Positions 1-64,000 of a DNA stretch of 64,000 nt are shown here, in pieces. Position numbers and translations under genes: made by a program. A model generated the notes under the pieces. The model ran no database searches, was not told the DNA's origin, and saw only the letters and a list, made by a program, of their open reading frames with translations. Origin of the DNA: Candidatus Schekmanbacteria bacterium (GTDB taxonomy: Bacteria > Schekmanbacteria > GWA2-38-11 > J061); contig JACRJM010000002.1 of the NCBI GenBank assembly GCA_016219965.1, positions 235,974 through 299,973 of the forward strand, written 5' to 3'. The number at the start of each line of letters is the position of its first letter. Position 1 is the first letter of the stretch.

Positions 1-1
1 T

Positions 2-355
2 GAAGCGCCGGAGGATGCAGAGGCACCTCCTCTTTTAAGTGCTAAATTTTTTGCCCTAAATGGTCAACCAGAGCTTGAGATTTATCAGAACGAGTGGAGG
101 TGCTCAACTGGTATTTGGGACCTGCAAGTATCTGGTCAGACAATTGAGGTCCGCACTGAATCTCGTAAGGTTATGCTTAGGCTGAAAGCCAGACCTCCAC
201 ATGGATTAGAAATACAGTATCTTAAAATGGTATTTCAGAATACGGGCATTTCGATAGACAATGATGGAACTGTGCTTCTGTCGGTGGATGGCACTCAGAT
301 TCAAATGAAGGGTTCAAAAGTGGCTAGCGCGGATGCAGTGTTCAATTTACCGTGA
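2..355 (+). CDS. C-terminal part of an unrecognised protein
   Basis: The frame is open from the first bases of the window to a TGA at 353-355, so this is the last 117 residues of a longer protein whose start lies outside. The piece is rich in alternating hydrophobic and polar residues with Gly-Thr and Asp-Gly turns, which suggests beta structure. I recognise no family. It ends 22 bp before the next start, so the two genes are probably one transcript. Confidence 0.55.
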   Translation, partial: EAPEDAEAPPLLSAKFFALNGQPELEIYQNEWRCSTGIWDLQVSGQTIEVRTESRKVMLRLKARPPHGLEIQYLKMVFQNTGISIDNDGTVLLSVDGTQIQMKGSKVASADAVFNLP

Positions 356-377
356 ATGCCTCAAGCGAGAGGACGAG

Positions 378-728
378 ATGCCAGTCTACGAATATATGTG
401 TTTCGATTGCGGTGCGATTACTGAAGTTTTGCGGTCAATCATATTGCGGGATGATGTAACAAGTTGCGGTAGATGCGGGGCCTCAACAGAACGGATCATA
501 AGTAGGTTCAATACGGTTGGGCCTGTTGCTCCACAAACCTTTAATCCAGATTGCCCAGGCAAATCACGAAGCACTGCCGTACGCCTGGCAGGAGGAAGTG
601 TAAAATTTAAGAATTGTAGCTTTCGGAACTTTCAAACGGGCATAAGTGTTGCCAAAGGATCAAAACTAAGCATGGACGGCAGCAAATTTGAAAATATTGA
701 CAAGCCCATTGAAGTTACCAATGAATAG
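378..728 (+). CDS. FmdB-type zinc ribbon protein with beta-repeat tail
   Basis: A 116-residue protein beginning MPVYEYMCFDCG. Cysteines 8, 11, 30 and 33 form the two CxxC pairs of the FmdB/CxxC_CxxC_SSSS regulatory-protein zinc ribbon. That family is usually 60-110 residues and its role is mostly unknown. After about residue 70 the chain changes to a pattern of small, alternating hydrophobic residues (GGSVKFKNCSF, GSKLSMDGSKF) resembling turns of a right-handed beta-helix, which is unusual for the family. The start at 378 is preferred over an in-frame ATG at 333 because a GAGAGG ribosome site precedes it and the zinc-ribbon family starts here. Confidence 0.75.
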   Translation: MPVYEYMCFDCGAITEVLRSIILRDDVTSCGRCGASTERIISRFNTVGPVAPQTFNPDCPGKSRSTAVRLAGGSVKFKNCSFRNFQTGISVAKGSKLSMDGSKFENIDKPIEVTNE

Positions 729-798
729 AACAATAATGGGTTTGATATTTACTTTCGTGACAACATTGACATCAGCCTCATGTAATCTCGCTGAGTAA
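721..798 (+). CDS. possible 25-residue lipoprotein-like peptide
   Basis: A short frame overlaps the stop of the zinc ribbon gene by 8 bp. It encodes MNRTIMGLIFTFVTTLTSAS followed by CNLAE. The layout is a basic start, a hydrophobic stretch and a lipobox-like LTSASC, reminiscent of bacteriocin lysis peptides and entericidins. There is no clear ribosome site, so translation would depend on coupling to the upstream gene. The call rests on pattern only. Confidence 0.3.
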   Translation: MNRTIMGLIFTFVTTLTSASCNLAE

Positions 799-849
799 AG
801 AAGCACAAATAAATTATAGGGCTCTGTAGCAATATAGGGGTGAAACAGT

Positions 850-1752
850 ATGAAATCGTTCCGTAGCGTTGTCGGTAGTGAAGTGCGCTTTTCAGTTTCG
901 CCTCATTTCCCGTGCCCTTGCGGTAGCAGGAAATCCACTTCTCAATGTTGTTTGACAGCAACAGGTTTAAATAAGATTCCAGCTTCGACTTTACCTCCGG
1001 CTCCGAAGACAGGAGAATCTCTCAAATCGTGTTACGCTAATTGTTTGGCTGATTGTGATCGTGAGCTGTCGCGCGAACATTATTTTTCCAACTCGCTACT
1101 TCACTACTTGAATCGAGATAATGATCTCAGAGTAGGCGGCTTACCATGGACAAAAGGCAAGGAACAGGTTTTGCCCCCAAATGCTTTCGCCTCAAAAGTA
1201 CTTTGTAAACGTCACAACTCAGCACTGTCGAACTTAGATGCAATTGCCGTCCATCTATTTCAAGTCTTTGACGAAAAAGGTGCAGCTGGTAGTGGTCAGC
1301 AGTTGATCCATTTATTCAGCGGACATGATCTCGAACGTTGGTTGCTCAAGATTCTTTGTGGAATAGCATATTCAAATAATCTATCGTTTGAGTTTGACAC
1401 TGATCTTTCAATCCCGGACTATTGGTTACGTATTTTGTTTGGCGAGGCAGAGTTTCCTAATGAACAAGGACTCTATGTGTGTAAGTCTCGTGGTTATTTA
1501 TTTAAAGGACCACGTGGATTGCAACTACGGGCAATAATAGGAAGGGGCCGGTTAACCGGAATGGGATTGTGGATTTGTGGTTACGAGCTGATTCTTTCGA
1601 TGTCGGGTTTTCCATCTCGCGTATTCGATGCGCGAGAGGTTGCGTATCGTCCATTAGAGCTCTACACTACTGGTTGTGACTTCGAGAAAAGTATTTTACT
1701 GAGTTGGAACGGCACTGCAGATCGAGGGACAATCTTTGTTACTATTGACTGA
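850..1752 (+). CDS. SEC-C motif protein with HNH-like cysteine module
   Basis: A 300-residue protein. Residues 20-34 (FPCPCGSRKSTSQCC) are a SEC-C type zinc-binding motif, as at the C terminus of SecA. It is followed by a second Cys/His-rich block: CYANCLADCDRELSREH, then LCKRHNSALSNLD about 60 residues later. This second block resembles the metal-binding frame of HNH-type nucleases, although a full HNH catalytic signature cannot be confirmed. An AGGGGTG ribosome site precedes the ATG. Function unknown; a nucleic-acid-associated role is an inference from the zinc modules. Confidence 0.6.
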   Translation: MKSFRSVVGSEVRFSVSPHFPCPCGSRKSTSQCCLTATGLNKIPASTLPPAPKTGESLKSCYANCLADCDRELSREHYFSNSLLHYLNRDNDLRVGGLPWTKGKEQVLPPNAFASKVLCKRHNSALSNLDAIAVHLFQVFDEKGAAGSGQQLIHLFSGHDLERWLLKILCGIAYSNNLSFEFDTDLSIPDYWLRILFGEAEFPNEQGLYVCKSRGYLFKGPRGLQLRAIIGRGRLTGMGLWICGYELILSMSGFPSRVFDAREVAYRPLELYTTGCDFEKSILLSWNGTADRGTIFVTID

Positions 1753-1978
1753 GCTTGCGTTGCAGTGAGTGGGCGATGCCATACGACAGCCTTTATTCCA
1801 TTAGAATACAACTAAGGATAATCATGTTACATTTCGTAGAAATGTGAGTAAAATTATGAGTAAACTTCTTGACTGGGCGATTTTTATTATGGGAGTTGCC
1901 TAAGATCTGTTTTCCCTCGATATCAAGCCATAGCAGACGCTTAAAATGTGGCGGGGAAAATATTGCATGTACGTTTCA

Positions 1979-2317
1979 TCATGCTCCTAAAATCTCGTTT
2001 AGTCCGTCGACAACCTGTGCAATGATTTCAGGCGAGATATGACCAATCCTTTTTCCTATTCTTTCTACGGAGAGAGTCCTGATTTGACTTATTTTTATCC
2101 ATGATTCTTTTGGTAACAAATCAGTTTTAAGGTGTAAGGTAAGTGGGAATCCTGCACGCTGTTGCTGGCTGGTAATGGCAACTGCGATTACTGTCCCTGA
2201 CCGTTCGTTGAAAATATCCTGACTTAGAATTAATACAGGACGGTAGCCTGCCTGCTCATGACCTCGCACAGGGTTGAGGTCGGCCCAACGTATTTCACCT
2301 CTTAATATTCGGGCCAT
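1979..2317 (-). CDS. mazF: MazF/PemK family endoribonuclease toxin
   Basis: 112 residues with the full MazF/PemK core: [17 protein letters not shown] at the N terminus, [13 protein letters not shown], then AVAITSQ and [17 protein letters not shown]. Family members cut mRNA at short sequences and are held inactive by a cognate antitoxin. The gene overlaps the upstream antitoxin gene by 16 bp, the normal coupled arrangement. Length is typical (about 110 residues), so it appears intact. Confidence 0.9.
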
Positions 2318-2544
2318 TCAGATAGATCCTCTGACAAGCCTTCTTCTGCCAGGGCCTTTTCAAAGCGTGGATCAAGCTTGGCACATTCCTGCGCAAGACG
2401 GCTTTTTTCGAGCCTTCCTATTTTTTCTTCAACAGCTTCCTGGATTGCCTGACTGCGGTTGTGAAATATATGTTTCCTCACAAGTCTGTCCACTTTATCT
2501 AAAATAGTTTCATCAAGTGTTATTGCTATTTTTGCCTTGCTCAT
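2302..2544 (-). CDS. ribbon-helix-helix antitoxin of the MazF pair
   Basis: An 80-residue protein starting [20 protein letters not shown], a CopG/ribbon-helix-helix DNA-binding domain, followed by an acidic helical tail that would wrap the toxin. The start at 2544 is chosen because AGAGGT precedes it at good spacing; an ATG 24 bp upstream lacks such a site. It lies upstream of and overlaps mazF. By family knowledge it should repress its own promoter together with the toxin. RHH rather than AbrB-fold antitoxins are common for PemK-like toxins. Confidence 0.85.
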
Positions 2545-2606
2545 AGATTTACCTCTTGGTATTACCATATATCATACTTTTATATTCTGTCAATTTTTTT
2601 AATTAT

Positions 2607-3767
2607 CTACCTCATCTTTCGTTTGAACATCATTAGTGACGTGAGGAAGATTGTCATTCCCAATAGTGCAAGGCAGATAATCTGGAAAGAGAGGTCTGCT
2701 GCGCCTGCCCCTTTTAACATTATGCCGCGCAGTATCTCCATGAAATAGCGGGCAGGGATTATATAAGTTGCAAGCTGAATGATTTTTGGCATGTTGCTTA
2801 TGGGAAATATCATCCCTGAGAGTATGACTGACGGCATCATTATAACAAAGGCTGTCATCATCGCCTGATGCTGTGTGCGCGAAAAAACTGATATGAGAAT
2901 CCCAAGCCCCAGAGTGTTGAAAAGAAAAAGAAGCATAAGGAGAAACATGAGAAAGACGCTCCCCACTAATGGCACACCAAACCAGAAAAGGGCAATTAAT
3001 ATTACAGTTGATGCCATGATGAGCCCTATTATTGTGAAAGGGATGAGCTTTCCTATTATCAGCTCAAATGCGGAAAGGGGTGTTGCTATCAACTGTTCAA
3101 GTGTCTGAAGCTCTTTTTCGCGCACTATGGCGACGGAAGTGGATATCATTGTTATTACAAGGAGCACCATGACTATAATGCCCGGCACCATGAAGTTTTT
3201 GCTTTCAAGCTCCGGGTTGTAAAGAACCTGCTCCTTCAAATCTATTATGTTTCCACCCGTCTTGTTAAACGAGTAATAAAGCCTGTTCCCTGAATTATAA
3301 AATTCTGTCCCGTAACGGCTCTTTAAAATCTCTGCCGAATAGCTGTTACCTATGCGCCCTGCATAGCCTTCCGCTACCCTTGCATAATTTGAATCAACGC
3401 CGTCGACGAGTAACTGGATCTTTGTGCTATCGCCGCGGGCTATATGACGTGAAAAGCCTTTTGATATGACGAGCCCGACTTTTGTTGTTCCTGTTTCAAG
3501 GGCAAAGTCAAGTTCACGCCTTCCTCCGCTTTCACCGCGCGGAGTAAAATACCCTGATGAGTAGAACTTCCTCAGAAAATCCCTGGACTGCGCTGACTTG
3601 TCGTAATCAATATAGGCGGCAGGGACATTTTTTATATCCAGAGTCGCCGCATAGCCAAAGACCATAAGCTGTATTATGGGAGTCATAAGCATGATGCGTA
3701 AAAGGCGCGGGTCCCTGCGTATCTGTATTAACTCCTTTAATGCAACGCTCAATATCCTGTTTAACAT
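2607..3767 (-). CDS. ABC-2 type transporter permease (second of two)
   Basis: 386 residues. One N-terminal membrane segment (about residues 25-45) is followed by an extracytoplasmic region of about 150 residues, then five or six membrane helices from residue 195 to the end, as in YbhS/YbhR and YhhJ permeases. It is the last gene of a four-gene operon (HlyD, ATPase, permease, permease), 6 bp after its paralog. The pair should form the heterodimeric membrane part of an export pump for drugs or lipophilic compounds; the substrate cannot be told. Confidence 0.9.
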   Translation of the reverse strand: MLNRILSVALKELIQIRRDPRLLRIMLMTPIIQLMVFGYAATLDIKNVPAAYIDYDKSAQSRDFLRKFYSSGYFTPRGESGGRRELDFALETGTTKVGLVISKGFSRHIARGDSTKIQLLVDGVDSNYARVAEGYAGRIGNSYSAEILKSRYGTEFYNSGNRLYYSFNKTGGNIIDLKEQVLYNPELESKNFMVPGIIVMVLLVITMISTSVAIVREKELQTLEQLIATPLSAFELIIGKLIPFTIIGLIMASTVILIALFWFGVPLVGSVFLMFLLMLLFLFNTLGLGILISVFSRTQHQAMMTAFVIMMPSVILSGMIFPISNMPKIIQLATYIIPARYFMEILRGIMLKGAGAADLSFQIICLALLGMTIFLTSLMMFKRKMR

Positions 3768-3773
3768 TTGAAT

Positions 3774-4907
3774 TTACTCAATGACCTTTTTAAATTTTAT
3801 AAGGCTCACTATGAAGCAGAGAACCGCCAGAACAAAAAGCGGAATGACATTGCCAAGAAGGTTTGTGATATCCGTACCTTTTAAGATTATCCCTCTTATT
3901 ACAGGGAGGAAATATCTTGCCGGCACTAACATTGTTATATATTGCATCCACCGAGGCATTAACTCGATGGGGAAGATGTAACCTGAAAGCAGGAATGAAG
4001 GAAGCATCGTGCCAAGAAGACTTAACAGCCACGCCACCTGCTGGGAGCGGGTTATAGACGAAATAAGTATTCCCAATGAGAGCGCAAGTAAAAGAAAGAG
4101 AAAGCATACAATGGCAAACTCAACTGCATTTCCTCTAAAGGGCATATCAAAGACAATGAAAGCTACGGCAACGACAGTTAAAAGATTTGCAATTGCAATG
4201 CCGCAGTAAGGGATGATTTTCCCTATCAGTATCTCGTACCTTTTTAATGGCGATGCAAGCAGGCTTTCAATGGTGCCCACTTCATGCTCTTTTACGATTG
4301 TAAGCGAAGTGAGCATTGTGGTTACTACGAGTATGATGATGGCAAGAAGGCCGGGCACGAAAAAATGGCGGCTGTCGAGATTTTCGTTATAGTAGAAGCG
4401 CGAGGCTATCTCAACAGGGCGCGTGTCCTTCGGGGCTTGCATTGCCGCACTGATAAAATATTTCCTCAGAGCTTTTTGCGAATATGCCTCTATTATTGAA
4501 TTTGCATAACCTCTTACCTGATTTGCACTGTTGTTATCAGCGCCGTCAACGATTAACCCCACTTCAGGAGATTCACCGCGGATAAGCTTTTCCCTGAAGC
4601 CTTCTTTTATTACAAGCACCATGCTGAGCTTTCCCCTGCGGAGCATTTCTTCCGATTCGATTATGCTTTTTACATCTTTGTGCTTTACGAAGAATCCGGA
4701 GTTCTCAAAGGCTGTGACAAGCCGCCTTGAGTCGTATGTCCTGTCAAAGTCGCATACTCCGAAGCTGATGTTATCTATGTCGAACTTGAGTGCAAATCCA
4801 AAAAGGATAAGCACAAAGGCAGGGTAGGCAAGCGCTATGTAGAGCACCCTGACATCGCGCAGGATGTGTATCAGCTCTTTTTGTGCGACTGCTAATATGT
4901 TTTTCAT
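3774..4907 (-). CDS. ABC-2 type transporter permease (first of two)
   Basis: 377 residues with the same plan as its neighbour: an N-terminal helix, a large external loop containing a conserved VDGADNNSANQVRGYAN stretch, and a C-terminal bundle with the ABC-2 region (VKEHEVGTIESLLASPLKRYEILIGK read in pieces) and LVPARYF near the end. It starts 8 bp after the ATPase gene. It is the homolog of YbhS/YbhR-type permeases and is expected to heterodimerise with the downstream permease. Confidence 0.9.
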   Translation of the reverse strand: MKNILAVAQKELIHILRDVRVLYIALAYPAFVLILFGFALKFDIDNISFGVCDFDRTYDSRRLVTAFENSGFFVKHKDVKSIIESEEMLRRGKLSMVLVIKEGFREKLIRGESPEVGLIVDGADNNSANQVRGYANSIIEAYSQKALRKYFISAAMQAPKDTRPVEIASRFYYNENLDSRHFFVPGLLAIIILVVTTMLTSLTIVKEHEVGTIESLLASPLKRYEILIGKIIPYCGIAIANLLTVVAVAFIVFDMPFRGNAVEFAIVCFLFLLLALSLGILISSITRSQQVAWLLSLLGTMLPSFLLSGYIFPIELMPRWMQYITMLVPARYFLPVIRGIILKGTDITNLLGNVIPLFVLAVLCFIVSLIKFKKVIE

Positions 4908-4915
4908 CTTCCCAT

Positions 4916-5833
4916 TTATTTAGAAAGATAAACGAAGATGTCTTCGATTGAAGGGGCTATCTCATCTATCCCTTCAAGCTCTATCCCTGAAGATTTAAGC
5001 TCTGCCCCTATAGCAGGCAATACTTTCTCAGGTGAGCCTGTCACTATGTGTATACTGTCGCCATAAATGTTGGAATCTTCGATGTCTGCGATATGCTTTA
5101 AAACTTCGAATGCACGGCTTAGTGATTTTGTTTTTACTGCGAATATTTTATAGGGAAGGGTTCCTGCTTTTAGTTTATCTGGGGAATCGCAGGCAAGAAG
5201 CTTTCCGTTGTTTATAAATCCTATACGCGTGCATCGTTCTGCTTCTTCCATATAATGGGTTGTTACAAAAAGGGTTGTCCCTATGCTGTTAAGTTTGTAA
5301 AGATAATCCCACATGGTGCGTCTTGATACAGGGTCAACTCCTGCCGTAGGCTCATCAAGGAAAAGAAGCTTCGGTCTATGAACGATTGAACAGCATAGAG
5401 CAAGGCGCTGTTTCCATCCCCCCGAGAGTTTTTCAGCCTTTGTGCTGCGGTATTGCTCAAAGCCGAATTTTTCCATTACAAAGCTGACATTGTCCTTTGC
5501 CTCATTGCGCGATGTAGAATAGATGTTGGCGTAGAAGCGCATGTTCTCATAAACGGTGAGGTCATTATAGAGCCCGAACTTCTGCGACATGTAGCCGATT
5601 TTTTCTTTTATTTTTTCCCTCTCCCGGGAAAGCGAAAAGCCCATCACATCGCCATCGCCTGATGTGGGGTTAATGATTCCGCAGAGCATTTTTATTGCTG
5701 TGCTTTTACCTGCGCCATTGGGACCAAGAAGTCCGAATATCTCACCTTCATTTATTGAAAGGTTGAGGGTGTCGACAGCTACGATGTTTTTCTCGTAGAT
5801 CTTGGTAAGAGAAGATGTATTGATTATTGGCAT
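4916..5833 (-). CDS. ABC transporter ATP-binding protein
   Basis: 305 residues. Walker A GLLGPNGAGKSTAIK is near residue 40, the signature LSGGWKQRLAL near 140, and Walker B LLFLDEPTAGVDP just after, followed by the His switch (TTHYMEEAE). The C-terminal 80 residues form the accessory domain seen in drug-export ABC-2 ATPases. It lies 10 bp after the HlyD-family gene and 8 bp before the first permease, so it energises this exporter. Confidence 0.93.
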   Translation of the reverse strand: MPIINTSSLTKIYEKNIVAVDTLNLSINEGEIFGLLGPNGAGKSTAIKMLCGIINPTSGDGDVMGFSLSREREKIKEKIGYMSQKFGLYNDLTVYENMRFYANIYSTSRNEAKDNVSFVMEKFGFEQYRSTKAEKLSGGWKQRLALCCSIVHRPKLLFLDEPTAGVDPVSRRTMWDYLYKLNSIGTTLFVTTHYMEEAERCTRIGFINNGKLLACDSPDKLKAGTLPYKIFAVKTKSLSRAFEVLKHIADIEDSNIYGDSIHIVTGSPEKVLPAIGAELKSSGIELEGIDEIAPSIEDIFVYLSK

Positions 5834-5843
5834 TGCCCTTTTG

Positions 5844-6818
5844 TTACTTCGTCTCTACGTATGCGTCGGCGATCATTCCGGGTTTGAATGATCCGTCTTT
5901 ATTATCGAGCCTTACTTTTACTTCGTATACAAGCTTCACCCTGTCCGCCTGTGTCTGGACATTTTTTGGGGTGAACTCTGCATCTTTCGAGATGTAGATT
6001 ATCTTTCCGGAAAAACGTTTCCCCGGGAAAGAGTCAATCTCGACTGACGCTTCTTGACCGAGCTTTATCCTGCCATAGTCAGTTTCAGGTATGTAGATTG
6101 TAAGCCATATATCCTGAAGGTCTGTGATAAGGGCAACAGGTGAGCCTTCCCTTATGAATTCCCCTTTTTCTGCAAGTTTTTCTGTCACTGTCCCGTCGAT
6201 AGGAGCAGTGATCTTTGCATCTCGAATATATTTCTCTATCATACCAAGGGCAGAACGTTCGGCATTGGTGGAAGCAAGAGCGGAATTGATGTCTTCCTTC
6301 CTGTATCCGTCTTTGAGAATAGAAAGCTGGGCTTGCGCTTCTTTTATCCTTTTATCCCAGACATTCATGTCGGTTTCAGCTTTATCGAAATCGCGTTTTG
6401 ATGCCACGGCTTTTTCGTAAAGTTCTTTTATCCTTTTGTATTCGCGCTCTGCTTCATCAAAGCTGTTTTTATACTCGCTTACGATTGCTGCCTGCGATTC
6501 TATTTCAGCCTTGCGGTATCCGTTGCGCAAAAGGTCATACTTTTTTTCTTGAGCTTGAGCTCGCTGCTTTTGCGTTTCAAGGTTAATCTGCTGCTCTTCA
6601 ATGTCCAATGAGCAAAGAAGGTCGCCTTTTTTGACCTGTGTCCCTTCGTCAAAGAGACGCTGCTCTATTGTACCTGCCACCTTTGAGCGAACTTCAACCT
6701 CTGTTGCTTCGATGGTCCCTGTTGCTTTGATGATTGAGCTTGCAGATTCTTTATTTTCGCAGGCTGATAGTGTGATAAGAGAAAAAAGAATAACAGATAT
6801 AATACGAAATAATCTCAT
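5844..6818 (-). CDS. HlyD-family periplasmic adaptor lipoprotein
   Basis: 324 residues. The chosen start gives MRLFRIISVILFSLITLSAC, a clean lipoprotein signal with lipobox LSAC; a longer frame from 6887 would overlap hisC and lacks a better site. The mature part begins with a barrel-sandwich segment (TIEATEVEVRSKVAGTIEQR), a long coiled coil of about residues 90-200, the returning lipoyl half (ITAPIDGTVTEKLAEKGEF) and a beta-barrel region. Matches YbhG/EmrA-type adaptors that link an inner-membrane ABC-2 pump to an outer-membrane channel. No TolC-like gene is next to it. Confidence 0.88.
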   Translation of the reverse strand: MRLFRIISVILFSLITLSACENKESASSIIKATGTIEATEVEVRSKVAGTIEQRLFDEGTQVKKGDLLCSLDIEEQQINLETQKQRAQAQEKKYDLLRNGYRKAEIESQAAIVSEYKNSFDEAEREYKRIKELYEKAVASKRDFDKAETDMNVWDKRIKEAQAQLSILKDGYRKEDINSALASTNAERSALGMIEKYIRDAKITAPIDGTVTEKLAEKGEFIREGSPVALITDLQDIWLTIYIPETDYGRIKLGQEASVEIDSFPGKRFSGKIIYISKDAEFTPKNVQTQADRVKLVYEVKVRLDNKDGSFKPGMIADAYVETK

Positions 6819-6879
6819 GATATTTTTATAACATAAAATCCTGTTAATGGTAACAGTTTTCATATATAAACATTCTCTT

Positions 6880-7950
6880 ATGATCAAAGAAATTGTAAGA
6901 AAACAGATATTGAAGCTTAAGCCCTATGCGCCTGAAGAGAGAGGCTTTCCGGTGATGCTTGATGCCAATGAAAGTCCCTTTCAGCTCCCGGCGGGGATAA
7001 AAGCCGGGATAATGAAAAAAGCCGGGGAGCTTGCATTCAACCGCTATCCTGACCCGCTGGGCAATGATCTTAAAAAAGCCATATCGCGTACACTCTCTGT
7101 GACTTCTGACAAGATTGTGCTTGGCAATGGTTCTGATGAGCTGATACTTTATTTAATCGCAGCCTTCGGACGCCGCGGATATAATGTGCTCTATCCGGTT
7201 CCGACATTTTCCATGTACGGCATAATTGCAAATTGTCTTGGAAGCAATGGAACAGGAATACCGCTTACAGAAAAATTCGAACTTGACCGGAGCGCATTCA
7301 TTAAGATGTTAAAGGAGAGGAAAATCTCCATAGTCTTTTTCAGCTATCCAAACAACCCCACAGGGAACTGCTTTTCACGGGAGACGATCCTTGAAACGAT
7401 AAAAACATTTAAAGGGATTGTCGTAGTTGATGAGGCATACGGGGATTTTTCTGGCAAAACATTTCTGCCTTTAATTAATAAATACAGGAACCTTGTAATT
7501 TTAAAAACTTTTTCCAAGATAGGCTTAAGCAGTCTGAGGCTTGGTTATCTTATAAGCAACACTGAAGTGACAGGTATAGTAGAAAAGGTGAGGCTTCCTT
7601 TTAATGTTAATTCCTTTTCACAGGCTTGCGGCGAAGTATTTGCAAGTAAGAAAAAAACCATGCAGAAGCATATTGATGAAATAATCAAGGGGCGTGAATA
7701 TCTTTTCAAAGAACTCAGGAAACTGCCGGGAATATTGCCTTTCAACAGCGAAGCAAACTTTATTCTGTTCAGGGCAGAGGGTAAAAGCAGCTTTTTACAT
7801 CACGAGCTTAAAAAACGGGGAATACTGATACGAAATCTTAATCAAAAAGGACTTTTAAACGACTGCCTTCGCGTAACAGTAGGCACGGTTTCAGAAAACC
7901 GCATTTTTATTAAAGCGATGACGGAGCTTTGTAAAAGGAGTGAGAAATGA
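6880..7950 (+). CDS. hisC: histidinol-phosphate aminotransferase
   Basis: 356 residues, fold type I PLP enzyme. Visible motifs: DANESPFQLP near the start, RYPDPLG, GNGSDELI, YPNNPTGN (the Asn that contacts PLP), VVDEAYGDF, and LKTFSKIGLSSLRLGYL containing the Schiff-base lysine. It converts imidazole-acetol phosphate and glutamate to histidinol phosphate in histidine synthesis. The internal ATG at 6880 is preferred to one at 6847 because it matches the family start and leaves a 61-bp divergent promoter region toward the HlyD gene. Other his genes are not nearby, and related aminotransferases (CobD-like) are a lesser alternative. Confidence 0.85.
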   Translation: MIKEIVRKQILKLKPYAPEERGFPVMLDANESPFQLPAGIKAGIMKKAGELAFNRYPDPLGNDLKKAISRTLSVTSDKIVLGNGSDELILYLIAAFGRRGYNVLYPVPTFSMYGIIANCLGSNGTGIPLTEKFELDRSAFIKMLKERKISIVFFSYPNNPTGNCFSRETILETIKTFKGIVVVDEAYGDFSGKTFLPLINKYRNLVILKTFSKIGLSSLRLGYLISNTEVTGIVEKVRLPFNVNSFSQACGEVFASKKKTMQKHIDEIIKGREYLFKELRKLPGILPFNSEANFILFRAEGKSSFLHHELKKRGILIRNLNQKGLLNDCLRVTVGTVSENRIFIKAMTELCKRSEK

Positions 7951-8651
7951 CAACAGGTACAAATTTCATTGAATCAGCAAAGAAAAGTCTTCAGTCTTTG
8001 GGACTGAAACCGGTCGCGATAGAGCCGGGGTTAAAGAGGATAGAAGTTCCCGGAGGAACGATTGACCTTGAAGTGTTTGATGGTGAAAAAATCGAAAAAG
8101 TTGTTTTCTCGTCAATCAAAGTCCACGAAATGTCAGTTGCAGAAGAATCTGTCATCATCTGGCCTGCTGATTACTATGATATTCCGGTACTTTGGTGCAA
8201 TCTTACTGCAATGCCCGGAATGAATGTCTCAATCCTTGATTTCATCCCGCTCATGGATATTGTAGTTTGGCCGGATTATGCGGAGCGTTATCTGAATCTT
8301 CTTCCTGAAATCAAAGAAGAGACGTTAGAGATTTTAAAAGAGACTATAACTGAAAAAGATTTCCCTCTTTCCTCGATAGTCGGTTGGACGATGTCGCCAT
8401 ACAGGACATTGCTCAAGCTTACTGATGAGGGTATCCCGAAAATTCCGGCAGTTCTATCGCTTTATTGTAATGCCTATACTGAATTGCTGAGGAAAGCTGT
8501 TCCTTCAACCTATGCTGAAGACAGGAAGTTTTCGAAACGGAAGAAGGAAGGAGTACGAAAACTCATGAAGGAAAACGATCCTGGCTATCCAATAATGCTT
8601 AGCATTTTCGGTGAAGAAAATACCGGAAAGGTATTTGATATAGTGTTCTGA
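7947..8651 (+). CDS. ferredoxin-dependent bilin reductase-like (HY2 fold) protein
   Basis: 234 residues; start overlaps hisC by 4 bp, so the genes are coupled. The middle carries WPADYYDIPVLWCNLT and then ILDFIPLMD, which line up with the PcyA segments FPRPEYDLPMFGCDLV and ADLSPV; the Asp in ILDFIPL falls where the catalytic Asp of PcyA lies. The C-terminal DPGYPIMLSIFGEENTGKVF matches the family's closing FGE...LF helix. Length fits (about 230-250). I infer an HY2-family fold; the match is by eye. A heme oxygenase gene, the usual partner, is not in the window, and substrate could differ from biliverdin. Confidence 0.55.
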   Translation: MTTGTNFIESAKKSLQSLGLKPVAIEPGLKRIEVPGGTIDLEVFDGEKIEKVVFSSIKVHEMSVAEESVIIWPADYYDIPVLWCNLTAMPGMNVSILDFIPLMDIVVWPDYAERYLNLLPEIKEETLEILKETITEKDFPLSSIVGWTMSPYRTLLKLTDEGIPKIPAVLSLYCNAYTELLRKAVPSTYAEDRKFSKRKKEGVRKLMKENDPGYPIMLSIFGEENTGKVFDIVF

Positions 8652-8666
8652 AAATAGTTGTTCCTG

Positions 8667-9122
8667 TTAAGAGCCTATCAATGTATGCATTTTCATTCCG
8701 GTCATATTTTCAGTTTCTATCCTGAATATCTTAACACCTTTAGGGTTATCTATGTTCTTTTCATAATAAGCCATTCTCTTCTGGAGATGTGCTTCGTCAA
8801 GCCCGACCTTCTTCATGTTTGCCAGGACAACTTTTTCAATTACCTTGAGGTCTTTTACCTGTACCATTTCCCCGTCAATGACTACCGAGTACCACTCGCT
8901 GTGATCATCCTTCCAGCAGAAAACATTGAAACAGACCTTGTTATTTTTTTTATACATCTCCCATTTTTTCCCCATGGGAAACATTGAAAGATAAACCCTC
9001 CCTTCAATATAAACGAACCCGAAAGGGATACAGTAAGGCACATTGTTTTCTGCCAGCGCAAGGACACCATCTCCGACGGTTGTCATAAGTTTTTCAATTT
9101 CTTCATTATCCATATTTTTCAT
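8667..9122 (-). CDS. pyridoxamine 5'-phosphate oxidase-fold flavin-binding protein
   Basis: 151 residues with the split beta-barrel pattern of the PNPOx/NimA family: DGVLALAENNVPYCIPFGFVY, then GRVYLSMFPMGKKWEM and VCFNVF. Such small members bind FMN or F420 or haem and often serve as detoxifying reductases. The first ATG is used because AGGGG precedes it. It is transcribed convergently with the bilin-reductase-like gene and lies 15 bp downstream of the metallo-hydrolase gene on the same strand, so those two probably form an operon. Confidence 0.75.
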   Translation of the reverse strand: MKNMDNEEIEKLMTTVGDGVLALAENNVPYCIPFGFVYIEGRVYLSMFPMGKKWEMYKKNNKVCFNVFCWKDDHSEWYSVVIDGEMVQVKDLKVIEKVVLANMKKVGLDEAHLQKRMAYYEKNIDNPKGVKIFRIETENMTGMKMHTLIGS

Positions 9123-9137
9123 GATAATCCCCTTTTA

Positions 9138-10037
9138 TTAAATCATTCCTTCTTCTCTTAATAATATTATTACCATTGTCTGTGCAGAGCCCTCAAAGAA
9201 AATATCGGGCAGGCTTGCCACATTTCCTTTCTTGTATTCAGGTTCCAGGAGCTTTACAACTTCGCCTATCTCCTTTTTGTTTTCATAGGCTTTCAGCACG
9301 AAGTCCCTGAATGCTGCGGCGTCAGACTTTGCTTTTCTGAAAAAATCTTTTGCATCTGCTCCCTCAATGACAGCGAAATGCCCGAGACATATGGTATCAA
9401 CATCATATTTTGAGAGATTTTCAAGGGATGAGATAAGTTTTTTGTAGCTGTAGAAAATCATAGGCATCATCTGTGTTCCTGAAAGAATAAGCCCTGCCGA
9501 GTCGCTTATGAACATTGTCTGTTTATCCCGAATATAGACGCAGGTACTGCAAGGGGAATGGCCGGGGGTTTTAATGACCTCAATCTTTATCCCATTCCCT
9601 AAGTCAAGCGGTTTGTCTTCTTCAAGGATGACATCCACATTTATCTTCTCACTTCTTGATGCTTCGTGGTCAGGCGGAAATTTGAGGTTCAATATTTTTT
9701 CAAAATTCTCATCCATCCTTTTCATGGAATCATTGTAAACTTCTGCTGCAAGTGCTTGTGCAATTTCTTTTGTGCCTGCTATATGAAGGTTAGGGTTTTC
9801 TTTTTTCATGAGCCTTGCCATACCTACGTGGTCGAGGTGGGAGTGGGCGAAGAGGAGATGGCTTATGTCCTGTGTTTCCACGTTAAGATTTGACAACTGA
9901 CGTTTTACGATATGCCACATCATGGAAAGTCCGCCTTCAATGATGGCATAATCTTTTCCTTTTATAAGATAGACAGGGATAAAAGGAGTTCCCAGAACAT
10001 GCACCGCGCCGCCTATGATACTTTTTATTTTTTTCAT
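9138..10037 (-). CDS. metallo-beta-lactamase fold hydrolase
   Basis: 299 residues. The metal-binding HSHLDHVGMARLM sits near residue 66, followed by GHSPCS (third His), SDSAGLIL (bridging Asp) and GHFAVI (last His), the complete set for a two-metal MBL hydrolase. The resemblance is to glyoxalase II-like or flavodiiron-like standalone hydrolases; the substrate is unknown. It is upstream of the flavin-binding protein in a likely two-gene operon. Confidence 0.8.
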   Translation of the reverse strand: MKKIKSIIGGAVHVLGTPFIPVYLIKGKDYAIIEGGLSMMWHIVKRQLSNLNVETQDISHLLFAHSHLDHVGMARLMKKENPNLHIAGTKEIAQALAAEVYNDSMKRMDENFEKILNLKFPPDHEASRSEKINVDVILEEDKPLDLGNGIKIEVIKTPGHSPCSTCVYIRDKQTMFISDSAGLILSGTQMMPMIFYSYKKLISSLENLSKYDVDTICLGHFAVIEGADAKDFFRKAKSDAAAFRDFVLKAYENKKEIGEVVKLLEPEYKKGNVASLPDIFFEGSAQTMVIILLREEGMI

Positions 10038-10225
10038 CTTAACTTTTCTTATATGGTTGCGGGTAAGTTAGTCAAGATTAAGGAGATCTTGACTAAAAAA
10101 TATAAATTATTAATGGCATCTATCCGGGATTATATAGGGATAATTTCATAGTCAATACCGGTTCTAAATAATATGATTACTGACTAATGAGGTTGGCGTA
10201 TAAGTAAAATGGTGAAAGGTAAGAA

Positions 10226-10672
10226 TTAATTATTTGTTACGTCGTCGGTAACATTGACCAGGGACATCTTGTCGTTCATTGTCCATATGTCATATGTGTT
10301 ATCTGAATCTATGTTGCCGGTTGCTCCAATGGTAAAACTTTTTGTGGCTACCGCTACGTCGGCAGGCATAGTAAGTCCGCTTACCGAGCCCGCTGTTTCG
10401 GTAGCTGAAAGGAAATATTCATACCTTGTAATTCCACCTGAAACCCAACCGGTCTGAGCAAAAGTAGTGCAGAAAGCATCATGTTCTCCAAAATATGATA
10501 CCTCTGCCAGGTAAATAGCTGAAAGATTGTTTTTTGCCTCAGACTGCTTTGCCTTAGCCTGATAGGTTAAGAAATTTGGGATGGCAATTGCAGCAAGAAT
10601 TCCTATGATAGCTACAACAATCATGAGCTCGATCAGAGTAAAACCTTTTGTAGCTCTTATTTTGTTGGTCAT
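10226..10672 (-). CDS. pilA: type IV pilin (PilA-like)
   Basis: 148 residues. The leader [10 protein letters not shown] is cut before Phe, giving the class-III signature [20 protein letters not shown] with Glu5 of the mature protein, then the long N-terminal helix and a small globular domain (about 80 residues) with one visible Cys in DAFCTTF. The short size resembles Geobacter/Desulfobacterota pilins rather than the longer Pseudomonas type. Substrate of prepilin peptidase; assembled by PilBCMNOPQ, none of which are here. It is a single-gene unit. Confidence 0.88.
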
Positions 10673-10901
10673 ATCAGCACCTTCTTTTTCTTTTTACAAA
10701 TTAAAATCTAGTAACGCAAATGTCGTGCCATAAAAGTAAAAGATATTGATAAGATAATTTTCATGTTAAATATAAGTGAGTTATCTGATTGGAGCAACAT
10801 TGGACAGGGAAAAATATCGCATCTGAACATTAATATAAAGACAGAAAAAGTCCGTGAAAGTGACTTTTTTTGTCATGTTTGTGGTGTTCTTAAACAGAAG
10901 G

Positions 10902-12722
10902 TTACATTTCCACTCTTGTCACAACTCCCTGAAGCTTGGCAGAGGGCAGCTTGTTGAACTGTACGAAATTGGGGGTCTGGCGCTTAATGATAGAGAAGAG
11001 TTTCCAGGCAATATTACTGGTTTCAATATCTTCGATACCGTAGAAAATGACTTTTTCCGTAATGCCGTTGCTCTTGAGAATTCCCTCTATATCCAATATT
11101 TCCATGTAGCCTGCTCTGATTTCGATTTCATCCAGACCAGGAGCCAGCCCGATGTTAAGGTTGGTTTCCAGTCCATAAGATTCATCTGTGCGGACAATGG
11201 AGATCAATACATTGCGCTCGTAAATAATGTTCGAGCGGATAATGCAATGAACCAGGTAGGGGGGAATAACGCTCCACTCTCTGACGAAGAACAAGCCGGT
11301 TCCGGGGATATTTTTTTCTTTGGCATAGATCTGGCTGTAGGCTATCTTGAAGGTGTCGAAGTCAAGCGGCCTCAATGCCAGGTAAAGAGCCTGCTGCCCT
11401 TTGGTCCAAATCAGGATAGTGATGAAAGGAATGGATGCCAGAATGATCGACCAGTAGCCGCCGTGGGAAAATTTATTCAGATTGGCGATCAGAAATGCCA
11501 GATCTGCCACAGTTACCAGCAGCGCTATCGGCACCTTCCATTTTTTGTTGGTGTGCGCGAAGATCATGGTCATCATGATTCCGGTGATGGTCATTGTACC
11601 GGTTACCGCCAATCCGTAAGCCGCCGCCAGATTTTCTGATTTTTTAAAAATCAGCATGATCATGATCACCGCTGCCATCAAGGCCCAGTTTATGGAATTG
11701 ATATAGATTTGTGATTTCATGTAAGTAGAAGTGTAGCTAACCCTCAACAGCGGCAGAATACGCGTATTAATTCCCTGGTAAACTATGGAAAATACCCCGC
11801 TGATCAACGCCTGCGAGGCGATGATTGTAGCTATGATTGTCAGGATCAGAAACGGGATGTAGAGTATGGCAACTTCGTATTGAACCATGCCGAAAAGGAT
11901 ATTGGTAGCGTTCGGGTTATTAATGATGAAAGCGCCTTGCCCCAGGTAGTTTACAACCAGTGCTACAAATACGAAGTACCATGCCCGGATAATTGGTTTC
12001 CGACCCAGGTGTCCCATGTCAGCATACAGTGCCTCACCGCCGGTGGCGCAGAGAATTACCTCGGAGAGTACGAAGAAACCTGCCAGGCCGTTATCATACA
12101 TAAACCGGACGGCATACCAGGGGTTAAGTGCCTTGAGAACAATGGGATGCTCAATGATTGAGAATATACCGGATAGTGTCAGTGCAAAGAACCAGACCAA
12201 CATCAACGGGCCGAAGGCCCGGGCTACCTTGTCGGTTCCCTTTCCTTGAATTATGAAGAGTCCGACGGCTATGATAGCGGCGATAAAGATCAGGATATTT
12301 TGCGAGGTATCTTCCAGCCCCGGTATCAGAGTAATACCCTCTACAGCCGAGAGGATGGAGATGGCAGGAGTAATGACTCCGTCGCCTAGCAGCAGGCATA
12401 TACCTACGTAGGAAAGAAAGGTGACAAAGGCAAGCGTGCGTCCCGGTTTGATCAATCTGACGAGGATCTCTCGCAAAACAATAGTCCCACCTTCACCCTT
12501 GCGGCTCAGGCTCATGGCCAGCCAGGCATATTCAACCATGACCAGAATTACCAGCGTCCAGACGATCAGGGAGATGATGCCGTAGATACTTTCCTGTGAT
12601 GGTTTGGTGAGGATGACAATGACGGTGAGTGTGTATATCGGGCTGGTTCCGATGTCTCCAAAAACCAATCCCAGAGCTTTGATGATGCCGCCCCAGTAGG
12701 ATTCTTCTTCGTGCTGCTTCAT
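10902..12722 (-). CDS. kup: Kup-family potassium uptake transporter
   Basis: 606 residues, about 12 membrane helices in the first 430 residues and a soluble C-terminal tail. The opening GLVFGDIGTSPIYTL is the hallmark of KUP/HAK/KT proteins, and GEALYADMGHLGRKPI, with its family-conserved acidic residues, follows in helices 5-6. It moves K+ with protons across the inner membrane. The gene is visibly richer in G and C than the genes to its right. Transcribed alone, away from pilA. Confidence 0.93.
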   Translation of the reverse strand: MKQHEEESYWGGIIKALGLVFGDIGTSPIYTLTVIVILTKPSQESIYGIISLIVWTLVILVMVEYAWLAMSLSRKGEGGTIVLREILVRLIKPGRTLAFVTFLSYVGICLLLGDGVITPAISILSAVEGITLIPGLEDTSQNILIFIAAIIAVGLFIIQGKGTDKVARAFGPLMLVWFFALTLSGIFSIIEHPIVLKALNPWYAVRFMYDNGLAGFFVLSEVILCATGGEALYADMGHLGRKPIIRAWYFVFVALVVNYLGQGAFIINNPNATNILFGMVQYEVAILYIPFLILTIIATIIASQALISGVFSIVYQGINTRILPLLRVSYTSTYMKSQIYINSINWALMAAVIMIMLIFKKSENLAAAYGLAVTGTMTITGIMMTMIFAHTNKKWKVPIALLVTVADLAFLIANLNKFSHGGYWSIILASIPFITILIWTKGQQALYLALRPLDFDTFKIAYSQIYAKEKNIPGTGLFFVREWSVIPPYLVHCIIRSNIIYERNVLISIVRTDESYGLETNLNIGLAPGLDEIEIRAGYMEILDIEGILKSNGITEKVIFYGIEDIETSNIAWKLFSIIKRQTPNFVQFNKLPSAKLQGVVTRVEM

Positions 12723-12888
12723 TAAACTACCTCAAAAAACCTATCGTCATATGTCCGCTATTGCGCTCTTCCATGTGTTTAAGAGGTTAATTAACTAATG
12801 AGAAAAGCATGGAAGGCTTAAATGGACTGAGAAATAAAAAAATATTCTTTTTCCTCTATTAAACTAAATCTAATTAAACTAAATTAAA

Positions 12889-12962
12889 TGGGCCCGGGGT
12901 GATTCGAACACCCGACCTACGGATTAGGAATCCGCCGCTCTATCCTACTGAGCTACGGGCCC
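12889..12962 (-). tRNA. tRNA-Arg (anticodon CCT)
   Basis: Read on the minus strand the gene begins GGGCCCGTAGCTCAG and folds into a full cloverleaf: 7-bp acceptor, D stem GCTC/GAGC, anticodon stem GCGGA/TCCGT with loop TTCCTAA (anticodon CCT, reading AGG), T arm GGGTG-TTCGAAT-CACCC and discriminator A at 12889. CCA is not encoded. The integrase gene ends 12 bp from the 5' end, so this tRNA probably marks one edge of the integrated element. Confidence 0.95.
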
Positions 12963-12974
12963 ACACATTATAAA

Positions 12975-14024
12975 TCAATGAGTTGTTCTTGGTTTTAGAT
13001 TTTCAGATTTTGTCTGGTGTCCAAATAGTGTCCATACAGAATCCAAACGGCTGATGGCATCCTGTACATATTCAGGCGATAAATGCGAATATCTCATAGT
13101 CATTTTAATATCCTTATGTCCCATTATCTGCTGAACCGTTCTCAAATCCACTCCGCTCATAACCATATGCGAACCGAACGTATGCCTTAAATCATGGAAC
13201 CTGAAATCTTCTATTTTTGCGCGTCTTAATGCCGCCGCAAATCCCTTTTTAATATCACCGAATGGAGTTCCAAATTCGTCTGAAAAAACAAACTGGCTCT
13301 TAACATTCTTTGAAAGAATATGCAATTCCTTAGATAGCGTTTCATTAATAGGAATTACACGTACCTCATTGTTTTTAGTCTTAATAACAGAAAGCTTCCT
13401 ATTCTTAAGATCAACCTGAGACCATTTAAGATTTAAAATCTCAGACTTACGCATCCCGGTATTAAGTGCCATAACTACTATGGGCTTAAGATGATTCGAA
13501 CACGCCTTAAGCAAGATCTCGACATCCTGCGCACTTAAATATCTCAACCGACCCGGAGGTTCTTTAAAAAGCTTTACCCCCTTCAATGGACTTGCTGTTA
13601 CGACCTTCCACTCGACTGCTTTTGTGTACATATGTTTTAAGCAGGAAAGTTCTCTGTTTACTGTAGCTGGAGAGACACTTTTAAGTCTCTCTGCCTTATA
13701 TTTTTCAATCATCTGTGGAGTGATCTCAAAAAGGAAATGCCCTTCAAATGTTTTTTTCATCGTTGATATACTTAGACAATCGCGTTTATATGACGAGGGT
13801 TCTTTGTTTGCTCGTGAGTAGTCGAGGTATTCTTTTGTAAAATCTTCAAATACTATTTTTCGATCTGAATAGACACCGAGATATTCCTCTTTGGCAATCT
13901 TTACATGAACATCCATTAAAACCTGCTCAGCAAGCTTTTTAGAAGAGCTAACTTTTTTCCGTTTGCGTTTACCCTTAACGTAGTAATCAATGTACCAGTT
14001 GTCGCCTTTTTTAAAGATAGCCAT
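12975..14024 (-). CDS. int: tyrosine site-specific integrase
   Basis: 349 residues. The N-terminal half has an arm-binding-like segment (KKGDNWYIDYYVKGKRKRKK) and a SAM-like core-binding domain. The catalytic half shows Arg in LNTGMRKSEILNLKW, HxxR in FHDLRHTFGSHM, then GHKDIKMTMRYSHLS with the nucleophilic Tyr. Phage-type integrase. Its stop lies 12 bp from the tRNA-Arg 5' end, which suggests it drove integration at or in that gene. Confidence 0.92.
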   Translation of the reverse strand: MAIFKKGDNWYIDYYVKGKRKRKKVSSSKKLAEQVLMDVHVKIAKEEYLGVYSDRKIVFEDFTKEYLDYSRANKEPSSYKRDCLSISTMKKTFEGHFLFEITPQMIEKYKAERLKSVSPATVNRELSCLKHMYTKAVEWKVVTASPLKGVKLFKEPPGRLRYLSAQDVEILLKACSNHLKPIVVMALNTGMRKSEILNLKWSQVDLKNRKLSVIKTKNNEVRVIPINETLSKELHILSKNVKSQFVFSDEFGTPFGDIKKGFAAALRRAKIEDFRFHDLRHTFGSHMVMSGVDLRTVQQIMGHKDIKMTMRYSHLSPEYVQDAISRLDSVWTLFGHQTKSENLKPRTTH

Positions 14025-14045
14025 AGGATTTTAAAAATATCAATA

Positions 14046-14969
14046 TTATTGAAAAATCTCTTTTGGTGTTATAACTTTAAATTCATATCCTGCTAGAAAT
14101 AATTCTTTTTCATATTTAGGTAGATTTCTTTTAATAGGATTAACTATGCTCTTATAATCCATAGTTAAAAAATAATCTATATGATGGATTAAACAATGGA
14201 AAATATGTCGTGCATCTCTTTCTCTTTGACTATGATCCCAATCTAAAGATTTAAGCCCTATTTTTATTAATTCATCTATTTCTTTTTTATCTAATCGCAA
14301 TTTATTTTTTAATTGGAACCACAAAGATACAACTATGTTAAGTTTTAAAAAAAGATTTCGCACCGCTTTATTCTTAATGTCAGTTGGCAAACCACTTTTG
14401 CATAATATTGATGAAAGCGTATCCCAGTGTGCATTATAATCTAATGGGATTTTGTAACCCCATTTAGATGGATAATATGTCGCATAGCATTCAACAAGAA
14501 GTTTCAAACACTCAGAAATAATAATTTCCTGATCTTGAATTAAAGGTAATTTTTTTAAGGATTTTCCTTTTGGCAATAATTTGTTTTTTATTAACTTCAG
14601 AGTTCCATATTTATCATCACTTGCACCTGCAGGACCTTCGCCAGCACCATAATCACCTGCACGTGGATGGAGCATTAGTTTAAGATGTTTTATTTCCTTA
14701 TATATTCCCAAAATCTTTTGTATTTTATCAATTGATGCATTATCAACTTGTGACCATTTTCTAAACTCTTTAAGTTCATTTTCAATCTGACTAAAATTTC
14801 TAATAACACAACCCTGACTTTTCAATCCCAGATAAATTTCTAATCGAGTATCTGCGCCACTTGTTACTAAATTAATTTGACTATTTTGGAAATAATCCCA
14901 TAAACTTTGAAGAACAGCGCAATCTTCTTTCTGATTTTCTCTATCAGAGGGCTTAATAATAAATTGCAA
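14046..14969 (-). CDS. unrecognised protein with PIN-like C-terminal motif
   Basis: 307 residues, no family recognised overall. Near the C terminus the stretch RDARHIFHCLIHHIDYFLTM followed by DYKS is like the late acidic segment of PIN-domain nucleases (xD..H...DYFLTxD). The start of the domain would then be the region around LVTSGADTRLEIY. The gene sits between the integrase and a nuclease-like gene on the same strand, a common cargo position. AT-rich coding. Confidence 0.4.
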   Translation of the reverse strand: MQFIIKPSDRENQKEDCAVLQSLWDYFQNSQINLVTSGADTRLEIYLGLKSQGCVIRNFSQIENELKEFRKWSQVDNASIDKIQKILGIYKEIKHLKLMLHPRAGDYGAGEGPAGASDDKYGTLKLIKNKLLPKGKSLKKLPLIQDQEIIISECLKLLVECYATYYPSKWGYKIPLDYNAHWDTLSSILCKSGLPTDIKNKAVRNLFLKLNIVVSLWFQLKNKLRLDKKEIDELIKIGLKSLDWDHSQRERDARHIFHCLIHHIDYFLTMDYKSIVNPIKRNLPKYEKELFLAGYEFKVITPKEIFQ

Positions 14970-15065
14970 AATGTTAAAATCTACATAAATGGATTTTCCA
15001 ATGTATGGTGACTTAACTTTTTTTTCTATATTATTAATTGTTAATCCTTCTGTTTAATAGAAGAC

Positions 15066-15812
15066 TTATTTGACGGTTATATCAAGCCATATAATAAAAC
15101 GATTTGTATATAAAGAGTAAAGGTGCAAAACATCTTTTTTTAAATTTTCCGTAATATCAGGACCTCCTATTTTACATTCCCAGAACATTTTTTGAAATTC
15201 ATCCGGTTTCAACCCATTATTTAGAAACTCCTTCTGATGAACGCTTTTATTACTTGCGATTGTGAATAATACTTCAGAGGAGTGAAAAAATCTTTCTTCT
15301 ATTTGTTCCGTCTCTTTCATAATTATGTGATAAAACGTTGCTTTAAGTGGTGGATAACATGATGTCAAACAAGCCAATAATAAGTATGGTGGGATACGCT
15401 TAGTTTCATTAATATCTCTAAATGAGTTTAGCGGTAACAAGCCATAAATTTTCGCTTCAAGTTCAATTAATTTTTGTAATTGAAACCTGTTAAAATGTAT
15501 TCTTCCGCCAGAACCAACTTTCTTTGACTGGACAAAAACAATTTTCTTATTTTTGAGTTCAAAAACCAGATCAGCGCCTGTGATATGTTCTCCTTTTCTT
15601 GCATGAATAAAGGCGACTTTCAACACATAATTGTTCCGCTTAAACGTTTTTAACCAAGGTTCATCGCCTTTTTGTTCAAGCCATCCTTTTTCTTGAATTT
15701 TTTCGCACTCCTTTTCAATAAATTCCTTTACATATACAGTTTCGTGTTCCAATTTTTGCAAAAGAATCATGGATATGTTGCTTAGTGATTCTATTTCTTC
15801 AAAGAATGTCAT
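15066..15812 (-). CDS. PD-(D/E)XK nuclease-like protein
   Basis: 248 residues. The segment HITGADLVFELKN, then VFVQSKKVG, fits the D...(E/Q)xK core of restriction-enzyme-like folds, and is followed by HFNRFQLQKLIELE, a helix usually seen after such cores. The N terminus is a charged helix. It starts 9 bp after the coupling-ATPase gene's end, so it is translated from the same transcript. Could be a restriction-type or nuclease cargo; assignment is by motif only. Confidence 0.45.
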   Translation of the reverse strand: MTFFEEIESLSNISMILLQKLEHETVYVKEFIEKECEKIQEKGWLEQKGDEPWLKTFKRNNYVLKVAFIHARKGEHITGADLVFELKNKKIVFVQSKKVGSGGRIHFNRFQLQKLIELEAKIYGLLPLNSFRDINETKRIPPYLLLACLTSCYPPLKATFYHIIMKETEQIEERFFHSSEVLFTIASNKSVHQKEFLNNGLKPDEFQKMFWECKIGGPDITENLKKDVLHLYSLYTNRFIIWLDITVK

Positions 15813-15821
15813 TTCCCCTCC

Positions 15822-18800
15822 CTAATCTATATAGTCCTTTCTATTTATCTCATGACTATTATTTTCCAGCCACTCCTCCAAAGCCACTTTTTTAAACTTG
15901 GTGAGCCTGCCAACCTTTATAAATGGCACCTTCCTCTGGATTACCCACTCATAAAGAGTATTTTTGCTTATACCAAGAAACTCTGCCGCTTCTTCAGTGC
16001 CCATCAATTGTTTCTGTTTGGGAATTTTCTCAGAAACAATCTTTGTTTCTATATTTACTCCCATTGATCCCGCAGAGGAAAGGAGATTTTTAACCTGTGA
16101 GGGCAAGACGAACCTGATCCTTTCCCTTTCCCGTGCATTGAAATGCTTTCTTGAGCTGGACTTAATCTTTACCAGCTTTTCCTCATCCTCTGCTATGCAA
16201 AAGATATAGTCATATCCTGCTTCAAGGCATTTCCTGATATTTTGAACCTCCTGCTCAGGCTTGGTTGTAGATGAAATCTCAACCGCTATCTTTATATCAT
16301 CCTTTATTAGTCCCACATCTACGGTTTCAATGGAGCCTTTTATCTTTTCCTCAATCTTTGCCTTCCAGCCAAAAACTTCTGCCTGTTCTTTGACTGCTGA
16401 CTGAAGATATTTGTGGTAATCTCCGCCTTTTCCGGCAAGAGGTGAGCTTTCAATAGACCTTGTGCCTTTCTCAGTTATATTTAAAACCTTAGCCAGCCTT
16501 CCGCCTTTACCATCTCTAGTCTCCTCCTGAACGATTAAACCCTTCTCGATGAGGTTTTCTTTGAACTTGTCACCCTTGTAACCACTTAAATTTAATATCT
16601 GATAAGCTTTAGTTACAAAGATGCCGGGGTTTTCGGAGAGAAATTTTAATAATGACAACTCTTCGTTTGAAATAATGTCCGCTAAGGCTAATGATACGAC
16701 TGGTTTAACTCTTATCTCTTTAGCTTCACTATATACGGGCTGAGGAGATTTCGTATCCTGCGCTCTTGAGTTTTCAATTAGAATTTTTTCAATCTCCTCT
16801 CTTCTTTTTGCATACTTCTCCCGCGAGAGTGCTATGAGCTTTGTCTTTCGTTCTTCTGCCTTACTGTCATCTATCTCATGAGCAGGGAAGGTTTTAAGGT
16901 TAAAGTCAAACTCTGCCCTTTCAATTCTGACTATCGCCTCTCCTACACTTAGGTTCTGCAAATCCTTCTCATCAAAGGATGAAAAACCATTAGAAAGCTT
17001 CTGTGCATCAAAGTCTCCAAGCCTAAAACATATCCTTGTCCCTGGATTTGAAATGACGGAATTTGCCAGTTCAGTGTCACGGTTCCAAAGCTGCCTTAAC
17101 TCCTGGTGAGCGAGAATCAAACCCAAGTGATACTTCCGGGCACCGGAAAGTATCGAAGCCATTGACGGTGTGATAAAGTTCTGGAATTCATCTATGTAAA
17201 GAAAAAAATTATCACGGTCTTTCTCACTTCTTGCCTGCCTACTCATCGCTATCTGATGGAGCTTTGAAACTATGAGTGTACCCAAGAGATAACTATTTTC
17301 TTCACCAATAAGTCCTTGAGCCAGTTTACAAAGGAAGATCTTTTTACTATTTAAGATGTTTTCAAAATTAAGACCATCTTTCTGAGCAACCATGTTGCGA
17401 ATAAGCTTGGGTCTAAGGAAGGTATCAAGTCTCGTTAGGACTGATGCCTGAGGCTTGCCGGAAAGAAGCGGAAACTCATTTTGCCAATAATATACCACTT
17501 CGGGATCTGCTATGGTTTTAAGAAAAGATTCTCTGAAACTTTTTTCAACCAAGAATCTTCTTAAATCTACGAGTGTCCCTCCATCTCTGCTTTCAAGTAT
17601 GGCTAAAATTGCGTTACCCAGCACTGAGGTCATCTGGTCTCCCCAGCTTGTGGAGAGTCTTTTAAACACTGCCGCAAGATCAGATGAGAGGACATTCTTT
17701 TCAAGTTCCGAATGGGCCGAAAGAATGTTTAAACCTATGGGATAGTCTGAATCTGCCGGATCAAGAAGTATTACATCTTCAAACCTCTCTTCAGGGATGT
17801 ATCCTAAAACCTTATCAATTAAGTCGCCATGAGGATCAAGGACTGCAAGCCCAAGACCATTTTTAATATCCTGAGCTATGAGGTTTAATAGCAGGGTTGA
17901 TTTGCCGCTTCCCGTGGCTCCTATGAGATAAGTATGCCTTATCCTCTGCTCTGTGTTTAGCGAGACCTTTGTTTCTTTTCCTTGATGGGTGTTGATGCCA
18001 AGAACTAGATTGTGTCCTGTAGCAATCGAAGGAACAGGTTTTGTTTTCTTAAGCTCACGCACAAGCTTTGGAGATTTAATGGATGTAGAAGGTGGATGCA
18101 TTATGGAAAGAAGTTCATCGCTGTTTAAAATCATTCCGCTGCGACAGGTTCTTCGAAACAGCAAGTCATCTTGATGGTATAAGTCGTCGTAGCCATCATT
18201 GTTTAATGGTATGAGCTCATTGCTCTTGGGATTTGAGAACACGGTTAAACCGCTTGATACAGCTCTTACAATTTCAAGGGCGCGGTTATGATATGAGGCT
18301 TGTGAGGCAACCCTTATGACACAGGCAAATAAAGGTTTACTTATTTTCTCTGCTGCCAAATGAATCATCTCCGGGGCATCTTGAAAAAACGATTTTCCCT
18401 CGCCATCAGTTACCGCCCTTGCGATACTTTGAGACCAGGGGTTGCGTACCGCCTGAAACAATATTTGGATGAGACCAATTTCACCGGCTCTTAGATTTTC
18501 GAGCGCTCCGATGATTCCAATTAAGGGATCCGGATCAAGACTTCTGAATATTTTTAACGGACGCATGAACTCTTGGGAGAGTCCAAAATCAACAAACAAG
18601 ACATCTTTGTCCTTGTTCCATAGGTTAATCAAAAAATCTTTTTCTTCATTAAATACAGCCCCCGGAAAATGCGCTTGAAGCTGCTGTTTTAACTGAAAGA
18701 GGTCAGTGGTGCGACAAGTCATTTGTACTATAATCGAATCTGCCGAACCGATGATTTCAAAACTTAACGGCAAGGTACAGTGAGTTAAATTCAAGAGGAA

Positions 18801-19160
18801 GTGTTCAACAATGTCTGTTGAGACTTTCTGATCCGGCGGCAATGAAATAGTTATTTCTGCTATCTCTGAGGTGTCGGTAAATATATATGGCTCGGGGTGA
18901 TTAAACTCCTCTTCATGGTACGAGTTTTCTGTTTTTGTCAGGGCTTGGGAATTTGAGCCGGTTAGTTTATCAGCGATAGAGCTAAGGAGAGTTGGTTTTT
19001 TTGCGTCGTCTATGACCGGCTCGGGATTATAGTAGTGGAAATAAAAGGGCTCGAAAGCTGGTTCAATTTCTACGGGGCATTCCCATACCTGCCAACCTCT
19101 GCCTCTTACTTCCCAATAATAAAAATGTGCAGTGAGCTGTTGGGTGAGCGTTGGGCTCAT
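15822..19160 (-). CDS. VirD4/TraD-like coupling ATPase fused to nuclease-like and excisionase-type HTH domains
   Basis: 1112 residues. Residues 1-390 are a divergent N-terminal region. Walker A YLIGATGSGKSTLLL lies at 411-425, followed by LDPHGDLIDKVL, a FFLYIDEFQNFIT Walker B and a TraG/TraD-type DNA-recognition stretch. After about residue 800 come a winged-helix-like segment, then VDVGLIKDDIKIAVEIS, which resembles a PD-(D/E)XK fold (D...ExS). The last 60 residues (EEAAEFLGISKNTLYEWV) are an excisionase/MerR-like helix-turn-helix. The ATPase core is paralogous to the gene at 50649-51980. Role inferred: DNA pumping or loading for transfer. Confidence 0.8.
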   Translation of the reverse strand: MSPTLTQQLTAHFYYWEVRGRGWQVWECPVEIEPAFEPFYFHYYNPEPVIDDAKKPTLLSSIADKLTGSNSQALTKTENSYHEEEFNHPEPYIFTDTSEIAEITISLPPDQKVSTDIVEHFLLNLTHCTLPLSFEIIGSADSIIVQMTCRTTDLFQLKQQLQAHFPGAVFNEEKDFLINLWNKDKDVLFVDFGLSQEFMRPLKIFRSLDPDPLIGIIGALENLRAGEIGLIQILFQAVRNPWSQSIARAVTDGEGKSFFQDAPEMIHLAAEKISKPLFACVIRVASQASYHNRALEIVRAVSSGLTVFSNPKSNELIPLNNDGYDDLYHQDDLLFRRTCRSGMILNSDELLSIMHPPSTSIKSPKLVRELKKTKPVPSIATGHNLVLGINTHQGKETKVSLNTEQRIRHTYLIGATGSGKSTLLLNLIAQDIKNGLGLAVLDPHGDLIDKVLGYIPEERFEDVILLDPADSDYPIGLNILSAHSELEKNVLSSDLAAVFKRLSTSWGDQMTSVLGNAILAILESRDGGTLVDLRRFLVEKSFRESFLKTIADPEVVYYWQNEFPLLSGKPQASVLTRLDTFLRPKLIRNMVAQKDGLNFENILNSKKIFLCKLAQGLIGEENSYLLGTLIVSKLHQIAMSRQARSEKDRDNFFLYIDEFQNFITPSMASILSGARKYHLGLILAHQELRQLWNRDTELANSVISNPGTRICFRLGDFDAQKLSNGFSSFDEKDLQNLSVGEAIVRIERAEFDFNLKTFPAHEIDDSKAEERKTKLIALSREKYAKRREEIEKILIENSRAQDTKSPQPVYSEAKEIRVKPVVSLALADIISNEELSLLKFLSENPGIFVTKAYQILNLSGYKGDKFKENLIEKGLIVQEETRDGKGGRLAKVLNITEKGTRSIESSPLAGKGGDYHKYLQSAVKEQAEVFGWKAKIEEKIKGSIETVDVGLIKDDIKIAVEISSTTKPEQEVQNIRKCLEAGYDYIFCIAEDEEKLVKIKSSSRKHFNARERERIRFVLPSQVKNLLSSAGSMGVNIETKIVSEKIPKQKQLMGTEEAAEFLGISKNTLYEWVIQRKVPFIKVGRLTKFKKVALEEWLENNSHEINRKDYID

Positions 19161-19172
19161 TGCAAGCTATGA

Positions 19173-19673
19173 TTAATTTTTAAAGAGGCTTGAAAGGATA
19201 GGCTTTCTGTCATTCTCGGTCAAACTTCTTAAGCCCTTGGCTTTGGTGATTTCGTCAATTACTTCGAGAACAGACTGGCGGACTGATTCCTGGAACATTA
19301 AAGCTGTATCACGTTTATAATATGTGTCTGGCTTAAAGAAACGCATCGTTAATTGACCAACAAAAGGTATTGCCAATAAAATAGCTTTTATAATACTTAC
19401 TCTTTCTCCAAGCCACCAGGAAACGAAGAAACTGTTTCCAAATGGAGCGCCGCAGATATCAAATACATATTCTTTACGGCGGATTCTTAAATATTCGCGT
19501 GATGATGAAAATATTCCACCTTCGCGATAATTTACGCGCGAATAATTGCAATCTGGTATTTCGCGCTTTTTCATGGCTTGCTCAACTAATGAATAGAATT
19601 GCTGAGGAGATTCCTGGAGTCCTTCGATTAAATAAAACCAATGTGATAATACAAGCGATGGATTGTCAGGCAT
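19173..19673 (-). CDS. unrecognised membrane-associated protein in the ATPase operon
   Basis: 166 residues, family not recognised. One hydrophobic segment (IIKAILLAIPFVGQLTMRFF, about residues 93-112) could be a membrane anchor; the rest is soluble with many aromatic and basic residues. It precedes the coupling-ATPase gene by 12 bp on the same strand and is the first gene after a good promoter, so it probably works with that ATPase at the inner membrane. Confidence 0.6.
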   Translation of the reverse strand: MPDNPSLVLSHWFYLIEGLQESPQQFYSLVEQAMKKREIPDCNYSRVNYREGGIFSSSREYLRIRRKEYVFDICGAPFGNSFFVSWWLGERVSIIKAILLAIPFVGQLTMRFFKPDTYYKRDTALMFQESVRQSVLEVIDEITKAKGLRSLTENDRKPILSSLFKN

Positions 19674-19701
19674 TGTATAGTTTGGGTAAATTTTTTATAT
19701 A

Positions 19702-19731
19702 ATTATATTTAATAATAGATGATTGAGTCAA
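19702..19731 (-). promoter_or_regulatory. sigma70-type promoter of the coupling-ATPase operon
   Basis: On the minus strand TTGACT (19731-19726), an 18-bp spacer and TATAAT (19707-19702) precede the start codon at 19673 by about 30 bp. It is the best consensus promoter in this part of the window. Confidence 0.65.
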
Positions 19732-19967
19732 CTATAATAGTATTATTTTATAAACTTTTCTACACTGCTGTCCGGGAAAAGTTAAAAAGGCATGGCTTAA
19801 CAGATGAATAGCGTCAACAGAAATATCCGTTATGGCTGTTGGTATAATAAACTAAACTACTAAACAAGTTAATGGAAATTATTAATCAGATGACACTGAA
19901 GAGGTGAAATTAACAGGCTAGTTTTGATCTATGGATAGAAGAGAGAAGAAATAAAATTAGTGTTCTT
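19732..19967. other. gene-free AT-rich stretch
   Basis: This interval lies between the coupling-ATPase operon promoter and the cysteine-peptidase gene end. I see no coding frame, tRNA or clear repeat. The only structure is scattered AT-rich sequence near 19735-19760. Confidence 0.5.
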
Positions 19968-21563
19968 TTATCTAGTTACGTGCCTATATTCTTTGTCATC
20001 TGCAATAGAAAGCACTTTAATTTTATTGTTATCTATATCATGTAAAAATAATGCACCTGGCAAATGAAATGCTAAAAATGATAAGCTAAACTTATTTGCT
20101 GTTGCATCAATAATTACCTCGCCAAATATTTTTCTATTTTTTTGCTCATCCATAGAAAACGTTTTGGCATTAGCAATCTCAATTATCCAAATATATTTTG
20201 GCATTGGAAGTTTTATATATTCTTCGACGACAACTTCATTCATCTCTGTTGCTAATAGTTCATTTTTTAAATTTTTCTTATATTCCGTAGAATAAGAAAG
20301 ATAACTTCGCAGAACAATAGGGTTATTTTTATCAAAAAATAAACTGTTAAGAAAATCTATCATGAGAGGTGCCACTTTCTCTTTTTCTGCTACTTCAACC
20401 AATTTAGGAATAAAAAGATTTTTTGGATCAAATAGATTATTGATAATATCATCTAAATGTTCACCCAAAATATATGCTTTTGCTGGAAGTGGTACTAAAA
20501 TACCATCTATATCATCTACGGTACCGTAGCTCCAATCGGGAGGCGGCAAAAATTCACCAAACCCATTTTTTATTAGTTGGTTTTTATCTTTTTTTGATAC
20601 AGGGAGTAGCCTATAAGGGCCTAATTGATCATCATGTATTATGAAAGCATCTACCCAGTTATGGCTAGAAACTATATTCAAGTCGTTGGGATCCTGTTTA
20701 ATTTTAAACTTTCGTTTTGGAGAGAAAGTGTGTCCGATAATAACAAAAGCATGGTCGGGTGATGTTGCGATTACTGGTATGCAAGACTCTATATATTTAT
20801 AAATTGATTCCACTGGATTCCATTTCCCATCTTCTCCATCATCTTTAGTAAAACATATGGGAGAATATCCCATATTATCTAATGCATTAAACATTGAATA
20901 AAACATAAGTCCTTCGGAAGGTAAAGTTCTCTGCAATCTAAAAAACCTTGAAGCCTCTTCATTAATTTCAAAGGGTAAATATTCTTTAAAACCGAATTTC
21001 AAATGCATATACCTTGCTGCCATCCATATGGAAGCCTGGGCACACGTCATAACCATGGTGTCCTGCTGAATAAATGGAGAACCACATGTTCTAAAATCTA
21101 TGCCGAATAAATGGATAGATGTATCGCATTTGCAAAGAGGATAACTTCTATTAATATCTTGAATCCAAGGTTTGATAATTGTTCTTCCAACTTTTCCCAC
21201 ATCAATTGGTCTTACAACTGTGAATCCTAAATAACTTTCTTTATCAATATCTGTTATATTTTTTATATCATTTATTTTGTTTATGTTACTCTCAAAAAAA
21301 TGCAGTCTTGTGCATGTACTATCAAACTTTTTAAATGTTTTTGAATATAATCCTGAAAACTCACTCCTAAAATCTTTATCAATATATTTTTCCTCAATTA
21401 AAACAGTTTTACCTTTTCTTTTATACATTACATAATTCAGTAAATTATCAAAGGCACCTGTTCCTTGAAACTTAGAACCAAATTCTCGCAATAAGTCTTT
21501 TTTTGTCTGAGCATTTAAAGGAATTAACTTAAATCCATTGATTTCATCAAGGAGATAACTCAT
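19968..21563 (-). CDS. papain-like (C39-type) cysteine peptidase-like protein
   Basis: 531 residues. TCAQASIWMAARYMH carries a likely nucleophilic Cys at a helix start, with SPDHAFVIIGHTF about 100 residues later (catalytic His) and WVDAFIIHDDQLGPYRLLP (Asp/Asn and the typical GPY-R loop) after it. That order matches C39/papain-like peptidase folds. Regions on either side have no recognised family. It lies 23 bp after a strong terminator hairpin that follows a 62-residue protein gene, so expression needs read-through. A defence or self-processing role is a guess. Confidence 0.55.
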   Translation of the reverse strand: MSYLLDEINGFKLIPLNAQTKKDLLREFGSKFQGTGAFDNLLNYVMYKRKGKTVLIEEKYIDKDFRSEFSGLYSKTFKKFDSTCTRLHFFESNINKINDIKNITDIDKESYLGFTVVRPIDVGKVGRTIIKPWIQDINRSYPLCKCDTSIHLFGIDFRTCGSPFIQQDTMVMTCAQASIWMAARYMHLKFGFKEYLPFEINEEASRFFRLQRTLPSEGLMFYSMFNALDNMGYSPICFTKDDGEDGKWNPVESIYKYIESCIPVIATSPDHAFVIIGHTFSPKRKFKIKQDPNDLNIVSSHNWVDAFIIHDDQLGPYRLLPVSKKDKNQLIKNGFGEFLPPPDWSYGTVDDIDGILVPLPAKAYILGEHLDDIINNLFDPKNLFIPKLVEVAEKEKVAPLMIDFLNSLFFDKNNPIVLRSYLSYSTEYKKNLKNELLATEMNEVVVEEYIKLPMPKYIWIIEIANAKTFSMDEQKNRKIFGEVIIDATANKFSLSFLAFHLPGALFLHDIDNNKIKVLSIADDKEYRHVTR

Positions 21564-21586
21564 TTTAACCTTTCAAAAAAATAAAA

Positions 21587-21618
21587 GGGCAACAATGAAA
21601 TTGATAATCATGTTGCCC
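21587..21618 (-). terminator. intrinsic terminator between the 62-residue gene and the peptidase gene
   Basis: Perfect 8-bp stem GGGCAACA (21618-21611 on the minus strand) pairs with TGTTGCCC (21594-21587), loop about 16 nt, followed on the minus strand by TTTTATTTTTTT. The peptidase start codon is only 23 bp beyond, so the hairpin could attenuate the peptidase gene. Confidence 0.75.
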
Positions 21619-21639
21619 TAAGACGTTACTGATTCAAAT

Positions 21640-21828
21640 TTACCTTACTACTTTAGTAAAAGCTTTTACCATTGACTTGGCTTGAAGTCGATCAACTGCT
21701 TCTAAGCCGGGTCTAATAGCTTCTCCATATCTGCTGCAAAGGTCATTATAAACTTCAGAATTAGATAAATCACGAGGTGGTTCTGAAATTTTTTTCTTAA
21801 TCTCTCTTAGTAGTTTTTTTTCACTCAC
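21640..21828 (-). CDS. 62-residue charged protein upstream of the peptidase
   Basis: Starts with GTG at 21828 behind a GGGGAT ribosome site. The product (MSEKKLLREIKKKISEPPRD...) is highly charged and helical, with no signal or membrane segment and no family I recognise. It has its own promoter (TTGACC/TATAAT, about 200 bp upstream) and its own terminator, so it should be more abundant than the peptidase that follows. Possible partner, inhibitor or substrate of the peptidase; this is inferred from position only. Confidence 0.6.
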   Translation of the reverse strand: MSEKKLLREIKKKISEPPRDLSNSEVYNDLCSRYGEAIRPGLEAVDRLQAKSMVKAFTKVVR

Positions 21829-22258
21829 ATTTATCCCCTTTTTTTATTTTTCAAAGTACTACAATTTATCTCTTGATCAAAGTCAGTGTTAAAAATTCAT
21901 AACCATATACGAACTACCTTAATGTTTGTCGGAGGAACTTGAGTGAACTTAAAAATTAGTCTTTTGTATTTCACACAATCCTTTTGAAAAGTAAATTTAT
22001 TATAGATGGGATTTTATAGTTAAATTATATTATTATAATATACGCTTGGTCAAGTAAAACACCGGTTGACTGATAAGTTCTCACTACATGTTTTGAACAA
22101 TTTTTAATTTATATATCATATAAAAAAAATGTCAATAATGACCATTATTTTCTAAATTTTTATTCCCTTTATATGTTTTAGAGCTATCTTCATCAAAATA
22201 AAGAAATTCCACTCTGTTAATCATTGGCGCTATCCTCAATAGAACTATACGCCTATTC
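21829..22258. other. 430-bp gene-free region with promoter
   Basis: AT-rich, no supported coding frame. It contains a minus-strand promoter, TTGACC (22053-22048), 18-bp spacer and TATAAT (22029-22024), giving a leader of about 190 nt before the 62-residue gene. The right part after 22100 is the downstream side of the RuvC operon; no clear terminator stem was found there. Confidence 0.5.
22024..22053 (-). promoter_or_regulatory. sigma70-type promoter for the 62-residue gene and peptidase
   Basis: TTGACC at 22053-22048, 18-bp spacer, TATAAT at 22029-22024 on the minus strand. The distance to the GTG start (about 195 bp) leaves a long leader. Confidence 0.55.
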
Positions 22259-22756
22259 TTACTTCTCTGCAAGACTCACCATACCTACCGCCACGGCATC
22301 AAACATATTCTGATGAAATTCATCCTTCCATTTCCTGTCTTGGCTTAGATAGACTTTAAGTTCCGGGAATTTCGAAACAATAACCGTAGCCACCTCTTCT
22401 TTGCTTGCTCGGCCATTGCCACAGATAAATTTCTTAACCGTATTTGGCGCGTAGCTTACAACTTTTAATCCTTTTCTTTTTCCAATAATCTTGATCTCAT
22501 CAGCAAAGACATTTAAAAGCGACGAATTCCGGTTATTGGCAAAGAAGGTTTTTTCAACCGCAAGGATGTTAGGCTTTAAGTCATTTATAAGCCTATGAAT
22601 TATCTTTCTCCCCTCGTTTAAAGTCTCATGGGGAGATTTCTTTTGCTTTATGACTTTAACTCCATGATAGATGAGCTTGCCGTCTTCCAAGAGAGCTACT
22701 CCCATAAACTTTGTCCCCGGATCAATGGCTAAGATTTTTGATTTTGTTTTTGACAT
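22259..22756 (-). CDS. RuvC-like Holliday junction resolvase
   Basis: 165 residues with a RuvC-type RNase H fold: ILAIDPGTKFMGVAL carries the first catalytic Asp, LAVEKTFFANNR the Glu, and MFDAVAVGM the last Asp. Length matches RuvC (about 170), but sequence is divergent and it is the element's own copy, not the chromosomal ruvABC locus. Such enzymes cut four-way junctions during replication or recombination. It is the last gene of the XRE/Rep-like/RuvC operon, 49 bp after a paralog with damaged catalytic sites. Confidence 0.85.
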   Translation of the reverse strand: MSKTKSKILAIDPGTKFMGVALLEDGKLIYHGVKVIKQKKSPHETLNEGRKIIHRLINDLKPNILAVEKTFFANNRNSSLLNVFADEIKIIGKRKGLKVVSYAPNTVKKFICGNGRASKEEVATVIVSKFPELKVYLSQDRKWKDEFHQNMFDAVAVGMVSLAEK

Positions 22757-22805
22757 GATTTTGTTGATAGGCGGGACAGATGAAATACATACATCCCACC
22801 CTTTA

Positions 22806-23300
22806 TTATTTATCTAATTTGTGAAAACAGGCTGAAGCTAGAGCTACCGCTTCAAACATCCTTATCCTGTAAGGGTTCTTATGAACTTTTTCATTTTCAA
22901 GCTCTAAATAAAGAATTGGGTGTTCTTCGGCTACCATTTCGGAAAGCTTCTTCTTGTTGATTCTCTTTAGAGGCGAGAACGATCTCTCTAATGCTTTTAT
23001 ACTGAATTGATGAATTTTAAGACCGTTACTTTGGGCAACGGTGATCATCTCATTAACAAGACTATTAAGGCACTTCGAACTTCGTGAAGGATTGATGCTC
23101 TTTATTGCAAGCACATTGGGATCATATTGATAAATCAAACTTTGAATAATCTGTTTAATTCTTTCCTTTCTTTCATTAATCCTCCCCGACTGGATATTTT
23201 TCACTCCCCAGTCCCGAAGCTCAGAGCCATAGCATACGGCAAAGCCCAGATACCTTGAGCCGGGATTGATTCCTAATATCTTATAAATTTTCTTTGGCAT
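22806..23300 (-). CDS. RuvC-like paralog lacking catalytic residues
   Basis: 164 residues, same fold and length as the downstream RuvC. All three key positions are changed: ILGINPGSRYLGFAV has Asn for the first Asp, LAIKSINPSRSS has Lys for Glu, and RMFEAVALAS has Glu for the last Asp. The frame is intact and other core positions are conserved, so this looks like a kept, non-cutting homolog rather than decay. Start overlaps the Rep-like gene by 20 bp. It may pair with the active RuvC or bind junctions only. Confidence 0.75.
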   Translation of the reverse strand: MPKKIYKILGINPGSRYLGFAVCYGSELRDWGVKNIQSGRINERKERIKQIIQSLIYQYDPNVLAIKSINPSRSSKCLNSLVNEMITVAQSNGLKIHQFSIKALERSFSPLKRINKKKLSEMVAEEHPILYLELENEKVHKNPYRIRMFEAVALASACFHKLDK

Positions 23301-23988
23301 ATTGTTTAACTAAGTGGTTAAAAAGCGCACCTCGACCTTTTTTGATTTTATTGTCCGGTATGGCTTTTACTTCGGATAGCAGTTGTCTTAAAACCGATTC
23401 AGGATATTTCTTAGCATAGGAAAGATAGAGAAACAGAGAATCATGATCATGTAAGCCCCTAGCCAGATCAAGAGCCAATAGCTCTTCTCTGGTCTTGGGT
23501 ATAAAACCGTCTGGTGGTGGTCGTTTAAAAGAATTTTTATCATCGTAAACGTTATTGTTATTAATTCTTGTTAACTTATTATTGTTAGTGTCAACCTGTG
23601 CTACATCTGAGTTTCTTCCAGTTGACATCTGAGTTTCATCTGTTTTACATCTGGTGTAAGATGATAAATCCTCTTTACACCTAACTTTGAGCAGATAATA
23701 GACGCAGTGATACCGGCTCCGTTTCTTTATTTCTATCAGTCTGTTTCGCTCTAAAAGCTTTATGGCTCTGTTTATTGTTGTCCTCGAATATCCCAGAGCT
23801 TCGGCAATGTATTTTTGCGATGGGAAACAGCTTTGATTACCGTTCGCCATTGAAGCTAAAAAACTATATACGGCAATACCGGTACTTTTTATTTTCTTTG
23901 CATATTCAGAAACGACCGCTTTCTGAATCCAGTACCAGTCGCCGTCTTTGAGGTTTCTTCTTTCTTTTTCTAAAAAGCTCCTATTCAT
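23281..23988 (-). CDS. winged-helix DNA-binding (replication initiator-like) protein
   Basis: 235 residues. Residues 25-100 form an HTH_36-type winged helix (CFPSQKYIAEALGYSRTTIN as recognition unit), as in plasmid and phage replication initiators and DnaD-like proteins. The C-terminal part is charged without known motif. Its start overlaps the XRE gene by 4 bp and its end overlaps the RuvC-like paralog gene, consistent with one tightly coupled operon for element replication. Replication role is inferred from domain and context. Confidence 0.65.
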   Translation of the reverse strand: MNRSFLEKERRNLKDGDWYWIQKAVVSEYAKKIKSTGIAVYSFLASMANGNQSCFPSQKYIAEALGYSRTTINRAIKLLERNRLIEIKKRSRYHCVYYLLKVRCKEDLSSYTRCKTDETQMSTGRNSDVAQVDTNNNKLTRINNNNVYDDKNSFKRPPPDGFIPKTREELLALDLARGLHDHDSLFLYLSYAKKYPESVLRQLLSEVKAIPDNKIKKGRGALFNHLVKQYAKENL

Positions 23989-24263
23989 ATTCTGCTTTTC
24001 ACAACATTTGCCTCGCTCTTTCTAATCTCATCTTTCAACTGTCTCACCAGATCTATAAATAGCGCATCGGCCATAGTCCGGTAGACTACGGCAAGCCTGA
24101 AGGCGTTTGTGGTATTAGGGAGGCTAATTCCCTTTTCCCATCTGGAAATAAGACTTGTGCTGTGAAGCCTTAACACCCGTGCCACATCTTTTTGAGTGAG
24201 ACCCCGCGCTCTGCGATATTTCCGCAGGCAGTTTGAAATGAGTTTCGCATTATTTTTTCTCAT
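23985..24263 (-). CDS. XRE-family helix-turn-helix regulator
   Basis: 92 residues: RARGLTQKDVARVLRLHSTS LISRWEKG is a classic lambda-repressor-like HTH, followed by a short helical tail. First gene of the RuvC operon with an AAGGAGGGT ribosome site. The shared promoter box lies just upstream (24316-24350), so this protein is a candidate for the regulator that binds it, though binding is not shown. Length is usual for small plasmid repressors. Confidence 0.8.
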   Translation of the reverse strand: MRKNNAKLISNCLRKYRRARGLTQKDVARVLRLHSTSLISRWEKGISLPNTTNAFRLAVVYRTMADALFIDLVRQLKDEIRKSEANVVKSRI

Positions 24264-24293
24264 ACCCTCCTTGATTAAGTTTTGTATAGTTTT

Positions 24294-24350
24294 AGAGTAG
24301 CAGAGGGATATATAGGAACAAGGAGGGAAAATTTGCCGGAAGAGGTGAAT
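24294..24350 (-). promoter_or_regulatory. shared-box promoter of the XRE/RuvC operon
   Basis: Read on the minus strand: box GGCAAATTTTCCC, 3 bp, -35 TTGTTC (24321-24316), 16 bp, -10 TACTCT (24299-24294), about 30 bp before the XRE start codon. The box and spacing recur in front of other backbone units at 27.5, 29.4, 50.6 and 58.2 kb. Confidence 0.6.
24329..24350 (+). repeat. 22-bp direct repeat, copy 1
   Basis: The 22 bp from AAATTTGCC to GGTGAAT recur without mismatch at 26003-26024; the two copies bracket the ComEC-like hydrolase gene. In both copies the sequence can be read in one frame as KFAGRGE. Confidence 0.7.
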
Positions 24351-24547
24351 ATGAACTTCTAATCAATTATGACAGCCAGATAATAAAATATGTATTGCTT
24401 GCCAGTCTTTTTATTGATTTTGATTAATCTGAACACTATAATTTTTCTGTTAATATTTTTTGCAATTTCATTATTATCTCTTTAAGCTATTAGAAAAACA
24501 GTTAGATTAGGCATTGTATTTTAAGTGTTCCAAGTGTTAAAAAAAAT

Positions 24548-25738
24548 ATGGTAAGAAAAAGAAATAAAAATGCTTCTTTTGTTGCAATTGGTGTAGGACA
24601 AGGAGATGCTTTTTTCCTTGAGAAAGCAGGTAGGAATGTAGTGGTAGATGGTGGGCTGTCTGCCTTTGGTTTTCCAGAACTGTTTAAACAATCGACTAAG
24701 AGAAGTAATATAGATATTTTAGTTTGCACTCATAATGATGCTGATCACGCGAATGGGATAATAGGCTTTTTAAAAAGTGGACTTGACTGTAAAGAGGTTT
24801 GGTTGCCTGCCTCATGGTCCGATCGTCTTGAAGACCTGCTAACTAAGCCCAATCAATTCATTGAAGAATTAATTTCAGATATTAATAAATTAGATATTAA
24901 ATCAGAACATCCTATGATGCTTCAAGATATCGAAAACAAGTATGCTGAAAATTTATTCAAAAGCGAAGAAAGATCCAAAGAGATAAGTAGTATCGAGTTT
25001 ATCACTAACATCATGGACAAACACATTGAATCAGAACAAGGGGATAATGATTATTGGATCAATGGTTATTCCCAATTTTATCCAAGGCGCGTACTTTTAC
25101 CATCACATATGCTTTTTTTACTCAGCGATGAAAAAAAACACCTCCTTTTTTTAGAAGCCATATCAGCCGCAAGTCGTATTCGAGATATTGCAACTGAAGC
25201 TTACCACAGAGGGGCATTGATTAGGTGGTTTGATTTTAATACTACAATTAGAGAAGGAGGCTATTCCGAGTTTTTAGTACCATTAAATTCTAGTGAAGCA
25301 ATCGAAATGCGCTTTGGAAAATTGAGTGCTATTTGTTATCTTGCCTTAACTAAATCCAATAAACAAAGTTTAGTGTTTATATCACCTGACAATGAATATG
25401 GCCCGTCTGTTTTATTTTCAGCAGACTCTGATCTTTCCTTTTCTACACCTATATCATGGACAAATGGAATGATAATAACAGCTCCTCATCATGGTTCCGA
25501 TAGTAATGCTAAAGCATATGATCGGATTACTAATGAAATGGTTAGCGACTCTGAAATATTTTGGGTAAGAAGCGATGGCTGTTTCAGGAGCAGACCAGGC
25601 AAATCTTATATTAATGTCAATGGAAGGCGCTTTTGCACTATATGTCGTGATAGAAAACATCCTAAACAAAATATTAAATTTATTGCTCGTTCCAAACAGT
25701 GGAGACCACACCTTGCCAGAAAGTGTAGTTGCATTTAA
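24548..25738 (+). CDS. standalone ComEC-like metallo-beta-lactamase fold protein
   Basis: 396 residues. FVAIGVGQGDAFFLEKAGR, then VVVDGG and CTHNDADHANGIIGFL form the ComEC/Rec2 type MBL active site (THxDxDH), and ITAPHHGSDSNAKAYDRI carries the late His motif. No membrane helices are present, unlike true ComEC. Such soluble proteins occur in mobile and defence regions and may act on nucleic acid or a small phosphoester; the substrate is unknown. The C terminus has several Cys (CTICRDRKHP, RKCSC) that could bind zinc. It stands alone, divergent from the XRE operon, between two copies of a 22-bp repeat. Confidence 0.7.
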   Translation: MVRKRNKNASFVAIGVGQGDAFFLEKAGRNVVVDGGLSAFGFPELFKQSTKRSNIDILVCTHNDADHANGIIGFLKSGLDCKEVWLPASWSDRLEDLLTKPNQFIEELISDINKLDIKSEHPMMLQDIENKYAENLFKSEERSKEISSIEFITNIMDKHIESEQGDNDYWINGYSQFYPRRVLLPSHMLFLLSDEKKHLLFLEAISAASRIRDIATEAYHRGALIRWFDFNTTIREGGYSEFLVPLNSSEAIEMRFGKLSAICYLALTKSNKQSLVFISPDNEYGPSVLFSADSDLSFSTPISWTNGMIITAPHHGSDSNAKAYDRITNEMVSDSEIFWVRSDGCFRSRPGKSYINVNGRRFCTICRDRKHPKQNIKFIARSKQWRPHLARKCSCI

Positions 25739-26002
25739 ACTTGTTAACCGACCTAAGTAATATTTACTCAAAAAGACATTTAATTTGTCCGCTGTAGCAA
25801 ATCTTTATTCCTTTCAATCAATATTCCTTTGCGCTGCCGTAACAGTGTATGGACAAACAAAACTCAGAAATCCCAACTCTCTGAGACCGTTACCCCGTAG
25901 TTAAGCGAATAGGAGCTTAAAGAAGCTAAGGAAAACCTCAAGTGCTATTTGGAGGTTGTTTTAAAAATATATAGCCACCTTGAAGCAGAAGAGAATTAGG
26001 AT

Positions 26003-26024
26003 AAATTTGCCGGAAGAGGTGAAT
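26003..26024 (+). repeat. 22-bp direct repeat, copy 2
   Basis: Identical over 22 bp to 24329-24350. Here the sequence is not followed by a promoter; it lies inside a coding-like remnant, 25 bp before the terminator of the PIN/UPF0175 pair. Confidence 0.7.
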
Positions 26025-26049
26025 TACAGATTATTTATACCAAACAAAA

Positions 26050-26073
26050 AAGCCAACCGTTATTGGTTGGCTT
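26050..26073 (-). terminator. terminator hairpin of the PIN/UPF0175 pair (AGCCAACC family)
   Basis: On the minus strand AAGCCAACC, loop AATAAC, GGTTGGCTT, then TTTT: a 9-bp perfect stem 20 bp after the toxin stop. The same 8-bp stem core recurs behind hicBA (55989) and vapBC (62484). Confidence 0.85.
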
Positions 26074-26093
26074 AGATATCTAACTTTATGACT

Positions 26094-26603
26094 TTAATCT
26101 TCCTGTTTTAAGATTTTCTGATAGAGTTTTTCGCTTAAATAATAACCTCTCTCTTTTAATAAGCGGATGCTATCTTTGTATTCCTGCTTTGAAATAAGGC
26201 CAGCTTTTTTCCCGAAATCTAAAATACCAATAGTTCCTGAAATTTCGGTGCCGGTATTTTCAAACACAGATATAGCTGCTTTTCTTGCCGACTCGTCGTC
26301 AGTAAAAAAGAATTTAGCCTTTAGCTCGCTAGCCAGAACAATTGCCTCGGATTCTCCCGGATGCAGTTTGTATGTTCCTTTTATCTTCTCAACTGCGCCC
26401 CTGTGAAAGACTGTGTCAACGTTAATCCAATTTCCCTTAGCGGCTTTTAGTTCCTTTTCACCGGGTTTCCCCTTACCCATAACTACTACATCATCATACA
26501 CTTGGCGAGGGATGTGAATTTCAGAAAAGAGTTTTTTCAGCAGTTCAAATTTAGATATTTTGGCTAAGAGGATCAGAGGAGTTGAATCAAAAACCGCTTT
26601 CAT
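26094..26603 (-). CDS. PIN-like toxin (DUF3368 type)
   Basis: 169 residues. VFDSTPLILLAKISKFELL at the N terminus has the first acidic residue of the PIN fold in the DUF3368 style (D-S-P-L-I), HPGESEAIVLASELKAKFFF supplies the central Glu, and TDDESARKAA the late acidic pair. Expected to be an RNase of the VapC superfamily. It overlaps the UPF0175 gene by 4 bp, which is the usual antitoxin partner for this toxin type. Confidence 0.8.
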   Translation of the reverse strand: MKAVFDSTPLILLAKISKFELLKKLFSEIHIPRQVYDDVVVMGKGKPGEKELKAAKGNWINVDTVFHRGAVEKIKGTYKLHPGESEAIVLASELKAKFFFTDDESARKAAISVFENTGTEISGTIGILDFGKKAGLISKQEYKDSIRLLKERGYYLSEKLYQKILKQED

Positions 26604-26890
26604 GGCTTACCCGCTGCTTTTCTCTCCTTCAACATAGACTGAACCGCCCGTTTATCTTGTTTCCATTCCGCCTCGGTGTAATGAGTAAACGGTATTCCTT
26701 TCTCGTGAAGAAGCTCCATAAAACCCGCTGTGCTAAGTCCCAATAAAGCGGCACCACTTCCTAACGAAAGTTTTTTTTCCTTAAATAAATTTAACACTAC
26801 CTCCTCTTTTGTGCGGCTCACTATTTCTTTTTCCAGTTGTTTACCGACTGTCGGTGGTATATCCCATTTTAATATTAGCTGCCTGGCCAT
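26600..26890 (-). CDS. UPF0175 family antitoxin
   Basis: 96 residues with the UPF0175 pattern: a short N-terminal strand, VLNLFKEKKLSLGSGAALLG (the helix-turn-helix of the family), and GFMELLHEKGIPFTHYTEAE. UPF0175 proteins pair with DUF3368 PIN toxins and likely regulate the operon. An AAAGGAGGACGG ribosome site precedes the ATG. First gene of a two-gene unit closed by a terminator hairpin. Confidence 0.85.
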   Translation of the reverse strand: MARQLILKWDIPPTVGKQLEKEIVSRTKEEVVLNLFKEKKLSLGSGAALLGLSTAGFMELLHEKGIPFTHYTEAEWKQDKRAVQSMLKERKAAGKP

Positions 26891-27099
26891 TATTCCGTCC
26901 TCCTTTGTTAAAGCTTATGTTATTTGTTGTTTTTGACCTTTTAATGTTCTGTCAGGCGGTTACGCCATCAAATGAACTAATATTAAAATATCAGTTTATT
27001 AAGGAGCTGTCAAAGCACTAAGAAGAATTAATGATATGGAAATAATCATATCAGAGAAAATACTATCAAAAAATATAGGATTAAGTAACTTTTCTATCA

Positions 27100-27348
27100 T
27101 TAACCATCCACAGCCACTTGAAGCGTTTCTTTCACCGGCTCAGGAAGATCCACGTCATCTGGAACTGGAAGACCATCTTTAAGTAATCCTTCGCAGTGAC
27201 ACTTGATGGCATCAACCGCCATCTCTCTTGCCTCATCCAGCGTACGCCCATCAGTGCAGATCTCCGGCAACGCAGGAACGACCACCATATAACCACCTTC
27301 TCTTTGTGGTTCAAAAAGAACTGTGAATAAATATTCTTTCCCTGCCAT
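27100..27348 (-). CDS. orphan HicB-like antitoxin
   Basis: 82 residues: YLFTVLFEPQREGGYMVVVP then ALPEICTDGRTLDEAREMAVDAI is the partial RNase H-like fold of HicB antitoxins. The start at 27348 follows a perfect AAGGAGGAAAAT site; a longer frame to 27498 has none. No HicA toxin is found on either side (26,891-27,099 has no matching frame), so it stands alone. It may neutralise a HicA elsewhere; another hicBA pair is at 56.0 kb. Confidence 0.75.
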   Translation of the reverse strand: MAGKEYLFTVLFEPQREGGYMVVVPALPEICTDGRTLDEAREMAVDAIKCHCEGLLKDGLPVPDDVDLPEPVKETLQVAVDG

Positions 27349-27537
27349 AACATTTTCCTCCTTAAATACATCTGATATCAATCTACATCCTGCTATTGAA
27401 ATTGTAAATGTGTGTATCAGGAAAAGAGATGATAATTTAAGCATAGTTATAATTCCATTAACAGCTTGTAAGCTATCTGAGCGTTGACAGAATATCATTA
27501 GAAGGTATTATCATAATAATATAGCGAACAACGAATG

Positions 27538-27598
27538 GTAAATTCCCCTTCTTTGTAAATTTCCCCTGTCTTTTATCAATATCACGCTCCTTTACTCT
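27538..27598 (+). promoter_or_regulatory. shared-box promoter of the recombinase operon
   Basis: Plus strand: GTAAATTTCCCCT (27555-27567), -35 slot TTTTAT, 16-bp spacer, -10 TACTCT (27593-27598), 31 bp before the small-protein start. A second, half-like copy GTAAATTCCCCT lies 17 bp upstream (27538), so this promoter has two tandem boxes. Confidence 0.5.
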
Positions 27599-27628
27599 GG
27601 ATGTATAGACATCTAAGGATAAAGGACT

Positions 27629-27787
27629 ATGTTAAGCAAAGAAGCAATAGAGGAATTTAAAGAGATTTACTTAGAAGAATTCAATGAGAAGCTTTCCGAT
27701 GAAGAAGCATATAATTTAGCAGTTGATCTGCTTCAGCTTGTTGATGCCCTGTTAAACCCGGACTCCCCAGTTGAAAATACGTTTTAA
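27629..27787 (+). CDS. 52-residue acidic helical protein
   Basis: Too short for most predictions. Product starts MLSKEAIEEFKEIYLEEFNE, then KLSDEEAYNLAVDLLQLVDALL. It is a clear paralog of the protein at 32515-32712 (AIxEFKxIYxEEFxExLSDExA shared). An AAAGGA site precedes it and it lies 21 bp before the serine recombinase gene. Function unknown; small acidic proteins of this look recur before site-specific recombinases in mobile regions, and it might be a regulator or directionality factor. Confidence 0.7.
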   Translation: MLSKEAIEEFKEIYLEEFNEKLSDEEAYNLAVDLLQLVDALLNPDSPVENTF

Positions 27788-27808
27788 ATAAAAGCACTAT
27801 AAATTAAT

Positions 27809-29386
27809 ATGAACAAATATTTTATCTACTGCCGTAAATCTTCTGAGGCCGAGGATAGGCAGGTTCTCTCAATAGAATCTCAAAAAACAGAGTTGCTAAA
27901 GGTATTTGCTGAAAAAGAAAATCTTAATATCGTAGAGATACTTGAAGAGTCATACTCTGCTAAAGCTCCGGGCAGGTCTGTCTTTGATTCGATGATCAAA
28001 CGAATTGAAAAGGGAGAGGCAAATGGGATTATTGCTTGGCACCCTGACAGGCTTGCCAGAAACTCCGTTGACGGCGGGAAGATTATCTATCTTTCAGATA
28101 TTGGTAAAATAGTTGATTTGAAGTTTTCAACCTACAACTTTGAAAATACCTCTCAGGGGAAATTTATGCTTACGATTATCTTCGGTCAGTCTAAATACTA
28201 CGTGGATTCATTAAGCGAAAATGTAAAAAGGGGTAATAGGACAAAGCTTGAAAAAGGCTTATGGCCTGGACAGGCTCCCATTGGATATTTAAACGAGAAA
28301 GTGGGAAAAACCATCATTAAAGATCCTGAGAGATTCTCTTTGGTAAAAAAAATGTGGGATTTGATGCTTACGGGGAGTTATTCCCCAGCAAAGATTATGG
28401 AGATTGCAAATAATGAATGGGGGCTGCGAACAGTAAGGAAAAAACGAATAGGCGGGAAACCTCTTGCTTTAAGTACAGTTTATAGAATTTTAACAAATCC
28501 TTTCTATACCGGAATCATGGAACGAAACGGTGAAACTTATAAAGGTAAGCATGAATCAATGATATCTATTGAAGAGTTTGACAGAGTTCAGTTTCTATTA
28601 GGCAGGAAAGGAAAGCCAGCTCCTAAAAAACATGTCTTCGCCTTTACCGGAATGATTAGGTGCGCTGATTGTGGTTGTCTTGTAACTGCTGAAGAGAAAA
28701 TTAATCGTTATGGTTATCATTACACTTACTACCACTGCACCAAGAAAAAAAGAGAGATGAACTGCCGACAATCAAGCATCAGATTAGAGGAACTTGAAAA
28801 ACAAATATTAAATTATCTTACGGAGATTCATGTTCTCGATACGTATAAAGACTGGGCTGTAAAGTATTTAAAAGAAAAACAAGAAAAAGAAAAGTTGCTA
28901 AAGCCGGATATTTCTAATTCTCTTCAAAAAGCTCTTCTTCAAAATCACAGCTATTTGGAGAACCTTAATAAGATGAGATACAGGGAGCTCATCAATGATG
29001 ATGAGTATATGGCTCAAAAAAATGGACTTTTAAAAGAAGCCGTTTCTCTTAAAGAAAAGCTTGGAGACAGGAACCCTGACAATTGGTTAGAACCTTCTCA
29101 AAAGTGCTTTATTTTCGCTAATAGAGCCAAAAATTGGTTTGAGAACGGCAATTTGGAAAATAAACGATTAATCCTTGAAACGGTCGGTTCGAATCTTTTT
29201 CTAAAGGACAAGAAACTCAGTATTCAAGCGATAAAACCATTCGATATTTTCGAAAATCAGGACAAATTTCTTTCTTGGCACCCCATCGTAGAAGCCATTA
29301 GAACCTTTTTTAAAAATAACACAGAATATATAAATATTCCAATCGTTAAAAGCGACTCACCGGATGAGTATCGCTTAATGCATTGA
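27809..29386 (+). CDS. large serine site-specific recombinase
   Basis: 525 residues. The resolvase domain begins YFIYCRKSSEAEDRQVLSIE with the active Ser in the RKSS segment and the expected Arg residues in AWHPDRLARNSVDG. The recombinase domain (IMEIANNEWGLRTVRKKRIG) is followed by a zinc beta-ribbon (RCADCGCLVTAEEK, YHCTKKKREMNC) and a long coiled coil. Length and order are those of transposon and phage large serine integrases. It forms an operon with the preceding small acidic protein. Confidence 0.93.
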   Translation: MNKYFIYCRKSSEAEDRQVLSIESQKTELLKVFAEKENLNIVEILEESYSAKAPGRSVFDSMIKRIEKGEANGIIAWHPDRLARNSVDGGKIIYLSDIGKIVDLKFSTYNFENTSQGKFMLTIIFGQSKYYVDSLSENVKRGNRTKLEKGLWPGQAPIGYLNEKVGKTIIKDPERFSLVKKMWDLMLTGSYSPAKIMEIANNEWGLRTVRKKRIGGKPLALSTVYRILTNPFYTGIMERNGETYKGKHESMISIEEFDRVQFLLGRKGKPAPKKHVFAFTGMIRCADCGCLVTAEEKINRYGYHYTYYHCTKKKREMNCRQSSIRLEELEKQILNYLTEIHVLDTYKDWAVKYLKEKQEKEKLLKPDISNSLQKALLQNHSYLENLNKMRYRELINDDEYMAQKNGLLKEAVSLKEKLGDRNPDNWLEPSQKCFIFANRAKNWFENGNLENKRLILETVGSNLFLKDKKLSIQAIKPFDIFENQDKFLSWHPIVEAIRTFFKNNTEYINIPIVKSDSPDEYRLMH

Positions 29387-29399
29387 GTCTATAATATTT

Positions 29400-29445
29400 A
29401 TATTAACAATCAGAGTAATCAACAACAAGGTGGGGAGATTTGCTA
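29400..29445 (-). promoter_or_regulatory. shared-box promoter reading antisense into the recombinase 3' end
   Basis: Minus strand: GCAAATCTCCCC, 3 bp, -35 TTGTTG (29428-29423), 17 bp, -10 TAATAT (29405-29400). It is the best consensus among the shared-box promoters, but no minus-strand gene start follows; transcription would run into the end of the recombinase gene. Confidence 0.5.
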
Positions 29446-29508
29446 TACTGAGTAATAGATTAATATTTCTTTCAAAATGTGAACAAAGATTTTCTTTGAT
29501 AATTCCTA

Positions 29509-32500
29509 TCATGCATTAGTTTCGCTTTTATCTTCAAGCATCATTTTGTCAAGTTCATTGTAAACATTAATTACGTCATCCTTATATGATGCATTGTAAT
29601 TTGCAGTGAATACAACCTTACTTTTTAATTCTAAGTTCAAATTTCTAATGGCGACGCTATTGTTTTTCCAGTATTCAAAAAGTTTTTCTTTATCAAGAAC
29701 CTTTGTAAATTCATCGATATGCGGAATATACTTACGATCATCTTGTGGAGAGAAAATATTAGCAAAATTTATTAGTAAATAATCTACGAAATGCTCATAA
29801 TTATTTAAATTTTCTACTGGATTAAAACATTGGTCAAAAAGATAGTTATTTATTTTAGCCTTTATACCATTTTTATCTTGTGCTCCTATCTGATCATAAT
29901 AACCACAACCTATGCCACTTTTTATCATTGAATTGCCTAATTGATAGGTAATAAAAGATTTCATTCGGGTCTTCAGCTCTGCAACCCTTTTATCTATATC
30001 CTTAACTTCGCCTGAAGCAACTTTTGCTTCAACAAATGATATATATTTTCCAGTTAATTCAGGTAATGTTAAACGATCAATTAAATCAAAAATATTTTTA
30101 TTTGCGTTGATATATTGATTTTCAAAAAGCTGAAATATTTTTTGTGATATTTTTCTTATCTCCACAATTGCAATATTATTTAACAATCCGTCTGTTGGAG
30201 CTTTAGGATCACTATGTTTTGAAAGGGCACGTTGCAAATTAAATTCATGCCCACCTCGATCTGCGCTGCAATATAAACGGAATACGAGCAGGTCATAAAG
30301 ACCCAGAACCCCTCTTTCTTCCATTCCTAATGTTGAAATAACACCCTCGTCCTTATGTCTTTTTTCACCAAAAACCCATTCAGTAATCTCAGATATATAT
30401 TCTTCAGTATTATTATAATGTTTTCCATTTGAGTCACTCCAGCCAACTTGGTCTAATAATTTTATTAAAAAGAAAACTAAGTCATCTCGCAAACCAACGC
30501 CAATATCTTTATTAGAAAAAAAAGAGTGATTCGTTATATTATTTAAAAGATAAATGATTAGATTACTACCAACTTGGCTGTTGAATTCTGATAGACTATT
30601 AGTGATGACTCGCCAAAATAGTTCGTGGCTGAGTTCATTGTTAGTGTCAGAAAATTCTTCTCTCTCTAAAATTTCTTTAACAGGCTTTCCTTGGAGAACC
30701 TCATTTTTACAATTTAAATAAAACTTATGTTGACTTCGTTTTTGTGGTTTGGATAGTCGAACTATTAAATTTAGATATTCTTCGAGATTTCGATTATCTG
30801 TCCATCCTCCATTAAAACAAGCGTATGAGCTTGCAATTTCCTGGGGGGTATTATCTATTTTTATCTGAGATAACCTCTTGGATACATCAAACACTTTATT
30901 TAGTAGAAATTGTTGATTCTCTGAAAGGTGTTCTATATATTTTTTATATGCTTCAGAATTTTTATATTCATGTTCTATGGATTTGCCACTCTTAGGGTAA
31001 TCATCATCGTATGGTAATTGAACCGAGAAAAATCCTCTTTTCCCGTGTGTCTCAGTGTTATATATTTTACGAAAAATATTTGGATAATTAATATAGATCA
31101 GTAACAAGTGTATTAAATCCTGCTTATCAAAATCGCTGTTTTCAAAATCGGTCTTTTCAAGCTCAAACAATGACATCGTATTTATTAATCTTTTCAACTT
31201 TCTAACATCGCCTACAAAAGGCAAGTATTGATGATAGTCTTTAGATTTATAAATATCTATCAATCCCCCAACTGCTTTAGAAATTAGCACGGGATCAGCC
31301 TGTGAATTTCCCGTCAGGACCTTTGCCAAATTTTCTGATACATACTTAATAAGAACTTGGTTATCGAGATAAAGACTTACTTTTACATTTACAAATTTTT
31401 CAAGAAATTCAGTAATCTTTTCAGTGCGTATTTGTTCCTTTTCTAGCAAACTAATATTATCCGTATCATAACAAATTGCATAAGAAATATTTGGAAGAGT
31501 AAAGCTCTTCTTAATTACAAACAAAATATCTTTAATAGTGTGGAAATCCAATCTATCGAGATCATCAACAACAATAATTACTTTCCTATTAAAAGTTGAG
31601 AGGGTTGATTCAAGGTCATCGAACGCATCATCAACAGTATAATTACCTGGCGATATCTCAAAATTTAATCCAAAAAATGGGAATGTGACTTTTTTACTTC
31701 CTATAAAACGTGAATATTTAGAAATAATTGGCCGTATTTCTGGGGTAAAAACATTTTTATTTATCACACGAATCAACCCGTCTACAAATTTTTCTAGTAG
31801 ATTTTCTCTATTCTCATATCTCAATGGATTAAAAGAATAAATAATAATCTCCTTGTTATATTTAGTGTTCCAATACTCTTTGCAGAGATTTATGAATGTC
31901 GATTTCCCAATACCCCAAGGGGCATCAATGCCAAATACCATACTGTCAGGCGAGCCTTGATTATAAACCCTTTCAGCAAATCTCTCTGCTCCTTCAGAGA
32001 AATCAAGGAGATCATCGTCCTTTGATTTTTGTTCAATATCGCTTAAAAAAAATGGTATCTCGCTATCTTTTTTATAGATTCTTAATATTATCGCCCGGGC
32101 AAACAACAGGAAGGCTAATACTATTGGTAACAAAATTAATATTAGAAGCTGTTGAGTAGTTAATGATGCAACGATTTTGGTATATATATTGCTACCGATC
32201 CCACTAAACGACGCACTTATAAGAATTCCTGTGAAAAACATGATGGCGACATCTATTCGCTTACTTCTAATTATTTTTGTGATGGTTAAGTAAAAATCTC
32301 TGGCAATCAAATATATAATAACTAAAAATAGTAATAGTAGGCTAATAATCAATGCGCTAAATTCATACCCACTAGATGCAACGTATATATTAATCTTTGA
32401 TGCAATTATCTTTGAAAAATACCAAGACTCTGCAGACAAAACACCAAGTAATCCTACCTTTATCAGCGCTATAGTATTTGCGGTTGTTATTTTTTGATTA

Positions 32501-32514
32501 ATAAAGTTGTTCAT
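29509..32514 (-). CDS. KAP family P-loop NTPase with N-terminal membrane segments
   Basis: 1001 residues. Four hydrophobic segments fill residues 10-150, and the KAP NTPase follows: VFGIDAPWGIGKSTFINLCK (Walker A near 200) and VIIVVDDLDRLDFHTI (Walker B near 320), with the helical KAP insertion region and the long C-terminal part typical for the family. KAP NTPases with this topology occur in bacterial mobile and defence regions. The start codon directly follows the stop of a 65-residue acidic protein gene, so translation is coupled. An immune role is an inference. Confidence 0.85.
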   Translation of the reverse strand: MNNFINQKITTANTIALIKVGLLGVLSAESWYFSKIIASKINIYVASSGYEFSALIISLLLLFLVIIYLIARDFYLTITKIIRSKRIDVAIMFFTGILISASFSGIGSNIYTKIVASLTTQQLLILILLPIVLAFLLFARAIILRIYKKDSEIPFFLSDIEQKSKDDDLLDFSEGAERFAERVYNQGSPDSMVFGIDAPWGIGKSTFINLCKEYWNTKYNKEIIIYSFNPLRYENRENLLEKFVDGLIRVINKNVFTPEIRPIISKYSRFIGSKKVTFPFFGLNFEISPGNYTVDDAFDDLESTLSTFNRKVIIVVDDLDRLDFHTIKDILFVIKKSFTLPNISYAICYDTDNISLLEKEQIRTEKITEFLEKFVNVKVSLYLDNQVLIKYVSENLAKVLTGNSQADPVLISKAVGGLIDIYKSKDYHQYLPFVGDVRKLKRLINTMSLFELEKTDFENSDFDKQDLIHLLLIYINYPNIFRKIYNTETHGKRGFFSVQLPYDDDYPKSGKSIEHEYKNSEAYKKYIEHLSENQQFLLNKVFDVSKRLSQIKIDNTPQEIASSYACFNGGWTDNRNLEEYLNLIVRLSKPQKRSQHKFYLNCKNEVLQGKPVKEILEREEFSDTNNELSHELFWRVITNSLSEFNSQVGSNLIIYLLNNITNHSFFSNKDIGVGLRDDLVFFLIKLLDQVGWSDSNGKHYNNTEEYISEITEWVFGEKRHKDEGVISTLGMEERGVLGLYDLLVFRLYCSADRGGHEFNLQRALSKHSDPKAPTDGLLNNIAIVEIRKISQKIFQLFENQYINANKNIFDLIDRLTLPELTGKYISFVEAKVASGEVKDIDKRVAELKTRMKSFITYQLGNSMIKSGIGCGYYDQIGAQDKNGIKAKINNYLFDQCFNPVENLNNYEHFVDYLLINFANIFSPQDDRKYIPHIDEFTKVLDKEKLFEYWKNNSVAIRNLNLELKSKVVFTANYNASYKDDVINVYNELDKMMLEDKSETNA

Positions 32515-32712
32515 TTAAATGATATTTTCACTTATATTTACCACGCTTTTTTCTGAGGCCGGCGCACAAAGAGCTTCAAATAATATAATGATGCTCGTTG
32601 CATTTTCGAGAGCATCTTCATCTGAAAGCTCCTCTCCAAATTCCTCTTTATATATTGCTTTAAACTCATCTATGGCTTTTTGAGTTATGGTAACTGGATT
32701 ATATATATTCAT
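32515..32712 (-). CDS. 65-residue acidic helical protein (paralog of 27629 gene)
   Basis: Product MNIYNPVTITQKAIDEFKAI YKEEFGEELSDEDALENATS and a short tail. It shares the AIxEFKxIYxEEF, ELSDExA core with the protein in front of the serine recombinase. Stop and the KAP NTPase start abut without gap. Here it precedes a NTPase and follows a HEPN-like gene rather than a recombinase, so the family is not tied to one partner. Confidence 0.75.
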   Translation of the reverse strand: MNIYNPVTITQKAIDEFKAIYKEEFGEELSDEDALENATSIIILFEALCAPASEKSVVNISENII

Positions 32713-32727
32713 AAAATGATAATTAAT

Positions 32728-33279
32728 TTAAGACTTCAATCTTTTTTTGAAAATATAATAATATGGATTAACCAATTTGCGTTTTAATTTACTTTCTACC
32801 TGTAACAATCTTTGCTCATCACAGCGCCATTTAGGATGCATTGCTAATCTTGGTAGTTCCGGTGCAACAGAAAATAAGAATCTAAACCGTTTGTAAACAT
32901 GTAAGACTTCTCCTAAAAGATAAATTTTAGTTTTACCAAACTGTATTTCAACGTCTCGATTTTTAAAGATTTGTGATCCTACAATTTTCAAATATGAATT
33001 AAAAAAATTAATCTCAAGATCTTTATGGGCAATAGCATCTCTAATATCTTTAATTCGATTAACTATATCTTCTTCCTCTGAACTCAATAAATTTTTTTGA
33101 GATTTAAGGGGAGACTTTTTGCTAACGAAGAAATATCCTAATTGTCTTAGAGCAAGAAAAAGATGATCTCGATGACAATTAGCTTCTTTGCTTGCTAGCC
33201 TTTTTGCTATAATTTCAAATGAATCAAGGGCATCATCTAATAATTGTATAATCAATATTTCTTGTTCAGCTGTACTCAT
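32728..33279 (-). CDS. HEPN-like helical protein
   Basis: 183 residues, almost wholly helical. IKDIRDAIAHKDLEINFFNS contains an R-x4-H motif (residues 80-85) as in HEPN domains of RNase toxins and apoptosis-type effectors; the region before is an acidic helical bundle. Start placed at MSTAEQ, which has no stronger site than the upstream ATG at 33309, so the start is uncertain. It leads the small acidic protein and KAP NTPase on the same strand, 15 bp apart, giving a three-gene unit. Confidence 0.5.
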   Translation of the reverse strand: MSTAEQEILIIQLLDDALDSFEIIAKRLASKEANCHRDHLFLALRQLGYFFVSKKSPLKSQKNLLSSEEEDIVNRIKDIRDAIAHKDLEINFFNSYLKIVGSQIFKNRDVEIQFGKTKIYLLGEVLHVYKRFRFLFSVAPELPRLAMHPKWRCDEQRLLQVESKLKRKLVNPYYYIFKKRLKS

Positions 33280-33579
33280 ATGGCTAATTATCCTAATTTG
33301 AATATACAAGAGTGATAAATATTACACAAGAGGCAAATATCTCCTACAATAAATTGTGCTTTAGGGGTTAGAATCCGGCAGAGGGCAGGCGAAAATGGCG
33401 AGTTATCCACAGATTGTGAAACAAAAAATGGCTTATCTAAGCCATTTTCGAGGTGTTCACTTTTGGTACATGTCAGCTCCGGGCGCTGTATGACGTTAAG
33501 TAGGAAAATTTGCTTCTAAAGGAATATTGAATAATAAAAAGCCTTATCTTTGTAGTATTTACTGATTAATATATTTTTA
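33280..33579. other. 300-bp gene-free region with DnaA-box-like site and hairpin
   Basis: Contains TTATCCACA at 33403-33411, a perfect DnaA box, and an 11-bp perfect hairpin AAAATGGCTTA-TC-TAAGCCATTTT at 33425-33448 that could terminate transcription in both directions. A weak copy of the shared promoter box (GCAAATTTTCC on the minus strand) is at 33502-33513. A single DnaA box does not establish an origin. Confidence 0.45.
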
Positions 33580-36385
33580 TTAAAATCCATATTTTTTCAT
33601 TCTTAACTTAAATGCTTCTTCTCCTCCTTCTGTAACAGTAGTAATTTCTTCTTTAATTTTTTCATTATCAATTGCACCGACACATTTGATCTGCCCCCCT
33701 GTTTGATCGCCCGCTTTAATATAATCACAACATATAACTAATTCTGCATCGCCATTGACTACAAAGTTTGCATTGTGACTTGCGAAGATAAGCTGTCTCT
33801 TGCTTTTAGATTCCCAAATCTGCTCAACAATACTCTTGATCATCTTACTATCAACATCATCTTCTGGTTGATCAATAATAAGAGGTCCACCATGCTGATT
33901 GAGTAAAATACTAAGTAGGGCAGTTGCTTGCTGGCCAGCGGAGGCATCTACAAATTCTATATACTCACTTGTATCTTTATTAGTGTAATAGAAAAAATTA
34001 GGATTAAATTCCAGTTCTGTAACTGATAAGTCAAGCCACTTCTTTGGCTCAAAGTTATTAACGATTCTTGTTTTTTCACTTAGAATTAATCCACATTTAT
34101 CTAAAATCGGTGTTAACGGTAATTGTTCATATCCACTTACATTATGGAAAACTAGACTTTCAAGCTCAGTAAGAATGTTATTCCAATTGAACAACGGGTT
34201 CTCTGCGCTCAGCATGTATTGACACAGATCATCAATCTTTTGTTCCTTAATATTCATTCCAGCAAATGCGATCTTGAATTTTTGCTTTAGTACATTAACA
34301 TCTAGACTCTTAGTTATTTCTGCCTTAATGACTCCATCAGACAATGATGAAAATTGCTGGCATTGTTCATCAATAGTAGTAATCTTTTCGTTGTGTAACA
34401 TATCCCATCTCTCTCGTAAGTCTTTGTATATTGCCTCCGGATCTCCGAGTGCATTTAATGCATTGCGATTCTCTATTTGCAGCTTTTTTAAAGCAATTAC
34501 CCTTTTTTCGATATCTTGTATTTGCTTTAATTGTTGTTGATTCACGTTTGCGTTTGCTTTTGCTGCTTCATATTGCTCACCAAAATCGGCTTTCAGATTT
34601 TCCCAACTTTTAATTTTTTCACTTATATCTTTAAAAGATGATTCACTAACGAGTTCAAAAAGGATGTCAATTTGATTTTTTATTTCTGTGAATTTATTCA
34701 AAAATTCATTTTTAATCTCTTCAATAATTTTTGCATTTTCAAGTTCGACTTTTTCTTCCTTATCTGTCAAACTACCACTAAATTCAGATTTAAGCGATTC
34801 TACTAATGCTTGTGCATTCTTAAGCTCGTTTTTTAAGTTTTCTATTATTTGATCTTCTGTATCGTATCTTGCCTTTTGAACGATTATCTTCTGATCATCA
34901 TCTGAAAGACCTTTGAGGTTAGCGCGCAAACCTTCCAATTGTATTGTCAACGAATTGATTTCGATGTTGTACTTATTTATTTCTACCTCAATTTCTTTTT
35001 TACGAATTAAATTACTATAAGTAACTCTGGTTTTTGCGTCCGTATCGCGAATATCAGAACGGATTTTATCAAGTGTCTTCTTTATTGGTAGCTCTACAAA
35101 ACGTTTTAGTTCTTCAATCCGTACACCAACACTGCTGAGCTGTTTTTGACTATAAGCTTGGAGTGGGAACAAATTTCTAATTTCTTGTTCAGTGGTTTTT
35201 ATAAAATCAGCATCACTAATTTTTAAAAGTATCTCTTGAGTCTTAGAACTTCTCTTTACTACGTGTTTTATATCATTTAGTAAAAAGTTTACATGAACCT
35301 CACCATCATATTTTTGCAAGGTATCATCGATTAGTTTTTTCCTTTTAATTTGAACTGGGGCAATATCTGAATCAATGTTATCAATTGACTGATCACAAAG
35401 ACCCCATCGGAGATATTCCAATATTGTAGATTTACCTGTTCCGCGACCGCCGATGATAGCGTTATATTGCTGATTTAAATCAATTTCAACCCTACCTAAA
35501 AACTTGGAGTTGGAAACACTAACTGATGTGATCCATAGACTTGGCAATGCAGGTTCGTCATGGGACATCCTTGATTCTTTCGCGAGACAAGCCTGTCTTA
35601 ACGCCTCAGCAGTAGGCTCAGACCACTTAATCCATGTGCATGATTTCCCGAGATCTTCATGTGTTCTTTTCCTATTGTCTGAAGTCTGAACTACTGCAAT
35701 TGACTTGAAGCCATACTCTTGATTTTTCCCATTGATAATCGACTGATTACCGTTACCTAAACTAGACGCAAAACCATCAATATAGCCACCAACACATGGC
35801 ATTAATTTATAGTAGTCGTAAAAGCCGCTTCTTAGGAGAGTTTTGTAACCACCATCGCTTACATTCGGAAATACAATAAATCTTCCTTTTATGTAGTCTA
35901 GGTTATTAAGCTTTTCATAAAGGTCCTTGAAATTACCAGAAACAGTATTTGGAATTGCTTGCGTATGAGCGTGTTTAGCTTCATCATTACCATTTGGTGT
36001 AAGGTGTAATGGCAAGGGTTGTTAAAACGCCGTGAAGTAAATTCTCTGGAAAATTTGTATCTAGTATTAGTAGTGCCTGACATGGTGGTGTTGCGAGGGT
36101 AAGTTCAAGTCCAGGGAAAACGATAATTTTTCTTTCTGATTCTATTTTGTTGCCATAAGTATCTTGTTCGGATTCAGCGGCTTTCTTTATGTACGGAAAA
36201 AAGACAAAGTCGTGATGATCTGTTATGGCAAGAGCTCCGATGCCTTTTTCTCGGCATGATCGAATAAGTTCTTCTGCGTACACCTTGCGTTCATCTGCCG
36301 TAGTAGCATTTTCGCCACTCCAATTTAAATCACGAGGTGTGTGTACCTGAAAGTCACATTTATAAAAGTGTGCACCTTTATCCAT
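33580..36385 (-). pseudogene. trlF-type PHP/AAA-like ATPase, broken by a 7-bp duplication
   Basis: The N-terminal piece (36385 to 35987) starts MDKGAHFYKCDFQVHTPRD and has the PHP phosphoesterase motifs VHTPRD, ITDHHDF and FPGLELT. The rest (to 33580) has Walker A GGRGTGKST, a long coiled coil, the ABC signature SAGQQATALLSILL and PLIIDQPEDDVD. Together they equal one TrlF-family protein. The frame breaks at 35996-36009, where TTACACC is doubled on the coding strand; removing one copy restores LAIT-PNGNDEAKHAHTQ. The downstream piece could restart at an in-frame TTG (36015). Natural frameshift, phase switch or assembly error are all possible. Confidence 0.85.
35996..36009. repeat. 7-bp perfect tandem duplication in trlF
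   Basis: GGTGTAA occurs twice without gap (35996-36002, 36003-36009; TTACACC on the coding strand). It shifts the reading frame by one and splits the gene. Confidence 0.95.
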
Positions 36386-36596
36386 AAAATTAGATAATTA
36401 TTTGTTCCAAATTCTTATAACTTCCTGAAACGATTTTGGTTTATGGTCAAGTTTCTCACAATCTTCCTGCGTAATATAAAGCATTTTAAATTTTCTATCG
36501 TTTTGCGTTGTCTGTTAGTTCCATATAAGTTATTTTATTTATTTTACAATAGCATAAATTGCTTGAAAGTATATAGTTTCTCTGCAATAAAAAAGC

Positions 36597-37313
36597 ATGA
36601 GCCAGAAAACATATATCTTTTTTGACGAATCATATCCCAAAAGCGTAAATTATAGAATCGTTATACCTGCAATATTAGTTCCTCAGATGGAATATGAGAA
36701 ATATTTTAGTAAAGCGAAGTTCCCTCAGATGATAAAAAGTGAACGAACAACAGCAATCAATATTTTTCTTGGAAAAATTAACGGACGCGCTTGCCTTAGC
36801 TTCGCTGATGTTGATAAAATATTAGTTAGCCCCGGCAAAAAATATTCATTGAAAGATGGTGGAAAAACTTCAAATCCAGATTTGATCTGGTCACCTCTTG
36901 TAATGTCAGCAATAACCATTCTTATTGAAGAAGCTATTCATAGTGATAAACTACTAATTCAGGAAATAGCTATTTATCATGATCCTAAAAGTCTCTCCCC
37001 AAAGCATCTTGAAACATTTTACAATTTTATCACGAATTGTTTGCCAGAATTAATTAATGATCAAATTATGAAAAAAAATCTAAATATGAAAAAGCCAATT
37101 TCCATTAAAAGCATTAAACCTATTGCAAAATGGAATAAAAAAAATGGATCACCATCAAAATTTCAAAGAGGTATTTCTATGGCGGATCAGTTAGGTAATT
37201 ATGCTAACGACATTATTTCAACTAAGAATCAATTTTCAAGAATCACAATTGAAAATTGTTCAAAAGAAACCAATAAGCTTCTGCATAATGTTAATAAAAA
37301 ATACAATTCTTAA
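36597..37313 (+). CDS. DUF3800-like RNase H-fold protein
   Basis: 238 residues. The start MSQKTYIFFDESYPK resembles the hxDES opening of DUF3800 proteins, and the C-terminal GISMADQLGNYANDI resembles their closing ADxxA motif. DUF3800 proteins have an RNase H-like fold and are common near defence genes. Match is partial, so it may be a distant relative. It is divergent from the broken trlF, 211 bp away, with no clear ribosome site. Confidence 0.45.
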   Translation: MSQKTYIFFDESYPKSVNYRIVIPAILVPQMEYEKYFSKAKFPQMIKSERTTAINIFLGKINGRACLSFADVDKILVSPGKKYSLKDGGKTSNPDLIWSPLVMSAITILIEEAIHSDKLLIQEIAIYHDPKSLSPKHLETFYNFITNCLPELINDQIMKKNLNMKKPISIKSIKPIAKWNKKNGSPSKFQRGISMADQLGNYANDIISTKNQFSRITIENCSKETNKLLHNVNKKYNS

Positions 37314-37411
37314 TATCGATTTGATTTTATTAAAAAGATCAGACGAATCCGTTCCTTTCAATGCATGTAATTAATTTCTCTGTCGCAAGTGATATTAATT
37401 CAATTTTTAAA

Positions 37412-38254
37412 TCACACTGCGTTGTAACTAAGGAGTGTTTTATAATAGGTTTGTTTATGAGGTAGGGCTTGTTCTTTCAGAAATTCTAAGTCAATAGTTC
37501 CCTTTTTAATATGTATATCAATCTTTTTTTTATTACAGAAAGTGATTACCTTATAAGCCATCTCATTATAGAAGGTCTTTTGATCTGCATAATTGCCAAT
37601 CATATAATTATAATTCCACTTACCAAAAACAATTTTGTCTGCAAAAGATACTGCCTCTAAAATTTTTTCTATATCTTGTTTTATCACATTAGGTGTCGGA
37701 TAGGGTTCAATACTAACCCAGGTTTTCATGCCACGATTATGCAAGTATTTAAGAGATGCTATCCGTTCTTTAATGGGAGAGGCAAACGGCTCAAATCTGT
37801 TTTTGAATTGTTCTGAAAGAGAAACTAAGGTAATTCCATATTCATTTTGTGAGCCGTAATTTTTTTTATCGGTTAAATCCTTCGGATATATCCCTTTGGT
37901 TATAGAAACAACTTTTATATTATCTTGATTGAGTCGCTTTATAATTTTTAAACTTATCTCGGTAACTTCAGGAACTTTATACATAAAAGGGTCAGTTGCA
38001 AAACTCAAATAAACATATTTTATCTTACTTTTATATTTAGGAATTTCTTTATCTAAAAGTTCTAATGCATTACTAACTATTTTCGGCTTTTTCCAATCAG
38101 TATAATCTTTGATCACTCCGCTTCTTTTCTTTATCATCATTGCATAGCATGGATAAGTACAACCATGCGAACAGCCTTCCGCATGATTTAAACTATAGTC
38201 GGCATATTCCACACCACTTTTGTAAAGTAGTGTTTTACGTATAATTTCCTCCAT
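37412..38254 (-). CDS. radical SAM-like protein of the three-Cys-motif type
   Basis: 280 residues. GCSHGCTYPCYAMMI at residues 27-41 gives three cysteines at C-x3-C-x3-C with the trailing Tyr-Ala of spore-photolyase-like and Gp37/Gp68-type proteins, the signature that names the three-Cys-motif partner system. LSFATDPFM and VSIEPYPTPN resemble radical SAM barrel segments. The partner gene, tcmP, lies 30 bp upstream on the same strand. Fe-S cluster binding and chemistry are inferred from the motif. Confidence 0.75.
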   Translation of the reverse strand: MEEIIRKTLLYKSGVEYADYSLNHAEGCSHGCTYPCYAMMIKKRSGVIKDYTDWKKPKIVSNALELLDKEIPKYKSKIKYVYLSFATDPFMYKVPEVTEISLKIIKRLNQDNIKVVSITKGIYPKDLTDKKNYGSQNEYGITLVSLSEQFKNRFEPFASPIKERIASLKYLHNRGMKTWVSIEPYPTPNVIKQDIEKILEAVSFADKIVFGKWNYNYMIGNYADQKTFYNEMAYKVITFCNKKKIDIHIKKGTIDLEFLKEQALPHKQTYYKTLLSYNAV

Positions 38255-38284
38255 AATTTTATTATACTACAATTCTTAAATTGT

Positions 38285-39388
38285 TTACAGAAATTCGATA
38301 ACACAGCCTGCAGGGAAGAATCCTTTTTTTCGTGCAGCATCTTTACGAGATACTATTATTGCAGGTGGATTAGTTTTTTCCATAGGTGCAAGAATTTGTC
38401 TTTTATAATGAGTTTCTCTGAAAGAGGTTTTGGTGAGCACAAAATTTTCTAATTCTTCAATGCTAATAGTTTTTCCTTTAAAATTGTTTATTATTTCTTT
38501 TTTGAGATAAGAAAAGTCAGGCTCTGATTCAAATAACATTGTCTGTCCAGGATTAAACGTTGCATCGGAAAATTGGAATGTACCAATTTTATCAACTTTC
38601 CACATTGCTTCTTTCATTTTTTTTAATCCAGTCAGATCATTTGTACCAAAGAAAAGAAAATAATCAGTCTTATTAGATCTATTAATCATTTTAAAAGAAC
38701 GAACATATTTTATGCCTGCTTTTTGCTCTAATTGTTGTTCATAAATATTATGAAGTAAACTCATCCTTTCCTTTGGATTCTTTTCGAATATTACTTTCTT
38801 CCACAAATCAGTTCCGAATGTTTCAATGAATCTTGGCCAAAGCTTTTTATCTTTAATAAAACGATTTATATCTTCATACATAAAGTTAATAAGAACTTCG
38901 CATTTTTTGTTACTCATAATTCGCTGTATTAGAGAAAAAGGAATTCCAGAAAAACCAAATGGGTCGATAAATACAAAAGCGGGAGCAATCATCTTTTTTT
39001 GATCATCTATATAATCAAGAATTTCAGTTAAGGTTTCATCAAATTTTCCACATATACACTTGGCAGTAAGATTTGATGGTAAAGATAAAGATGATATTTT
39101 ATTCTCAAGAGACTTGCATCTTTTTGGATCTGCTTCAATAAAGAGCATTGTAATTTCAGCGTCGATTGGTGCCTTATGCTCTGTAACAGCTTTAATAGCA
39201 ACAATTGGTGATCCATTTTTCCCGTCACTATACTCACCGGGTCCTGCAAAGGCATCAATATATAGAACTCTGCCATTCCATCTTGTGATTATTGGTAGCC
39301 ATGCATTTAAATATTTTCTTAATATTTCAAGCTTTGCTTCGGTATGAGGTTCTATTTTCCAAGTAGTAGATGTTATTGTTGTCATCAA
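38285..39388 (-). CDS. tcmP: three-Cys-motif partner protein TcmP
   Basis: 367 residues. WKIEPHTEAKLEILRKYLNA then VLYIDAFAGPGEYSDGKNGS is the diagnostic opening of TcmP, a methyltransferase-like (Rossmann) fold, with FIDPFGFSGIPF at the presumed acceptor position near residue 130. The function is unknown; it always travels with a three-Cys-motif radical SAM-like protein, here the gene 30 bp downstream. Found in prophages and islands. The first two Met codons are both usable. Confidence 0.85.
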   Translation of the reverse strand: MMTTITSTTWKIEPHTEAKLEILRKYLNAWLPIITRWNGRVLYIDAFAGPGEYSDGKNGSPIVAIKAVTEHKAPIDAEITMLFIEADPKRCKSLENKISSLSLPSNLTAKCICGKFDETLTEILDYIDDQKKMIAPAFVFIDPFGFSGIPFSLIQRIMSNKKCEVLINFMYEDINRFIKDKKLWPRFIETFGTDLWKKVIFEKNPKERMSLLHNIYEQQLEQKAGIKYVRSFKMINRSNKTDYFLFFGTNDLTGLKKMKEAMWKVDKIGTFQFSDATFNPGQTMLFESEPDFSYLKKEIINNFKGKTISIEELENFVLTKTSFRETHYKRQILAPMEKTNPPAIIVSRKDAARKKGFFPAGCVIEFL

Positions 39389-39407
39389 TAATTTTTATAA
39401 AATTGTA

Positions 39408-40259
39408 TTATTTAGGACGGTAACACTTCTCACTATAGATGAATCCAGTTTTTCGCTCATCTGGTGAAAATTCAGAACAAAGTTCATCCAATAAAGTATT
39501 AGTTAAATCAAATATTTTACTATTTTCATTAAGAGATAGCTTATTTTCTTCTGTAGTTTCCCATAGAAATGGCTCATCTATTTGATCAAAATGCACACGT
39601 TCAAATGTTAAATGAATTCCCACTATAACTACAACTAAATGATGTAGCCCAGAAAAAATAATATAATTATCAGGATAACAAGCCCTAGGCAGATAAGATA
39701 TTGGATGGAGTGGGCCAACATGAGCAAAGTTGGCAGAAAAATGACCATACCATCTAATTATAAAATCAGGCATTACATTTTTTACTCTCGAAATAAGACC
39801 ATTTGTGGAATACTTATTTTGTATAAAACATTGGTATTGGTTTTTTCTTTCAAAAATATCAATTAATACAAAACAATCTTCCATAACAGAACGTAGGAGG
39901 ATACCACTTTGAAAATATAATCCTTGAGATAAACAGGAAAATGACCCTAACAATGTATGTAGAATATGAAGTTTAATAGCAGTGACTGGGTTATTCATAT
40001 CCTTTAGTGGTGACTCTTCAAAGCCGAGGTTGAAATAACGATTAAACACTAGGTCTAAATATAAAGAAATTCTGTATATATAAACATGAGTTTTGTCTAT
40101 AAATGCTTCTACAATAGGATTTGAATATTTATTTATCCATTCAAAAAAAATCGTTTCATCTTTTATAGGCCCATGTTTTAAATTTAAGAGATTAAAATAT
40201 ATTTTACAACAAGTTTCATATGGTTTTCCACTTCCACATAAACAATGATTGTTATCCAT
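39408..40259 (-). CDS. SEC-C motif protein with helical (HEPN-like) body
   Basis: 283 residues. MDNNHCLCGSGKPYETCCKI is an N-terminal SEC-C zinc motif (CxCGSG...CC). The rest is mainly helical with SCLSQGLYFQSGILLRSVMEDC, resembling DUF5677-type helical domains that belong to the HEPN group. It precedes tcmP by 19 bp on the same strand, so the three genes may be one unit. Function unknown. Confidence 0.6.
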   Translation of the reverse strand: MDNNHCLCGSGKPYETCCKIYFNLLNLKHGPIKDETIFFEWINKYSNPIVEAFIDKTHVYIYRISLYLDLVFNRYFNLGFEESPLKDMNNPVTAIKLHILHTLLGSFSCLSQGLYFQSGILLRSVMEDCFVLIDIFERKNQYQCFIQNKYSTNGLISRVKNVMPDFIIRWYGHFSANFAHVGPLHPISYLPRACYPDNYIIFSGLHHLVVVIVGIHLTFERVHFDQIDEPFLWETTEENKLSLNENSKIFDLTNTLLDELCSEFSPDERKTGFIYSEKCYRPK

Positions 40260-40277
40260 CCTAGAAATTTCCTGAAA

Positions 40278-41843
40278 TTACAATTCTAAATTAGTAACTC
40301 TTACTCCAAACCTAAACTTACTTCCTCTCCCTTCACCCTCGCTCTCAGCCCAGATTCTGCCATGATGCAGGTCAACAATCTTCTTTGAGATGTAAAGACC
40401 GATGCCAGAACCCTCGGCGGTGCTCTTGGCATGCCCCCCCCCTCGCTCATACTTGGTAAAGAGCTTGTTGAGGTCTTCTTTCCTAATACCCATGCCCGTA
40501 TCCTCTATGGTGGTTATTACTTCATTACCCTCTCGAATCATTGATACGGTGACACTCCCCTTGTTGGTATATTTGATAGCATTACTCAACAGATTCAATA
40601 TTACATCCCTTATCTTAAATGGATCAGCCATGACTTTGGACAATGATTGTTGAGGTTTATTGAATGTTAGTTTCAAGCTTTTCTTCCCTGCGAAGGTAGT
40701 CATGCCTTTTACGCACTCCGAGATAATATCTTCAAGCTGAACCGGCTGTAAATTAACTTCGAATTTGTTCTGCTCTATTTTATTTAAATCCAAGAAAGTA
40801 TCAACAAGTATTCTCATGTTCTGGGTCTGAGCGGAAAGGGATTTGAAGGCTTCGGTGGCTTTTTGATTGAATGTGCCGTAACTACCGTCTTGAAGCATTT
40901 CAAGCTCACCGGCAAAGGTAGTAATGGGAGCTCTTAGCTCATGGTTGGCAAAGGAGATGAAGTCATTTAATCTTTCATTTAGCTTTTGGATTTCCTCGCG
41001 TTGGCGGACTTCGGAGATGACACCTCTTACAAGGAAGAAACTGAATATCACAACAGCGATAAAGAGAACTGCGTTCCCTATAAGCTCTGTCTGGCTCTGA
41101 AATGTGAATATCCTGATGAATGAAACAAGCACTATAAGCGCTGAAAATAACTCTGCTGCAATTACCTTTATGTTGAAGAGATGATGCTTAAGGATGGCGT
41201 AGGTTGTAAATACGACAAAGAAGACTATGCCGAATGGGCCAAAACGACTTACCTGATAATTTTCAGTGATGAACGGAATAATCGAGTTTGCAAGAGTTCC
41301 TATCGCAAGGCTTATTGCAAGCCCGGTGATGAAATATTTAAGCTGAATCCGCTCAATATCTTTCGAGGCTTTGAATTTTCTAATCAGTATGACTGAAGCG
41401 ATTAAAAAATAGATCACAAAGTAGACGGGATAGAGGAAATACAACCTGCCAGTTATTACATTTATACCCCATGAGAATTTTTCAATCCCTGAAACTAATA
41501 AATCCGTGAAAAATAACAGTGTAGTCAAAATCAATGCCGGCAGGAATATTAAGGCTTTGCTGGTAATTGATGAATCCGTCTTCTCATCAGGAAATATTCT
41601 AGCCAGATAAAGCAAAACCGGAGCGATCAGGGTTGAGGCAAGATAAGTGATTCGTGTCCAGAGGAGATTGTTTGTTTCTGCATTGTCGGCTAAGAAGTTG
41701 CCTACCATCCATGCAGTAATACATAAGGTCAGGATTAGAAACCACGTATTCTGCTTTTTCCTCTCATTTTGAAAATATACCAAAAGCCCCAAGACAAGGT
41801 TGGTAAAAGAGATTGCTGATAATAGGATAAGCTCAATGGGCAT
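40278..41843 (-). CDS. membrane sensor histidine kinase (7TM input)
   Basis: 521 residues. About eight hydrophobic helices fill residues 1-265, as in the HisKA_7TM input class, followed by a HisKA domain with phospho-acceptor FANHELRAPITTFAG and a HATPase: NLLSNAIKYT (N box), EDTGMGIRKEDL (G1), GSGIGLYISKKIV (G2). No response regulator is beside it, so it is an orphan or part of a phosphorelay. It ends 18 bp before the SEC-C gene on the same strand. Confidence 0.9.
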   Translation of the reverse strand: MPIELILLSAISFTNLVLGLLVYFQNERKKQNTWFLILTLCITAWMVGNFLADNAETNNLLWTRITYLASTLIAPVLLYLARIFPDEKTDSSITSKALIFLPALILTTLLFFTDLLVSGIEKFSWGINVITGRLYFLYPVYFVIYFLIASVILIRKFKASKDIERIQLKYFITGLAISLAIGTLANSIIPFITENYQVSRFGPFGIVFFVVFTTYAILKHHLFNIKVIAAELFSALIVLVSFIRIFTFQSQTELIGNAVLFIAVVIFSFFLVRGVISEVRQREEIQKLNERLNDFISFANHELRAPITTFAGELEMLQDGSYGTFNQKATEAFKSLSAQTQNMRILVDTFLDLNKIEQNKFEVNLQPVQLEDIISECVKGMTTFAGKKSLKLTFNKPQQSLSKVMADPFKIRDVILNLLSNAIKYTNKGSVTVSMIREGNEVITTIEDTGMGIRKEDLNKLFTKYERGGGHAKSTAEGSGIGLYISKKIVDLHHGRIWAESEGEGRGSKFRFGVRVTNLEL

Positions 41844-41976
41844 GGGATTAAAGATTAATTAAATTTTACCATATTTCCTGACAGGAACAAAATGCTGGTT
41901 GCTTTTCAGTTGTATTTACTTAAACTACTTAAAAACGGAGTTAATGATAAAGGTCTTGATATTGAGAGGGTGAGAA

Positions 41977-42153
41977 ATGAAACTCCTAACGATTGATGAA
42001 GTAGCAAAGCTTTTGAAACTGAACAAGCATACAATTTACAGGTATGCAAAGGACGGTAAAATCCCGGCTGTTAGAATTGGAGGGAGCTGGAGAATTGCAG
42101 AAGAGGTGTTGAGTAGGTGGCTTGTTGATGGATCTTCAAATAACAAAAGATAG
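41977..42153 (+). CDS. excisionase/MerR-type HTH protein
   Basis: A 58-residue protein behind GAGAGGGTGAG. LLTIDEVAKLLKLNKHTIYR then YAKDGKIPAVRIGGSWRI is the HTH_17 domain used by excisionases and small regulators. It is closely similar to the HTH fused to the end of the coupling ATPase at 15822-19160. It could be the recombination directionality factor of one of the integrases, or a regulator of the divergent kinase gene. Confidence 0.75.
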   Translation: MKLLTIDEVAKLLKLNKHTIYRYAKDGKIPAVRIGGSWRIAEEVLSRWLVDGSSNNKR

Positions 42154-42189
42154 CTATTAAAATATGAAAGGTTTTCATAAACTGGGCAT

Positions 42190-42870
42190 ATGGATAGCAA
42201 TACTGTGTTTTCAGGAATAGTCGCATTATCAACTGTAGTTTATGCAATATTAACATTCTTCCTCGTCAAAGAAACTAGAAAATTACGAGAAGCACAAACA
42301 GAACCAAGAGTTGACGTAACATATCGAATGCTTGAGATTGGTCTTTCTTTTATCGATATTGTTGTAAGAAACACAGGCAACGGCCCTGCGTATGATATTA
42401 AATTTGAAATTATTCCCGAAACAAATAGTTTATCCACGCGTAGTTTGATTGAAGAGCTTAATGACAAAAGCTTTATACGCAACGGAATAAAATATCTCTC
42501 CATAGGTCAAGAATTGCGCTCTTACTTTACAAATCTTCGCGATGATTTTGAGGGCAAGACTTCAGCAATTATCAGGATTAAAGTGACATTCAAAAGTAAA
42601 ACCAACCAAACTTACAGAGAAGAATATTTAATTGATTTTTCAGAAATGAAAGGAATGGAAAGATTGGGAGAGCCACCATTAAATAAAATAGCTTATCAAA
42701 TAGAAAAAATACAAAATAATATTGATAAGATATGCACAGGTTTTTCTAAACTGCATATTAATATTTATACAAATGAAGACCGTAATCGAGAAAAAAAGGA
42801 AAGAGAACAGTTTCGAAAGGAAATGTTAGATCAAACAAAGTCGGATACTTCATCTGACAAAGAAAAATAA
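42190..42870 (+). CDS. single-span membrane protein of unknown function
   Basis: 226 residues. A N-terminal membrane segment (VALSTVVYAILTFFLV, about residues 10-27) is followed by a charged linker, a beta-rich domain (VDVTYRMLEIGLSFIDIVVR, NTGNGPAYDIKFEI) and a Lys/Glu-rich tail of about 60 residues that is likely coiled. The beta domain resembles Ig-like NGP (transport-associated) folds found in many island proteins. No function known. It follows the HTH gene by 36 bp. Confidence 0.55.
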   Translation: MDSNTVFSGIVALSTVVYAILTFFLVKETRKLREAQTEPRVDVTYRMLEIGLSFIDIVVRNTGNGPAYDIKFEIIPETNSLSTRSLIEELNDKSFIRNGIKYLSIGQELRSYFTNLRDDFEGKTSAIIRIKVTFKSKTNQTYREEYLIDFSEMKGMERLGEPPLNKIAYQIEKIQNNIDKICTGFSKLHINIYTNEDRNREKKEREQFRKEMLDQTKSDTSSDKEK

Positions 42871-42900
42871 CTTGTGTAATCTATACAATAATTAGAACTT

Positions 42901-43479
42901 TCATAAATCACTTCCACCGACAAAAAACTCATAAATCCTCAGCTTATTCATTTTCAAATATTCCATTCCCTCTTCCAAGTTTAAAACACAAGGATAAGAC
43001 CAGCCGTTCCAGTAGTGTTTTCCTTCATTGAGCTTTTCAAATTTAAACCCGTAAAAGTGATAGAGGTTATATATCTCCCTCTCAAGTATGGCATACATAT
43101 TCGTTGAAGGATTTCTTGCTTTAAGCGTCTGGTGCATTCCCTTGAATAGACTCAAAAGGATTGTTGTCTTTCCACGGTACCTTTTATCAATCACAGTTAA
43201 AGCAATCTCTACAGGGAAAGCTTCATTTGAATGTATATCAACCTCCGGGAAAGCATCCGACTTTGTGATAGGCAGCCCTTTGGGTGAATCAAAAACGATC
43301 TTTAAGACTCCGGCTATTTCATTTCCGTTTAGAGCGATGAGGTCAATCTCTGATTCTTTATATCCTTCAATCACCTTTTCCGCAGGCCAATCTTTTTCAT
43401 TGATGCAGACCTCATAGAGAAGTTTTTTCATCTGCAATCGCTCATCTTCATTTTGAGGTTGTCTCACAACGATCTTCAT
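42901..43479 (-). CDS. GNAT-fold N-acyltransferase-like protein
   Basis: 192 residues. ESEIDLIALNGNEIAGVLKI and VEIALTVIDKRYRGKTTILL match the beta-strands and acyl-CoA loop of a GNAT fold, of the autoinducer-synthase-like or N-acyl amino acid type; YHFYGFKFEKLNEGKHYWNG fits the C-terminal half. Its ATG overlaps the stop of the PLP decarboxylase gene (4 bp), so both proteins are made together. It may acylate the decarboxylation product; this is an inference. Confidence 0.6.
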   Translation of the reverse strand: MKIVVRQPQNEDERLQMKKLLYEVCINEKDWPAEKVIEGYKESEIDLIALNGNEIAGVLKIVFDSPKGLPITKSDAFPEVDIHSNEAFPVEIALTVIDKRYRGKTTILLSLFKGMHQTLKARNPSTNMYAILEREIYNLYHFYGFKFEKLNEGKHYWNGWSYPCVLNLEEGMEYLKMNKLRIYEFFVGGSDL

Positions 43480-44597
43480 TTGGCACCTGTAACAACTACC
43501 TCCGGATAATTAAACCCGTTGTAGTTCTGGTAAGAGTTGGTATAGGCACCGGCGTTTAGAATATATACCCTGTCACCTACCGCTAAATCAGGAAGCAGGA
43601 CATCTTCTATAATTTTATCCAAACTGTCACAGGTAGGACCAGAGAGATTAAATCTCTTCTTATCTACACTTAAGTCATTATCCTTTTCGGTCTTAATCTC
43701 GAATTTGAATTTCTCGTAAGCTTCCATGAGACCGTGAAAAACACCAGCGTCAAGGTAAAGCCAGTTCTTGCCGTTGCGATTTGCCCTGCCAATTACTGAG
43801 GTTATAAGGACTGAGGCATTAGCGGCTATGGAGCGACCGGGTTCAATAAGCAATCGAAGTTTCTGATTGGGAAAATATTCATCGAGACTTTGCCTTCCAA
43901 CTTCACCTATCTCTTCAATCGAAGGTACGTTCTTTATATACCTTACAGGGATACCGCCTCCAAGGTTTAGCATTGAAAGGTCAATCTTCTCTCCACTTGC
44001 CTTAAAAGCCACGTCAGCACACACCTTGATGGCTTTCTGCCAATTCTCTACCCTTAGACACTGTGAGCCCACATGGAAGGTAAGCCCATAAGGTATGAGA
44101 GAGTGATACTTAGCTTTTATCAATAGCGGCACTGCCTCAGCTATTGAAGCCCCGTATTTGTCATTTAAAGGCCATTCACTGCCGTGGTTATCAACATGAA
44201 GCCTAAGATAGATATTGGATTTGGGCGCAAGCCTTGAGAGCTTCTGTATTTCTTCCTCTGAGTCAAAGGCAAATAGCCTTACTCCAAGTTCATAGGCTTT
44301 CTTAATGTGATCCGGAACCTTTACGGGGCTTGAGAAGGCAATCTTTGAAGATGGTACCAAGTCTTTTACTTTTTCAATCTCACCCCATGAGGCAACATCG
44401 AAGGAAGAGCCTATAGATGCAAGTGTTCTTAACACTTCAGTATGGTCATTGGTTTTTACGGAATAGAAGATTTCAATGTCGCGGTTAAAGTTTCTTTTTA
44501 TCCTCTCGTAGTTTTTCCTGACAACGTCCCTGTCGATGATGAAAAAAGGCGTAGGAGTGGCTTTGAATCTCTCTATAATCTCAGCCGTAAGAATCAT
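43476..44597 (-). CDS. fold-type III PLP decarboxylase (ornithine/lysine type)
   Basis: 373 residues, alanine-racemase-fold basic amino acid decarboxylase. FYSVKTNDHTEVL has the PLP lysine, then GSSFDVASWGEIE, HVGSQC, LNLGGGIPVRYI and EPGRSIAANAS for phosphate binding, and GPTCDSLDKI with the catalytic Cys of ODC/LDC; the closing NYNGFNYPEV is also typical. It makes a diamine from ornithine or lysine. Substrate cannot be set by eye. Found here among mobile genes, fused by translation to a GNAT gene. Confidence 0.88.
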   Translation of the reverse strand: MILTAEIIERFKATPTPFFIIDRDVVRKNYERIKRNFNRDIEIFYSVKTNDHTEVLRTLASIGSSFDVASWGEIEKVKDLVPSSKIAFSSPVKVPDHIKKAYELGVRLFAFDSEEEIQKLSRLAPKSNIYLRLHVDNHGSEWPLNDKYGASIAEAVPLLIKAKYHSLIPYGLTFHVGSQCLRVENWQKAIKVCADVAFKASGEKIDLSMLNLGGGIPVRYIKNVPSIEEIGEVGRQSLDEYFPNQKLRLLIEPGRSIAANASVLITSVIGRANRNGKNWLYLDAGVFHGLMEAYEKFKFEIKTEKDNDLSVDKKRFNLSGPTCDSLDKIIEDVLLPDLAVGDRVYILNAGAYTNSYQNYNGFNYPEVVVTGAK

Positions 44598-44763
44598 CTT
44601 TTCTATTCAATAAAAGTGAGTGTGAGTTTCTAAAATTCCTGTGATTTATGACCTAAGTTTTTGAAATTTTTAACTATATCTTTATGCTTAATTTTAGTTT
44701 ATTTTCTATAAAATAATTCTTTTATTGCATATTCGCTTGACTTTCAAACTCCACTGGAGTTAA

Positions 44764-45672
44764 TTGAAGAGCATGAAGGATGCAATTGAAAGATACCTGT
44801 CACACCTTAAGGTGAGCAATTTCTCCGATGGCACGGTCATCATTTACCGGAGCGATCTTGAGAAATTCCGTGAGTTCTTAAAAGCAGAGCTTGGTGAGAG
44901 TGTCGCTCTATCAGATTTTGACGATCTTGAGATAAGAGCCTATCTTAAATATCTAACGGAAGCGGGAAACTCTCCCATCACCCGTGCAAGAAAGCTTGCC
45001 GCTATTAAATCTTTCTACAACTACCTCTGCCGGGTTGAAAAATTTCCTAAGAACCACGCTCACAACATAGAGATGCCAAAGGTTGATAAGAACCGCCATC
45101 TGGCATTCAGCTACCTTGCGGAAGAGGAATACAAGGAGTTTCTAAAGACCGTAAAGAGAGAAGCAACAACCTTCTTTTTTGAGCGAGATATAGCGATTGT
45201 TTCAACCTTGCTTGGCACTGGCATCAGGGTAAGCGAGCTTGTGGCATTAAACCTTGATGACCTTGATTTTGAGAATAAGGAGATGAAGGTTTTAAGGAAA
45301 GGCAAGAAAACTACGGTTGAGGTAGTAAACGACGGAGTGCTATTAAACATCAGACGGTGGTTAAGAAAACGAGAAGCGCTTCCTTTAAACGGAGAAAAAG
45401 GAATCTTTGTTTCAAAGCAGAAAAAGAGGATGGATAAAAGCTCGGTTCAATATATGATTAAAAACTATGGCAGGAAATCCGGCATCGGAAAGAAAATTAC
45501 CTGTCACACATTAAGACACAGCTTCGGCACTAACACCTTAAAGAAGGGCAACGATATCGAAACGGTAAGGGAATTGATGGGGCATGAGTCCATTTTAACC
45601 ACCCAGAAGTACATGCACTCAAACCGGGAAGATAAGCGAAAAGCAGTAAATTCCATGGATGTTTTGGTCTAA
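44764..45672 (+). CDS. XerC/XerD-like tyrosine recombinase
   Basis: 302 residues from a TTG start (an ATG three codons later is also possible; a GGAG lies close upstream). N-terminal SAM-like domain (YLSHLKVSNFSDGTVIIYRS), then catalytic Arg in GTGIRVSELVALNL, KGKK Lys, HTLRHSFGTNTL and MGHESILTTQKYMHSN with the Tyr nucleophile. Lacks an arm-binding domain, so Xer- or transposon-like. It stands alone and divergent from the PLP decarboxylase gene. Confidence 0.9.
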   Translation: MKSMKDAIERYLSHLKVSNFSDGTVIIYRSDLEKFREFLKAELGESVALSDFDDLEIRAYLKYLTEAGNSPITRARKLAAIKSFYNYLCRVEKFPKNHAHNIEMPKVDKNRHLAFSYLAEEEYKEFLKTVKREATTFFFERDIAIVSTLLGTGIRVSELVALNLDDLDFENKEMKVLRKGKKTTVEVVNDGVLLNIRRWLRKREALPLNGEKGIFVSKQKKRMDKSSVQYMIKNYGRKSGIGKKITCHTLRHSFGTNTLKKGNDIETVRELMGHESILTTQKYMHSNREDKRKAVNSMDVLV

Positions 45673-45822
45673 TCTTATTTATAAGAATTATTTTGTGGGA
45701 AATGAGGGAAGGAAAATAGGCACGCTTTTTTGCTTTGCTAAGATAAAAATCAGATAATGCTTTTTTCTTTCCATTGCTTCTAAAAGTTTTGTAGAAAAAG
45801 CTTTATCATTTTCTTTCATCTT

Positions 45823-47232
45823 TCAGCACCCGTGATTATATATTTTTGAATCATCTAAACTCCCGCTTATTATTTTTAAATGTAAACATATTGGATCATC
45901 ACTTGAAAACCTTAATTTTTCGGTAATTATATTATTTCTTTCGGACCAATACCATTCAAAGTACTTATTCAATATTATTTTACCTTTTTCTTTATTATTG
46001 TTAGTAGTGGCTTCTTTAAGATCTTTTTCATCATCTTCGGTCGTAATAAATGGAATGCCTCTTTTATTTTTTTCAAAATAATCAATTAATTGCTTAAGAA
46101 CAATAATTATTTCTTGCTCCGTTAGTGAGTTATTTTTGATATTAATTTCAATTGAAACATCTATTTTAGTGTTTATAATATCGACATAAACGGAAGGCCA
46201 TGTTTTGAATTTAGTTATTGTTTGATAAGAAAGACCCTCTGGGCGCATAAATTCTTGGATTTCATCACACAATACTAACAAAAAAGCCAATGGAAACATC
46301 GTAAATTGAAATGGAAAAAACTGCCCGTAATCTTTCTTTTTGAAATTATGAAGTGCTATATCAAGTGCGGCTCTTGCAATATCTTGTGTTAAAATAAAAT
46401 CGTAATAACTTGGGAATTCATTTAAGTCTAATTTATACCTATCACTTCGATGGAAAAATGTATCTTCTATATTTTTAAATAAACTTATTGACGCCAAAAC
46501 ACCATGATCAGATTTTTCATATGCTTCACATAATGCTTTATAAAAATATGGATTTAATTGACCATCTTGTTCATAAATACCATCTTTAGGTTTTACTCCA
46601 TTAGAAAATATCCTTGCTATATTTTTAAAATATTTTTGAATATTTAATTCTAAAGAAGTATCTTTTTTTAGATTATAATCTGTTATTTTAAAGCCAAAAT
46701 GTTTTAAGTATTTGTTTAATCCATTTATAATTTCTTGAAAATGCTGGATAGGTATTGCTACATCATGAAAATTAGTTATTAGAGTCCAGATAAAAAACAT
46801 TCGTTTTTCAGCTGAATAAGGTGTGAATTTATTAGGAATAGTCCCCGGTTCAGGTTGTACTTTTAATAAGTTTTCAAGTGTTGGAGTGTCGCACTTAGCT
46901 ATAATTTTTGAAAGAAGCTGACCCCCGAAAATGAAATTATTAAACATATGAATATAGTGATCTCTGTATCTTCCACTTCCCTCACGCAAAAGACCATATA
47001 ATGCAAATTCAACCTTCGGAAAATTTTTAAGAACAGTTGCCAGATGATCATTTGAATAATCGCGCCAAAATGCCTCAAAACATTCACTTACGTGTTCTAC
47101 TTGCTTTGAAAGTTCATCTTGTCCCAATATAGAAATTAAAGCCTTCTTTATGAGTTCCTTTTTTGTACCTTCATGGAACCAGTCATTGTATAAATCGCTT
47201 AATATTGCTTCTGCTTGTTCATTCGCATCCAC
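45823..47232 (-). CDS. divergent HD-domain phosphohydrolase-like protein
   Basis: 469 residues. YRDHYIHMFNNFIFG, FFIWTLITNFHDVAIPIQHF and FLLVLCDEIQEFMRP are spaced like the H...HD...D metal ligands of HD phosphohydrolases. The sequence is otherwise unlike common dNTPases. Flanking regions are helical with no known domain. It follows the deoxyribosyltransferase-Ppx fusion gene by 39 bp on the same strand, so the two probably form a two-gene system. The hydrolysed substrate is unknown. Confidence 0.6.
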   Translation of the reverse strand: MDANEQAEAILSDLYNDWFHEGTKKELIKKALISILGQDELSKQVEHVSECFEAFWRDYSNDHLATVLKNFPKVEFALYGLLREGSGRYRDHYIHMFNNFIFGGQLLSKIIAKCDTPTLENLLKVQPEPGTIPNKFTPYSAEKRMFFIWTLITNFHDVAIPIQHFQEIINGLNKYLKHFGFKITDYNLKKDTSLELNIQKYFKNIARIFSNGVKPKDGIYEQDGQLNPYFYKALCEAYEKSDHGVLASISLFKNIEDTFFHRSDRYKLDLNEFPSYYDFILTQDIARAALDIALHNFKKKDYGQFFPFQFTMFPLAFLLVLCDEIQEFMRPEGLSYQTITKFKTWPSVYVDIINTKIDVSIEINIKNNSLTEQEIIIVLKQLIDYFEKNKRGIPFITTEDDEKDLKEATTNNNKEKGKIILNKYFEWYWSERNNIITEKLRFSSDDPICLHLKIISGSLDDSKIYNHGC

Positions 47233-47271
47233 GGTTATTTTTTTCTTCTCTCGTTGATATTTTAAAATCTA

Positions 47272-48747
47272 TTATATGCTTGTTTGTTTTATTTTCAGTA
47301 ATAGACCGTCTGTAAGATTTCTATTACTTGGCGTAATTTCATTAATACCAAGCTTCTTAGCCACGCAAAGCGCAATTGCGTTACATACTATTGCACCATC
47401 CATCCATTTCGGATTAGAAGGATCTGGTGCCAAAGCATATAATTGATTATTTGTCATTTTCCGAATCTTATCCGAGAATTGTTCAAAATCTATAATGCGA
47501 GCAAGTTTAGGATGAGCAGGTGATAAACTAACATCAATAAGATTACATCCAGCGCTTTTTACATAGTCAAGTTCTCCTCCTGTATGCAAAAAAATAGTTT
47601 TATTATGAATTGATAAATTATTTATTTTTGCAATTGCAGATTCAATGAAAGATACCATTTCATTGTGTTCTTGATCTGTCGGAGAATCTGATTTAAGAAA
47701 ATTGTTTCGCAAAGATCTAACTCCAAGTTCATTGAAATGATATTTTTGTTGGATGTTATCTTTCGTACCAATTATAAGTTCTGTAGTACTGCCACCAATA
47801 TTGAGCACAGCGAAGGTTAAATCATCTGAAAAAAAATCATAAATAGTTCCTTTGTATAATATTTCTGCTTCATCATTTTCAGTAATTATTTCCAAGTTTA
47901 AGCCAATCTCTTTTTTTACTATATCAATTAAAAGATTTTTATTTTTCGCGTTTCTAGCTGCACCAGTAGTTATAATTTTTGTTATTTCGACATTAAAATT
48001 TTTGTTTGCAATAAGCCATTGTTTAATTACTTCTATATTTTTGAAAATTGTATCTGATTGTAAGTTTCCTGATTTATGAACATCATCTCCAAGGGGAGCT
48101 CCAGAAAATTTCTTCTCGTAAAGAGGTTTTACTAAGCCACCGCAAACATCAGCTACAGTTAGCTTAACAGAACTAGAACCAAAATCAATAATGGCGTAAC
48201 GGTGAGTTTTTTGAGAAGCAGAGTATGTTACCATTAATTCTAAGGCTGATTTCGAATAATTTTTTAAATATTCTTTGTCGTCCCCATGTTGTATCATTTC
48301 AGAAACACCAACCTTTATTTTTTCTATTAAATCTATTTCGTCTTTATAAATTAAAATAACCGTGGGAACGAGTTGAGGTAATCCATAAATAAAAATGCTT
48401 GGGTCATCATTATCTTTTAGTAATATAATAAGTTTTTTTTGTAACATTACCCCTGTCGCAATTTCCATATGCACCGCTCTACTACTTTGAGGTATTGCAA
48501 CTATCCAATCACTTTCTCTAACTTCATTAATACATATATCTGCTATTTCGCACGGATCAATATAATTAGCTCCCCAATGCCCCTTGTCCCTATGAGGCAA
48601 TGAAACCTTAAAGTTAAAGGATTCTAGAACCTTTTCAATTTTTTCTAATTTCTGAATAAATATAGGGTTGGAAATTTTGCCATAAAGACGCCCAGGTAAT
48701 TGATCTGTCAAACTAGTAAATGGCGCGGCCAAATAAATTTTATTCAT
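47272..48747 (-). CDS. nucleoside deoxyribosyltransferase-like / Ppx-GppA fusion protein
   Basis: 491 residues in two parts. Residues 1-160 (IYLAAPFTSLTDQ, ESDWIVAIPQSSRAVHMEIA then TGVMLQKKLIILL) resemble the nucleoside 2-deoxyribosyltransferase fold, with a Glu at the catalytic position. Residues 175-490 are a full Ppx/GppA domain: AIIDFGSSSVKLTV, TTGAARNAKN, ITENDEAEILYKG, LNIGGSTTELIIG, FLHTGGELDYV, TDGLLLKI. I know of no common family with this order, and the gene is paired with an HD protein. Nucleotide or (p)ppGpp-like signalling is an inference. Confidence 0.7.
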   Translation of the reverse strand: MNKIYLAAPFTSLTDQLPGRLYGKISNPIFIQKLEKIEKVLESFNFKVSLPHRDKGHWGANYIDPCEIADICINEVRESDWIVAIPQSSRAVHMEIATGVMLQKKLIILLKDNDDPSIFIYGLPQLVPTVILIYKDEIDLIEKIKVGVSEMIQHGDDKEYLKNYSKSALELMVTYSASQKTHRYAIIDFGSSSVKLTVADVCGGLVKPLYEKKFSGAPLGDDVHKSGNLQSDTIFKNIEVIKQWLIANKNFNVEITKIITTGAARNAKNKNLLIDIVKKEIGLNLEIITENDEAEILYKGTIYDFFSDDLTFAVLNIGGSTTELIIGTKDNIQQKYHFNELGVRSLRNNFLKSDSPTDQEHNEMVSFIESAIAKINNLSIHNKTIFLHTGGELDYVKSAGCNLIDVSLSPAHPKLARIIDFEQFSDKIRKMTNNQLYALAPDPSNPKWMDGAIVCNAIALCVAKKLGINEITPSNRNLTDGLLLKIKQTSI

Positions 48748-48891
48748 TTTTTTATTCCTCTTTATATATGTCTTTATCTATGTGGGACGAACCATGTCCT
48801 TAAAGCATATTTTAAATGTAAACATGGTTGCAAGTCAAGGTGAGATAACTTTACAATATATGATATTCATTTGTTGTTAGTAGTTATAAAA

Positions 48892-48916
48892 AAGGAAGCA
48901 GTTTTTCTGCTTCCTT
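48892..48916 (-). terminator. terminator of the RadC/nuclease operon
   Basis: On the minus strand AAGGAAGCAG, loop AAAAA, CTGCTTCCTT then TTTT: a perfect 10-bp stem 18 bp after the nuclease stop codon. Confidence 0.85.
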
Positions 48917-48934
48917 CATCTTAACCCCCGTTCT

Positions 48935-49711
48935 TTATTTGGTCAAGCTTTCTCCTTGTCCTCTACACTCCACTCCATACTCACAATCTTTACACATAAA
49001 GCTCTGCCTCGGCATGAAAATCTCTGCCCTAATCCCCTTCAATACATCCCTTGCCATAGAGAATAGCTTCTCATAATCCTCTTTCCCTCTTGTCGTCTCA
49101 AGCTCTACCATCTTGGGTGTTCTGGTTTTAATGAAGTTGATAATCTTTAAGCTCTTTGGCCTTTTTCTGAAAAGCATCTCATAGGCATAGGAGTATGCGG
49201 TAAGCTGAAGCTGGTCTTTAAGAGTCTGTGCGTCAATCTTTCTTGCCGAGGTTTTAAACTCAACGATTGTGTCATCATCTTCAACAAGGTCAATTATGCC
49301 TTCAAGTGGGACTTCGAGTTTATCTCCATTATTTCCAAGCGGCAGATTGTGAAAAAATATCTCTGCTCCTTTGACCTTCCTCAAGGGCAAGTTGTAATAG
49401 AGAGTTAAAAACTCTTTCCCGAGGACAGAAAGCCTCATCTCATCTTCGCCTTCTTTAAATCTTATCTCCACATCCGCCTTCTGAGCGTACCAGTCAACCT
49501 CAAATATTTTGTAGAGAGCTTCAAGCGGAATCTCTTTTCCCTTCATCATCTCTTTATGAAACCACTCTAAGCTTGAGTGCATGACGCTTCCGAAGGCAAG
49601 TCCTGATGACTTAAACGTCTTTGGCAGTTCATCTATGTACTGAAACCTGTATTTGAGACTGCACATGAGATAGAGGTTAATCTGACTTACGCTCAAGTGA
49701 TCTATTACCAT
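48935..49711 (-). CDS. RecB/Cas4-like PD-(D/E)XK nuclease
   Basis: 258 residues. LSVSQINLYLMCSLKYRFQY at the start, GSVMHSSLEWFH, then EGIIDLVEDDDTIVEFKTS (Asp...Glu-x-Lys core) and QLQLTAYSYAYEM (the QxxxY helix), and a C-terminal CKDCEYGVEC. This is the standalone PDDEXK_1/RecB-C family, with cysteines that may hold an Fe-S cluster. It overlaps the previous gene by 7 bp and ends the RadC operon. Likely a recombination nuclease of the element. Confidence 0.88.
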   Translation of the reverse strand: MVIDHLSVSQINLYLMCSLKYRFQYIDELPKTFKSSGLAFGSVMHSSLEWFHKEMMKGKEIPLEALYKIFEVDWYAQKADVEIRFKEGEDEMRLSVLGKEFLTLYYNLPLRKVKGAEIFFHNLPLGNNGDKLEVPLEGIIDLVEDDDTIVEFKTSARKIDAQTLKDQLQLTAYSYAYEMLFRKRPKSLKIINFIKTRTPKMVELETTRGKEDYEKLFSMARDVLKGIRAEIFMPRQSFMCKDCEYGVECRGQGESLTK

Positions 49712-50076
49712 GGCATGTCACCTCCCTTTTCGGCTCTGACAGGTGTTTCGGGGCGCTGGTTTCTCTGTATCTCCAGTATCGCTTCGATTGCTTGGCTTGC
49801 CTCAAACTTTGTGGCCTTCTTTAAGGTGGTGACATTGAATCTCTTCTTTAATGCTTCATGCGCTTCTTTTTCTTCAAGACCTTGTTCTGAAAGTAGCCGA
49901 AAGAGATACCGTTTCTGAGCGTCGGTCATGAACTCCTCTTTCTTTTGAGACTTGCCGTTACCATTGTCTGTACTTTCCTGCTTTGGTTCCTCTGCCATAT
50001 TCTCAACTATGCTGATGCTGAAAATGGTTTTTCCGTCCGCTGTCTTTACTTCAATTAACTTTTCTTTCCTGTCCAT
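49705..50076 (-). CDS. small helical DNA-metabolism-associated protein
   Basis: 123 residues. The first half is acidic and low complexity (EPKQESTDNGNGKSQKKEE), the second is a helical domain FMTDAQKRYLFRLLSEQGLE with SQAIEAILEIQ, like the C-terminal domain that occurs after single-strand binding or recombination proteins of plasmids. No catalytic motif. It lies between RadC and the RecB-like nuclease genes, overlapping the latter. Confidence 0.6.
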   Translation of the reverse strand: MDRKEKLIEVKTADGKTIFSISIVENMAEEPKQESTDNGNGKSQKKEEFMTDAQKRYLFRLLSEQGLEEKEAHEALKKRFNVTTLKKATKFEASQAIEAILEIQRNQRPETPVRAEKGGDMPW

Positions 50077-50093
50077 GCTTCTATCCTCCTTCT

Positions 50094-50504
50094 TTATAGT
50101 TGGTTTTCTTTGGTTGAAAAATAATTCCCGGAAGGCGTGATGATGATGTTGTCAATAACATCGATACCTATAAGCTCTCCTGCTTCATCAAGACGCTTCC
50201 AAAGCTCTTTGTCCTCAAATGACGGCTTTGTCTGTCCTCCGGGGTGGTTGTGGACGGTGATGATGCTAGAAGTGTCTTGAATGATGGCTTTCTTAAATAT
50301 CTCTCTTGGCTCGGCAACGGTTCTTGTGAGAGTGCCTATGGATATAAGTTCTTTTTCAATTATCCTGTTGCCTCTGTTTAGATGGAGTACCCACAGATAT
50401 TCCCTATCCGCTCTGCCTTCTTCTGCCATGACATTAGCCACGGCTCTAGGAGAAGCAACGATCTCCCCCGAAGCTTCCCTTACTTCCAAGATTTTAAGCT
50501 TCAT
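50094..50504 (-). CDS. radC: RadC/JAB domain protein
   Basis: 136 residues. TVHNHPGGQTKPSFEDKELW is the MPN/JAB metallo-protease-like motif (HxHxGxxxPSxxD) of RadC. The start at 50504 follows GGGGAGGAAAATCAT; an upstream in-frame ATG has no such site. Short, lacking the N-terminal helix-hairpin-helix, as in plasmid and island RadC copies. First gene of a three-gene unit with a recombination nuclease; it carries a shared-box promoter upstream. Confidence 0.88.
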   Translation of the reverse strand: MKLKILEVREASGEIVASPRAVANVMAEEGRADREYLWVLHLNRGNRIIEKELISIGTLTRTVAEPREIFKKAIIQDTSSIITVHNHPGGQTKPSFEDKELWKRLDEAGELIGIDVIDNIIITPSGNYFSTKENQL

Positions 50505-50546
50505 ATGATTTTCCTCCCCGTTGGTTGTTAAAGAACCTTTGAGTTC

Positions 50547-50603
50547 ATTTTGTCTTTGAAGAAAGAGCACAACAAGCCAGGGAGATTTGCTTAATGAGGC
50601 AAA
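50547..50603 (-). promoter_or_regulatory. shared-box promoter of the RadC operon
   Basis: Minus strand: AAGCAAATCTCCC, 4 bp, -35 TTGTTG (50575-50570), 17 bp, -10 CAAAAT (50552-50547), about 45 bp before the radC start codon. It lies in the divergent gap to the plus-strand coupling ATPase, so either or both genes could be affected. Confidence 0.55.
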
Positions 50604-50648
50604 GGCTACAGCCTTTTTTATGATTTATAAGCGGGTAAGATTAAAGTC

Positions 50649-51980
50649 ATGAGCTATATCCACCATGATGATTCCAATCAGGTCACCCCCTTTGCCGTAA
50701 CTAACTTCAGAGACAAGAGGGTGGTTTTTGGTATTAAGAAAGGAAACAGACGTGGGCACATGTATGTCATAGGAAAAACAGGTACGGGCAAAAGCACCAT
50801 GCTGTTAAACATGATCCACGCTGATATGAAGACGGGAAATGGCATTGCCCTAATAGACCCGCATGGAGATCTGGCGGAGAGTGTTTTAGATTTAGTGCCG
50901 GAAAGCAGAATCGAAGACGTAATATATTTCAACCCGGCTGATACGGAATATCCGATTGCTTTTAATCCCTTGGCAAATGTAAAGCAGGAATACCATCATC
51001 TTGTATCTTCCGGGCTTATCTCGGTGTTTAAGAAGGTCTGGCCGGAGTTCTGGGGACCTCGCTTAGAGCATATCTTCAGATATTCCATAATGACTCTACT
51101 TCAGTATCCGCAAAGTACACTTCTTGATGTGACAAGGATCTTAACTGACAAAGAATTCAGAGCAAGAATATTAAGAAGGGTTAATAACCCACAGATTCAA
51201 AACTTCTGGTCTCTTGAGTTTGATAAATATTCTGCATGGTTAAAGTCTGAGGCAATATCTCCAATTTTAAACAAAGTCGGACAATTTTTGATAAGCCCGC
51301 CGCTATCTAATATCCTTGGACAAAAAGAAAACACCTTCAAGCTTAGGAAGGTGATGGATGATGGAAAAATTTTAATTGTTAATCTTGCCAAAGGGAAGAT
51401 CGGGGAAGATAGTTCCGCGCTTTTAGGCTCAATGATGGTGACGATGATACAGCTTGCAGCGCAGACAAGGGCAGGTATGCCGGAAAATAGACGAAAGCAC
51501 TTCTATCTTTACGTGGATGAGTTTCATAATTTTATAACCATGTCCTTTGCAGATATTTTATCTGAAGCTCGAAAATACGGTCTTAACCTCATCCTTGCCC
51601 ATCAGTATATTGAACAGCTTGATGAGAAGATAAGGTCGGCGGTATTTGGCAATGTAGGGACTATTGTATCATTCAGGGTAGGCGCGGAAGATGCCAAGTA
51701 TCTTGCGAGGGAATTTTATCCGGTGTTCAGCGAAGATGATTTTGTAAATCTACCGAATTATTATATCTATCTAAAACTTATGATTGATGGAGTGACTTCT
51801 AAAGCGTTTAGCGCGGTGACGCTGGAGCCGGTTGAGGGTGGAAAATTATATAGGGAGAAGATTGTTGAAGTTTCAAGACAAACATATGGCGAACCAAAAG
51901 TAGAAATAGCGTGTGAAGTTTTATCTCATAGGAAAGTTGAATCGAGAAATACAACTAAGCAGAGGAGGTTGTTTCAATAA
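50649..51980 (+). CDS. VirD4/TraG-like coupling ATPase
   Basis: 443 residues. Walker A YVIGKTGTGKSTMLL near residue 43, IDPHGDLAESVLDLVP, FNPADTEYPIAFNPL, then FYLYVDEFHNFITM (Walker B) and LILAHQYIEQL. It is the same family as the ATPase core of the 1112-residue protein at 15822-19160 but without its extra domains. No membrane segments, so a soluble type IV coupling or TcpA-like motor. Divergent from the RadC operon across a 144-bp promoter gap. No relaxase nearby. Confidence 0.88.
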   Translation: MSYIHHDDSNQVTPFAVTNFRDKRVVFGIKKGNRRGHMYVIGKTGTGKSTMLLNMIHADMKTGNGIALIDPHGDLAESVLDLVPESRIEDVIYFNPADTEYPIAFNPLANVKQEYHHLVSSGLISVFKKVWPEFWGPRLEHIFRYSIMTLLQYPQSTLLDVTRILTDKEFRARILRRVNNPQIQNFWSLEFDKYSAWLKSEAISPILNKVGQFLISPPLSNILGQKENTFKLRKVMDDGKILIVNLAKGKIGEDSSALLGSMMVTMIQLAAQTRAGMPENRRKHFYLYVDEFHNFITMSFADILSEARKYGLNLILAHQYIEQLDEKIRSAVFGNVGTIVSFRVGAEDAKYLAREFYPVFSEDDFVNLPNYYIYLKLMIDGVTSKAFSAVTLEPVEGGKLYREKIVEVSRQTYGEPKVEIACEVLSHRKVESRNTTKQRRLFQ

Positions 51981-51994
51981 TCTGCAACGAGAAA

Positions 51995-52017
51995 AACCAG
52001 CCATTTAATGGTTGGTT
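51995..52017 (+). terminator. terminator of the coupling ATPase gene
   Basis: AACCAGCCAT, loop TTA, ATGGTTGGTT: a 10-bp stem with one G-T pair, 14 bp after the stop codon, in plus orientation. T-run is short, so strength is uncertain. Its GGTTGG half resembles the toxin-antitoxin hairpins. Confidence 0.65.
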
Positions 52018-52243
52018 TGAGGGTATTTGCCTACCTCTATGAGAAATTTTTAATAGAAAGCATCTTTGATTCTAAAGCCTGTTTTCCTCAACTCATCACC
52101 TATAAGTCTTATTTTTTAATGGAACCCATAATTTCAGCTTCCTGAAGAACTCTAAGACTTCAGAAACAAACAATACTTTTTTTGCAGAGTGGTCATCGAT
52201 CAAAGGTAGCACTTCTTATTTTAAAGCAAAAACAATTCGGTAT

Positions 52244-54151
52244 TCAGTTAAATTCTACCGTTGCTTTATATTTTCCATAATTTCGTTCCACGATTTTCCT
52301 TATATTAAGTTCAACAAAATTTGGTCTATCTTCTTTTTTTACTGATTGTACAATATAATCTGCTGATGATTCTAATCCCCCGCGTATTTCTTTATTAAAC
52401 TGATCTAGAGCCTCATTTTCATCAAGCGTAATTATTAATAATCCTCTCCTATCTATTTTCATGATCCGAATTAAATAAGGAAGAAATGTAGAATCGGCAG
52501 CTAATAAAGGAAAACGCAAAGGAAGATGATAAGTACTTAGAAAAACAATTCGTTGAATAGCTCTTATCTTTACTTCTTGAAGAATAAATGAAATGCATTG
52601 TTCAGGCATTAAATACCCTGTATTAAAACTGACAATAAATATTGCCTTTTTTGTGCCTGGATAAAGATATTTTTCTATTCTATATTTTTCATCATCTATA
52701 CTCTTACTCTTATCATCTGATGACCAGTTACAATTTATTAAATGTTTAAATTTAGGTACTTCTTGATAGTTAATTTTTTTTATAGTTTTATTTGGATGCA
52801 GGTTGTCAACTTGAATTTCAGGACCAAAATTTATAATCATCACATTCCTATTTTCTTCTTCTTTTTGATTATCTTTATTAGACAGATAACTATAAAGATA
52901 TGGCATTGAGATTGCGAGCTTATTTGTATTTCTGGCACCTTTGATTAAGATAAAAGAATCATCCCTTATTTTGAATATGGAATTGCTTTTAGGTATCGTG
53001 TTAGTATTATTTTTTTTATCTTTTGCTAAAGTAATTCCAAAATCTGATTTGGGTACTTTTAGGTCATTTCCAAATTTACGTTGCCATCTTTCTTGCTTTG
53101 CAATTTGTGTATGCAAACTTGGATAGATGACGAGACCATTATTTCTTATTTTGAATGGATGCTTACCAAGAACATGTCTTTGGTATCGTGATTTTGTAAC
53201 TTCTATTTGTTTAAATGTATAGTTTAGCGTATTCCAAGATAGTTTGATATGTATATCTGTTAAAAAAGAAACCTCATTCAAAAAAGAATCAGAATTATGT
53301 GAATTATCCGCTTCTTCATAAATAAAAATACCTAAAATTCCAGACCAGGTAACCAAACGAAATAGTTGGTATATTTGTTCCCTATTAAGTTGTTCTTGAC
53401 CGAATGCGTTTAGACTATCGACAGCCATTGCTAAAAGTGTATTCTCCTTTAATTCGTTTTTCTGCTCTTCTTTATTTGTTTCCCAGTCACCTTTGGACCA
53501 AGAAGCATTTTCACATAAACGACACAGCTGTTTAAACCTTTCCCAAAATACAATTCTCTCATTTTCGTGAGACAGTTGGCTGTAAAAACGAGGAGAAAGT
53601 TTTGGGAGAAGCAAAGTTCTATACTTGTCAGCATCCTCTGTTATTTTATTATACGTTTCAAGATAAGGCCTTCCCATTTTGCCATCATAGCTTGTAGATC
53701 CACCGCCAGTTGGTTCAAACTGCAAATTTTTAATCTTAATCTTCTTATCAAATGATTTATATCCACAGCTTGTTAGAGCTATTCCCTTTTTATTATTTTG
53801 TGTTAACATTTTAGCTGTTTTCTCTATTGTTACTGATGACTGTTCAATCGAGATATATGCAACAACCCCATTCTCATTTTCGTTTATACTACCCGTAGGG
53901 CATCTTCCAGATGATTTGGAACAACTTATTTTTTGCAACCTGCAAAGAATTTCAAGAGCTAAAGATGTTTTTCCTATTCCCGGAGGTCCACTTATCACAA
54001 TATTGATACCCATAGGTCTATTCTGATCATGAAAATTGTATTGTGGAATATAAATTCCTCGTCCAAGAATTCCTTGGCACATATCTTCGTCAAGTAAATA
54101 GTTTAATTCACTGTTTGAAGTAACAAAAAAATTTTGCTGTGTTTTATTCAT
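52244..54151 (-). CDS. KaiC-like ATPase with a second, degenerate RecA domain
   Basis: 635 residues. The first RecA unit has Walker A ISGPPGIGKTSLALEIL (residues 52-68), LLAMAVDSLNAF (Walker B) and FKQIEVTKSRYQRHVLGKHP then FKIRNNGLVIYPS, the sequence style of KaiC/RadA-like proteins. The second starts near FILIKGARNTNKLAISMPYL with a P-loop that lacks the GKS/T core, and ends in a RecA-like fold (TLDENEALDQFNKEI). The plan resembles KaiC, which also has two units. It follows an HD-domain gene by 39 bp, forming a pair. Confidence 0.7.
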   Translation of the reverse strand: MNKTQQNFFVTSNSELNYLLDEDMCQGILGRGIYIPQYNFHDQNRPMGINIVISGPPGIGKTSLALEILCRLQKISCSKSSGRCPTGSINENENGVVAYISIEQSSVTIEKTAKMLTQNNKKGIALTSCGYKSFDKKIKIKNLQFEPTGGGSTSYDGKMGRPYLETYNKITEDADKYRTLLLPKLSPRFYSQLSHENERIVFWERFKQLCRLCENASWSKGDWETNKEEQKNELKENTLLAMAVDSLNAFGQEQLNREQIYQLFRLVTWSGILGIFIYEEADNSHNSDSFLNEVSFLTDIHIKLSWNTLNYTFKQIEVTKSRYQRHVLGKHPFKIRNNGLVIYPSLHTQIAKQERWQRKFGNDLKVPKSDFGITLAKDKKNNTNTIPKSNSIFKIRDDSFILIKGARNTNKLAISMPYLYSYLSNKDNQKEEENRNVMIINFGPEIQVDNLHPNKTIKKINYQEVPKFKHLINCNWSSDDKSKSIDDEKYRIEKYLYPGTKKAIFIVSFNTGYLMPEQCISFILQEVKIRAIQRIVFLSTYHLPLRFPLLAADSTFLPYLIRIMKIDRRGLLIITLDENEALDQFNKEIRGGLESSADYIVQSVKKEDRPNFVELNIRKIVERNYGKYKATVEFN

Positions 54152-54190
54152 AATTCATTCGCCTATACTTTTAAGTATTGTAAAATTATG

Positions 54191-55615
54191 TTAATTTTTT
54201 TGAACTCGTTCTTTCAATGTGTCAATAATATATGCGAATCTTTGGCATATCTCATTTTTTACTTTTGCTAGGTATTGTTTTGTTTCTATTTTAGATAGTT
54301 TTATACTCCATTGTCCATCAAGTTCATCAAAATAGATTTTATTATTTAATCTTATCATTCCACTTCTTTTAAAAGGTATATGCACCTTAAAATATATATC
54401 ATTTGATAAAGAAGCTATGCGATGAAAAATTCGTTTTACTTCATCTATTTTTTCTATTCCGGCTTCGCTAGCTAATACTTCCCAAGTAAATGATACTTTT
54501 CCCAATACTCCAAGACGTAGTTTAAACATTGCTTCAAGTACACGGTCAACTTTCAATGGTGTAATATTAGGTTCAATTGTCAACATAAAATCATATGGTG
54601 TGGTATTCTGCTGATCTTGGTTTCTTAGTGTTTGTCTTTTTGTAGTAATTAAATTATTATCAACTAAAATTGTACATGATCTTAATTCTAATCCCATTTG
54701 TTTTAACTCTTTACCCCAACTTTCAAATACTCTTTCTTTTTCAATTATGTCATTGTAAATCCAATAAAGTTTTTCATTTTTTTCCCCCTTAGCTAACAAA
54801 GATAAGAATTCTGGTGTAGGATACATTAATAAATTCCGACCTACAAGGTCTAATTCGCAACCACTAATAAGTCCTCGTACATCTCCTTTAGACCCTTCAG
54901 GACCAAAGCCAATCTCGACTTTCCTATGATAACTTGTATCTAGTTCATCTGCTAAACACAATAGTGCTCCAAGCCATTCTATATGAATAGTACCATAAGA
55001 ATCTAAATAAACGTTGCTGAGCCACCCGTGTCGATCTGCTATCTTACGATTATTATGATTATGAAGTAGACAAACGCGAGCTATACAATCACTCAGTCCT
55101 GCATCAAAAATACTAAATTTTGCCGGTGTTTCCAATATGGTAAGTGCGGATAATAGAGAATGAGCCTTAGATCCTTTATTGCTTTCTATTAATTTATTTT
55201 TTGAACGCTTAATCCACCACTTACTTACATTGGCCCTATCCTTATCAATTCTTGATAACATTTGTTGAATGATGCCATTTTCACTATGCTTATTGTCAGT
55301 ACTATCCACCTGTTTAATTTTTCCAATATCATGTAAAGTCAATGCAGTAAGCAAAACATAAGATTCTGCAAAAGAAAGGTGTAAATTCTCTTGGATCTCT
55401 AAACAAGTATTTATTCCAGCTTCGATATTCTTTATGTGCGGTAATCCGGTGTGAGAACCATTGTCTATTGGAAAATTTGGAAGATATTTTTCTATGAAAA
55501 TTTTTTCTAAATTATTAAAGTTTTCAACCAGAGTTGAAACATATTTGTCATTACCTTTAGACATTAGATAACGTAGATTTCGCTCTAACTTTACTCTACT
55601 CTTGTCGTTAATCAT
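54191..55615 (-). CDS. HD-domain phosphohydrolase-like protein
   Basis: 474 residues. H near residue 60 (LPHIKNIEAG), LTALTLHDIGKIKQ (HD), HSENGIIQQM, AHSLLSALTIL, VCLLHNHNN and LLCLADELDTSYHR (last Asp) give a complete HD set. The C-terminal 200 residues hold no known motif. First gene of the pair with the KaiC-like ATPase (39 bp, same strand). It differs in sequence from the HD protein at 45823. The substrate is unknown. Confidence 0.75.
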   Translation of the reverse strand: MINDKSRVKLERNLRYLMSKGNDKYVSTLVENFNNLEKIFIEKYLPNFPIDNGSHTGLPHIKNIEAGINTCLEIQENLHLSFAESYVLLTALTLHDIGKIKQVDSTDNKHSENGIIQQMLSRIDKDRANVSKWWIKRSKNKLIESNKGSKAHSLLSALTILETPAKFSIFDAGLSDCIARVCLLHNHNNRKIADRHGWLSNVYLDSYGTIHIEWLGALLCLADELDTSYHRKVEIGFGPEGSKGDVRGLISGCELDLVGRNLLMYPTPEFLSLLAKGEKNEKLYWIYNDIIEKERVFESWGKELKQMGLELRSCTILVDNNLITTKRQTLRNQDQQNTTPYDFMLTIEPNITPLKVDRVLEAMFKLRLGVLGKVSFTWEVLASEAGIEKIDEVKRIFHRIASLSNDIYFKVHIPFKRSGMIRLNNKIYFDELDGQWSIKLSKIETKQYLAKVKNEICQRFAYIIDTLKERVQKN

Positions 55616-56026
55616 TTATTTTATTTATAAAAAATTTTCAAGACATCTACTGCGACAGTTGTAATTAGACTTTTGCAATATCGCATAAGTGAAGATAAAG
55701 TGAATCAATACATTATAAAATAATATAAATTAAATCAATGTCAACAATTTAATGATTAACCCAAAATTTTCATGATATGTTACTGAAATTAAAAGATATC
55801 TTATTTTTTAACTGAATGTTCCATAGTTAGGAAGAGGGGTTACATAATTTTTTGCGAATTCATAATAAAAATGAGATACAGAAAAAAAATTTAACAAAAA
55901 TCAAGAAAATTATTTTTAAAAATTACCTTAAAAGAAGGAATGGGGAAATTCAGGAAACTTTTTTTAAAGAAAGTTTTTATATTGAAGAAGCCAACCGTTT
56001 TGGGTTGGCTGATGAGAGGTTATAAA
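55616..56026. other. 411-bp AT-rich gene-free region
   Basis: Lies between the HD gene promoter side and the hicBA genes. I see no coding frame. It holds several A/T tracts and a weak hairpin AAACTTT...AAAGTTT near 55960-55977 and the strong hairpin at 55989-56010. The upstream promoter of the HD/KaiC pair is probably here, but no convincing -10/-35 pair was found. Confidence 0.5.
55989..56010 (-). terminator. terminator hairpin of hicBA (AGCCAACC family)
   Basis: On the minus strand AGCCAACC, loop CAAAAC, GGTTGGCT, 16 bp after the HicA stop. Stem identical to those at 26050 and 62484. T-run after it is short (TCTTC). Confidence 0.8.
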
Positions 56027-56254
56027 TTATTTCTCCAATGCTTTTAGAAATTCACTCAACGTTATACCTGCTCTGGTAATGAGACTACGTAATGTCCCGC
56101 GAGCTACCTCAGAATGATTCGGCACTGATAAAGTTGCTATATGCCCTTCCTTGGTTAAAATAATATGACTACCTCTTTGACGAATTACTTCCCATCCAAG
56201 TTTTTCAAAAGCTCTTACAACTTCCCGAGGTCTCAGTACCGGCACTCCGGCCAT
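56027..56254 (-). CDS. hicA: HicA mRNA interferase toxin
   Basis: 75 residues, dsRBD-like HicA fold: VLRPREVVRAFEKLGWEVIR then QRGSHIILTKEG with the catalytic His in GSH, and ARGTLRSLITRAGITLSEFL. Degrades mRNA unless bound by HicB. ATG overlaps the HicB stop by one base (TAATG), so translation is coupled. The order hicB then hicA is less common than hicA first. Confidence 0.92.
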   Translation of the reverse strand: MAGVPVLRPREVVRAFEKLGWEVIRQRGSHIILTKEGHIATLSVPNHSEVARGTLRSLITRAGITLSEFLKALEK

Positions 56255-56460
56255 TAGAGATGTACCTCAACTTGATGAATCTTTACTGTCAGAGGCATTC
56301 CCTTTTCGGCGCGTACTTCTAAGCATTCTTTGATTGCTTCCTGGATGTTCTTCTCGGCTTCTTTTTCAGTTTTGCCTTGACTTATGCAACCTGGTATTGA
56401 AGGACATTCAGAAATAAACATGCCATCCTCATCCTGAAATATGGTGATAAGAAATTTCAT
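56254..56460 (-). CDS. hicB: HicB antitoxin
   Basis: 68 residues: FLITIFQDEDGMFISECPSI then PGCISQGKTEKEAEKNIQEA is the HicB N-terminal partial RNase H-like fold. It is short, so lacks the C-terminal DNA-binding domain that many HicB proteins carry. Precedes hicA with a one-base overlap. Confidence 0.9.
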   Translation of the reverse strand: MKFLITIFQDEDGMFISECPSIPGCISQGKTEKEAEKNIQEAIKECLEVRAEKGMPLTVKIHQVEVHL

Positions 56461-56593
56461 ATATTGTACCTCCGAAATATTATCATTTTTCTATATATTC
56501 ATTTATATGGTTATTTGAAAAGTGCTATATAATTAACGATAACAAGAAAAAGTGGAAGCTGTCAAATTCTCTGCAATTGCTAATTAAATAAAC

Positions 56594-56725
56594 CTACTTT
56601 AATTTTTTTAATTTAATTGTTTCTTTTTTTGTAAATTCGGATTTTGCCCGCTCAACAGCTATTCTTTCTTCTTCAGAAAGAGGAGTTATATCAAACTCTA
56701 ACAAATTGCTTGATTTGTCTTTCAT
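56594..56725 (-). CDS. 43-residue protein coupled to the nucleotidyltransferase
   Basis: Starts ATG in an ATGA overlap with the stop of the nucleotidyltransferase gene. Product MKDKSSNLLEFDITPLSEEE then RIAVERAKSEFTKKETIKL is charged and helical, with no known family. Size and place are like small partners of minimal nucleotidyltransferase toxin-antitoxin systems, but HEPN features are absent. Confidence 0.6.
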   Translation of the reverse strand: MKDKSSNLLEFDITPLSEEERIAVERAKSEFTKKETIKLKKLK

Positions 56726-57069
56726 AAGATAACGCCTTCCCTTTTAATATTTTCATACAGCGGCATAGCTTTGTACAAAGGAGTACTCCAATCTTTTCTA
56801 CTTGTGAGATTAAGGCTAAATAATAAATCTGTTTCAAGTTCAATCGGAAATACCTTGTCTCGAATGACATCCTCTTTCTTAAACGTTGCCTCTCCATCTG
56901 TCAAGATAAGTAGGTTATAATCAGACTCTGACCCAGCATCTCCTCTGGCTCTTGAACCATAGAGCATAACCTCTGCAGAAAGGTCAATTGCTTTGATTGC
57001 CTCGCGACATCTTTCCAAGATATTCTTTTCTGCTACGCTCAGAGCTTTATAGTCTTTTAACTGTTTCAT
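56722..57069 (-). CDS. minimal nucleotidyltransferase (MNT) domain protein
   Basis: 115 residues. VMLYGSRARGDAGSESDYNL is the GSRARG...SDxD motif, here with Asn after SDY, so the second catalytic Asp is altered (SDYN instead of SDxD); a further acidic residue sits in ELETDLLFSL. The start at 57069 follows AAAGGTGAAAAT; a longer frame to 57252 overlaps the upstream membrane gene without a site. MNT proteins usually pair with HEPN toxins; here the downstream gene is a 43-residue protein instead. Confidence 0.8.
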   Translation of the reverse strand: MKQLKDYKALSVAEKNILERCREAIKAIDLSAEVMLYGSRARGDAGSESDYNLLILTDGEATFKKEDVIRDKVFPIELETDLLFSLNLTSRKDWSTPLYKAMPLYENIKREGVIL

Positions 57070-57244
57070 ATTTTCACCTTTATTTTTAGAGGAACTTATG
57101 GCCCATTGCCATAGTTTTAACGAACTATCTTCAGCATAGCAATAGAGTGGATTTGCCGTCAAATGCAATGCAATTGTATATATTGCAACTCCGCTGATGT
57201 ATAATCTCATAAATTTTAAAGTGTTCTTGAACTCTTCCTTAACT

Positions 57245-57718
57245 TTAAGCATGAAGATTTATTTTATTATTTTTATAGATTGATCGCATCATGCCAAACC
57301 TCACTATTTTTAAAGTTATATAGGCTGGTAGAGTTGCAGAAATAGTAACAATCGCTGTGATTTTTAATTCGACTGCCCACAATATAAAACAGATTGCGAT
57401 TGTATATACTGCTGTTCCTATAGCCATAAATATATATGCAATAAAAGAGCATTTTCTCCGTTTAATTTCGTCGTTTTTTATAAAGAACCTGCTTTCTGAA
57501 CTGGCTGTGTAATATAAATATGATGATATTACACAAGAGATAATTGATAACATCATACAACTTGAACCAGCTTCAAACCACATTGAAAAATTTTTAAATT
57601 TTGGTGGTATGCTTGTAAATATAGTAATAAATAAAACAAAAGTTGATAGAGAAATGCCAATCCAAGTATTTGTGAAATTAACCCATAATTTATCATCTAC
57701 CGTTGAATAAATTTTCAT
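57245..57718 (-). CDS. four-helix membrane protein of unknown function
   Basis: 157 residues with four likely membrane segments (WIGISLSTFVLFITIF, MMLSIISCVISSYLYYT, FIAYIFMAIGTAVYTIAICF, AIVTISATLPAYITL) and a basic tail. No family recognised. It lies upstream of the nucleotidyltransferase gene on the same strand with a 175-bp gap, and is probably a separate unit. Confidence 0.6.
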   Translation of the reverse strand: MKIYSTVDDKLWVNFTNTWIGISLSTFVLFITIFTSIPPKFKNFSMWFEAGSSCMMLSIISCVISSYLYYTASSESRFFIKNDEIKRRKCSFIAYIFMAIGTAVYTIAICFILWAVELKITAIVTISATLPAYITLKIVRFGMMRSIYKNNKINLHA

Positions 57719-57764
57719 TGTAAATCTCCTTCAAAAAATTATAATTTAATTATGAGATTTTTTT

Positions 57765-58103
57765 CTACCGCTTTTTTCTCACCGTTTTAACTGCCTCATC
57801 TACTAATTTCTCTATTTCTTCCTCCCGAATATCACGAGTTTTTGTCCATACTTTTTCAAGCATTGTTCGAAGTTCTTTTTTACTTTGTTTCAAAGATCCA
57901 TTCAATTGTTGAAGCTTCTTACGAGGAGACAATGATTTATTTTTTTCGGTATCAATCGCTCTAAGCAAATGGATCTCGTACATGGCATCGTCTTTGGGAA
58001 ATTCCTGACGAACCTATTTTTTGATCCTATTAATTACTTTTGCCGAAAGACCGGATTCTTTAACTATTTTCTTAAGATCAAACAAATAATTCTTATTTAC
58101 CAT
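57765..58103 (-). pseudogene. small helical protein gene split by an in-frame TAG
   Basis: Read from ATG at 58103 the product starts MVNKNYLFDLKKIVKESGLS and goes on to RIKK, TAG (58016-58014), then VRQEFPKDDAMYEIHLLRAI and on to the stop at 57765. The frame does not change across the TAG and the two halves read as one continuous helical protein of about 112 residues. A restart at ATG 57983 could yield a 72-residue piece (EEIEKLVDEAVKTVRKKR at the end, like the VapB-type tail at 61802). Likely a point mutation of a Lys, Glu or Gln codon. Confidence 0.65.
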
Positions 58104-58230
58104 TAGGTTGTTTATCTCGTATAAAAGTTAACCGTTCATTGGAAGGCTAAAGGACAATATAAAGACATTCCCTTACTTGAATCCAATTTGACATAATTTA
58201 AGTCCGCGCAACTCTTCTGTCAATCGCAAT

Positions 58231-58290
58231 GTGTTTTGCCTCTTCACGCAAATTTCCCTGCCTATCCACGCATCCTTCACCAGCTACACT
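58231..58290 (+). promoter_or_regulatory. shared-box promoter of the DUF932 gene
   Basis: Plus strand: TTGCCTCTTCA then GCAAATTTCCCTGCC (58249-58263), weak -35 slot, 16-bp spacer, -10 TACACT (58285-58290), 41 bp before the ATG. Shares the left flank GCCTCTTC with the 24.3-kb copy and the box with all four others. Confidence 0.6.
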
Positions 58291-58331
58291 GAAGGAAAGT
58301 ACCTTAACAACTAATCAAAAGGAGGCAAACT

Positions 58332-59315
58332 ATGAATCTACAAAGACTAATAGAAGAACTGGAACGGCAGAAACCGTTAAAATGGGATAGGAGGGCAAAT
58401 TCAGCGACAATGCAAATGCTCTCGCATGAAAGCGGCCTTACATTTAAGATTAACGGAGACGGGAATATCTTTTCAATTACCAAGCCCTGCCATCAGCAGA
58501 TAGCTGAGAGGCTGGAGATTCCAGCTAAGTACTATCACAAGATGGAGTCTGAGGCACCGGAGCTTCTGGTCAACAATGTAAACACTTGGCTTGGCAATAT
58601 GGGCAAAGATTTTTTTGTCCGGGGCATGGGAGAGAACATGAGAGCCTTATTATCTGATAGGTACCGGGTCATTGACCATCTGGACGTGCTTTATTGCGCT
58701 TTAAACGAGCTACAAGCCCATGAAGCAGAGATTGAGGACTGTTACCTCTCGGAGACAGAAGTTAACATCAAGGCAAAGAGTCGAAAGCTTAAGGACTTCA
58801 TACGAAACAGGGATGACCTGATAATCGGTGGACTTCTTTTTACCAACTCTGAGACAGGACATAAAGCTCTGCGGCTTGAACCGAGACTGTTTCGGGTAAA
58901 GTGTACCAATGGAATGGTGATAGAGAACATGGTGACAAGACAGATACATCTTGGAAACGGTGAAGATGAATCTGATGAGATGATTTATCTTTCCATCAGG
59001 CGATCAATCAAAGAGCTGTTTTCAAGGTTCGGAGAGATAATTGAAAACCTGCGTGAATCTACAGAGATTAAGATTTCAAATCCCCAGAAAGTAATAAACA
59101 ACGTTGTAATACAGTATGGATTAAGTGAAGGGCAGAAGGAAAACATCTTGATGGCTTTTGGGGCGGAGCCGGAACTTGACCAGTACGGAATTGCCAATGC
59201 CATTACCAGAGCTGCCCAGATTGAGGAAAGCTGGGAGCGAAGTCTTGAGCTTGAGAGGATGGGCGGAAGACTTGTTTCTCTGTCTCCAAAAGAATTCAAA
59301 TGTCTTGAAGCTTAA
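58332..59315 (+). CDS. DUF932 family plasmid/phage-type protein
   Basis: 327 residues. FKINGDGNIFSITKPCHQQI, LLSDRYRVIDHLDVL and ALRLEPRLFRVKCTNGMVIE are the conserved blocks of DUF932 (phage/plasmid-like TIGR03299-type) proteins, which are common on conjugative elements and of unknown role. A GGAGGCAAACT ribosome site precedes the ATG. The C terminus (LVSLSPKEFKCLEA) is nearly repeated in a gene remnant at 61440-61544. Driven by a shared-box promoter. Confidence 0.9.
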   Translation: MNLQRLIEELERQKPLKWDRRANSATMQMLSHESGLTFKINGDGNIFSITKPCHQQIAERLEIPAKYYHKMESEAPELLVNNVNTWLGNMGKDFFVRGMGENMRALLSDRYRVIDHLDVLYCALNELQAHEAEIEDCYLSETEVNIKAKSRKLKDFIRNRDDLIIGGLLFTNSETGHKALRLEPRLFRVKCTNGMVIENMVTRQIHLGNGEDESDEMIYLSIRRSIKELFSRFGEIIENLRESTEIKISNPQKVINNVVIQYGLSEGQKENILMAFGAEPELDQYGIANAITRAAQIEESWERSLELERMGGRLVSLSPKEFKCLEA

Positions 59316-59344
59316 TCTGCGTTTTCAGAGTTCAAAATAAAAAT

Positions 59345-59378
59345 AAAGGGGATGTTGTTAATACGATATCTCCTTTTT
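59345..59378 (+). terminator. terminator of the DUF932 gene
   Basis: AAAGGGGAT (59345-59353) pairs with ATCTCCTTT (59368-59376) with one G-T pair, followed by TTT, 30 bp after the stop. The same sequence type follows the DUF932 remnant at 61577. Confidence 0.7.
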
Positions 59379-59413
59379 GATTTCAGAAAGAAGATCCAAT
59401 AGTTAAGAAAGTA

Positions 59414-60274
59414 TTAAATTTCAATAAACCCCTGTTTCAATTTTATCAATTGATTTAAAATTTCATCAAATTTTTCCCTAAATGTACGCAATCCCATTAT
59501 CATGTCTGTAACTAATCTGTAATTGTCTTGCTCTTCAGTTTCTTTATCCAATATAGACTTAATCTCTTTCACGGTATCGAGGTCTGCCATTTTTGCCATG
59601 TCACGTCCAAGTAACCTGATGCCTGCAATCTTGTTATCAAAGCCCTCTTCCTGCAATAACGACTGTTCTTCATTATATAATCTGTCTCTGTTTCCGGTAT
59701 CTTCATATTTATTCATAATGAACAATAAATCCTCAGCATCTTTTTGACGTGACGGATATTTTTCTTTCCATGAAATAATCTTCATCAGCGCAAGACCGGG
59801 TAAAGTTGGAAGCTTAATGTCAAGATCAGGATTACTGTTTAACCTGACTGTTATTGAATATTCGTAAGCTTCCTGGAATCCAAGCATGTTCATTATCAAT
59901 TCTTGTTCCGGAGGCCAGCTTATCCTCTTATGTTCTCCTGCTATAGAACCAAAGGGGATGATATCTATAGAAACATTACCGAACAGGAGTCTCTCTTTTC
60001 GCCTGGTGTTTGCAAATTTTCCTGTTGAAATCAGAAATGTGGTTAATTTATTGAACTGATCCCAGTCAGAGACTTCGACACCCAAATCAATGTCAGTCGT
60101 AATCCTTGGAGATTTAATATTATAGCAATGTTCAAAAATATAATCCCTCGCTGATGCGCCAACAATAAAGAAAGGAATGCTTAGTGAATCTGCCACTTTT
60201 TTTATGGCAAAAAGGGCATCTATATGAGAAGGCTCTTTAATCTTCCCTGATAAGTCGAACAATATATTGCTCAT
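59414..60274 (-). CDS. AbiEii-like nucleotidyltransferase toxin of a type IV TA system
   Basis: 286 residues. PFFIVGASARDYIFEH and RITTDIDLGVEVSDWD match the GxS and DxD motifs of nucleotidyltransferase (NTP transferase) toxins of the AbiEii type, then IDIIPFGSI has the third Asp. It overlaps the AbiEi-like gene by 38 bp and follows it. It should add nucleotides to tRNA or RNA in members of this family; activity here is inferred. Confidence 0.7.
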   Translation of the reverse strand: MSNILFDLSGKIKEPSHIDALFAIKKVADSLSIPFFIVGASARDYIFEHCYNIKSPRITTDIDLGVEVSDWDQFNKLTTFLISTGKFANTRRKERLLFGNVSIDIIPFGSIAGEHKRISWPPEQELIMNMLGFQEAYEYSITVRLNSNPDLDIKLPTLPGLALMKIISWKEKYPSRQKDAEDLLFIMNKYEDTGNRDRLYNEEQSLLQEEGFDNKIAGIRLLGRDMAKMADLDTVKEIKSILDKETEEQDNYRLVTDMIMGLRTFREKFDEILNQLIKLKQGFIEI

Positions 60275-61268
60275 AAATCACCTTTGCAGTTTCAATATTT
60301 CTTTCATTATCTGTTGCAATGAGATCAGCATAAATCAGTATGGGATGAACTGTGTCCTCGTGTGTCCCTTCTTGTTCTCGAATCCAAAATCTTTCGAGGA
60401 TCTCAACTTCTCCTTCCGGATCTTTCCTCAGTCTATTTTCCATTAGCAGTTGATTAATCTGCAGAGTAGTCGTGTAGATAGTGATGAGTTGGGGCTTTAA
60501 ATATTGAGTTAGCTTAGCAGCAGCAACTTCGCCTCCCCACTGAGCATCCAAGGGATTTAATTCTTTTTGTTGCCACCAATCCTGTTCACCTTTAAAATGA
60601 CCTAATATCTGTTTGGGCCTCAGCTTTTCAGGATAAGCAGTTACCCATCGCTGAAACAATTTTTCCCGCTGGATTATCTTATTACCGCGTTTGCCCATGT
60701 CAAGGAGATAGCCTAATTCCTTGAGCTCCTTCATGAGCCATACAACGGTGCCGAGCGCTACACCTGCCGTAGCTGCAATTTCGCGGTAAGATTTATTCTC
60801 TAATCCTCTATTACACAAGAAGGCATAGATCAATTTAAGTCCTGTAGGCTGAAATGTCCGTCTCAGAGGAGTGCGTGTAAAGGTTTCCGGAGGTTTGTTT
60901 CCTTTAATAAATATGTAAAGAGGAGGTTGGTTGATATAGGCATTGCCGGCTGTATCGATAAATTCAATTCCGTTCTGTTTAAACTCGTCTGCCATCTGCC
61001 TGTTAACATATTTGGTTATAACAATCATTGGATTGAGATTTTTCACATTATCAAATTGTATCAAGCGAAGTCCTGTCCTTGTAACATTTGCTTTAACTTC
61101 AACACAAAAACAGATCTCTTTGCCCTGAACAAGCATTTTCAAAATGCAGTCTCTCTGCGGTTTGTCATTCGCTCCAATTATCTCAATCTTTGCCTCTATT
61201 TTGAGATGTTTTTTTAGTGCATCTAAGGCAAGTTGAATAATTTCATTTTCTATGATTTCTCTGACCAT
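60237..61268 (-). CDS. AbiEi-like type IV TA antitoxin
   Basis: 343 residues. A N-terminal domain with CFCVEVKANVTRTGLRLIQF (nuclease-like ExK; MIVITKYVNRQMADEFKQNG and GIEFIDTAGNAYI follow), then a winged helix (AATAGVALGTVVWLMKELKE) and a C-terminal region typical for AbiEi family antitoxins. It is followed by, and overlaps, the nucleotidyltransferase gene. It should repress the operon and oppose the toxin without contact, as other type IV antitoxins do. Confidence 0.75.
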   Translation of the reverse strand: MVREIIENEIIQLALDALKKHLKIEAKIEIIGANDKPQRDCILKMLVQGKEICFCVEVKANVTRTGLRLIQFDNVKNLNPMIVITKYVNRQMADEFKQNGIEFIDTAGNAYINQPPLYIFIKGNKPPETFTRTPLRRTFQPTGLKLIYAFLCNRGLENKSYREIAATAGVALGTVVWLMKELKELGYLLDMGKRGNKIIQREKLFQRWVTAYPEKLRPKQILGHFKGEQDWWQQKELNPLDAQWGGEVAAAKLTQYLKPQLITIYTTTLQINQLLMENRLRKDPEGEVEILERFWIREQEGTHEDTVHPILIYADLIATDNERNIETAKVIYEQYIVRLIRED

Positions 61269-61439
61269 GGTTCTTCTTGTCGTTCAATAAAATAATTAGT
61301 TCATTTGTAATGAACATAATAAATAATGAACGTTTGTCAAGTGTATTTTGAAAATAAACCTTAATATCAATATATTATAGCCGGAAAAGACAATTTGTTC
61401 ATTCTACTGATCTATGATAAATAGCAACAAGATGTAGGA

Positions 61440-61544
61440 TTTGCCCAAAGCGAAGAAGCATGGGGAGTAATCCTTGAGCTTAAGAGTATTAGAGGAAAGC
61501 TTGTTACTTTGGCGCCAAGAGATTTTAAGCAGCTTGAAGCTTAA
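61440..61544 (+). pseudogene. leftover 3' end of a second DUF932 gene
   Basis: The frame reads FAQSEEAWGVILELKSIRGK then LVTLAPRDFKQLEA and stops at 61542-61544, closely matching the end of the intact DUF932 gene (AQIEESWERSLELERMGGRL). A terminator similar to the DUF932 terminator follows. No upstream part is present, so it is a remnant of a duplicate or a deletion scar. Confidence 0.8.
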
Positions 61545-61576
61545 GCTAAGCTTCATAATTTCAGAATAAAAAAAAT

Positions 61577-61608
61577 AAAGGAGATGTGAAGACAGCATCT
61601 CCTTTTTA
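61577..61608 (+). terminator. terminator behind the DUF932 remnant
   Basis: AAAGGAGATG (61577-61586) and CATCTCCTTT (61596-61605) form a 10-bp perfect stem, then TTT. It mirrors the 59345 terminator. Confidence 0.75.
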
Positions 61609-61801
61609 ATTTCTTTGCTCGAATACAATGAGTGATCTCAAGATTGATAAAAAAGAGAATGGAAAGATTTTGGCCGATGATTGACAGTTGCAGTTTCTCT
61701 TTGCTATATTTTAAACAGCTCTTTAAAAAAGAGTTAACAAAAATTAGACGATAATGAAACAAATCTTCAAAAAATTTAAAACAAAAAAGGGAGGAATAAG
61801 A

Positions 61802-62056
61802 ATGATAAGGGCAATAAATGTAAAAGATTTATCTGAAGAACAAATAAATCTAGTTAAGGAATTTGTAGAATTTTTAAAGAAGAAAGCATTAACTAAAGAG
61901 TCTATTGAAGAGGGAAGAGCCAAAAAAAGAATTTTTGAATTGATAGAAAAAAACTGGAGGAAGAACAAAGACATTCCCTTAAAAGAAATAGAAGCTGCGG
62001 TTAAAGAAGGAGTAGAAGCTGTCAGAAAAAAATCGGGAGCAAAAATATATGCTTAA
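61802..62056 (+). CDS. vapB: VapB-like antitoxin
   Basis: 84 residues. MIRAINVKDLSEEQINLVKE and EGRAKKRIFELIEKN are helical; the C-terminal KEIEAAVKEGVEAVRKKSG is the usual toxin-binding tail. The start at 61802 follows AAAGGGAGGAATAAG; an upstream ATG at 61754 is less supported. It overlaps the PIN toxin gene by 8 bp. The DNA-binding part is not a classic AbrB or RHH fold by eye. Confidence 0.75.
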   Translation: MIRAINVKDLSEEQINLVKEFVEFLKKKALTKESIEEGRAKKRIFELIEKNWRKNKDIPLKEIEAAVKEGVEAVRKKSGAKIYA

Positions 62057-62477
62057 GGTAGTTCTTGATACCAACGTTTTGATTAGCGCTACTTTATCTC
62101 CTAAAGGTAATCCATCTCAAATCATCAAGGCTTGGCGAGAAAAGAAATTCAGGCTCATTATTTCTTACAGTTTATTAGAAGAGATAGAACGAGTTATTTT
62201 CTATCCTAAAGTTAGAAAATATAGTGATTGGAGCAAAGAAGAAATAAACGATTTTTTAAAAGAAATAAAACAAGTCTCCGTTATTAAAGAATCAACGAGA
62301 TTTTTCTCAGAGATAATCAAGGATGACCCAGATGATGATAAATTTATTATTACAGCCATTGAAGGAAAAGCTAATTATATTGTAAGTGGAGACCAGCACC
62401 TGTTGAAACTCAAAACTTACCAAGGTATAAAAATTATCACTCCGGCTAACTTCCTGAAAATTTTAAAGGATCTTTAA
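62049..62477 (+). CDS. vapC: VapC-like PIN toxin
   Basis: 142 residues. LKVVLDTNVLISATLSPKGN has the first Asp, SLLEEIERVIFYP the Glu, and DPDDDKFIITAIEGKANYIVSG with GDQHLL the late acidic residues: a complete PIN set of the PilT-N/DUF132 type. Presumed tRNA or rRNA endonuclease held by the antitoxin upstream. Closed by the AGCCAACC hairpin 6 bp after the stop. Confidence 0.9.
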   Translation: MLKVVLDTNVLISATLSPKGNPSQIIKAWREKKFRLIISYSLLEEIERVIFYPKVRKYSDWSKEEINDFLKEIKQVSVIKESTRFFSEIIKDDPDDDKFIITAIEGKANYIVSGDQHLLKLKTYQGIKIITPANFLKILKDL

Positions 62478-62483
62478 TTTTCC

Positions 62484-62505
62484 AGCCAACCACAAAAGGT
62501 TGGCT
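62484..62505 (+). terminator. terminator hairpin of vapBC (AGCCAACC family)
   Basis: AGCCAACC, loop ACAAAA, GGTTGGCT, TTTTT: 8-bp perfect stem with a T-run, 6 bp after the toxin stop. Same stem as at 26050 and 55989. Confidence 0.88.
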
Positions 62506-62596
62506 TTTTCTATCTTCCATTTTATCAAAAAAATTTGACAGCTTCTTATCGCAAGGAATAGACTTAAAATACAAACATCATATTAATGAAATCAAC

Positions 62597-63139
62597 ATGA
62601 TTATTAAATGCACTCAAAAATTGCTCCGACAGCTTAAGGTAAATTCGGAGACAGCAATTGAGCCATCCGATTCAACCAGCAAACTTGGCGACTGGTATGC
62701 CAATCTGCTTTACATCGAAAGAAAGAAATGCCTCCTTTTTACCAATGAAAAGACTCTCTTTTCCTTTTTTATGCCATGTGTCAATAAAGAGGGTTTCATG
62801 ATTTTGCCAAAACTATTTACTGCAACATTGACGGCGGTTCTCCAAGAAGAAAAGATTGATGACAACATCATCAATGAAATCATTTCTGAGATTGGAGATA
62901 TCCGATACGGAAAAACTTCAAACAGGTCAGTTCTTGGTTCAATGAATGATATTGCTTATCATTACAAGGTAAGAATCTTTGATGGTGGAGGATTATTTTA
63001 TTGCGACTTGTCAGACATCATTCGCCGTCTAAATAGATTGCCCATGTTAACAATGCATTCATGCGGAATAGAAGAGCTTAAGAAGATTTTCAATATCCCC
63101 TACGACGTATCAAGGCTGTACTCGATGAATGGAGATTAA
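62597..63139 (+). CDS. DUF6933-like protein
   Basis: 180 residues. MIIKCTQKLLRQLKV, DWYANLLYIERKKCLLFTNE and TLFSFFMPC fit the small DUF6933 fold that is often associated with pRiA4b ORF-3-like plasmid proteins. The remaining C-terminal half has a conserved NDIAYHYKVRIFDGGG and SDIIRRLNRLPM. Function unknown. Stands alone between vapBC and the TraB-like gene. Confidence 0.55.
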   Translation: MIIKCTQKLLRQLKVNSETAIEPSDSTSKLGDWYANLLYIERKKCLLFTNEKTLFSFFMPCVNKEGFMILPKLFTATLTAVLQEEKIDDNIINEIISEIGDIRYGKTSNRSVLGSMNDIAYHYKVRIFDGGGLFYCDLSDIIRRLNRLPMLTMHSCGIEELKKIFNIPYDVSRLYSMNGD

Positions 63140-63186
63140 TCTATTTTTGGAAGTTGAGGTAAGTTTTATAAACCACCAAATTGAAA

Positions 63187-63942
63187 TCATGCGAAGCTTC
63201 TCAAAGAATATCTTTCTTGCACATGCTCTTTTATTAAAGAATAGAGCGTGGGAGCTTCCGGAACATCGGCAAGATGGGCTATGCATCCTACATGCAGGAT
63301 TGTTTTATCCGGTACCAAAACCTCCAATATCCTATCCCGCTGATATTTATCTCTGTCCCTGCCAACTATGCTACAACCAAGAACCAATTGCCTGACCATG
63401 GAATTAACTTTTGGAATATCTCTTTCCTTAAAATGTTGTTCAAAGGGCAGGTAATTATTATCATTCAATTTTAAAAGTTCTTCGGCACTATCTGACTGAG
63501 GAATCTTGTCTGATGCTTTCAGGTTTTGAAACATCTCTTTCATTCCTCGAAAAAATGTTGTCGGATTAAGCTGGAATTGTAACTTCTTTAGGATCTCAGG
63601 AGAATCCACATAGACACATGGGATACTTTTTGATCGTGCATACGCTATGGTGGTGTATATCTCCTGTCCGTAAACGCTTCCATCATTTGACCTTGCCAGA
63701 TTATCAAGGATTTTCAAGTCAGTCCGTATTTTAAACTCGTCAAACAGAGCCAGTATTTCTTCTTGGAATTCTTTTTGCCGTCTTTTAATTTCAGGTTTTG
63801 CCAGATAATCTTCAAATTCCTTTCCGGCATACTCCAGTGTAATTATATCCGGAGAGAAAAATTCAAAGGCTCGCCTTAAACGGGCATCACTTTTAGGGTC
63901 GGAGTGGACAACACCAAGAAGGTTAATTTTATTGAAATTCAT
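63187..63942 (-). CDS. TraB/PrgY-like domain protein
   Basis: 251 residues. INLLGVVHSDPKSDARLRRA carries the first GxxHxD motif of the TraB/ChaN/GumN-like fold, then IITLEYAGKEFEDYLAK with its Glu, and HVGCIAHLADVP holds the second GxxH. No membrane segments, unlike full PrgY. Such proteins are proposed metal peptidases or inhibitors. The start is just before the window end. Confidence 0.6.
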   Translation of the reverse strand: MNFNKINLLGVVHSDPKSDARLRRAFEFFSPDIITLEYAGKEFEDYLAKPEIKRRQKEFQEEILALFDEFKIRTDLKILDNLARSNDGSVYGQEIYTTIAYARSKSIPCVYVDSPEILKKLQFQLNPTTFFRGMKEMFQNLKASDKIPQSDSAEELLKLNDNNYLPFEQHFKERDIPKVNSMVRQLVLGCSIVGRDRDKYQRDRILEVLVPDKTILHVGCIAHLADVPEAPTLYSLIKEHVQERYSLRSFA

Positions 63943-64000
63943 TTTATTATAAATAACTGTTTAACGTATCTTTATTGCCGGCTGTTGGATCTGAGGCTCA

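Follow-up and report, generated by a model that had tools for sequence, protein, structure and literature searches.

The question raised by this locus is whether two closely spaced genes, one encoding a two-domain fusion protein and the other an HD-type protein, act together on a nucleotide signal. The genes lie in the window, i.e., the whole stretch of 64,000 nucleotides of a Candidatus Schekmanbacteria genome that was analysed, and had been read in an earlier note as an anti-phage or stress system. The reading favoured here, with a probability of roughly 0.4, is that the two genes may form an accessory conflict cassette (for defence or stress) that targets nucleotides and lies in a mobile defence island of high AT content. 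The relevant features are as follows.

47272-48747, (-) strand: fusion gene, 491 aa, ATG start; N-glycosidase-like and Ppx/GppA-like domains
48292-48747, (-) strand: N-terminal MilB/BlsM-type (NDT-superfamily) nucleotide N-glycosidase-like domain, residues 1-152
47281-48204, (-) strand: C-terminal Ppx/GppA-like (ASKHA) domain of a divergent N-type subfamily, residues 182-489
45823-47232, (-) strand: HD-type protein gene, 469 aa, GTG start
46240-46971, (-) strand: HD core of the HD protein, residues 88-331
48809-48838, (-) strand: promoter-like site TTGACT-18-TAAAAT (10/12), upstream of the fusion gene

Layout and chromosomal setting of the gene pair

The list of open reading frames agreed with the coordinates, strand and spacing reported in the earlier note: the two genes are on the same strand, with the HD gene located downstream of the fusion gene after an intergenic gap of 39 bp (47233-47271). 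No terminator-like site was found between the fusion gene and the HD gene. The total of promoter-like sites across the region was at chance level. The pair has a GC content of 0.30 to 0.32 as compared with 0.40 to 0.44 in much of the window. A short ORF on the (-) strand (45688-45819, 43 aa by eye) begins just past the HD stop codon and may be the leftover of a third gene. The reading of the pair as a two-gene system is based on the gene spacing and on the AT-rich, defence-gene-rich setting.

RadC, PDDEXK exonuclease and TraD/TrwB-like ATPase genes are present around the pair, and a tyrosine recombinase gene (44764-45672) lies nearby. Inverted repeats of 24 nt (83% complementary) flank the recombinase gene on both sides (44701-45703); a repeated genomic element was ruled out, as the recombinase is single copy in the genome. 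A KaiC-like double P-loop ATPase (635 aa) and an HD-CE protein (PF24391, 474 aa, 54191-55615), whose genes are 39 bp apart, are encoded at 52244-55615 (-) and are a candidate for another two-gene conflict system in the island. The window also contains genes for a PifA-like NTPase (29509-32514, (-), 1001 aa; PADLOC PifA match 3.3e-28) and, at 37412-39388 (-), for a radical SAM/DUF5131 protein and an adjoining GMT-wHTH protein. An NTP_transf_2 nucleotidyltransferase gene (56722-57252) is located beside a 157-aa ORF, and beyond these two are AbiEi/AbiEii genes (59414-61268). An ornithine-decarboxylase-like gene (43476-44597, (-)) is present 1.2 kb from the pair. The three nearest sampled relatives had neither the HD gene nor an N-type Ppx gene with an E value of 1e-25 or less.

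The two domains of the fusion protein

Residues 3-152 of the fusion matched MilB (E 2.6e-9), BcmB (1.2e-8) and BlsM (1.6e-6) in phmmer searches; these three are crystallised CMP N-glycosidases and belong to the nucleoside deoxyribosyltransferase superfamily. The Pfam model Nuc_deoxyrib_tr gave a value of 0.035 with this domain, under its cut-off. An earlier description of this region as nucleoside deoxyribosyltransferase-like was correct in outline; the closest proteins are MilB-type N-glycosidases, and a MilB/BlsM-type nucleotide N-glycosidase-like domain is a more fitting label than deoxyribosyltransferase.

MilB residues were placed on the fusion through a HMMER alignment and then verified in a multiple alignment of MilB, BcmB, a Kitasatospora relative, an Embleya relative and two distant standalone proteins; roles of the active-site residues were taken from the literature (PMC4081090). 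The catalytic (nucleophile) Glu (MilB E103, fusion E95), the stacking Phe (Phe22, F10) and the phosphate-binding Ser (Ser97, S89) were all kept, as was the P-F-x-x-L-T motif of the MilB group. The family motif F-L-(G/A)-(G/A)-P-F-x-x-L-(L/V/T) was present as YLAAPFTSLT, with Tyr replacing the first Phe. The gate Arg/Lys position (MilB Arg23; hmCMP) is T11 in the fusion, the cytosine-contacting Glu62 is lost, with K55 or G56 there, the ribose/base-contacting Asp78 is C72 and the phosphate-loop Gly99 is A91. A T-even-type hmCMP hydrolase identity was ruled out, the Arg/Lys gate and Glu62 both being missing, and the fusion was not classed as a CMP/hmCMP hydrolase because it has no equivalents of Glu62, Asp78 and Arg23. 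From these residues we infer that the N-terminal half may be an N-glycosidase scaffold for nucleotide 5'-phosphates whose choice of base has changed, or else a binding-only version. The AlphaFold model of this half had a pLDDT of mostly 31 to 60, a low confidence due to the absence of relatives from its alignment, and fold searches with the fusion model gave matches for the Ppx half only and nothing on the low-confidence N-terminal half.

The C-terminal half matched PF02541 (Ppx-GppA) over residues 198-486 (E 8.9e-26, 91.4 bits against a cut-off of 27), and from residue 182 onwards the fusion matched solved exopolyphosphatases. The AlphaFold model of this half was good and had the two-lobe ASKHA fold of Ppx (match to 3mdq with a VIA Z of 24.2 and an rmsd of 3.5 for 289 residues). 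Judged on sequence and model together, the assignment of a Ppx domain is certain. All three motifs previously claimed for the fusion (FGSSSVKL, TTGAARNAKN and NIGGSTTEL) were found in the translation. The claim of a complete Ppx/GppA domain, however, held for the presence of the domain and not for its catalytic completeness: the catalytic acids of Escherichia coli PPX are E121, D143 and E150 (PMC5417653), and the fusion keeps equivalents of E121 and E150 but has Asn316 in place of D143, as does the rest of its subfamily. The NCBIfam model TIGR03706 scored 128.4 bits, under its cut-off of 307.

Three signatures characterize this N-type subfamily, namely, Asn316 within NIGG (NxGG), T389-G-G-E392 and N445-PKWMDGA-452, and these were invariant in 16 aligned members, which came from a genome scan and belong almost entirely to MAGs of Bacilli, Clostridia and Tenericutes. 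The Asn, the TGGE and the KWM-GA signature recur in a Nostoc plasmid protein. A tree of 23 rows separated the proteins of the window, Nostoc and the Firmicutes from nine canonical Ppx proteins with support of 100/99, the window protein forming the branch closest to the canonical side; the window protein scored 150 bits with a canonical profile versus 105 bits with the Firmicutes N-type profile. Among 386 sampled genomes (327 genera), the window's own genome was the sole carrier of an N-type Ppx with an E value of 1e-25 or less, and it carries another, canonical Ppx at a separate site. Two Ppx matches in gut-phage records scored closer to the canonical profile.

These substitutions bear on an alternative in which the fusion would be a pseudo-enzyme sensor, both halves only binding nucleotides and regulating the HD enzyme as sole catalyst. 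Loss of Arg23 and Glu62, the change of MilB D78 to C72 and the change of PPX D143 to N316 are in keeping with such a role, as are the residual activity that is all that remains in E. coli PPX mutants of this set of acidic residues (PMC5417653) and the capacity of SLOG and DrHyd relatives to be sensors without catalysis (PMC9503650). The nucleophilic Glu (E95) and two of the three PPX acids are, however, retained, and the invariance of N316 and of the new TGGE Glu across the 16 subfamily members suggests a changed rather than a dead site. A purely sensory fusion was, overall, considered highly improbable.

The gene company of the N-type Ppx elsewhere was examined at 80 loci. A divergent adenylosuccinate-synthetase-like (PurA-like) gene adjoins the N-type Ppx gene in 30 of these (Firmicutes/Tenericutes). 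The order Ppx then PurA-like was seen, for example, at L005, L012, L013, L029 and L075 (among L003-L082), and no published account of this conserved pair was found. One cluster (L046:245-8784) contains two HD genes, a queuosine-salvage gene, an N-type Ppx gene, NUDIX-like genes (assigned by eye), two Ham1/RdgB genes and a radical SAM gene. The HD family of the window was absent from all 80 loci. The N-type Ppx gene of the Nostoc plasmid has an NDT-like gene (147 aa; PF05014, weak at 0.028) directly upstream of it; the two domains of the fusion are thus neighbouring genes in Nostoc, which provides the best outside support for their working jointly.

The same Nostoc stretch has ornithine-decarboxylase-like, oxygenase-like and MFS genes beside the NDT-like and N-type Ppx genes and, therefore, lends support to a different explanation, small-molecule or nucleoside biosynthesis or salvage, in which the MilB-like half would free a base, the Ppx-like half would dephosphorylate a nucleotide intermediate and the HD protein would be a pathway or housekeeping phosphohydrolase. 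Those relatives of the N-terminal domain that have been characterised act in biosynthesis (MilB and BlsM belong to nucleoside-antibiotic pathways), and a Kitasatospora relative is in an aminotransferase/ligase/MFS/methyltransferase cluster. Standalone NDT-like genes at L087 and L088 adjoin apparently unrelated genes. The decarboxylase-like protein encoded 1.2 kb from the window pair also has 33% identity to the Nostoc one (L085:55-1245), a co-occurrence within a few kilobases of an N-type Ppx that may be due to chance. The window, however, has no other adjacent co-directional biosynthetic genes, an opposite-strand recombinase stands between the pair and the decarboxylase, the neighbouring genes are defence and mobile genes and the hmCMP/CMP recognition residues are gone from the N-terminal domain. 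A biosynthetic or salvage role was thought fairly unlikely.

The HD protein family and recurrence of the pair

The window HD protein had no Pfam match. A profile built from nine relatives, with the window protein left out, recovered it at E 9.4e-28 among 906 sequences, the next unrelated sequence being at 0.009; this sequence comparison confirmed it as a member of an uncharacterised, unnamed HD family. H92, H95, G103, W149, H156, D157, H295, L318, D323, Q326 and R330 were invariant in all 10 members, and H243 was conserved in 9. The core (residues 88-331) holds H92/H95, H156-D157, H243, H295, D323, Q326 and R330. The HD assignment derives from this metal-ligand pattern and from a weak Pfam HD match (0.023) of one relative; an AlphaFold model made from three sequences had a pLDDT of 38, at which fold matches are meaningless. 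The proposal of a divergent HD protein 39 bp downstream of the fusion is supported by the held-out profile and the conserved ligand set. Homology to the HD-CE protein encoded at 54191-55615 was rejected, as there was no detectable similarity, the alignment being at shuffle level (Z 0.4).

Profile searches detected the family in 6 of 132 genomes of one phylum, plus G027, and at low frequency elsewhere. The first relative found, on a Parabacteroides plasmid (E 7e-11), is encoded by the last gene of an operon (L083:2090-7248) that also specifies a membrane protein, a ThsB-type TIR protein, Nmad2, HMUDK_hel and a viperin-like radical SAM protein. In two other genomes, a ParB-domain gene is directly upstream of, and overlaps or abuts, the HD-family gene (L129:1977-4528 and L130:4512-7102); at L130, a DNA-methyltransferase-like gene is next after the ParB/HD pair. 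A ParA-like ATPase gene is beside the HD-family gene at L097, the HD-family protein is fused to GAF domains at L127, near NUDIX- and HAD-like genes, and no obvious partner was present at L126, L128 and L131. Searches of phage records with the HD protein detected no relatives. Viral contigs likewise yielded none when the HD protein, the N-type Ppx alignment or the N-terminal domain served as query, and two when a wider HD alignment was used.

A broader reading of these partners is that the HD protein could belong to a new modular conflict-effector family with swappable sensor or partner modules (ParB, ParA-like ATPase, ThsB-TIR/viperin-like, GAF and, here, the MilB-Ppx fusion). The fusion would then be a bifunctional nucleotide N-glycosidase/ASKHA protein reading, through its altered sites, a new nucleotide signal outside those of known Ppx/GppA or NDT enzymes. 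We regard this possibility as distinctly unlikely.

Recurrence of the pair was also assessed. Neither protein matched any component of PADLOC-DB 2.0.0 at E values of up to 1, and there was no NCBIfam or Pfam system match for the pair. No second full-length fusion was detected in plasmids, phages, viral contigs, 386 genomes and one genome-contig scan, the last of which yielded, with the full fusion, relatives of the Ppx half only. Among the genomes searched, the pairing of fusion and HD gene occurred once, in the window; as a second fusion was not detected either, this does not refute a regular association of the two. Neither the fusion nor the HD family was described in the database models or in the literature retrieved, which covered few subscription papers. 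The ingredients of the pair are of known kinds, and it is their combination of domains that is without a description in the retrieved literature.

The single occurrence is consistent with the two genes being accidental neighbours, i.e., a stray nucleotide-housekeeping fusion next to an HD gene that would be a separate, one-gene effector of the island, as are the many partners of the HD family, at three loci none obvious, and the lack of this family at other N-type Ppx loci. Such an arrangement is rather doubtful, the genes having the same strand, the same base composition, a 39-bp gap and no intervening terminator, and the HD-family gene overlapping or abutting its ParB partner at L129 and L130.

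Proposed function and comparison with known systems

If the pair is a conflict cassette, the MilB-like domain would bind a nucleotide 5'-phosphate other than plain CMP or hmCMP and would probably hydrolyse it at the N-glycosidic bond. The ligand of the Ppx/GppA-like ASKHA domain would be a phosphorylated nucleotide signal resembling (p)ppGpp, an NTP or polyphosphate, and the domain may either gate or follow the MilB-like reaction. The HD protein would be a two-metal phosphohydrolase acting together with the fusion on a nucleotide of the same pathway, either destroying nucleotides as a second effector or removing the signal. The predicted outcome is nucleotide depletion or signalling under phage or other stress. 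That the two genes operate jointly, what they act on and in which order, and that they counter phages all belong to this proposal rather than to what was observed.

Points counted in favour of the cassette were the common strand, short gap and shared low GC; the N-glycosidase homology with its catalytic Glu; the Ppx fold and subfamily; the full metal ligands, patchy distribution and changing partners of the HD family; and the occurrence of N-type Ppx genes beside nucleotide enzymes elsewhere and of many defence-like genes in the window. DrHyd/NDT-superfamily domains have been described in conflict systems as NADases, signal makers and sensors, and the conflict roles of the TIR/DrHyd/SLOG class have been reviewed (PMC9503650); NDT domains are also found fused to AbiJ N-terminal domains (PMC3710099). 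Counted against were the absence of a system match in PADLOC, NCBIfam or Pfam, the pairing seen once, the finding of the HD family at 0 of 80 N-type loci, the location of the annotated one of the two closest plasmid relatives of the N-terminal domain in an antibiotic-like biosynthetic cluster and the absence of at least one canonical active-site residue from each catalytic half of the fusion. The anti-phage or stress role suggested earlier is plausible from the island and from the TIR, viperin-like, ParB and ParA-like partners of the HD family but matches no known defence model.

If the pair works as read, it would join two nucleotide-signal enzyme folds found elsewhere in separate proteins and would point to an unnamed HD family with shifting partners, several of them defence-like, which would then be a concrete target for anti-phage screening. 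The N-type subfamily offers a test case for the function of a Ppx/GppA domain without the catalytic Asp.

Compared with MilB, BcmB and BlsM, the entire N-terminal half of the fusion aligns and the catalytic Glu, Phe22, Ser97 and P-F-x-x-L-T are kept, but the fusion has Thr11 at the gate, lacks Glu62 and Asp78, has Ala for G99 and is joined to a Ppx domain. Compared with Ppx/GppA proteins (PF02541, TIGR03706), it shares the fold, the D-x-G-S motif and the E121 and E150 equivalents but differs from canonical members in having Asn316 for D143, TGGE in place of an AGT-type motif and NPKWMDGA near the C terminus, in falling below the TIGR03706 cut-off and in clustering with gut-Firmicutes and Nostoc proteins. 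The HD family is outside the coverage of any Pfam model but has the His / HD / His / His / Asp ligand pattern of the HD phosphohydrolase superfamily (including HD-CE, PF24391). The Parabacteroides operon, with its Thoeris-like (ThsB) TIR and viperin-like (pVip) genes, differs in that it has no NDT-Ppx fusion and in that no TIR, viperin-like, Nmad2 or HMUDK gene adjoins the window pair; it resembles the pair in ending with an HD-family relative and in carrying a TIR protein, whose fold class is related to that of NDT.
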